DNA from: Candidatus Melainabacteria bacterium
GTDB lineage: Bacteria; Cyanobacteriota; Vampirovibrionia; LMEP-6097
Direction: 5' to 3'
NCBI GenBank assembly: GCA_028817775.1
Contig: JAPPOW010000214.1
Coordinates: 1 to 33,922, forward strand
DNA length: 33,922 nucleotides
In this document: positions 1-33,922 of the stretch, piece by piece
Numbering within the stretch: the stretch's first letter is position 1
Layout of the letters: the number at the start of each line of letters is the position of its first letter
Notes under the pieces: model-generated
Seen by the model: only the letters and a program-made list of their open reading frames with translations
Databases searched by the model: none
Told to the model about the DNA's origin: nothing
Translations under genes and position numbers: made by a program

Positions 1-165
1 ATCTTGGGATAATCATGTATTACATGTCTTGGTAAATAATTATAACCCTTATTAGGCCCGTAATAGCTGAAGTTTTTCTATATAGTCAATACCTTAAGGA
101 AAACTAATATTGACAGTTAATATAAGTCGCAGAAAATTAGGTGAGTTCCACTAAAATTTGGAAGC

Positions 166-1266
166 TTATTTTTCTAAGCCCTCAGTAAGGCATTCAGAGC
201 CCTTTGGGGTTACCACTACATCATCTTCGATGCGGACACCAATTTTCTTGGATTTAATATAGATACCTGGCTCCACAGTAGTCACCATGCCAACAACATA
301 CTTAGTGGTTTTCTTGTCGACACCGACATCATGTACGTCCATCCCTAGTGAGTGACCGGTACCGTGCATATAAAATTGTTTGAGTTCTTCTGGGTCGTTT
401 TTGTCCTTCATATAACCAAGGTCGACTAAACCTTCAGCTATCACATTGCAGGCAGCATCATGACTTTCTTGGAAACTTGCTCCTGGTTTAATGGTGGCAA
501 TCGCTGCTTGCTGGGCAGCTATAACCAGATCATAGATATCTTGTTGAGCTTGAGACATTTTGCCACTTGCATGATGCACTCGAGTAATGTCACTAGCGTA
601 GTATTGATACTCACAACCAGCATCAATCAAAATCAAGTCATTTTTGTCGATTTTTTTCTTGTTCTCTATATAGTGCAAGGTGCAAGCGTTAATTCCTGAA
701 GCAACGATTGCTGGATAAGCGCAGCCACTGGCTCCCTGTGATCTGAAAACCTGATAGAGAGCAGCTTCCACTTCATACTCATAAATTCCAGGGGTGATTA
801 ATTCAGCAGCTACCCTGTGTGCTTGTACCGCAATTGCAGCCGACTTGCGCATCACTTCAGTTTCAGCCTTGGATTTAATGCTGCGCATGCTATGCACCAA
901 TTCTTCTAGTTCTTTGGCGTCTTGAATTTCTTTGTAGTCATGAATATCATAACTAGCATCAGCATTGAAATTTTCTTTGGCTCCCTCAAGTCCTTCTCGA
1001 TACCCGTCCCAAAGTTCATGCTTAGGATCATAAGGTTCAACATAGAGTGAGTATGGGTTGTCAGCTTGTGGGTCCAGTACACATATGGCATTAGGCTCGG
1101 TGAAGCCTGTGAGGTAATAAAAATTACTATCTACTCTAAATGGATAATGAACATCATTGGAGAAATTCTTGAGTTGTCCGCTCTTGAATACTGCTCTACC
1201 ACCGGTTTCCTTGAGATAGTCAAGGACTTTGGTACGGCGGGATTTAAACTCTTCTTTTGTGATCAT
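166..1266 (-). CDS. pepP: Xaa-Pro aminopeptidase (M24 metallopeptidase)
   Basis: 366 aa ORF; M24 motifs such as LILIDAGCEYQYYASDITR, HGTGHSLGMDVHD, TTVEPGIYI; ATG start overlaps the upstream gene's TGA by 3 nt. Confidence 0.92.
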   Translation of the reverse strand: MITKEEFKSRRTKVLDYLKETGGRAVFKSGQLKNFSNDVHYPFRVDSNFYYLTGFTEPNAICVLDPQADNPYSLYVEPYDPKHELWDGYREGLEGAKENFNADASYDIHDYKEIQDAKELEELVHSMRSIKSKAETEVMRKSAAIAVQAHRVAAELITPGIYEYEVEAALYQVFRSQGASGCAYPAIVASGINACTLHYIENKKKIDKNDLILIDAGCEYQYYASDITRVHHASGKMSQAQQDIYDLVIAAQQAAIATIKPGASFQESHDAACNVIAEGLVDLGYMKDKNDPEELKQFYMHGTGHSLGMDVHDVGVDKKTTKYVVGMVTTVEPGIYIKSKKIGVRIEDDVVVTPKGSECLTEGLEK

Positions 1267-2501
1267 GCAACTGCGTTAAATGCTTGCTCCAAATCATTCT
1301 CTAGGTCTTCAACATTTTCAATACCGACAGAGATCCTTACTAGATTATCATTGATTCCAAGTTCTAACCTGCGCTCACGCGGCACGGCAGCGTGAGTCAT
1401 ACTGGCTGGATGTCCAATTAAACTTTCCACTCCACCAAGTGATTCAGCCAGCTGGAAGATATTAGTCGAGCTTACTAATTTTTTGACAGTGTCAAAATCA
1501 CCATCAAACTCAAATGAGAGCATACCGTTGTAAGCTGACATCTGTTTCTTATAAAGTGCATGCTGAGCATTGGACTCTAGTACTGGGCAGTGAACTGCTT
1601 TGACCTTAGGATGGGCTTCAAGCCAGTTGGCGATGGTGACACAGTTACTATGATGCTGGCGCATACGTACTGCTAGAGTCTTCATACCTTTCATCAAGAT
1701 CCAACAATCAAATGGTCCAGCTAGATTACCAGTGGCATTCTGGTTGTACTTAAAGGTCTCGGCTAAGTTTTCATCTTTGACAACTATAGCGCCAATCAAA
1801 ACATCAGAGTGACCACCAAGATATTTGGTACCTGAGTGCACTACTATATCAACCCCTAGATCAAGCGGGCGCTGCAAGAATGGAGTTGCAAAAGTATTAT
1901 CAAAGCCAACTAAGATCTTCTCGTCATCCTTACGACCAGCATTGACTTTATTGACTTCAGCAACAATTGCTTCAATGTCGCACAGCCTCATCAATGGATT
2001 AGTTGGTGACTCCAGCCAAACTAACCTAGTACTGTCTTTGATGGCTCCAGTGATATTGTTGATCTCGCGAGCATCAACAAAGTCATAACTTAAACCGATA
2101 GGACTCATGATTTCATTGAACAAGCGATGAGCGCCACCATAAAGATCCGAAGAAGAAATGATATGATCGCCTGGTTTAAAGATTTGCATCACGGCATGAA
2201 TCGCAGCAATCCCAGAAGGGTAGATACCAGCATAAATTCCGTTCTCGAGTGAAGCGAGTACATCGGCACAAGCAGTGCGAGTTGGGTTACCGGTGCGTGA
2301 GTAACAGTAACCCTTGTTGTCATCAATGCCAGCTTGAGTATAAGTAGAAGTTTGATAGATAGGAAAGATAGTTGAGCCAGTTGCAGGATCAGGTGCTTGC
2401 CCAACTAAAATAGAACGAGTTTCAAAACCCCAAGTTTTTTCAAGTTTCTTTTGGGCTTCATTAAGTTCAACCCGAGTACTGTGGTCTGCGCGGCCTTTCA
2501 T
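1263..2501 (-). CDS. PLP-dependent trans-sulfuration enzyme (cystathionine gamma-lyase/synthase)
   Basis: Cys/Met metabolism PLP motif VVHSGTKYLGGHSDVLIGA; start reassigned to MKGRADHS (2501) because the ORF extension to 2588 runs through an inverted repeat. Confidence 0.9.
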   Translation of the reverse strand: MKGRADHSTRVELNEAQKKLEKTWGFETRSILVGQAPDPATGSTIFPIYQTSTYTQAGIDDNKGYCYSRTGNPTRTACADVLASLENGIYAGIYPSGIAAIHAVMQIFKPGDHIISSSDLYGGAHRLFNEIMSPIGLSYDFVDAREINNITGAIKDSTRLVWLESPTNPLMRLCDIEAIVAEVNKVNAGRKDDEKILVGFDNTFATPFLQRPLDLGVDIVVHSGTKYLGGHSDVLIGAIVVKDENLAETFKYNQNATGNLAGPFDCWILMKGMKTLAVRMRQHHSNCVTIANWLEAHPKVKAVHCPVLESNAQHALYKKQMSAYNGMLSFEFDGDFDTVKKLVSSTNIFQLAESLGGVESLIGHPASMTHAAVPRERRLELGINDNLVRISVGIENVEDLENDLEQAFNAVA

Positions 2502-2525
2502 AGAAATATGAATATAACACGTAAG

Positions 2526-2653
2526 CCAAAGCGGGGCCGCGTCTCCCCATTTCACTTTTCCAGATAACATCGCATCGCACACGGCCACCAGTCCGGAAGG
2601 AACGCCGGATGTTATCTGGAAAAGTGAAATGGGGAGATGCGGCCCCGCTTTGG
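2526..2653. repeat. Near-perfect inverted repeat, 46-bp arms (2526-2571 / 2608-2653), 36-nt spacer
   Basis: ccaaagcggggccgcgtctccccatttcacttttccagataacatc versus the reverse complement of 2608-2653; 45 of 46 positions match by eye. Confidence 0.95.
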
Positions 2654-2668
2654 GGGCATATTTTATAT

Positions 2669-4177
2669 ATGCTCCTCAAGCAAGCGATAGCATTCGTTGA
2701 TCAGCACGCGGCGATCATCATATTACTCGGTCCAGTAGTTCTGCTGGTCTTGGTGGCCTTACACGATATTTTTCAAACTAGGCATACTATCAAGCGTAAC
2801 TATCCGGTTGTTGGCTTTTTGCGTTACTTCCTTGAAGTTATTGGTCCAGAGCTCAGGCAATACCTATTCCATGATGAGCGTTCAGACCGGCCGTTGCCAC
2901 GCTACCTACGTACCTGGGTTTATGCTCACTCCAAACAACAACTCGCTACCGTTGCCTTTGGTACTAAGAAGGATCTTGATAAACCAGGTACTATGCTGAT
3001 GCGTCATAGTCATTTCCCGGTCAATCCTAAGAACGGTGAAGCCGATAAAGACCACAAGGTTTTGATCGGCGCCAAACGCCGCTACCCTTATGAAGCTTCG
3101 ATGTTCAATATCTCAGGTATGTCCTATGGGGCACTTGGCAAAAATGCAGTCAAGGCTTTGGGCAATGGTGCCAAACTTGCAGAGTGTTTTATCAACACTG
3201 GTGAAGGTGGAGTTTCCAAATACCACTACAAGTCAGGGGCAGATTTGGTGGTTCAAATTGGTACGGCTAAATTTGGAATGCGTGATAGTGAAGGTGATTT
3301 TGATGAAAGTAAATTTTTGGAACTTGCACGTAATGCACAAGTGAAAATGTTTGAAGTCAAAATTTCGCAAGGAGCAAAACCTGGTAAGGGTGGAGTTCTT
3401 CCAAAAGAAAAAATTACTCCCGAGATTGCCAAGGCTCGTGGATTGGAGCAGGTTGATAAAGATGTCATCTCGCCACCCCGCCATAAAGAATGGGAAGATG
3501 AGGAAGGTATGCTTCGCTGGATAGAGCAACTACAGAACAAGGGTGGTAAACCTGTTGGACTTAAGTTCTGTCTTGGACGCAAAGGTTTTATGCGTCGTTT
3601 GATTGATGCAATCAACAAGACTGGGGTGATGCCAGACTTCCTTGCAGTTGATGGGGCTGAAGGTGCCACTGGCGCAGCACCACAAGCACATACTGATTAC
3701 CTTGGTTATCCACTTAAAGACGCACTCATGTATGTAGACAACATGCTTAGAGAAGCAGGAATGCGTGAAGAAATCAAAATCATAGCTTCTGGGAAAATTA
3801 TTACTGGTGCTGATCTGGCGATCATGGTTGCACTAGGTGCTGACCTTTGCCAAGGTGCGCGTGGCTTTATGCTCAGTATCGGTTGTATTCATGCACTCAA
3901 GTGCAATACCAATCACTGTCCAGCAGGGATTGCTACTCACAATCCTTGGCTAGAGCGTGGTTTAGTGATGCACGAAAAGGTACCTCGTGTTGCAAATTAT
4001 CATCACGCAGTGATTCATGAGTTCAATGGCGTTATGCATGCTTGTGGCAAGACCAGTCCCCAAGAATTCAAGAGAAGTGATGTGATGAAAGTAGTAGACT
4101 TCCATAAGATTGTCACCATGAATGAGTTGGTGCCGCAACCACCACTCAAGGCATGTCATCAAGGAGGTGAAGGTTAG
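2669..4177 (+). CDS. FMN-binding glutamate synthase family protein (GltB-domain, membrane-anchored)
   Basis: N-terminal TM segment, then MSYGALGKNAVKALGNGA, GTGEGGVSKYHY-like and GADLCQGARGFMLSIGCIHALKCNTNHCPAGIATHNP; start moved to 2669, outside the inverted repeat. Confidence 0.88.
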   Translation: MLLKQAIAFVDQHAAIIILLGPVVLLVLVALHDIFQTRHTIKRNYPVVGFLRYFLEVIGPELRQYLFHDERSDRPLPRYLRTWVYAHSKQQLATVAFGTKKDLDKPGTMLMRHSHFPVNPKNGEADKDHKVLIGAKRRYPYEASMFNISGMSYGALGKNAVKALGNGAKLAECFINTGEGGVSKYHYKSGADLVVQIGTAKFGMRDSEGDFDESKFLELARNAQVKMFEVKISQGAKPGKGGVLPKEKITPEIAKARGLEQVDKDVISPPRHKEWEDEEGMLRWIEQLQNKGGKPVGLKFCLGRKGFMRRLIDAINKTGVMPDFLAVDGAEGATGAAPQAHTDYLGYPLKDALMYVDNMLREAGMREEIKIIASGKIITGADLAIMVALGADLCQGARGFMLSIGCIHALKCNTNHCPAGIATHNPWLERGLVMHEKVPRVANYHHAVIHEFNGVMHACGKTSPQEFKRSDVMKVVDFHKIVTMNELVPQPPLKACHQGGEG

Positions 4178-4234
4178 ATTTGTTACGAGAGCTTCAAGAG
4201 CATAACGCAGCTATTGGAGCTGTCGTGACAAATC
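4177..4234. repeat. Palindromic element C1
   Basis: gatttgttacgagagcttcaa ... attggagctgtcgtgacaaatc imperfect inverted repeat, starting at the stop codon of the preceding gene. Confidence 0.8.
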
Positions 4235-4240
4235 TCTAGT

Positions 4241-4597
4241 ATGCTAAGATTTATTTCCACCATGTTTAGATTTTTCAGTTTCTTATTCGGGATTGCAGCG
4301 GGTTTTACACTTGCTCTTGTGGTCCTACCTATTCCTGGCAAAACTTTTTTCAACAGAATGTCTAAGCTGCCCCCAAGCGCCAAGGACCTAATTGATCACA
4401 GTATCAGTGTTGGTATATCTTTCTTTAGACTTGCGTTTGTGGCAGGTAAGGAATTTAATCATAGATTCTCGGATATCATGCGTGATACCAAGGCTAAGAT
4501 TGATGAACTCAACGATAAGTATTCTGATGAACTTAACAAGTTTAAAGCCAAACGCAATGGCAATCCGGAGAGTAGTAAAGAAGAAGTGAGTGTGTAA
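4241..4597 (+). CDS. YtxH-like small membrane protein
   Basis: N-terminal hydrophobic LFGIAAGFTLALVVLP then amphipathic helix; start may be 4241 or 4262. Confidence 0.6.
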   Translation: MLRFISTMFRFFSFLFGIAAGFTLALVVLPIPGKTFFNRMSKLPPSAKDLIDHSISVGISFFRLAFVAGKEFNHRFSDIMRDTKAKIDELNDKYSDELNKFKAKRNGNPESSKEEVSV

Positions 4598-4891
4598 ATG
4601 GAAGCAGAAACGACCAGCATTATTGACATAGTATTTGTATCGAGCTTAGCTCTTCTGACCTTGGCTACGATTATATTTCTGGTCTTCTTTGTGCCAGTAT
4701 TGGTGCAACTCGCTAAAGTGCTTGAATCCCTCAAAGCATTAGTTGATATCGGCCGTGACTATGTTGAAGGCGTGCGTAACAAAATCAATAACGCCGGTCA
4801 TAATGTTGGTAAGTTGCTTGATTATGCTTCTGCACTTTCTTCTACTTTAGGCAAAGCTGCATTAGATTTAATCTTCTCGAGTAGAAAATAA
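4598..4891 (+). CDS. DUF948-like small membrane protein
   Basis: Single N-terminal TM followed by helical VLESLKALVDIGRDYVEGVRNKINNAGHNVGK; directly follows 4241-4597. Confidence 0.55.
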   Translation: MEAETTSIIDIVFVSSLALLTLATIIFLVFFVPVLVQLAKVLESLKALVDIGRDYVEGVRNKINNAGHNVGKLLDYASALSSTLGKAALDLIFSSRK

Positions 4892-5038
4892 TTTGTCACG
4901 ATAGCTCCAATAGGGGGCTCCGTCCTTCTATTGAATTGTTACCTCTTCGTGACCCCTAAACCCTCATTGGCTACAGCCAACTTCGGGCACGTCCTGTGGA
5001 CTTCGCAAGCCTTGCTCTTGAAGCTCTCGTAACAAATT
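4890..5038. repeat. Palindromic element C2 (long form, inverted relative to C1)
   Basis: aatttgtcacgatagctccaat ... cttgaagctctcgtaacaaatt arms matching C1 arms in opposite order. Confidence 0.8.
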
Positions 5039-5104
5039 TAATAATAGTTGGTGTACGGGTTAAATTCCCCTACTTGGCCTGTGTGTTTTCAGGTTTGATT
5101 TTGG

Positions 5105-5110
5105 TATAAT
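5105..5110 (+). promoter_or_regulatory. -10 hexamer TATAAT, 6 nt before ATG 5117 (candidate leaderless start)
   Basis: ttggTATAATtaagttATG. Confidence 0.6.
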
Positions 5111-5116
5111 TAAGTT

Positions 5117-5449
5117 ATGGATAATCGTGGTAATGATGAATTTGGAAAGTTTTTCTTTGGCCTGCTTTTTGGTCTAGCAGCGGGTTTCGTTGCAGGGATC
5201 TTGAGTGCAGATAGACCAGGAAGAGAAGTGCGTCGTGATATCGAAGTCAATTCTTCTGATTTCTTTGAAACTTTGAGAGACAGAGTTGAGGATATCAGAG
5301 ACCAAGCTGCAGATACCATTAGAGATTTCAAGGGTTTTACTGATGATAAGTTGAGAGCTTCAGCAGAAAGCATTCAAACTCAAGTGGAATCACTTGGAGA
5401 GCAATTGGACGAACTAACTAGAAAACAAGCAGCTAGCTCTAAGAACTAG
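5117..5449 (+). CDS. YtxH domain-containing protein
   Basis: FFFGLLFGLAAGFVAGILSADRPGREVRRDI plus coiled-coil tail. Confidence 0.75.
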   Translation: MDNRGNDEFGKFFFGLLFGLAAGFVAGILSADRPGREVRRDIEVNSSDFFETLRDRVEDIRDQAADTIRDFKGFTDDKLRASAESIQTQVESLGEQLDELTRKQAASSKN

Positions 5450-5458
5450 CCCCGCATC

Positions 5459-6409
5459 GTGAAAGCTTTTTACAATAAACACAAAGCAACAATCATAATG
5501 TTGTCCCCATTAATCTTGGGCTTGATGTTTTTTGTATACAGTGGCATTTCTGGTTTGATGACGGTCAAGGATGCTGAGATCTTTGAGCAAACAGAAGAAG
5601 TTCCTTTGCAGATTGGTGACTTTGAGATTCAGGAGATTGATACTGAAAGCAATCAGGTTAAGTGGATTCTCAACGCGGTCAATAGTCAATCTGACCTGAG
5701 TCAAAATCAAGCTGAGGTTGATAAGCCTAAGCTGAGTTTTTATGATCCGGATTCTAATTTTGAAGATCTCAAGTTCATTATCACTGCTAAGCGAGCTTCC
5801 TTTGATAAGGCGGAGCAGGAAATCATCCTGCGTGACAATGTACAGCTTAATACCAGTGATAAGAAGTACAAGCTGCATGCTGGACACTTGAAGTTTAATG
5901 AAACTAGACCACATTTGGTGGTTTCTAAGAATTGGACACTCAATTCGACTGATGGTTTTCAGGTCAGTGGCAGCCATGGTTTGCTTGCTAAAGATTTTTC
6001 AACCATTGATAGTCAAGGCGGAGCTCAATTACGTAAAACTCAAGATGGTGAGCTTAATTTGCGTGCTAATAAAATTCATTTGGAAACAATTGGCGACAAT
6101 GCAATCAGGGCTGAGGAGTCTGCAGTCTTGCATATCGATGAGACTACTGACCTCAAGGCTGAAGAAATAATTATCAATGCTGATGGTTCAATTCTGGCTG
6201 AGCGCTTAGTCAATGCCAAAGCCACTAATATTGATTGTTTCTCTGATCACTTGGAGATTGAGGTTGATGCTGATAAAAAACCAGTACAGGCGATATTTAC
6301 TCAGAACCCTTTTTTGATTCAGGGTGATAATACTATCTATGCTGATAAAATAATTTATGATTTTGAGACAGGCAAGGCGTCGGTAATAGGTAACGTACAT
6401 TCTGATTAG
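5459..6409 (+). CDS. LPS export ABC transporter periplasmic protein, LptC-like
   Basis: N-terminal TM and OstA-type beta repeats (FEIQEIDTESNQVKWILNA, AKRASFDKAEQEIILRDNVQL); GTG start; followed by an LptA-like gene. Confidence 0.72.
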   Translation: MKAFYNKHKATIIMLSPLILGLMFFVYSGISGLMTVKDAEIFEQTEEVPLQIGDFEIQEIDTESNQVKWILNAVNSQSDLSQNQAEVDKPKLSFYDPDSNFEDLKFIITAKRASFDKAEQEIILRDNVQLNTSDKKYKLHAGHLKFNETRPHLVVSKNWTLNSTDGFQVSGSHGLLAKDFSTIDSQGGAQLRKTQDGELNLRANKIHLETIGDNAIRAEESAVLHIDETTDLKAEEIIINADGSILAERLVNAKATNIDCFSDHLEIEVDADKKPVQAIFTQNPFLIQGDNTIYADKIIYDFETGKASVIGNVHSD

Positions 6410-6415
6410 CTCTCG

Positions 6416-6506
6416 GTCATTGCGAGGAGTGCCACGACGAAGTAATCCAGTGGACAAGTCATGTCCGTGCATTAGATTGCTTCGTCACTTCGTTTCTCGC
6501 AATGAC
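6416..6506. repeat. Palindromic element A1 (gtcattgcgag ... ctcgcaatgac)
   Basis: Terminal inverted repeat gtcattgcgag/ctcgcaatgac plus inner arms; two other copies in window (15292, 30571). Confidence 0.9.
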
Positions 6507-6507
6507 G

Positions 6508-6513
6508 TATAAT
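6508..6513 (+). promoter_or_regulatory. -10 hexamer TATAAT, 8 nt before GTG 6522, 2 nt after element A1
   Basis: aatgacgTATAATagtttgaaGTG. Confidence 0.55.
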
Positions 6514-6521
6514 AGTTTGAA

Positions 6522-7481
6522 GTGCTTAGCAGACTTAGTATTTTGATTTTGTTTTTATGCTACTTGCCAGCGCAAGCAGTTCCTGCCGGCATGGACAAAT
6601 TCAAAATCATCTCAGCAGATAAGCTTGATTATGAAGATGGCAATTCAACCTTAATTGGTAATGTCAAAATTGCGATTGGTGATTTTACTCTTGCAGCACC
6701 CAAGGTTTTGATTGATTCAGACGCCAATGGTGAACCGAGCTATGCTCATTTCTTAGACCAGGCAACTCTTGATTCTGAGAAAATTAGTATTGAAGCCCAG
6801 ACTATGGATATTGATGTGGCGAAGTCTTTGCTTAAGTGTTTTGCAGCAGCAGATGGCACTATTACCACAACTCTGTTTACTGCAAAACAAGCTAATTTAT
6901 ACTCTGAGTATCAAGAAATTGATTTAGTGACAGGCTTTGCCAAGGCCTCAGCTAAAGAGGGTGCCAAGATCAAATATATCAGCGAGGACTTAAGTGTTGA
7001 GTCAATTAATATGGAGCTTGAATTGAAAGATCTGCGTGAAGTGAAGTTTGTTAATTTCCTGGAAGAGGTTTCTGCAATTGGTGATGATATGAGGCTAGAG
7101 TCACGTGATTTGCTTTACTTTCCTGATCAAGAATTAATCAAAGCCAATGATGATGTTAAGCTACTCCTGTTAAACGGAGAGCAAGCAAGTTATTTATTTG
7201 CTGATGCTGCTATCTATGAGGAGCAAAGTCAATTGGTGACAGCGCTCTCGCGTAGCCTAGAGCCAGGGGCTGAAATTCATAGTGCAGGCATGTTTGGTAA
7301 AGCTAGACAGATCCAAGCCCAGCTTATCAATGGCAATCAATTGGAGTCCGCAGTTTTGACTGGTGAAGCTTATGCTCAGTATCTAGATAAATCAGTCTTG
7401 GGGCACGAGATTTTGTTTGACGCTGGCAAGCAAGAGCTGAAGACCTTAGTAGGTAGACCGAGGACAAGGTTGTTGAAATAA
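6522..7481 (+). CDS. LptA/OstA-like LPS transport periplasmic protein
   Basis: Signal peptide and OstA repeats (FKIISADKLDYEDGNSTLIGNVKIAIGDFTLAAPKVLID); GTG start. Confidence 0.75.
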   Translation: MLSRLSILILFLCYLPAQAVPAGMDKFKIISADKLDYEDGNSTLIGNVKIAIGDFTLAAPKVLIDSDANGEPSYAHFLDQATLDSEKISIEAQTMDIDVAKSLLKCFAAADGTITTTLFTAKQANLYSEYQEIDLVTGFAKASAKEGAKIKYISEDLSVESINMELELKDLREVKFVNFLEEVSAIGDDMRLESRDLLYFPDQELIKANDDVKLLLLNGEQASYLFADAAIYEEQSQLVTALSRSLEPGAEIHSAGMFGKARQIQAQLINGNQLESAVLTGEAYAQYLDKSVLGHEILFDAGKQELKTLVGRPRTRLLK

Positions 7482-7482
7482 A

Positions 7483-7511
7483 AAATACCGAGCCTAAATG
7501 GCTCGGTATTT
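7483..7511. terminator. Bidirectional intrinsic terminator
   Basis: aaataccgagcc-taaat-ggctcggtattt perfect 12-bp stem; T-tract on the minus strand; lies between convergent genes. Confidence 0.85.
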
Positions 7512-7534
7512 AAGTTTGTTTCTCGTCACTGCAA

Positions 7535-7762
7535 TTAAACAGCTTGCCTTGCATGTAATGCTTTGACAGCTCTTGATCTAGGCTTATTGTCCAGACCAAG
7601 GAAGCAACGTCCCATTTCTACCAATGTGCTTCGGAGTGTTTTTTCTTCTGCACCTGTAGTAGGACTATGACGAGTAACAGTTGAGGCACCGGTTCTGTGA
7701 TTAGACACAGAGCTTTGTCTCAACCCCATTGTTCGAGACTCCGGGTGGAGTCTTGTACTCAT
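7535..7762 (-). CDS. Small hypothetical protein (75 aa)
   Basis: ATG 7 nt after TATAAT (minus strand) and terminator hairpin 24 nt downstream; no family recognised. Confidence 0.5.
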   Translation of the reverse strand: MSTRLHPESRTMGLRQSSVSNHRTGASTVTRHSPTTGAEEKTLRSTLVEMGRCFLGLDNKPRSRAVKALHARQAV

Positions 7763-7769
7763 GTCATTA

Positions 7770-7775
7770 ATTATA
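7770..7775 (-). promoter_or_regulatory. -10 hexamer TATAAT for the 75-aa ORF
   Basis: minus strand ctggcTATAATtaatgacATG. Confidence 0.55.
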
Positions 7776-7785
7776 GCCAGTTTCC

Positions 7786-8565
7786 CTATGAAAAATCAAG
7801 GGCAATATTATCAATTAATCTGGTCTTGCCCAGTTTCCCTGCAAAAAACAATCTGCCCCAGTGAACTTCAAGGTATTCAGTTTTGATTTTGTTTTGACTT
7901 AAATTAGATATAGCTGCTTCTATGCTCAGTTTTTTATTGGCGATGGCCTGCAAATTAGTGTAGATTGCTGCTGCTTGCTTGCGTTCAGGCTCACTAAGAT
8001 ATTGATTGCGTGAACTCATAGCTAGTCCACTCTCTTCACGCATGATTGGAGCTCTAATAATCTTGACCGGAATATCTAAGTGCTTAATCATTTCTTCGAT
8101 AATGATTAATTGTTGAAAATCCTTCTCACCCAAAATTGCATATTGCGGCTGCACTGCATCAAACAAAGCTTTGACCACAGTACAAACACCATCAAAGTGT
8201 CCCGGGCGACTGAGACCACAAAGCTTATTAGCTAATTCTGAATCAGCTGGGATATTCACTGGTTCACTGGGATAAATATCTTGGTAATTTGGTGCCCAAA
8301 CATAGTCAGCTAGCCCTTCAAGTAATTCAAGATCAGTTTCTAAAGTTCTAGGGTACTGATCAAAATCTTCTCCCTTACCAAACTGAAGTGGGTTGACGTA
8401 GATGCTCACCATGACTTTATCAGCATAGTTGCGTGCCAACTTTACTAAGCTCAAATGACCTTCATGAAGAGCACCCATAGTAGGAACCAGACCTAGCCCC
8501 TGAGCCAGGCTAGTCTTTTTGAGTAGGGAGGAAAGTTCCTCTCTAGTTTTGATTAGTTCAACCAT
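7786..8565 (-). CDS. panC: Pantoate--beta-alanine ligase
   Basis: LGLVPTMGALHEGHLSLVKLA, SIYVNPLQFGKGEDFDQYPRTLETDLELL, YAILGEKDFQQL, SSRNQYLSEPER. Confidence 0.97.
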   Translation of the reverse strand: MVELIKTREELSSLLKKTSLAQGLGLVPTMGALHEGHLSLVKLARNYADKVMVSIYVNPLQFGKGEDFDQYPRTLETDLELLEGLADYVWAPNYQDIYPSEPVNIPADSELANKLCGLSRPGHFDGVCTVVKALFDAVQPQYAILGEKDFQQLIIIEEMIKHLDIPVKIIRAPIMREESGLAMSSRNQYLSEPERKQAAAIYTNLQAIANKKLSIEAAISNLSQNKIKTEYLEVHWGRLFFAGKLGKTRLIDNIALDFS

Positions 8566-9647
8566 TAGTCGCGAGTATAAGTTTTGGGCAAACGTAAATT
8601 GAGTGAGGAAACAATCTCGTAACTAATTGTACCAGCGGCTTCAGCCCAAGCACTCACTGGTAGATCTTCACTCAACAGCTCAACCACATCACCAACTTGA
8701 ATATCATTATCACCAATATCAAACATCATCTGGTCCATGGTGATCAAACCTACTTGTTTAATCTCATGTCCTTTGCAGCGAGCAGTGATTTTGTTGGAGA
8801 GTACTCGTTGCACGCCATCAGCGTAACCCAGTGGTAGAGTAGCAATACGGGTATCTCGCTCAGCAGTCCAAGTACGCTTGTAGCTGACGCTTTCACCCTT
8901 GTTGATATTTTTGGTAAAACTAATTCTAGCTTTAAGTGACATCAATGGTTTGAGTTCTGGGTTCTCTAAACCATAGAGTTCGATGCCACAGCGGACATAG
9001 TCGGCTTCAATATCTGGTACTAACTTGGCTGCTTGGCTTGAACCTGGATGCTGCGGGTATTTCAAACCACTAATAAATGTTCTAAATTGTTGATACTGGT
9101 AAATTGAGTAGTCGAGGTCAGCGACATCAACAAAATGAGTGAACAAAGATTGAATTTCTAGATGTTCAAGCTTCTCAAGCTCAAACAAATCATCTCTAGT
9201 ATCGTAACGAAAGCCAATTCGATTCATACCAGTATCAAACTTAAGATGAATCTTGGCTTCTTTGCTGAGCTCTCCAGCTAGCTCGTTGAGTTTGCGTGCT
9301 GTGTCCAAATCGACAATAGTAAGCTCAATATCATTCTCAAGTGCTTGCTCCAAAGCCCACTCTGGACTGAGTCCTAGGACAATGATTCGCTTCTTGCTGG
9401 CAGCTCTAAGCTGCAAGGCTTCATCAACACTGGCAACCCCATAGCCGTGAACAAAGTCGTAAGTATCCAAGACTTTAGAAAGAATAGTTGCTCCATGACC
9501 GTAAGCGTCTGCTTTAAGTACCGGAATCAGTGGCTTGTTGAACCATGAATAAATCTGTTTGAGATTGTACTCAAGATTATCAAGATTGATTTCAAGCCAA
9601 GCATCACGCCTGTACGCTTGTTTCTCTATGGGTCTCAGTTGAACCAT
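8565..9647 (-). CDS. alr: Alanine racemase
   Basis: AWLEINLDNLEYNLKQ, VLKADAYGHGA (PLP lysine), FDTGMNRIGF, RCGIELYG, LPLGYADGV. Confidence 0.96.
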   Translation of the reverse strand: MVQLRPIEKQAYRRDAWLEINLDNLEYNLKQIYSWFNKPLIPVLKADAYGHGATILSKVLDTYDFVHGYGVASVDEALQLRAASKKRIIVLGLSPEWALEQALENDIELTIVDLDTARKLNELAGELSKEAKIHLKFDTGMNRIGFRYDTRDDLFELEKLEHLEIQSLFTHFVDVADLDYSIYQYQQFRTFISGLKYPQHPGSSQAAKLVPDIEADYVRCGIELYGLENPELKPLMSLKARISFTKNINKGESVSYKRTWTAERDTRIATLPLGYADGVQRVLSNKITARCKGHEIKQVGLITMDQMMFDIGDNDIQVGDVVELLSEDLPVSAWAEAAGTISYEIVSSLNLRLPKTYTRD

Positions 9648-10305
9648 TTTTCTCTCCTAGTACTTCTTTAAGTTCAGCCTCTCCAAACTCAGGCCATAAA
9701 GTATCAACAAAAGCTAATCTAGAATTAGCAGCTTGCCAGAGTAAATAATTACTCAATCTAGCATCGCCGCCAGTGCGCAAAATTATTTCTGGGTCTGGCA
9801 TGCCAGCTGTATACAAAAAATCGGAAAATTTTTCTGGGCTCAGTGCTTCAATTTCTTGAGTGCTGAGACTAGCTTTGATCCGTTTGAGTGCAGTACTCAA
9901 TTCATCGATTGAACCGTAATTGAGGGCGATTTGTAATTTGAGTCCGGTATTGTCTTTGGTTTTCTCTGCTAGTTTTAACAAAGGCTGCTCAATACCAATA
10001 TCAGCAAAGGCATGAATATCACCAAGAAAGCTAACTCGTACATTCTCGCGATCTAAATTATCAAGCTCACGTACAGCCACTTCACCAAGTAAGCGAAATA
10101 GGAACTCAAGCTCAGCTTGGTCGCGGCGCCAATTCTCAGTAGAGAATGCATAAGTAGTTAAGTACTCGATGCCATGCTGCGGGCAAAGCCTAACTAGATT
10201 CTTGAGAGCTTCTACTCCGCGACGGTGCCCCTCAATAGACGGCAAGCCACGTTGTTTTGCCCAACGTCGATTGCCATCCATGATTACTGCAAGGTGTTTT
10301 ACCAC
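9604..10305 (-). CDS. uppS: Isoprenyl (undecaprenyl) diphosphate synthase
   Basis: HLAVIMDGNRRWAKQRGLPSIEGHRRG, TTYAFSTENWRR, PDPEIILRTGGDARLSNYLLWQ; GTG start. Confidence 0.96.
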   Translation of the reverse strand: MVKHLAVIMDGNRRWAKQRGLPSIEGHRRGVEALKNLVRLCPQHGIEYLTTYAFSTENWRRDQAELEFLFRLLGEVAVRELDNLDRENVRVSFLGDIHAFADIGIEQPLLKLAEKTKDNTGLKLQIALNYGSIDELSTALKRIKASLSTQEIEALSPEKFSDFLYTAGMPDPEIILRTGGDARLSNYLLWQAANSRLAFVDTLWPEFGEAELKEVLGEKNGSTETHRETSVQA

Positions 10306-10311
10306 ACTCCC

Positions 10312-10317
10312 ATTATA
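10312..10317 (-). promoter_or_regulatory. -10 hexamer TATAAT, 6 nt before uppS GTG
   Basis: minus strand TATAATgggagtGTG. Confidence 0.6.
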
Positions 10318-10360
10318 GCAAGGGCTCAGCCTCGGGGTGTGTAAGCGCTTAGAGGCCCTC

Positions 10361-10451
10361 TGTCATCCTGAGAAGCCGCAGGCGACGTAGGGATGCCAGT
10401 GTTACCTATTTGATAGGGAGATCCTGACGCCCTAAAGGGCTCAGGATGACA
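10361..10451. repeat. Palindromic element B1 (tgtcatcctgag ... ctcaggatgaca)
   Basis: Terminal inverted repeat shared with copies at 14360 and 25665. Confidence 0.9.
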
Positions 10452-10488
10452 AGAAATTTATCAAGTCCTCTAAACTTTTTACAGATCC

Positions 10489-11349
10489 TCAGCCTCGTTT
10501 ATCGATGACTGTGATTTCGTCAGCAGAACTTTCGCTAAAACGATAGTTAAGTGGTGGAATTCGCTCTCCGTCTGCATTCATTGGCACTCGTTTGTAATAA
10601 CGTACGTCAAGCTTGGTGCTATCGCCAATCTCAATTTCATTATGATCTAGTGGTCCTAAGTAAACTTTGAAGCTGGCTTCATTTGAGAGTACATCACTCA
10701 GTGGTAGTTTGATTCTATCTTTGGCAGCACTAGTCTTCTGTGGTAGAGCAATAGTTTTGAATTCCTCACCAAAGACTGATTTACCTTCGATATGATCAAT
10801 AGTAAACAAACGCTTGTTGTAGTAAAGATCAAATTCTAAGAAATTAGAAGTGATCACGTCTTCAAAATTTTGACTTGGATCAGCGGTACTGACTTGAATT
10901 TCAACGTAGCCAGGTGCCATAGTGACTCCAGAGATATGTTCAAACTCACTATCATCAGGATCTGGCTCATCATCTATATCCTTGTCATCAATATTGAGTA
11001 CAGTTTTGATGAAGTCGATAGTAGCCTTGGCTGTTTCGACTATCTCCTTGATCTGCTTATAAAGCTTCTCCAGATCACGAATGCGATGCAAGATACTGCG
11101 TGCGATAAAAGCTTGCCGCTCGATTTCTTCAAACTCAGCTCGGCTGATTCTGACATAAGTATCTCGTTTGCCTTTGACTAATTTTCTTTGAGCAGGCTCA
11201 TAGCCTAGCTCTTCTGCAGTCTGCTTGTTAACTGATTTGATAGTTTTGGCACTGACTGCTGAGATATGACCAAAACTAAAGCAGAGAGCTAGTAGCAAAG
11301 CCAATAGCCTTCTAGAGCCCACTTTCAGTGGACTAGGGTTCTTATTCAT
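10489..11349 (-). CDS. Hypothetical secreted protein
   Basis: 286 aa; signal peptide RRLLALLLALCFSFGHISAVSA; SD-like aaggaga upstream. Confidence 0.75.
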   Translation of the reverse strand: MNKNPSPLKVGSRRLLALLLALCFSFGHISAVSAKTIKSVNKQTAEELGYEPAQRKLVKGKRDTYVRISRAEFEEIERQAFIARSILHRIRDLEKLYKQIKEIVETAKATIDFIKTVLNIDDKDIDDEPDPDDSEFEHISGVTMAPGYVEIQVSTADPSQNFEDVITSNFLEFDLYYNKRLFTIDHIEGKSVFGEEFKTIALPQKTSAAKDRIKLPLSDVLSNEASFKVYLGPLDHNEIEIGDSTKLDVRYYKRVPMNADGERIPPLNYRFSESSADEITVIDKRG

Positions 11350-11359
11350 TATTCTCTCC

Positions 11360-11533
11360 TTAGAGTAGTTTGAAGTCTAGTTTACAATCACCGTCTTCGT
11401 TGTTTTCGAGTTCACGATCCATTCTGCGAACATTCCAATAAATGCGACCGAAGAATGCAGCAATAAGTAATAAAACTACAAGGCGTAGCGGCTCTTTGAT
11501 AAGAATAGTCCAACTGTCAATTAGTTCTTGCAT
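11360..11533 (-). CDS. Small single-TM hypothetical protein
   Basis: MQELIDSWTILIKEPLRLVVLLLIAAFFGRIYWNVRRMDREL; between adjacent co-directional ORFs. Confidence 0.55.
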   Translation of the reverse strand: MQELIDSWTILIKEPLRLVVLLLIAAFFGRIYWNVRRMDRELENNEDGDCKLDFKLL

Positions 11534-11762
11534 ATCTTTCCCTATCCAATTTTCGCATCTGCCTATAACCATGTTGAAGCAGATGATCACCCATCAGCAT
11601 AACACAGAAGCTTAGCAAAGTCTCTATTCTAAGTAGATACATGTGATTGTGCTGACCAAGTAGTACGCTCAATAATTCCAAACCAAATGGAGTAGCTAGT
11701 ATGATGCCTAGAGTTCTAAATGCTTCAGCTCGATATTTAACTGAGTTCTCGTAAACGACCAT
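11517..11762 (-). CDS. Small membrane hypothetical protein
   Basis: Two hydrophobic segments; overlaps the next ORF by 17 nt, operon-like spacing. Confidence 0.5.
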   Translation of the reverse strand: MVVYENSVKYRAEAFRTLGIILATPFGLELLSVLLGQHNHMYLLRIETLLSFCVMLMGDHLLQHGYRQMRKLDRERYARTN

Positions 11763-11797
11763 AGAGAAATTATGACTAAAAGAAAGCTGAAATGAAA

Positions 11798-12072
11798 GGG
11801 GTCAAAAAACCTCTGGGATTTTTTTGAAAAGCTTTTTGTTTGCAATGGTTTTTGTGAAAAACAATACCAGATTGAATTAAGAGAAGATATTTAAGGGGGT
11901 CATTTGACCTCTGAGAATGACAGTGACCAGCAAAAAAGCAACTCATGCTTTTTGTGCTTAGTCCCCACTCCTGATAGTCAGGCAACTTCGTTGCCTATCG
12001 CTGGACCTAACTCCATTAGCTTAATTCAAGGGTTTGCCAAACAGCGAGAAGGGTCATTTGTCCTCTGGAATA
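11798..12072. promoter_or_regulatory. Three degenerate copies of GGGTCAttTGaCCTCTG upstream of fliD
   Basis: 11798 ggggtcaaaaaacctctggga; 11895 gggggtcatttgacctctgaga; 12050 agggtcatttgtcctctggaa; the middle copy contains the palindrome GGTCA-TT-TGACC. Confidence 0.4.
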
Positions 12073-12274
12073 CCTAGTCCAAAGAACTGATCACCTGATG
12101 CTACGCATCCGTTCTTCGCTCCGGTTCAGCCCTTGAAGCAAGCTTCAGGGCATGCACCTATACTCAGAATAAGCCAAAATCATGAGCTCAAAGCTCTAAA
12201 AATAGCTAAATGACTGACTTTTCAGGCTCTTTATAAGTGGAATTTATATATTGGAACCCTAATAAGGAGAAGCA

Positions 12275-14041
12275 ATGGCCGTAAGTTTCATAGGTCTGAA
12301 TAGTTCGTTTGACTCTGGAGCGCTGATCAATCAATTGATCACACTCGAGGTTCAAAGTCGTATCAGTCCATTGCAACAAAAAATCACTGAATTAAATCGA
12401 GAAGATTCATTTCTTTCTGCAATTGCTAATGATGTAACTAGTCTCAAGGGTACTGTTGACCACAAAAATATTTCTCGTGGTGACACTGAACTTGCTTCCA
12501 AATCAGTTACTACTACCAACAACGCAGACTCGGCAGGAACCGAAAACTATTACGCTGAGATTACTGCAACTGACGATGCAGTGGTACAAAATTTTGATTT
12601 GACTGTAGACCAGTTGGCGACTAGCTCATCGCGTAAATCTACTGCAAGAGTAGATAATGGTGTCACAGGTGCTTCTGCGATGAGTGCAGCAAACCTCAAA
12701 GGTGTTACTTCGCTTACTACTGGTACGGTGACTATCGATGGTGAGACTCAGACCTCTGCACTCACTGATAGTAGTACTATCAATGATGTTCTAACTTTTT
12801 TACAGACTTTTGCCGCGGTTAGTACAGCGACCATGGATGCTGAAGGACGGATTGCTATTACTGGTACTGCTGGAAGTATTGGAAACTCTGGTGACACTAG
12901 TAATTTGATCTCAGCACTTGGTTTGAACAACGCAGTGCTCTCTGGTGGTTCAGCAACTGGTTTACAGAAGCTTACAGCAGCTAAGTCTTCGACTACGCTA
13001 AATGCTTTGCCAACTCCAATTACAGGTACCACACTAACGATTAATGGTACCGATGTGACTTATGATCCAGCTACTGACAGCATCACCACTTTAGTTGATG
13101 AAATTAATAGTACTTCAGCGACTGGGGTCAATGCTTCTTACGATGATATTAATGGTGAGCTGATCCTCACCAATAAGGATACCGGTGCACTATCAATTAC
13201 AGTTAGCTCGAATGGTAACGCTGATACGGTTCTAAATATTGCAGCAGCCGGTGCTGAAACACTTGGTAATAATGCTGAGTTTACAATTTCTACTCTCAAT
13301 GGTGGTGCGACTTTGGTCAACAACGATAATACTGTAACAGGTTTGATTGAAGGCTTGACTTTTGAATTGAAGAATACAACTCCAACTGGTCCTTCTGTGC
13401 CCGTCAATGTTGCTATTGCAGAGGATGTCGATAGTATTGTAACTAAGATCACAACTATCATTGATCAGGTTAATGACATGATACAAGATCTTGAGGCGCA
13501 GGATGATAGTTTCAGTCGGCAAATGATTCGCCGTCTTAAGAACACAATGGGTACTGCTTACAGTGGGCTTAGTAATGATTATGCTTCTTTGATTGAGATC
13601 GGTATTACTAGTGATGTCGGTACTGATACTAGTAGTGGCTTCCAGGGCTATACTCTTGATCGTGATACTTTTGAAACAGCTTTCCTTGATGATAGGGCAG
13701 ATTTCTTGAAAATTCTTTATGGTACTAGCATTGTTACTGACCCGGATGCAGAGATCACAGCACTCTCAGACGGTTCAGAAGGTGTGATCACACTCTTGCA
13801 GCGAGCGCTGGATGAATACGTTGATCCAGACGTACCAACCAATGGTTTGATTAATCAAATCCAAGATTCAATTTCAACTCAGATTGATACTGCTAACGAT
13901 AGGATAGAGAGAGCTCAACAAAGTATCGATGCGCTTGAAGATAGATTAACCAGACAGTTTTCACAGCTTGATATTATTAACGCTCAATTTCAACAGCAGC
14001 AGCAAGCGATTCAAAGTACCTTTGGTGGTGGGACAGCCTAA
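12275..14041 (+). CDS. fliD: Flagellar hook-associated protein 2 (filament cap)
   Basis: N-terminal GLNSSFDSGALINQLITLEVQSRISPLQQKI, C-terminal IDTANDRIERAQQSIDALEDRLTRQFSQLDIINAQFQQQ; strong SD aaggagaagcaATG. Confidence 0.88.
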   Translation: MAVSFIGLNSSFDSGALINQLITLEVQSRISPLQQKITELNREDSFLSAIANDVTSLKGTVDHKNISRGDTELASKSVTTTNNADSAGTENYYAEITATDDAVVQNFDLTVDQLATSSSRKSTARVDNGVTGASAMSAANLKGVTSLTTGTVTIDGETQTSALTDSSTINDVLTFLQTFAAVSTATMDAEGRIAITGTAGSIGNSGDTSNLISALGLNNAVLSGGSATGLQKLTAAKSSTTLNALPTPITGTTLTINGTDVTYDPATDSITTLVDEINSTSATGVNASYDDINGELILTNKDTGALSITVSSNGNADTVLNIAAAGAETLGNNAEFTISTLNGGATLVNNDNTVTGLIEGLTFELKNTTPTGPSVPVNVAIAEDVDSIVTKITTIIDQVNDMIQDLEAQDDSFSRQMIRRLKNTMGTAYSGLSNDYASLIEIGITSDVGTDTSSGFQGYTLDRDTFETAFLDDRADFLKILYGTSIVTDPDAEITALSDGSEGVITLLQRALDEYVDPDVPTNGLINQIQDSISTQIDTANDRIERAQQSIDALEDRLTRQFSQLDIINAQFQQQQQAIQSTFGGGTA

Positions 14042-14358
14042 TGAACGAAAAGTTTGAAACTATTGGTCAAGGTCTGGATCGGATACAGGTTATTGATGCC
14101 GAGATTAGCGAATTGCTTGAGGCGCAGGAATACGGCAAGATTGTGGAAATGATGCCGAAGCGCATGAGTGTGATCTGCCAGATGACTCAAATTCGAGAAG
14201 CTGATGGCATCACTGAGGAAGAGCAGAAGCGGCTTGATAAGATCTTCTCAGGTGCGCATAGTATTCAGCAGAAAATTACCGAGAAAAAAGACAATATCTC
14301 TGGCCGTCTGAAAAAACACAAAACTATCAAAAGTCAGAATAAGCGACTTCGTTATTAG
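14041..14358 (+). CDS. FliT-like small helical protein (putative flagellar chaperone)
   Basis: Overlaps the fliD stop (TAATG), all-helical 105 aa; inferred mainly from position. Confidence 0.45.
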   Translation: MNEKFETIGQGLDRIQVIDAEISELLEAQEYGKIVEMMPKRMSVICQMTQIREADGITEEEQKRLDKIFSGAHSIQQKITEKKDNISGRLKKHKTIKSQNKRLRY

Positions 14359-14359
14359 T

Positions 14360-14453
14360 TGTCATCCTGAGGAACGCCATAGGCGTGACGTCAGGATCTA
14401 GTTAGCAAGTTAGTAACGATGAGATCCTGACGCCTTACAGGCTCAGGATGACA
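14360..14453. repeat. Palindromic element B2
   Basis: tgtcatcctgaggaacgccataggcgtgacgtcaggatct ... gagatcctgacgccttacaggctcaggatgaca. Confidence 0.92.
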
Positions 14454-14460
14454 GATAGGT

Positions 14461-14466
14461 TAGAAT
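14461..14466 (+). promoter_or_regulatory. -10 hexamer TAGAAT, 7 nt before tatD ATG
   Basis: ggtTAGAATagtatttATG. Confidence 0.55.
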
Positions 14467-14473
14467 AGTATTT

Positions 14474-15289
14474 ATGCAGTTAATAGATACTCACGCGCAT
14501 ATTTGTTTTGATTCCTATGATGAAGATAGGCAGGAAATGATGGCTCGTGCTTATGATTCTGGGGTTTTTAAGTTATTGCATCCTTGTTGTAATCTTGATG
14601 AGATTCCGGCTCTACTTGGCTATACTAAGGAATATGACGGTGATGGCAAGATCGATCTTTATACTGCAATGGGTTTGCATCCCACCGAGATTGAGAAGTG
14701 GGATGAAAACTCCGCTGCCAGGATTGCTGAATACTTAGATCAAGAATTAGCTAAGCCTGATCACAAGGTTAGAGCAGTGGGGGAGACTGGGCTTGATTAC
14801 TATCATTGTAAGGATGAGGAGTCACAAGCCAGGCAGCGAGGGATCTTCCGTGAGCAAATTGCGCTGGCTAAGAAATATCAATTGCCTTTGATAGTGCATA
14901 CGCGTGATGCTTGGCAGGATACTCTGCAAATTCTAAAAGAAGAGTATCCAGAGGATAGGAACGCGCATCATGGCACTATTCATTGTTATACCGGAAATTA
15001 TGAATTTGCTTCTGAAGTTATTGAGCATGGTTTCTATATTTCATGGTCTGGTATTGTTACTTACAAGAAAAATGATGAGTTTAGAGAGATTGCCGCTAAG
15101 ATCCCCCTAGACAGGGTTTTGGTGGAGACTGATTGTCCGTTCTTGGCACCGCAAGCTCAGCGCGGTAAGCGTAATGAACCAAGTTTTGTGAACTATGTAG
15201 CAGAGACTTTGGCTGAATGCTACAAGATTAGTAAGGAAGAGCTGGCGGGTATTAGTACTGAGAATGCGACTCGTTTGTTTAAGCTTTAA
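14474..15289 (+). CDS. tatD: TatD family metal-dependent hydrolase
   Basis: LIDTHAHICFDSYDEDR, AVGETGLDYY, PLIVHTRDAWQDT, VLVETDCPFLAPQAQRGKRNEPSFV. Confidence 0.95.
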   Translation: MQLIDTHAHICFDSYDEDRQEMMARAYDSGVFKLLHPCCNLDEIPALLGYTKEYDGDGKIDLYTAMGLHPTEIEKWDENSAARIAEYLDQELAKPDHKVRAVGETGLDYYHCKDEESQARQRGIFREQIALAKKYQLPLIVHTRDAWQDTLQILKEEYPEDRNAHHGTIHCYTGNYEFASEVIEHGFYISWSGIVTYKKNDEFREIAAKIPLDRVLVETDCPFLAPQAQRGKRNEPSFVNYVAETLAECYKISKEELAGISTENATRLFKL

Positions 15290-16223
15290 CTGTCATTGCG
15301 ACCGCGAGCCAAAGGCGTGGCGGGAAGCAATCCAATGCACTAGCCATGTCTTTGCATTGGATTGCTTCGTCACTCTGTTCCTCGCAATGACCTTAGTCTT
15401 CAGTCCGGTGCTGGCTGAACCATCAAATGATGATCTGCGTGATCTATTACTTACAGGCAATGTCGAAGCAGTAGTCCAAACTGTAGAAGCGGATAGAGCG
15501 ATCAATTGGTCTAAGGATAAGCTCAAGATCAATCCGCTTGCTTCTGAGTATTATGCCATCGCATTAATCGTTCTTGGTGACATCGATAAAGCTAAGTATT
15601 TCATCGATAAAGCTAGAGACTTTCATCCTAAATCTCAAGCACTGAGAGACTGTGCTAAGCAATTGGATTTTTTTGCACAGCATTTTATAAATAAGGATCT
15701 CAAGTTTACTAAGCAAGAAAAATTGCATATCAAGCTTTATGATTTATTGCATCTATATTTGGCAGAAGAGCCTCAATCCAAACAAGCTACTAAGTTAAAA
15801 CAAAAAATTCTCAAAGAAGTAGAGAAGCTAGATGGGGCGCTGCCATATTTTATGACCAAGCTTGACTATCTCTCTGAACTTAATGATCCAAGTTTGGTTG
15901 ATCAAATATCTAAGCAAGCCTTTGATACTATTGCAGCCAAGCGCAAGATTTTATTCCCTAAGACTTTGGATTTCTATGAACTGGCTTCTGCTTACAAGGC
16001 TCTAGCCAGGCTTAGTATTCAAGCTGGAGACAAGGCTAAAGCCACTCAGTATATTAAACTTGCGCGCAGTAATATTTTTAAGATGAAAGCTTTGTGGCTG
16101 GAAGAGGATACGCGTCACTACCGTAAGATCTTAAAGATGGAACAACGAGTGACAAGCTTTGGTTATGTCCTACCACAGTGGTTGATTCTATTACGTGAAG
16201 AGTATGATGCTTACTTGAATTAA
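15264..16223 (+). CDS. Hypothetical exported TPR-like helical protein; 5' end passes through element A2
   Basis: Putative signal h-region FALDCFVTLFLAMTLVFSPVLA-EPSN; start uncertain (15264 ATG, 15357 TTG or 15387 ATG). Confidence 0.7.
   Translation: MRLVCLSFNCHCDREPKAWREAIQCTSHVFALDCFVTLFLAMTLVFSPVLAEPSNDDLRDLLLTGNVEAVVQTVEADRAINWSKDKLKINPLASEYYAIALIVLGDIDKAKYFIDKARDFHPKSQALRDCAKQLDFFAQHFINKDLKFTKQEKLHIKLYDLLHLYLAEEPQSKQATKLKQKILKEVEKLDGALPYFMTKLDYLSELNDPSLVDQISKQAFDTIAAKRKILFPKTLDFYELASAYKALARLSIQAGDKAKATQYIKLARSNIFKMKALWLEEDTRHYRKILKMEQRVTSFGYVLPQWLILLREEYDAYLN
15292..15391. repeat. Palindromic element A2
   Basis: gtcattgcgaccgcgagcc ... tgttcctcgcaatgac, inner arms gaagcaatccaatgca / tgcattggattgcttc. 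Confidence 0.92.
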
Positions 16224-16942
16224 ACAGCTGCAGCGACTGGTATTGCTGCTTTTGTGACGAGCGTGTTGCTTGCTGGCATCGTAGTTGGACTTTCTGCCAG
16301 AACTCTATCTATGCCTCTTTCGATTGCTGTAACGGCTTTGCGTACCAGGGAAGAGAAAGTGGTGTTGCTATTCAGGTGAGGTCCAAGTGCATCATTGAGT
16401 ACGGCAGTAAAGAAGTCCTGGTTGTCGTTTAAGATCGAGCTTGCGATTTGCCCAAAGGCAGGTGCTTTGTCTCCAGAGAAGATGACTTTTGCTACTTGAA
16501 CTAGGGTACCCAGTATTTTATTAACACTGAGTTTGAAACAATTGCCCCAAAGTGCTTTGTTCAAAGCATCTTGCGAAACATAGACTTCTCCAGTTTGAGA
16601 ATTTGTAATCGGTCCAACGCCAGCAAAACCTTCATTACCAAAACTTAAAGATCTAGCCAGTGCATCTTCTTCTGCAGTGAGCCCTAACTCTGCTGCAATT
16701 GCTTCATTTGTTTTGGCACCATTGACTGCGTAATCAAAAACCTTGCTGAATAGATCTGAATCTGAATTAGATACTACCAGTTGGATAATTTTTTGGTTGA
16801 GTCTAGCTAGATCAATACTAGTCTGGGGAACTTGTGCCAGATTGGTACTTGCTGGCATCACCACATTGGCTGTGGTCTGAGGTGCCAGACTTGTATTGGT
16901 CTGCATCACTGGGCTTTGTTGATTGACCCTTGCTACTTGCAT
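16220..16942 (-). CDS. Hypothetical protein
   Basis: 240 aa, TACAAT -10 six nt before ATG; no family recognised. Confidence 0.6.
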   Translation of the reverse strand: MQVARVNQQSPVMQTNTSLAPQTTANVVMPASTNLAQVPQTSIDLARLNQKIIQLVVSNSDSDLFSKVFDYAVNGAKTNEAIAAELGLTAEEDALARSLSFGNEGFAGVGPITNSQTGEVYVSQDALNKALWGNCFKLSVNKILGTLVQVAKVIFSGDKAPAFGQIASSILNDNQDFFTAVLNDALGPHLNSNTTFSSLVRKAVTAIERGIDRVLAESPTTMPASNTLVTKAAIPVAAAV

Positions 16943-16948
16943 AGTTGA

Positions 16949-16954
16949 ATTGTA
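16949..16954 (-). promoter_or_regulatory. Extended -10 (TGaTACAAT), 6 nt before ATG 16942
   Basis: minus strand TGATACAATtcaactATG. Confidence 0.6.
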
Positions 16955-16978
16955 TCACGGGTTGATTGGTGAAAACCC

Positions 16979-17878
16979 CTAAGTCACCAAGCTTCTCAAA
17001 CACTCTTCAATCCTAGGGTGAGTAAATTTATAGCCAGCATCCTCAAGAACTTTGGGTTTAACCTTGGCACTAGCTAATAACAAAGCATCAGCCATCTCTC
17101 CAAAAATAATTTTGGCAAGGAAGCTTGGCATTGGAGCTAAAGCAGGCCTACCCAAGACTCGAGCTAGACTGCTAGTAAAAATAGAATTGGTCACTGGATG
17201 AGGACTAGTGAAGTTGACCGGTCCTTTAATCTTAGAATTGTTCATTATAAAGTAGAGCCCGTAGATCAGATCTTCAATACTAATCCAGCTCATGATTTGT
17301 TTGCCGCTGCCGATATCACCGCCCATGCCAAAACTAAATGGCAAAACTAATTTGGCTAGCGCGCCGCCCTCTTTGCTCAATACAATGCCGATACGCGGAT
17401 GCACTACTCTGATCCCAGCTTCTCGAGCTGGGTCTGCAGCAGCCTCCCAAGCTTTGCAAGTATCAGAAATAAATAAACCCTCTACTGGAAAGCTATGTTC
17501 GTAAAGAGTTTCAAAGGGACGATCAGCGTAGTAACCAATAGCAGAAGCTGAAATAAATAAATTGGGTTTAGCTTTGAGTTTAGCTAGAGTACTTGCTAGT
17601 AAGTGAGTAGACTTAGTTCTACTTTCTAGGATGCGAGTTTTTTGTGCTGTGGTCCAACGGCGGTCAGCGATATTCTCGCCAGCTAGATGCACTACCACAT
17701 CAAAACCCTCCAGCTCACTAGTGTCAAGCACAGCTTCATCAGGTTGCCAAAAAATTTTCCTGGGACCTAATTTAGATTCTGATCTTACTAATGAATAAAC
17801 TTCATGTCCTTGATACTCAAGGTAGCTAGCTAGATTTTTGCCAACAAGTCCAGTTGAGCCTGAGATAAGGACCTTCAT
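16979..17878 (-). CDS. TIGR01777-type NAD-dependent epimerase/dehydratase (SDR)
   Basis: MKVLISGSTGLVGKNLASYL, VVHLAGENIADRRWT, SASAIGYYADR, VHPRIGIVLSKEGGALAKLVLPF. Confidence 0.92.
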   Translation of the reverse strand: MKVLISGSTGLVGKNLASYLEYQGHEVYSLVRSESKLGPRKIFWQPDEAVLDTSELEGFDVVVHLAGENIADRRWTTAQKTRILESRTKSTHLLASTLAKLKAKPNLFISASAIGYYADRPFETLYEHSFPVEGLFISDTCKAWEAAADPAREAGIRVVHPRIGIVLSKEGGALAKLVLPFSFGMGGDIGSGKQIMSWISIEDLIYGLYFIMNNSKIKGPVNFTSPHPVTNSIFTSSLARVLGRPALAPMPSFLAKIIFGEMADALLLASAKVKPKVLEDAGYKFTHPRIEECLRSLVT

Positions 17879-17884
17879 TATTTG

Positions 17885-17890
17885 ATTCTA
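17885..17890 (-). promoter_or_regulatory. -10 hexamer TAGAAT, 6 nt before ATG 17878
   Basis: minus strand TAGAATcaaataATG. Confidence 0.58.
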
Positions 17891-17974
17891 CTATGTAGAT
17901 AGCGAGCAGTTCATAATTGTTTAATATTGGCATGGTGGATTGAGCTTGGCAGGTGCGCTATTATGTTGCGAAGG

Positions 17975-18535
17975 ATGAAAATAAGACCCCTACTCCTTCC
18001 ATCTTTATTACTAGGCATGCTTGCTGGTTGTTCTGAGCAAGTAGAGCCACCAGAATTGCCTGCTAGAGCTCAGCCGGTTCTAGAAGCCAGTGATGATACT
18101 TGCGTGCAAATTCACCAAGCTGATGATGAAGCGAGTAGAGCAGAAGCTCCAGTTCCAGATCAGTGTGTTGAGATTCCTGAAGAGGAAGCAAGTCGGGTGG
18201 AAGAAATTGAACAAGAACCTGATCTTAGTAAATTGTCCTGGGATGAACGAGTTGAAAGAATTAATGACAGAGCAATTTTTACTAAGAAGACTATTGTTAC
18301 TCTAAGACAACTTGTTATGACTCGTGAGATTAATGAAGAAAGATACGGACCAACTGCTGAACTAATGATTAAGCTGGCTGAAGGTTTTCTGCAAAGAAAT
18401 AACAGACCTGACTGGATAGAGCTTTTTGAAAGTCGAGTCCAAAAGCTTAGAGAAACTTCTGAAGAGATTTTGAAACGAGAGGCTGAGAAAGCTGCACCAC
18501 CTCCAGTTAACGACGACGGTTCAGTGACATTTTAA
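17975..18535 (+). CDS. Hypothetical lipoprotein
   Basis: MKIRPLLLPSLLLGMLAGCSE lipobox LAGC; ORF opens upstream at 17927, start chosen at the lipoprotein signal. Confidence 0.65.
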   Translation: MKIRPLLLPSLLLGMLAGCSEQVEPPELPARAQPVLEASDDTCVQIHQADDEASRAEAPVPDQCVEIPEEEASRVEEIEQEPDLSKLSWDERVERINDRAIFTKKTIVTLRQLVMTREINEERYGPTAELMIKLAEGFLQRNNRPDWIELFESRVQKLRETSEEILKREAEKAAPPPVNDDGSVTF

Positions 18536-18610
18536 TTTTTGGTTTGGGTGATTTCGTTCATATAGACTTCTTAGATCAAGAGGCTTATCTTATGCTAGAA
18601 TTATGCCCTA

Positions 18611-19702
18611 ATGGGTCTTGACCTAAATCTTAAAGATGTTGCTGGAGCTGCAATTGCTTCGCTGGCTAATAGTGTGCCAGTGGTTTCTACTGCTGCAGAA
18701 TTCTTGAGTAGATTGGATGACACAAGAGACCGAAACCAAGTCGTCGATAGATTACATAGAGTAGAAACGGAGATGGATGCCTTGCTCAATGGTTGCCATG
18801 AAGATCAAATGGATCGAGGTGCTTTGGTGAATAGAATGCGTCAGATGCTAGAAACTCAGCAACGCCACAATGCAATAGTTTGTGGAGGTTTGATTAGTGA
18901 CACCACTCACTATGAAACTATGCGTAAGCATCCAGACATGTTTGGTGAACCCTTAACAATGGATTCTCAAACTGAATATGATCCAGACAATGTTCACTTG
19001 ATGATTCAAGATCCAGATGGTAATCCGATGATGTTGAAGATGCCAGTGTTTTCATTTTTTCAATTGATCTTTGAGAAAACTAATAGAACTGAAACCAAAA
19101 CTCTTAATGGTGATGGAGTTGTTTCTAAACCAGTAATGCTTGAGATTGAAGATATTGAACCAGGTACTGCTCTATTCATCTGTACTCAAGAGAAAGCTAA
19201 TGATCCACAGGTGCGAAAATTAATTGATGGACTCAAAGATACTTATGGTATCAATGTTGTATTCCCAGAGCAATTGATTCCTCCTGGCTTTTTTAGGTAT
19301 GAAGCTTATGACAAGATTGCACACTTGCTACACGAAAAACAGTTGAGACCGTTTTTGATTGCAGACGGAGATATTCAAACTCATGAAGAGTATCGAATTG
19401 TTAGTCAAATGCAGCAGTTATTCCAAGGATATGGTGTTATGCCTGTTGTTCATCATGACGATATTGGAAAAGATATAGATGGGATTGGTGATTATAACGG
19501 TAATGTCACGTGGAACACCGCAGCAGCTTATACAGTAGATCGTAAAATGACACCTGAAAAAATTCGTATCTTTGCTTCAGCGATTCTTGGTATTCGTCCT
19601 TATGAATTAGAGAGAATGGAGAAACGAGGTATTACTGACTTTAAACCATATATGCAGGGTGTTGATAATCTTAGAGAGGAGCCTCCTGAGTCGAAGCTTT
19701 GA
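18611..19702 (+). CDS. Hypothetical protein (363 aa)
   Basis: Long ORF with consistent codon usage; no family recognised. Confidence 0.65.
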   Translation: MGLDLNLKDVAGAAIASLANSVPVVSTAAEFLSRLDDTRDRNQVVDRLHRVETEMDALLNGCHEDQMDRGALVNRMRQMLETQQRHNAIVCGGLISDTTHYETMRKHPDMFGEPLTMDSQTEYDPDNVHLMIQDPDGNPMMLKMPVFSFFQLIFEKTNRTETKTLNGDGVVSKPVMLEIEDIEPGTALFICTQEKANDPQVRKLIDGLKDTYGINVVFPEQLIPPGFFRYEAYDKIAHLLHEKQLRPFLIADGDIQTHEEYRIVSQMQQLFQGYGVMPVVHHDDIGKDIDGIGDYNGNVTWNTAAAYTVDRKMTPEKIRIFASAILGIRPYELERMEKRGITDFKPYMQGVDNLREEPPESKL

Positions 19703-19751
19703 TCTTATTGGCATTTAGAAACTAGTGTTTGACTTTGCGTTCCGATCCCGT

Positions 19752-19775
19752 GCGGCGCCACTCTGAAGGCGCCGC
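19752..19775. terminator. GC-rich hairpin (possible terminator)
   Basis: gcggcgcc-actctgaa-ggcgccgc; no clear T-tract. Confidence 0.4.
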
Positions 19776-19867
19776 TTTACTGGTACCCGCACACAGTTAG
19801 CTGGCTCCGCCAGCTATAATCGTTCTAGACTCCCGCACGAAGCATAAGGGCTTCGATCTCGATAGAA

Positions 19868-19944
19868 TGGTCGGGGTGGCAGGATTTGAACCTACGACCT
19901 CTTCGTCCCAAGCGAAGCGCTCTACCAAGCTGAGCCACACCCCG
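19868..19944 (-). tRNA. tRNA-Pro (anticodon TGG), CCA encoded
   Basis: CGGGGTGTGGCTCAGCTTGGTAGAGCGCTTCGCTTGGGACGAAGAGGTCGTAGGTTCAAATCCTGCCACCCCGACCA; 7-bp acceptor stem, anticodon loop CTTGGGA, T-loop GGTTCAAATCC. Confidence 0.95.
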
Positions 19945-20009
19945 GCCGACCTTGCCTTTTCGCGCTTCGAAAGCGAAGCATCTTCTTGTGTCGTCGCACT
20001 GACGTGCTC

Positions 20010-20032
20010 CTACCAAGCTGAGCCACACCCCG
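20010..20032 (-). pseudogene. Duplicated 5' fragment of tRNA-Pro
   Basis: CGGGGTGTGGCTCAGCTTGGTAG, 23 nt identical to the tRNA 5' end, then diverges. Confidence 0.8.
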
Positions 20033-20139
20033 ATTAGACAGTGTCTTGGGAATCCCGAAAAGGCTCTGTAATTATACTAAAGAGCCTGTGAAATATAGCA
20101 ATTTTTAGAATTTAATCGATTTCCTGAGCGTATTACTGA

Positions 20140-20592
20140 TTAGAAAAATCTTTCTACTTGAGTCGGTGGGGTATTAGTCATCGCGTAAGCACCAGCATTA
20201 GCCCATGCCTCTTGTGCTGCTAGCACAGTTTCTTGAGCTCGTAATTGTCCCATGGCAAATGATTGTTGTAAGAAAGCATTGGCAATCCCACCAAGGAAGC
20301 CACCGCCACCACTCGAGCTTCTACCACCATAAAGTCCAGCTGCACCAGGTACTCCAAAACCAAAGCCACCGATACCACCGAGTCCGGCAGTACCAAAACC
20401 ACCAGCTCCGCCGAAGCCTCCAATACCTCCAAAACCAGGTGAACCAAAACCACCGATGCCACCAAAGCCACCGCCGAATCCACCAATACCTTGGTTACCA
20501 ACGAAACTTGGGCCACGAAAACCACCAAAGCCTCCTAGGCCAGCGCCTGCAAAGCTTGATGCAAAACTTGGATTAAATGATGAATTAAACAT
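20140..20592 (-). CDS. Glycine/phenylalanine-rich low-complexity protein
   Basis: GGFGG/GIGGFG repeats then non-repetitive C-terminus LGGIANAFLQQSFAMGQLRAQETVLAAQEAW; follows the biotin ligase gene. Confidence 0.65.
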   Translation of the reverse strand: MFNSSFNPSFASSFAGAGLGGFGGFRGPSFVGNQGIGGFGGGFGGIGGFGSPGFGGIGGFGGAGGFGTAGLGGIGGFGFGVPGAAGLYGGRSSSGGGGFLGGIANAFLQQSFAMGQLRAQETVLAAQEAWANAGAYAMTNTPPTQVERFF

Positions 20593-20599
20593 CTCTGGG

Positions 20600-21133
20600 C
20601 TAATTAGAACAAGCCAGCTTTAAGAACTGGTTAAGAAACTCTTCTTCACCAAAGTCCTTGCTGCTGATTTCTTCAAGTGAAATTGGAGGGGCTTTGGGTG
20701 CTTCCACTAATGATTCTTTGATTTGCCTAGGCATTGCTTTGAGATTTAAACCAATTCCAATCAATAAATGTTCTTTATATATCTCAACTAAAATCCCAGC
20801 AAGTTTGCAGTCATTGTAGTAGATATCATTGATCGGTTTGATATAGTAATCGGCTGGATACAGCTGCTTGAGAGTGTTTAGAGCTTGCTCTGCAAAGCCT
20901 TGTGTCATCCTGAGCGCTTCTTGCGCGTCAGGATCTCCTTGCTGCAACTCAGTGATGATAGTTGTATATAAACCAGCCCTGGGAGGAGAAGCCCAAGACT
21001 TACCATACTGCCCGCGACCAGCACTTTGTTCTTCGGTGATGATACAAGTAGGTAGCTCTAAATCACCCTTGTCTATCAAGCGTTTGGCTTCATTTTGACT
21101 TGAGTCAAGAATTTGATATCGCAAGAACTGCAC
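20600..21133 (-). CDS. birA: Biotin--[acetyl-CoA-carboxylase] ligase, catalytic domain only
   Basis: EEQSAGRGQYGKSWASPPRAGLYTTII, IKPINDIYYNDCKLAGILVE, LLIGIGLNLK; GTG start. Confidence 0.85.
   Translation of the reverse strand: MQFLRYQILDSSQNEAKRLIDKGDLELPTCIITEEQSAGRGQYGKSWASPPRAGLYTTIITELQQGDPDAQEALRMTQGFAEQALNTLKQLYPADYYIKPINDIYYNDCKLAGILVEIYKEHLLIGIGLNLKAMPRQIKESLVEAPKAPPISLEEISSKDFGEEEFLNQFLKLACSN
20903..20937. repeat. Half-length B-type palindromic element inside birA
   Basis: tgtcatcctgagcgcttcttgcgcgtcaggatctc matches the right half of B1/B2. Confidence 0.85.
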
Positions 21134-21139
21134 CTCATG

Positions 21140-21145
21140 ATTCTA
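21140..21145 (-). promoter_or_regulatory. -10 hexamer TAGAAT, 6 nt before birA GTG
   Basis: minus strand TAGAATcatgagGTG. Confidence 0.55.
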
Positions 21146-21227
21146 GCTCAATTGGACTAAAGTTTCTTGCCTAATTACCGATAGATCTAATTGAGCAGAA
21201 AACTACACAAGCTCACAAGGAAGCACA

Positions 21228-21869
21228 ATGTCAAAAAGATTTATGGTAATAGCACTTGCTATTGCTCTGGGATTTTTAAATTTCAGCGCAACTGAAGTGG
21301 AAGCAAAGAAAAAACGCAAGAAATTAGGTTTTGAAATTCAGGATTGTACCCGCATTAAGGGGCAGCCAGATATTTATATTTGTCTCAAGGGTGAGGCTGG
21401 TGATGGGACTTTGAGCCAACGTAAGCTTAATTCAGTTAGTTCTAAAACAGTTACTCTCATTGATCGATACAAAGCTAGGGCTGCAAAAAAGAAATCTGGG
21501 GCTAGAAAGTTTTTGGAGAACGATCCATGTGTGATAGATCCAATGTCTCCTGAATGTACGGGAGAAACAGAGTCAGATCCGTGTGCTATAGATCCAATGT
21601 CTCCTGAATGTACGGGAGAAACAGAGTCAGATCCGTGTGCTATAGATCCAATGTCTCCTGAATGTACGGGAGAAACAGAGTCAGATCCGTGTGCTATAGA
21701 TCCAATGTCTCCGGAGTGTACCGGAGAGACTAGTGATCCTTGTACGATAGACCCAATGTCTCCTGAATGTACCGGGGAAACAGAATCATCAGATCCATGT
21801 ACAGTAGATCCAAGTTCACAAGCTTGCACGGACTATATGTGCACAATGGACCCAAGTACTTGCATTTAA
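21228..21869 (+). CDS. Secreted Cys-rich tandem-repeat protein
   Basis: Signal peptide MSKRFMVIALAIALGFLNFSATEVEA; six DPC-x-IDPMSPECTGETES-type units; SD aaggaa. Confidence 0.8.
   Translation: MSKRFMVIALAIALGFLNFSATEVEAKKKRKKLGFEIQDCTRIKGQPDIYICLKGEAGDGTLSQRKLNSVSSKTVTLIDRYKARAAKKKSGARKFLENDPCVIDPMSPECTGETESDPCAIDPMSPECTGETESDPCAIDPMSPECTGETESDPCAIDPMSPECTGETSDPCTIDPMSPECTGETESSDPCTVDPSSQACTDYMCTMDPSTCI
21523..21867 (+). repeat. 54-bp coding minisatellite (about 6 units)
   Basis: Units beginning gatcc; units at 21577-21630 and 21631-21684 identical. Confidence 0.92.
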
Positions 21870-24373
21870 TTATTGGATTCAGAAATAGTTTCAGCTTTCA
21901 CAGCAATTTTTTTAGCTAAGCTGTGAGGGTTCAGTTTAACTGTCATTCTTGCAGAGCCATCTGCAATTTCTTCATCAGGACCAAGCGAGCCCTCCTCAAA
22001 GATAGGCTCTAAGCCTGTTGCTAACCTGCCAACAGCCATTATTGAATAGTTGGGGGCTTCAAAAATATATTTGAGATTTGGTGGCATTAAGTTTAATCTG
22101 ATCCTATATCTTGGCGCATCTCCTTCAGCTTTGGCAATTTTGTCTACCTGGATCATACGTCCCTCATTGGTGATGAATGATTTATTCTGCAACCAATCAC
22201 CAAAAGTAAACTCAATATCTTCAGAGCCCGTGTGTTGACTGACAGCATCACCCAGTGCAATTAAGAAGCGCATTAGATTTCCTTGGGTAGTACTCTCTTG
22301 AGCAGTACCAGAATACATTGCTTTGGTTACATCGTATTGTAAGGATGGATTATTGTTTAGAAAGTCTATGACTTCCTGATCAACTCTAAATCTGTCTGAA
22401 CTAGGGTTCTTGAACTTAAATGGATGTCCTGGCGCTGGAGTGGCTTTGGCAGTTGGTTTAGGACTTGGCTCTATAATAGGACTAGAGTGCAAAGTTTCCT
22501 CCGTTTTTGTTCTACCAGTTTGACTTTGTGCGGTATTGACCGGATCTTGTGCTGCTTCTGCAATAGGTTTAGCTTCGTCTTGATCACCTGTAAGAAGCGG
22601 TGTGACCATATTTGCAGCTATCATTAGTGGCACTGAGATTAATGCTACTCCAGCTAGATGGATTGGTCTTAGTCCTGAAGCTTGTGTTTCTTGATCACCT
22701 AGACCGTGGGTGATAATTTGATTTGGGATTTGTAGAGCGTGTAATCTTGGTGCAGCCAGTGTTGATTCTTGCTGATCTCGATTCTCTAAGACGTGTTGAG
22801 AAACTAGACGCCATCTTTTGGACTTGGTCTCGCCTCGAGTAAAGCTATCCAGAAATCCTTCTATCCATTGTGATTGATCTTCATCACCCGACTCTGGCAA
22901 ATGTTCTTGGAGTGCCAATTCGATAGCTTTGTGATCTCTACGCTCCAACTCAAGAGCTAGCTTATGAGCGATATAGGTTAGATTGACACTAATCTCTTTG
23001 GCGGTACCACGATTGAGCAGTGGTTGTAAGTCCTTGTGTTCATTGAGGAAACGATAGAGTGATTCTACTTCTGTGGTGCTTATAGAACTATCGCTTGATT
23101 CTTTTTGTTTAGCACCATCGAGTAGCTTCCTTAGAATGGGTAGAATACTGTCTGCTTCAACTGAATTTTCATCGAGCAGTATATTCATCGCGGCATGAAC
23201 GCTCTGACTAATATGCCCAAGGAGTTGGTCGACAAAATATTTTTGTACATGAGGAATTTGCTCGCCTGTAAGTCCACGCTTGGTCATTTCAGCCAAACCA
23301 GGTTCTGCTTCTTCGGTAGCCTCAGTTATAAGGAAGCTAAAGGTTTTACTAACACTGCCACCCAAGAATACACCGCGTGCTGTTCTTGTGGAGCCTGGCT
23401 TTTTGCTTTCTTGTGCAAGTACTTCACTTGCAAGATGTACTAGGCTCTGTTCTGGTGATACACCCCTATTGAGAAGCAATTGATCGGTTACAGTAGTTAC
23501 GGACTCATGTAGTCCACCCTGAATCTCGTCTTTTGTAGTGAGCTTGATTGGTTCATCATCAGGTCCATCTTCTGATGAAGATTCAGCTTGAAAGTCCAAT
23601 ACTATTTGACCGAGACCAGCTGAACCAGAATCTGTTCCTGCAGCTTGCCCTAGTTCGTCTATACTTGGTGCAAACTCTATTGCGTTACCTTTAGGATCTA
23701 CGGCGATAAATAAAGCTTGACCTTGATGCTCTATATCAAGAAGCTCAGAAACTATAAAGTCTGTTACGTCAACGAACTGGGCAATTTCTATAGTTTCACC
23801 GCTTGGTTTTTGCTTGATAGTGGCAAAGGCACCAACTAAGCTAACTGGTAATTTAATTTTGGCTGGAGGTTCCCCTTCGAGATCATCATTGATTATGATT
23901 TGAAAACCTTTGTCGTTTTGAGCAAGGATTTCGTTTATTGGACCAAGGGCAGATTCTACTTCAGAGAAATCCATTTCGACATTGCCGCTATGTAAGTCAA
24001 CTAGGGTTGCTGATGATACTGGTTCAAGCGCTTGGGCTGCTGGCTCTGGGGTTATATCGAGACCTGCCATTTCTTCAGCTAGTCCAACCAAGGCTCTAGC
24101 TTTGACTTGTGGATGTGTGCCATTTGCTTGGTCAATCTGTATGTCCCTGAAGCGATGCATTGCCTCCCGAGAAAATCCCACGGCATCATCTAATCCCATG
24201 TCTCTTGCCATGAGCATTAAAATTCTTGCTGCATCAAAGGGTTCACTACTCTCTTCCGTTGTATAAGGAGCAGCAGCAATTCTCATCCACTCTGCATATT
24301 CACCATTGGGTTTAGTCAGCTGACTATCGCCGCGTTTCGGAGCTTGTGGCTGAATTGATTCACTCGATACCAT
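21866..24373 (-). CDS. Large hypothetical protein with one internal TM segment
   Basis: 835 aa; LAGVALISVPLMIAANMVTPLL around the middle, then P/T-rich linker and C-terminal domain. Confidence 0.75.
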   Translation of the reverse strand: MVSSESIQPQAPKRGDSQLTKPNGEYAEWMRIAAAPYTTEESSEPFDAARILMLMARDMGLDDAVGFSREAMHRFRDIQIDQANGTHPQVKARALVGLAEEMAGLDITPEPAAQALEPVSSATLVDLHSGNVEMDFSEVESALGPINEILAQNDKGFQIIINDDLEGEPPAKIKLPVSLVGAFATIKQKPSGETIEIAQFVDVTDFIVSELLDIEHQGQALFIAVDPKGNAIEFAPSIDELGQAAGTDSGSAGLGQIVLDFQAESSSEDGPDDEPIKLTTKDEIQGGLHESVTTVTDQLLLNRGVSPEQSLVHLASEVLAQESKKPGSTRTARGVFLGGSVSKTFSFLITEATEEAEPGLAEMTKRGLTGEQIPHVQKYFVDQLLGHISQSVHAAMNILLDENSVEADSILPILRKLLDGAKQKESSDSSISTTEVESLYRFLNEHKDLQPLLNRGTAKEISVNLTYIAHKLALELERRDHKAIELALQEHLPESGDEDQSQWIEGFLDSFTRGETKSKRWRLVSQHVLENRDQQESTLAAPRLHALQIPNQIITHGLGDQETQASGLRPIHLAGVALISVPLMIAANMVTPLLTGDQDEAKPIAEAAQDPVNTAQSQTGRTKTEETLHSSPIIEPSPKPTAKATPAPGHPFKFKNPSSDRFRVDQEVIDFLNNNPSLQYDVTKAMYSGTAQESTTQGNLMRFLIALGDAVSQHTGSEDIEFTFGDWLQNKSFITNEGRMIQVDKIAKAEGDAPRYRIRLNLMPPNLKYIFEAPNYSIMAVGRLATGLEPIFEEGSLGPDEEIADGSARMTVKLNPHSLAKKIAVKAETISESNN

Positions 24374-24511
24374 AATTTAGTGGAAGGTAAAGTAATACCT
24401 TGACCTTGTTTCTACTTATATTTTAGCAATTGTAAAGCTCTAATCAAGGCATCTTATCTTTTCTTCGTTTTTACTTGCCGATACCCCGAATTAATGCCAT
24501 AAATAGTAGTT

Positions 24512-25663
24512 ATGGCACTAAATTTCGACTTAGATGAAACCCAACAAGGTTTACAAAATATGGCAAGAGACTTTGCCGAGAATGAAATAAAACCTCAAGC
24601 CGAGGAGCATGATCGTGATGCAAAATTTCCGATGGAGATTGCAAAGAAGGCCCACGAACTTGGTTTGATGAATCCTGGCTTCCCTGAATATTGTGGCGGA
24701 CTTGGACTTGGTATCAAAGAAGAAGTAATTATTGCTGAAGCGATGGGAGCTGCTTGTACTGGAATTTCAACAGCGCTTGGTGCCAATATGCTCGCTGCTG
24801 CACCTTTGCTTGCTGTTGATGATGAGGGAATTAACAAACGTTTCCTAGCACCGATGATGGAAGAAGTGCTATTCGCTTCTTATGGTGTCACAGAGCCAGG
24901 TTGTGGCTCTGATGTTGCTGGTGTTAAAACTACAGCTAAGAAAGTTGGTAACGATTATGTCATCAACGGAACTAAGCAATGGATCACTGGTGCAAAATAT
25001 GCTAACTGGTTCTATGTACTAAGTTCTACTGATGCAGCAGCAGGTCACAAAGGACTAACTTGTTTTGTGATTCCCGCAGATAGTGAAGGTATTACCGTGC
25101 AGAAGAAAGAAGACATGATGGGCCAGCGTGCAAGTTCAACTCACGCTATTAGTTTTGATGATGTCAAAGTTTCTGAAGAGAACCGCTTAGGCGCTGAGGG
25201 AGAGGGATTCAAGATTTCTATGAAAGCCTTCGATAAGACTAGACCTGGGGTGGCGGCTGGTGCTTGCGGTATCATCCGCGCGGCCATGGAATACTCAAAA
25301 CAATATGCAATGGAGCGTACTAGTTTTGGAATGCCGATTGCGATGCACCAAGCAGTAAGTTTTATGGTTGCTGAGATGGCAATGAAATATGAAGCAGCGA
25401 TGTTGCTTACTTATAAATCAGCTTGGATGATTGATAATGGTACTCGCAACACCAAGTATGCTTCTTTTGCCAAGGGCTTTGCAGCGGATGCGGCGATGGA
25501 ATCAGCTACTAATGCCGTGCAAGTTTATGGTGGTTATGGTTATTCACGTGAATATCCAGTCGAGAAATTGATGCGTGATGCAAAAATATATCAAATTTAT
25601 GAGGGTACTTCTCAGATTCAACGTTTGATTATTGCTAAGGAATTGTTCTTAAGAAACGCTTGA
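24512..25663 (+). CDS. Acyl-CoA dehydrogenase
   Basis: FASYGVTEPGCGSDVAGVKTTA, GTKQWITGA, QVYGGYGYSREYPVEKLMRDAKIYQIYEGTSQIQRLIIA. Confidence 0.97.
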   Translation: MALNFDLDETQQGLQNMARDFAENEIKPQAEEHDRDAKFPMEIAKKAHELGLMNPGFPEYCGGLGLGIKEEVIIAEAMGAACTGISTALGANMLAAAPLLAVDDEGINKRFLAPMMEEVLFASYGVTEPGCGSDVAGVKTTAKKVGNDYVINGTKQWITGAKYANWFYVLSSTDAAAGHKGLTCFVIPADSEGITVQKKEDMMGQRASSTHAISFDDVKVSEENRLGAEGEGFKISMKAFDKTRPGVAAGACGIIRAAMEYSKQYAMERTSFGMPIAMHQAVSFMVAEMAMKYEAAMLLTYKSAWMIDNGTRNTKYASFAKGFAADAAMESATNAVQVYGGYGYSREYPVEKLMRDAKIYQIYEGTSQIQRLIIAKELFLRNA

Positions 25664-25664
25664 T

Positions 25665-25751
25665 TGTCATCCTGAGGGAACGGAGTGACCGTAAGGATCC
25701 CATTGGTATTATGGGAGATCCTAACGTCGCCTGCGGCTCCTCAGGATGACA
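25665..25751. repeat. Palindromic element B3
   Basis: tgtcatcctgagggaacggagtgaccgtaaggatcc ... ggatgaca-type right arm; starts 2 nt after stop codon. Confidence 0.9.
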
Positions 25752-25754
25752 TGC

Positions 25755-25760
25755 TAAAGT
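25755..25760 (+). promoter_or_regulatory. Possible -10 TAAAGT, 7 nt before rlmN GTG
   Basis: gcTAAAGTaattcccGTG. Confidence 0.4.
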
Positions 25761-25767
25761 AATTCCC

Positions 25768-26841
25768 GTGCAAAGCCTAATAGGATTAAACCTGAATGAG
25801 CTTGAGAGCCTAGTGCAGGAGCTAGGTCTGGAGAAGTTTCGTGCCAAACAAATCTATAAGTGGATCTACTCTAAATCCTGCCGTGATTTTGATGAGATGA
25901 CTGATCTTTCTACCAAGGCTCGTGATTTGCTCAAAGAAAAATCTAGTATCGGTTCACTTAAATTAGTCACTAGAGAAATTAGTTCTGATGGTACTGAGAA
26001 GTTTTTGTTTGAAACTTCTCAAGGTGAGAAAATTGAATCAGTACTAATGTACTTTGAGAATGTAAATTACTCAGAGGATGAGGGTGGCAATACTCCCCCA
26101 GGTAGATATAGTGCTTGTATTAGCTCACAAGTTGGTTGTGCGGTGGCTTGTCCGTTTTGTGCAACTGGTACCCTTGGTTTCAAACGTAACTTAAGTGCTT
26201 CTGAAATTATTGAGCAAGTTTTGTTTATGCAAAATCTTAGTGAGAAACGTATTGCCAATATTGTTTATATGGGGCAAGGAGAGCCGCTTAATAACTATGA
26301 TTCAGTGCTTAAGTCAATTAAACGAATTCGTGAGGATGTAGGTATTGGAGTGCGTCATATCACCGTCTCAACTAGTGGCGTGATTCCAAAAATTGAAGCA
26401 CTGGCTACTGAAGATCTGCAAATTACACTGGCACTATCTTTGCATGACTCAACTGACCAAGGTCGGGATTACTTAGTACCAATTAATTCTAAGTGGCCTG
26501 TATTTGAAGTGATTGATTCACTTAAGGATTATGTGCGTAAGACCAAGCGTCGGGTTACTATTGAGTATGTGATGCTTGATGGGGTTAATGATAGTCTCGA
26601 CAAGGCTAAGATTTTAGGTGAACTAATCAAAGATCTACATTGCAATGTCAATCTCATTCCTTATAACTCGACTGATGTTGATGATCCATTCAAGCGTTCT
26701 AATAGCAAACGAGTGGAAGAATTCTCCAAGGTCTTGAAACAGCATTGCAAAGGTAAGACTATTACTGTTCGTAAGGAACGCGGCCATGATATCAAGGCTG
26801 CTTGTGGGCAGTTGGCGAACTCTGTGGGTTCTAAAACTTAA
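25768..26841 (+). CDS. rlmN: 23S rRNA/tRNA A2503/A37 C2-methyltransferase
   Basis: Radical-SAM motif CAVACPFCATG, YMGQGEPLNNYD, HDIKAACGQL. Confidence 0.96.
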   Translation: MQSLIGLNLNELESLVQELGLEKFRAKQIYKWIYSKSCRDFDEMTDLSTKARDLLKEKSSIGSLKLVTREISSDGTEKFLFETSQGEKIESVLMYFENVNYSEDEGGNTPPGRYSACISSQVGCAVACPFCATGTLGFKRNLSASEIIEQVLFMQNLSEKRIANIVYMGQGEPLNNYDSVLKSIKRIREDVGIGVRHITVSTSGVIPKIEALATEDLQITLALSLHDSTDQGRDYLVPINSKWPVFEVIDSLKDYVRKTKRRVTIEYVMLDGVNDSLDKAKILGELIKDLHCNVNLIPYNSTDVDDPFKRSNSKRVEEFSKVLKQHCKGKTITVRKERGHDIKAACGQLANSVGSKT

Positions 26842-26853
26842 ATTTCTGTCATA

Positions 26854-26980
26854 GCTTATGGTCACTACGTTCCCTGCATATGGCACTACGTGCCTGCTAA
26901 ATGCTCCGCTGAAGAATACAGGCGAAGCCCTACTGCAGGAGCGTAAGCTCCATATGCAGGGAACGTAGTGACCATAAAGC
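26854..26980. repeat. Palindromic element D with nested hairpins
   Basis: gcttatggtcactacgttccctgcatatgg (26854-26883) pairs with ccatatgcagggaacgtagtgaccataaagc (26950-26980), one bulge. Confidence 0.93.
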
Positions 26981-26991
26981 CATATCAAAGT

Positions 26992-26997
26992 TATAAT
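26992..26997 (+). promoter_or_regulatory. -10 hexamer TATAAT, 6 nt before ATG 27004
   Basis: gtTATAATaaaaatATG. Confidence 0.62.
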
Positions 26998-27003
26998 AAA
27001 AAT

Positions 27004-29172
27004 ATGGCTAAAGCACCATCAGCTTTACAAGATTATGCTGCAAAGATCCAGCAAATATTCCGCAGGCAGGAATTTAAATACTTTAGCTATGCGCTAGCAG
27101 CATTTATTATGCTTAGTGCTTCGGCACTTTACTATCTTGAGACTAGTGACTATTTTAAGTACCCGCAGCTGAGTGAGGATAGATACCAACAAGTCGAACA
27201 AGAGCTTGATCGTTTGATCCAAAAATCAAGAACTGAACCACGAGAAGCTATTCGTTCACTTGAAACTTTTGTTTCTTTACCAAAGAAACTAGCTAATCGT
27301 AGAGCCTTTGTTCTAGCGAGACTTTATCAAGACATTAATGAACCAGCGCTTGCTATGCTTCATGCTTATGAATTGGATCGTGATTATTTGACCAAGTATA
27401 GCTTGGGCTTGCGTACTAGGATTGCAGAAAAAATTGGACTTGAAGGAATCGTAGTCAAGGACTTGGATTACTTATCTAAGAAATTTCCCAAGGAAGCAAG
27501 GTTTCTTTACCGGTTGGCAAAATCTTACTCAAGACAAAGTAGATTGCTAGAAGCGCGCAAAGCATTTAACCAAGTGCAAGAATTATTTCCGAATACTGAG
27601 TTTTCACTTGGTGCTGATTACTATCTAGCCAATATGACTAAAGATAGATCTGAGAAATTTACTCGTCTCAAAAATTATCTACGCAAAAGTCCGGAAGGAA
27701 GTCTTGCTTATTTAATTTCTGATCAGGTAGCAAGTTTAGAAGCAGAAGAGCGAGCAGAGTTTGATGACTTGAGCAACCAAGTTGCACTTAGTTATTACAA
27801 TCGTGAGGACTACGATAATGCAATTAAACATTTTAATACTGAATTGGATAGTCCTGATCTTTACTTAGATGCTTATGCTCGTACTCTAGCTAAACTTAAG
27901 CGCAAAGCTGAGGCTCGTCGCTTGATAGTTGATACTTTGCCGCAGATGAAAGAAAGTCACAAAGCCTCTCACCTAGTGGAATTGCTTTGCTCACTATCTC
28001 CTAAATGGCAAGCAATTCAGAATCTGACAGTATTGAAGAATAAAGTACCGCTTATCAAGGACAAGATCTTGTGGGAGCTGGCACTTAGAACTAAGACCAA
28101 GGCAGATTACCAAGCAGTCTATACTCAGTTCCCCAATAGTTACTATGCAGCTGAATCTATGTCACGTGTGTTTTGGAAAGAATATAAACGCCAGAACTAT
28201 CACAAGGCAGTAGAAATTTTCCGTAAGCATTGGAAGAGCTATCCAAATACCAACTCGCATCCTTTTGTGGCATTTTGGGCAGCACGCGCCTATGAGAAAC
28301 TGAATCAAACAAAGGACGCCAAAGCAACTTTGGAAAATTTGGTGATTGAGCATCCACGTGATTACTATGGCTACCGAGCTGAGCAAATTTTGCGTGATGA
28401 TAAAGATTGGTACAAGATGCCAAGCCCCAACAAATTTGTTTCTCTTCCTGACTGGGATTGGCCTGAGGTCTACACAGATGAAGAGATTGCAAAACAATAT
28501 GGCAAAGATTTGTTGGAGTTAAGCAAAATCGGACAGTTTGAATTTTTGTTAGAGAATGAGAAACAAGAAGGTTGGGATTACGACAAGAATTTGAAGATGT
28601 GGCTTTATGCTATGGCAGGTGATTACCTCAAAGCAATTAGCACCGCTTATTTCTCGATGCCAAAAAATTCAGCAGTTGACTATCACGAGATCAAATTTCA
28701 ATATGCGTTCCCGATGCCTTACGCTGGACTTGTTGCTGATGAAGTAAGTAAGAACCTTAAGGTTGATCCATTGCTTGCCCATTCATTAATCAAACAAGAA
28801 TCTCGTTACCAAAAAGACATAGTAAGTAAAGTTGGTGCTATCGGCTTGATGCAATTGATGCCATACACGGCACGCTCCCTAGCTCGTGGGCTTGAAATGA
28901 GACCACCGACTTCCAAGGATTTGATGCAGCCGGAGATTAATATAAAACTCGGTGTCAATTATATGGAAGATGTCTTTCAGACTTTTGATAATAATATGAT
29001 CCATGCAATTGCTTCTTATAATGCTGGTCCAGTGGCTATTAAAAACTGGCGTAAACGTTTTGGAAATCTAGACCCAGATGAGTTTATTGAGAATATTCCA
29101 TATGATGAGACCAAAACTTATGTTAAACATGTTCTAAATAACTTTTGGATTTATAAACAGTTATACAGCTAA
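27004..29172 (+). CDS. Soluble lytic murein transglycosylase (Slt-like)
   Basis: HSLIKQESRYQKDIVSKVGAIGLMQLMPYTARSLA, IASYNAGPVAIKNW, TPR-like N-terminal region; ORF extension to 26968 runs into element D. Confidence 0.9.
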   Translation: MAKAPSALQDYAAKIQQIFRRQEFKYFSYALAAFIMLSASALYYLETSDYFKYPQLSEDRYQQVEQELDRLIQKSRTEPREAIRSLETFVSLPKKLANRRAFVLARLYQDINEPALAMLHAYELDRDYLTKYSLGLRTRIAEKIGLEGIVVKDLDYLSKKFPKEARFLYRLAKSYSRQSRLLEARKAFNQVQELFPNTEFSLGADYYLANMTKDRSEKFTRLKNYLRKSPEGSLAYLISDQVASLEAEERAEFDDLSNQVALSYYNREDYDNAIKHFNTELDSPDLYLDAYARTLAKLKRKAEARRLIVDTLPQMKESHKASHLVELLCSLSPKWQAIQNLTVLKNKVPLIKDKILWELALRTKTKADYQAVYTQFPNSYYAAESMSRVFWKEYKRQNYHKAVEIFRKHWKSYPNTNSHPFVAFWAARAYEKLNQTKDAKATLENLVIEHPRDYYGYRAEQILRDDKDWYKMPSPNKFVSLPDWDWPEVYTDEEIAKQYGKDLLELSKIGQFEFLLENEKQEGWDYDKNLKMWLYAMAGDYLKAISTAYFSMPKNSAVDYHEIKFQYAFPMPYAGLVADEVSKNLKVDPLLAHSLIKQESRYQKDIVSKVGAIGLMQLMPYTARSLARGLEMRPPTSKDLMQPEINIKLGVNYMEDVFQTFDNNMIHAIASYNAGPVAIKNWRKRFGNLDPDEFIENIPYDETKTYVKHVLNNFWIYKQLYS

Positions 29173-29174
29173 TA

Positions 29175-29256
29175 CGCTCTAACGCTCTAGGGCTGTAGCG
29201 CTGTAACGGCTTTGCCGAGAACCGCTAGAGCGCTACAGCATTACAGCGTTACAGCG
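29175..29256. repeat. Palindromic element E
   Basis: cgctctaacgctctagggctgtagcgctgtaacgg vs reverse complement of the right half cgctgtaacgctgtaatgctgtagcgctctagcgg. Confidence 0.85.
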
Positions 29257-29286
29257 AAAACTGGGCATAAAGTTAATGTACTCTAG

Positions 29287-29940
29287 ATGGACTCCTTAAC
29301 TAATCTACTTCCAGATCTTGAGCCAAGCTTGCAAATTGTAGGCTTGCTTTTTTTACTTAGTTTTTTGCCAGTGATGGTTGTGACAATGACGCCATTTTTG
29401 CGTATTGTCTTAGTACTATCTTTATTGCGTCAAGCACTAGGTACTCAAAACGCACCACCAACTATGGTACTTGTTGGTTTGAGTTTGATTTTGACCGGCT
29501 ATATATTAGGTCCAGAGATTTCACAAATCAATCAGCGTGCTTTGATTCCGCTTGCTAATAATCAGATTCAACTGACCACTGCACTGGATAGAACTTATGA
29601 TGAATTATCAGGTCATATGCTGCGCAATGTAGATGTTAAAGATCTTAAGTTCTTCTATAAACTGAGTAGAGAACCCTTTCCGACCAAGGTTGAGGATGTA
29701 GCAGCAAGAGAGCTGGGTACTGCTTACCTATTAGGAGAATTGCGAAGGGCGTTTCAGATAGGTTTCTTGGTCTTCATACCATTTTTGGTGATCGATTTGA
29801 TTGTCGCCAATATTCTACTTGCACTGGGGATGATTATGCTATCCCCGACTATTGTTTCGTTGCCGTTTAAGATTATGATCTTTGTTGCCATTGATGGTTG
29901 GGATCTAATTGTCAAAGGACTTGCTCAAAGTTTCAATTAA
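29287..29940 (+). CDS. fliP: Flagellar export gate protein FliP
   Basis: LLSFLPVMVVTMTPFLRIVLVLSLLRQALGTQNAPP, FLVFIPFLVIDLIVANILLALGMIMLSPTIVSLPFKI. Confidence 0.97.
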   Translation: MDSLTNLLPDLEPSLQIVGLLFLLSFLPVMVVTMTPFLRIVLVLSLLRQALGTQNAPPTMVLVGLSLILTGYILGPEISQINQRALIPLANNQIQLTTALDRTYDELSGHMLRNVDVKDLKFFYKLSREPFPTKVEDVAARELGTAYLLGELRRAFQIGFLVFIPFLVIDLIVANILLALGMIMLSPTIVSLPFKIMIFVAIDGWDLIVKGLAQSFN

Positions 29941-29950
29941 GATTTAAGTA

Positions 29951-30742
29951 ATGGACTGGATGCCACAAGCAATTAGGGAGGGAATATTCACGATATTGTT
30001 CATATCGGGTCCTCTAGTCGTGCTTGCTGCAGGACTAGGTTTGACTATTGGTGTGATTCAAGCTGCAACCCAGGTCCAAGAGCAAACTCTAGGTTCTGCT
30101 GTCAAGATTATTGGTTTATTTCTTGCATTAATAATTTTTGGTTTCTATATGTTTCAGTATATGAGTAATTATGATTCTCAAACCCTGGAGCGAGCATTTA
30201 AGTTGGTGCCGACTCTTGGTACCAAAGCGATGCCTCGGCGTAACTTCCTGGATGTACCCAATGGTGAAGTTGAAGAGCCGATTCATACAGCTGAGTTGAA
30301 TGAAGCTGAGCCACATGAAAGCCATGGTGGTCATCACAAAGCTGGTGCACTTGATGAACCAGATCATGTCACTAAAAATGAGAACTTGAAACCAGTTGCA
30401 ATTAAACCGCCGCAGTCAGCTCTTAGACCTAATAAAGATATTGAAGCAATCAAGAAACAAGACTTGACTATCAAGCATGCTGATCATCATCATAGCCAGC
30501 CAAAAGTGCAGAAGCCTAGAGCTGAATCAATTCGACCAGCGGCTAAGCCAAAGACTAATACCCAGCAACCGTCATTGCGAGCGCAGCAAAGCAATCCAGT
30601 TACAAGCAGTCCAAAACCATCAACTGGATTGCCACGTCGCGTTGCTCCTCGCAATGACGAGGGTCCAAAGAAACCACCAAAACGTTTACGCCGTTCTAGT
30701 GTCAGCGATAGGCTCAATAAACTCAAGGGGCTAGGACGCTAA
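29951..30742 (+). CDS. fliQ: Flagellar export gate protein FliQ with long C-terminal extension
   Basis: First ~88 aa FliQ-like (GPLVVLAAGLGLTIGVIQAATQVQEQTL); aa ~89-263 His-rich/basic extension. Confidence 0.9.
   Translation: MDWMPQAIREGIFTILFISGPLVVLAAGLGLTIGVIQAATQVQEQTLGSAVKIIGLFLALIIFGFYMFQYMSNYDSQTLERAFKLVPTLGTKAMPRRNFLDVPNGEVEEPIHTAELNEAEPHESHGGHHKAGALDEPDHVTKNENLKPVAIKPPQSALRPNKDIEAIKKQDLTIKHADHHHSQPKVQKPRAESIRPAAKPKTNTQQPSLRAQQSNPVTSSPKPSTGLPRRVAPRNDEGPKKPPKRLRRSSVSDRLNKLKGLGR
30571..30658. repeat. Palindromic element A3 embedded in fliQ coding sequence
   Basis: gtcattgcgagcgcagcaaagcaatccagtt ... aactggattgccacgtcgcgttgctcctcgcaatgac. Confidence 0.92.
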
Positions 30743-31515
30743 TGGATTTATTCACTGATCTATTTCGCCAAAATTTGTTTGCCCAGATTGGTACTACTGT
30801 AGTGGCTTTGGGTTTTGTCTTGGTACGAGTACTAGCATTTATGCACTTTGCACCAATTTTCTCTCACAAGAGTGTGCCCTCGCATGTGCGTATTGGTTTT
30901 GCAATCTTCTTGACTAGTATGCTTGCTCCCAAAGCATTTGAGGCAGCGATTCCTGATGATGGTTTTTCTATCCTCTATGTCTTGTTTGCAAATTTTGCAC
31001 TTGGTTTCATTATTGGTTTCACCACTAATATTTTATTTACTACTGTCGTTGCTGGTGGTGAGATGATGGACGCAGCAATGGGTTTCTCCTCAGGGCAAAT
31101 GTTTGATCCAAGTCTTGGCGGGCAGACTACAATACTGGGTAGGTTTATGGGGATCTTGACCATTGTGGTTTTCTTCCAGATTGGTGGTCCTGAAGCATTG
31201 ATTCAGGGACTCTATAATAGCTTTGATACTTTCACTTTGTTTGATCCTAATATGACGATCAATGTTGCCAAGATTATTCATTTGGTTGGTGACATTATTA
31301 GAATGGGTTTTGTTCTTGTAAGTCCGGTGGTCTTGACAATCTTAGTTAATGATCTGGTCTTGGGCCTATTGTCGCGCGCTTCTCCACAGATCAATGCTTT
31401 CCAGATTTCATTCACGATTAAACCAATGGTAGGGGTTCTCATTTTGTTGATGATTTTGCCTTTATTCTTTACTGCTGTAGCCAACTTTTTGTCTTCTGGT
31501 TCAAGGCTTTACTAG
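30742..31515 (+). CDS. fliR: Flagellar export gate protein FliR
   Basis: VLVRVLAFMHFAPIFSHKSVPSHVRIGFAIFLT; order fliP-fliQ-fliR. Confidence 0.95.
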   Translation: MDLFTDLFRQNLFAQIGTTVVALGFVLVRVLAFMHFAPIFSHKSVPSHVRIGFAIFLTSMLAPKAFEAAIPDDGFSILYVLFANFALGFIIGFTTNILFTTVVAGGEMMDAAMGFSSGQMFDPSLGGQTTILGRFMGILTIVVFFQIGGPEALIQGLYNSFDTFTLFDPNMTINVAKIIHLVGDIIRMGFVLVSPVVLTILVNDLVLGLLSRASPQINAFQISFTIKPMVGVLILLMILPLFFTAVANFLSSGSRLY

Positions 31516-31533
31516 TTCTTAACCTAAAAACAA

Positions 31534-31539
31534 TAAACT
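31534..31539 (+). promoter_or_regulatory. Possible -10 TAAACT, 6 nt before ATG 31546
   Basis: aaTAAACTtaatacATG. Confidence 0.42.
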
Positions 31540-31545
31540 TAATAC

Positions 31546-32445
31546 ATGCAAAGGAAGGGACTCCTATTTTTAATTTCTGTATTATTACTGAGCTTTTTAA
31601 GTTTTACTAAGGCTCAGGCGCAGTATATTACACAGAACAATCAAATGGCCATCTTATTAGTAGGTTTGACTGCTGATGAGCTAGCCAATCACGAACTTAA
31701 ATTGCTCAAGGGCAAGAAGATTATTGAAGTACCTTATACACTTAATTGGCGCAACACCCTCCAGAACACTCAAGCTGACGAAGTATTGCTTCGTCAGAAC
31801 TCTGGCTTCGTTGGACTTTATACACCAGGTGGTAGCTTAGTTAGACCAGTAGATATTGAGGCTGGCAATCCTTATTCTGAGCAGAATCCAGCTCCACCTG
31901 AAACTGTTCAAGCTCCACATCAAGCAGAATTTTCACAGATAGGTTATTCTACTGGTGGTCGTATCGATCCTTACCAACCACAAGCTTATGCTTATGAACC
32001 AAAGGACAACTCTAAACTAGCTGCAGGCTATGGTTATAATCCTCAAGTTGAACAACCAAAAGTTTTTAAGAAAAGCTCATGGGTTGATCTATTAAATTTT
32101 GTACCAATTGACGCTGTCACTCCTCTCAACTATCCAGGTACCTTTGATCAAACAGGTATCGGTACAGCTTATACACTTGGCGCCCTCCCCCACATTGGAG
32201 GTGCAGTAGCACAGTGGCGTAGAGCTAAATCAGAGAAGGAGAACTTTGATTACTATCAACAACAACAGCCACCTACCCACTCGGCTTTGCCACCAACTTA
32301 CCATCCTTATAACTCGACTGACCCGTCAAACCCAGTCAGTAACGATCCCAATTTAATTCGTTATCAAGAAATGCCACAAGCCTTTGTGCGTGAGTATCCT
32401 GCTTTCGGTACTACTAGTCCTGGTGGTTACTACAATAACCCTTAG
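31546..32445 (+). CDS. Hypothetical secreted Pro/Gln/Tyr-rich protein
   Basis: Signal peptide KGLLFLISVLLLSFLSFTKAQAQ; low-complexity C-terminal half. Confidence 0.72.
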   Translation: MQRKGLLFLISVLLLSFLSFTKAQAQYITQNNQMAILLVGLTADELANHELKLLKGKKIIEVPYTLNWRNTLQNTQADEVLLRQNSGFVGLYTPGGSLVRPVDIEAGNPYSEQNPAPPETVQAPHQAEFSQIGYSTGGRIDPYQPQAYAYEPKDNSKLAAGYGYNPQVEQPKVFKKSSWVDLLNFVPIDAVTPLNYPGTFDQTGIGTAYTLGALPHIGGAVAQWRRAKSEKENFDYYQQQQPPTHSALPPTYHPYNSTDPSNPVSNDPNLIRYQEMPQAFVREYPAFGTTSPGGYYNNP

Positions 32446-32577
32446 AACCTGTCTTGAAAATCCAATAACTGCGTTTGCGAGGTCTCATTTATGCGTAATA
32501 AACTTCGGGTAAACTCAGAAAATCAACGATTTTCTTCGCTCGCAAGCCTTGTTCTTGAACTTTCAAGACAGGTTCTT
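32444..32577. repeat. Palindromic element C3 between convergent genes
   Basis: agaacctgtcttgaaa (32444) / tttcaagacaggttct (32561); interior shares gcaagccttgttcttgaa with C2. Confidence 0.85.
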
Positions 32578-33010
32578 AATCTAAACCTCTAATAAATAAT
32601 GAATCAATATCATGTGCTCTGCCAATAGCTTTATCTACTAACGCTGCTGCAAAGCGGTAAATTGGAGATTCAGGCCTGCTTGTTACAAGGTGTATTGGTC
32701 TAGCAGCTTTAAGAGGTCTGAGCAAGACTTTGGCTTTGCGCAGGTGACCATCTTTGGCTACTATTTCAGAGTTTACGGTGTATCTTGCACCAGCAAGTTC
32801 TAGTTCTGTTGTTGAAGTGGCTGATCTTTTTAGTCCATGTTCTAGAGGGTCTATGCTTATCTCTGGTATATGGAAATCACATTCAGCAGGCAGTTTGCCT
32901 TCGATACTAAGTGCAAATTGATCCATCGCTACAAGCAGCTCAGTTTTCTCTGGGCATGAACTTGAATGAGCCTCTGTAGTTGAGATTGGACTTGTAGCTA
33001 GTAGAGTCAT
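32576..33010 (-). CDS. Hypothetical protein
   Basis: 144 aa; start overlaps the stop of the RNase HI-like gene by 3 nt. Confidence 0.6.
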   Translation of the reverse strand: MTLLATSPISTTEAHSSSCPEKTELLVAMDQFALSIEGKLPAECDFHIPEISIDPLEHGLKRSATSTTELELAGARYTVNSEIVAKDGHLRKAKVLLRPLKAARPIHLVTSRPESPIYRFAAALVDKAIGRAHDIDSLFIRGLD

Positions 33011-33396
33011 AGTGCAAGATTAGCTAATTGATCAGCACGCTGGTTAAACTCCCTGCGTACATGAGTGAAGCTAATTTTATCAAATTCTTTGATTAATTCC
33101 TGCACCTTGAGAAAAATAACTTTAATATCTGGGTTCTTAACCCGATACTCACCATTGAGTTGTTTAACCATCAGCTCACTGTCAGCTTTGACTAGCACTT
33201 CTTGGTAACCTAATTCTTGAGCTTTGCGCAGCCCTTCAAGTAAGGCTGTGTATTCAGCAATATTGTTAGTAGCCTGTCCAATACTTTCTGAGATCCAGGC
33301 TACTTCTTTCTCATCAACAACTAGAGACGCGCCGATAGAAGCTGGTCCTGGATTGCCTTTAGAAGCACCATCTGTAAAAATTATTACCGAGCTCAT
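33007..33396 (-). CDS. RNase HI-like protein
   Basis: IIFTDGASKGNPGPASIGASLVVD, NNIAEYTALLEGLRKA, KADSELMVKQLNGEY. Confidence 0.92.
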   Translation of the reverse strand: MSSVIIFTDGASKGNPGPASIGASLVVDEKEVAWISESIGQATNNIAEYTALLEGLRKAQELGYQEVLVKADSELMVKQLNGEYRVKNPDIKVIFLKVQELIKEFDKISFTHVRREFNQRADQLANLAL

Positions 33397-33922
33397 ACGC
33401 CAGCTTTAGCCAAATCCAAATCAGCCAATGAATCAAGTACTAAATCAAACAAAGTTTCGATATCAGCGATATTTTCTTCTGGTCTGGTGACACCAGAGAG
33501 AACCAAAATAGTTTTAGCATCTGCTTCTTTAGCAATTGCTAAATCATGTGGTGAATCAGTAACCATCAAGGTCTTACCTGGCTCTACCCCAAGTTTAGAG
33601 CAAAGCTCTTGGTAACCAGCAGCAGTCTTGATTTCACCACCCTTATTTGCTTTGATCAAATCTTTGATACCAAATTTCTCAAGACAAGTAGCAGAATTAG
33701 CTTCACTGTCTGAAGTGTAGACAGCAAGCTTTATTCCAGAAGCAGCGAGCTCTTTGATCTTCTCAATTACACCAGGAAAACTTTCAGCCAGTTCCGCGAT
33801 ACTCAAATCTTGGTTTGTTTGTTCGATCGCTCTATCGATAGTCTCAAATGCTGCCGCCCATTTGTAATTGGGTTCAGTTTCATTAATCGTAATAAACAAA
33901 GCAGTCGCTAATGCTAAGCGTA
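33393..33922 (-). CDS. HAD-family hydrolase, 5' end truncated by window edge
   Basis: GIKLAVYTSDSEANSATCLEKFGI, LGVEPGKTLMVTDSPHDLAIAKEADAKTILVLSG; frame stays open upstream of the TTG at 33899 (RLALATALFITINETEP). Confidence 0.82.
   Translation of the reverse strand, partial: RLALATALFITINETEPNYKWAAAFETIDRAIEQTNQDLSIAELAESFPGVIEKIKELAASGIKLAVYTSDSEANSATCLEKFGIKDLIKANKGGEIKTAAGYQELCSKLGVEPGKTLMVTDSPHDLAIAKEADAKTILVLSGVTRPEENIADIETLFDLVLDSLADLDLAKAGV

Follow-up and report, generated by a model that had tools for sequence, protein, structure and literature searches.

A CGTC-tagged REP-type palindromic dimer read in frame within the tail of a divergent FliQ-family gene of a Melainabacteria genome

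A divergent FliQ-family gene of a Melainabacteria bacterium carries, in frame within its long C-terminal tail, an 88-nt palindrome that on its sequence features is a member of the CGTC-tagged REP superfamily and resembles in kind the Rickettsia palindromic elements (RPEs). Very probably, a non-autonomous dimer of this repeat has spread through the genome, copies that broke reading frames have been lost, and the copy in fliQ is a tolerated insertion. The repeat family, its in-frame copies, the element-free orthologues, the conservation of the frame past the element and the use of three frames can be read directly from the sequences analysed.

The element lies at positions 30571–30658 (plus strand) of the window, by which we mean the whole stretch of 33,922 nucleotides that was analysed, and which belongs to a 2.0 Mb MAG of 240 contigs that is 89% complete. 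In agreement with a preliminary description of the window, its ends form a perfect inverted repeat of 11 bp (GTCATTGCGAG/CTCGCAATGAC), inside which lies an inner arm pair (GCAATCCAGT/ACTGGATTGC). Once one flanking base per side is counted, CGTC...GACG tags are present at 30570–30659, which makes 90 nt in all; the outer C is missing from some genic copies. The dimer consists of two head-to-head units, a left unit at 30571–30599 on the plus strand, (C)GTC-ATTGCGAGCGCAGCAAAGCAAT-CCAG, which follows the CGTC-REP plan (PMC3733652), and a right unit at 30624–30658 on the minus strand, (C)GTC-ATTGCGAGGAGCAACGCGACGTGGCAAT-CCAG. In both units the stem opens with two complementary A/T positions, and a CCA-like tail is present (ATTGC...GCAAT-CCAG). 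In the left unit 5 bp pair cleanly and there are mismatches inside, compared to a stem of 8–9 bp and a loop of 4–5 nt in CGTC-tagged REPs, and the predicted RNA of the dimer prefers a single long hairpin spanning both units (−38.2 kcal/mol, z = −7.75). A search of positions 29900–31000 against Rfam, up to E = 1, gave no match.

The window contains six occurrences of the arm at up to one mismatch, where 0.48 would be expected, and 0 of 100 shuffles reached this count. The complete dimer pattern is found at two places in the window and at none in the shuffles. The further copies that had been proposed at 6416 and 15292 were both found, bringing the dimers in the window to three. The first of these is intergenic and has exact ends (6416–6506, plus strand). 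The second (15292–15391, plus strand) is located 2 nt past the stop of a TatD-like gene, and its left arm departs from the repeat at one position.

The host ORF (29951–30742, plus strand) encodes 263 residues and reads across the element without a stop. It is preceded by a gene of the FliP family that belongs to the same divergent set (29287–29940, plus strand, 217 residues) and followed by a FliR-family gene (30742–31515, plus strand), the ATG of which overlaps the fliQ stop (TAATG); in genus mates the two genes abut as TAG-ATG. Any translational coupling of fliQ and fliR at this overlap would need reading through the element. The dimer supplies the third base of codon 207 together with residues 208–236 (S208–D236), and Glu237 already belongs to the flank. 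The preliminary description was right that the frame stays open, and its approximate range of residues 207–236 is corrected to these limits. An example of a predicted peptide spanning the insert is AQQSNPVTSSPKPSTGLPR.

The match to PF01313 is confined to residues 7–74 and is followed by a tail of ~175 residues, with the element ~130 residues beyond the FliQ domain. Long tails of variable length were found in the family members examined. AlphaFold on seven sequences predicts two core helices of moderate confidence, and the FliQ tail (residues 97–241) has mostly pLDDT values below 50; since the mean is 53, we use the contrast between core and tail alone. The confined domain match and the low-pLDDT tail place the insertion in a floppy tail and not in the gate, that is, in a variable, predicted-disordered region rather than in the gate core. 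With 60.8 bits the protein also falls short of the cut-off for the FliQ equivalog (TIGR01402, 88.9 bits), whereas a canonical 91-residue FliQ encoded elsewhere in the genome (G000:C170, G000 being this genome) scores 92.3 bits. Encoded alongside it is a FliP of the canonical type, which has a leader-like N-terminus and passes its own cut-off. The initial view of the host as a core flagellar export-gate subunit is thus misleading, because the element sits in a disordered tail of a divergent paralogue.

The genome accordingly holds two export-gate sets, the canonical FliP-FliQ (G000:C170, L145:5802–6925) and the divergent FliP, tailed FliQ and FliR (window 29287–31515). Two FliP and two FlhA copies are found in most genomes of the family, and several families of the class have one export-gate set and 0–4 rod-type proteins. 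The divergent set may represent a second, reduced flagellum-derived secretion system.

Named relatives in the FliQ alignment belong to Candidatus Caenarcanales and Melainabacteria (Vampirovibrionia, non-photosynthetic Cyanobacteriota). The alignment with sister genomes that had been suggested as a check showed that the FliQ proteins of two genus mates, G001 (248 residues) and G002 (246 residues), both lack the element peptide. The window FliQ would be ~233 residues long minus the element, and the aligned tails of the mates have other Pro/Lys-rich residues opposite it; the divergence of the sister tails is too great for an empty site in fliQ to be placed to the exact base.

Cleaner insertion sites were found in other genes. 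Stretches around repeat copies were taken, and a pair of arms was scored as a dimer if the two together had no more than two mismatches. In a large sample of the dimers in the genome, made up of the copies listed and some others, 11 of 45 are read in frame by long ORFs that extend at least 80 codons upstream and at least 25 downstream of the dimer; the in-frame fraction may shift with further copies. The hosts are PheT, FolP, HemW, QueG, TrmFO, an ABC transporter, ArnT-like, GlcF-like and YgjP-like proteins, a helicase and FliQ; TrmFO, the ABC transporter, the three "-like" proteins and the helicase, as well as all hosts in G002, were named from reading the sequences. Orthologues were aligned for HemW, PheT, FolP, QueG, the ABC transporter and the GlcF-like and ArnT-like proteins. 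The HemW insert (residues 147–174) and the PheT insert (residues 463–488) are cleanly absent in relatives from the genus, the family and the class. The FolP insert (residues 73–100) is absent in G001, the one aligned relative, and in a PDB comparison, and the main QueG insert is absent in G001 (split match 1–180/213–360) and others. QueG relatives have a variable linker at the insert point, which in G004 is itself an in-frame REP dimer at the same site. Alignments to PDB entries split at the insert in FolP (4–70/102–249), QueG (7–175/219–287) and HemW (1–141/169–219), and that of PheT shows a 20-residue gap there. The insertion sites in the ABC transporter and the ArnT-like protein are not as clean as the rest, and the YgjP-like protein has no aligned orthologue across its insert. 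In-frame dimers are also present in G002, in genes for GlcF-like (two), AcsA-like (two) and GlpK-like proteins, a PLP-type enzyme, a membrane protein and a helicase. The helicase insert is at the same site in G000 and G002, and GlcF inserts are found in both. With 11 of 45 copies in frame and element-free orthologues in the best cases, the data support the Rickettsia-like in-frame insertion first suggested for fliQ.

All three frames of the element are in use among the hosts (SLR-, HCE- and VIA-frames), which argues that no particular peptide is selected. The 34 non-genic dimers have 1.8 of six frames open, so that a random insertion into coding sequence would be open and in phase ~10% of the time. 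A chance product of ~10^-11 presumes that every broken host is recognisable and was given no weight. When elements were cut out by script and the ORFs rejoined, eight candidates for broken host genes emerged and none was recognisably broken; seven, on inspection, were neighbouring genes joined at a stop-side repeat or cases of a C-terminus formed by the repeat; the remaining candidate is the 15292 copy, which follows the TatD-like gene. Together, 11 copies in frame and no recognisable broken host point to loss of the other coding insertions.

These observations suggest a model in which a non-autonomous CGTC-tagged REP dimer would spread through the Caenarcanales genome, presumably by transposition. 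Copies landing just past stop codons or in spacers would be neutral, and frame-breaking copies would be lost, probably by selection. The genic copies that survive would be the minority whose frame is open and whose net length can be divided by three, sitting in loops, linkers and disordered tails able to tolerate ~30 extra residues. The fliQ copy would be one of these, tolerated, probably translated through its −38 kcal/mol hairpin and probably without effect on export.

An improbable alternative is that the element in fliQ has been co-opted, either to form a functional segment of the tail or, within the fliQ-fliR message, a hairpin with a regulatory role. The strong RNA hairpin lies just upstream of the overlapping fliR start, some inserts persist, as in the helicase of two species and the GlcF inserts of both, and at 15292 the element forms part of a putative signal peptide. 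Persistence, however, is also expected of neutral insertions, the FliQ proteins of the genus mates do without the element, and no common peptide is present, because different hosts use all three frames. In broader terms, REP dimers in the genus might be a standing source of new protein sequence, some of it taken into use (for example the signal peptide at 15292 or a tail segment of the second export gate), which we regard as unlikely.

Whether the fliQ tail is translated through the element bears on a second alternative, in which a frameshift or a separate downstream ORF would make the in-frame reading accidental. The tail is fast-evolving and of low complexity, and a second ORF (30477–30734) overlaps it. 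However, the segment past the element (30674–30742, plus strand) encodes, in the same frame, a C-terminal motif common to the relatives, PKRL.RSSVS.RLNKL.G.G, and differences from G001 over the last 22 fliQ codons number 6, 6 and 17 at the first, second and third codon positions. This third-position bias and the conserved C-terminus indicate that the frame past the element is translated; a frame ending before 30571, which had been named as grounds for rejection, is not what the present assembly contains, and we hold an untranslated tail to be very improbable. That a repeat-driven misjoin or binning error put the element into fliQ is scarcely credible: the MAG is fragmented and repeats are known to cause misjoins, but the FliQ-FliR order and the in-frame C-terminus on the far side agree with the relatives, and random misjoins cannot explain in-frame copies in 11 ORFs and in separately assembled genomes.

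The exact arms occur 180 times in the genome (91 + 89), compared to none for the reversed control. Head-to-head dimers, counted for the exact-ended type alone, number 25 in this genome, 24 in G002, none in G001, two in G004 and one in G005. The 180 exact arms against 25 dimers indicate that many arms are single, have degenerate partners or are otherwise arranged. Weaker similarity to the element reaches other families of the class. As for how the repeat moves, the genome contains four Y1_Tnp genes, and no repeat bracketing them was found in the fetched flanks of all four, so a RAYT link for the spread is unsupported. No target-site duplication was seen by eye in the flanks of the 11 genic copies.

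Several further observations concern repeats and gene ends. At 15264–16223 the 3′ half of the 15292 copy is read in frame into the start of the next gene, where a TTG at 15357 gives MDCFVTLFLAMTLVFSPVLA followed by EPS, signal-peptide-like by eye. The counterpart gene in G002 has its own leader, MTKNRHFIFALCVLLISFNPCLA followed by EPS, starting in the TatD stop, and the G001 TatD junction has a different repeat (VILSPQGVRIS) at the same place. Elsewhere, dimers form the C-terminus of the upstream gene at G000:C33:42689 and G000:C100:4072 (RuvC-like, ending ...SLRAALATKQSNA before the stop; ...YRSLRGNEMAEAIQSGDRN before the stop). A second palindromic family, TGTCATCCTGAG...CTCAGGATGACA, occurs at window positions 10361–10404 and 25665–25751, and its peptide suggests further copies at the G001 TatD junction and, in frame, within the TrmFO-like ORF. 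Long inverted repeats lie in spacers or gene starts at 2526–2653 and 26856–26977 (46 bp at 98% and 28 bp at 100%), and an in-frame 54-bp tandem repeat at 21519–21831 encodes DPCAIDPMSPECTGETES; the protein that contains it begins with a signal-peptide-like segment.

The textbook example of selfish palindromes within proteins comes from Rickettsia. The CGTC-tagged REPs include Rickettsia RPE-6 (CGTC-1) and RPE-4 (CGTC-4) and Neisseria dRS3 (PMC3733652), and intragenic REP dimers encoding 20–30 residues have already been described (Di Nocera et al. 2013, PMC3733652). The repeat studied here shares with these REPs the CGTC tag, the A-T start of the stem, the CCA tail, the occurrence of head-to-head dimers (the main arrangement of the published REPs), a location just past stop codons with some copies in frame, and, in the flanks fetched here, the lack of a dedicated transposase. 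It differs in that the fliQ copy does not cleanly match the described stem and loop and in its host, which as a member of the Vampirovibrionia (Cyanobacteriota) lies outside the five phyla for which CGTC repeats are listed (Proteobacteria, Chlorobi, Bacteroidetes, Spirochaetes and Thermotogae; PMC3733652); the abstract of the same paper places both REP superfamilies in deep phyla such as Cyanobacteria. In the papers searched we found no report of in-frame palindromic repeats in this lineage; the matches listed for Melainabacteria and palindromic sequences were unrelated papers, as were those for the exact repeat motif.

Bacterial MITEs offer a further parallel, as in Yersinia YPAL/RU-2, where a small repeat likewise provides residues of a protein, some of them in a signal peptide (PMC2229807); here, in contrast, no target-site duplication was seen and no transposase was identified. 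The divergent FliQ, for its part, shares with FliQ/SctS proteins (PF01313) the two-helix domain and the gene position between those for FliP and FliR, and differs in its ~175-residue tail, its score below the equivalog cut-off and its status as a second paralogue. The closest comparison is with the RPEs, which are given a length of 105–146 bp and described as encoding a conserved peptide (Ogata et al. 2000, 2002, via PMC2229807 and PMC10969869). In both cases functionally unrelated, conserved genes carry an in-frame palindrome that is apparently tolerated and is absent from orthologues (here HemW, PheT, FolP and QueG). For the R. conorii guanylate kinase, enzyme activity has been compared with and without the insert (reviewed in PMC2229807). 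Unlike the RPEs, most copies here are ~80–100 bp, use all three frames and have no preferred-frame peptide, and the host genome groups with Candidatus Caenarcanales, in another phylum, and not with Rickettsia. The kind of element, CGTC-REP or RPE-type, is thus already known; what is added is its recurrence across a genus, within conserved enzymes and in a lineage for which we found no earlier report. Three congeneric genomes with 25, 24 and 0 exact dimers provide a natural system for studying tolerance, spread without an obvious transposase and possible use, and PheT, FolP, HemW and QueG show RPE-like inserts in conserved enzymes of a phylum other than that of Rickettsia.
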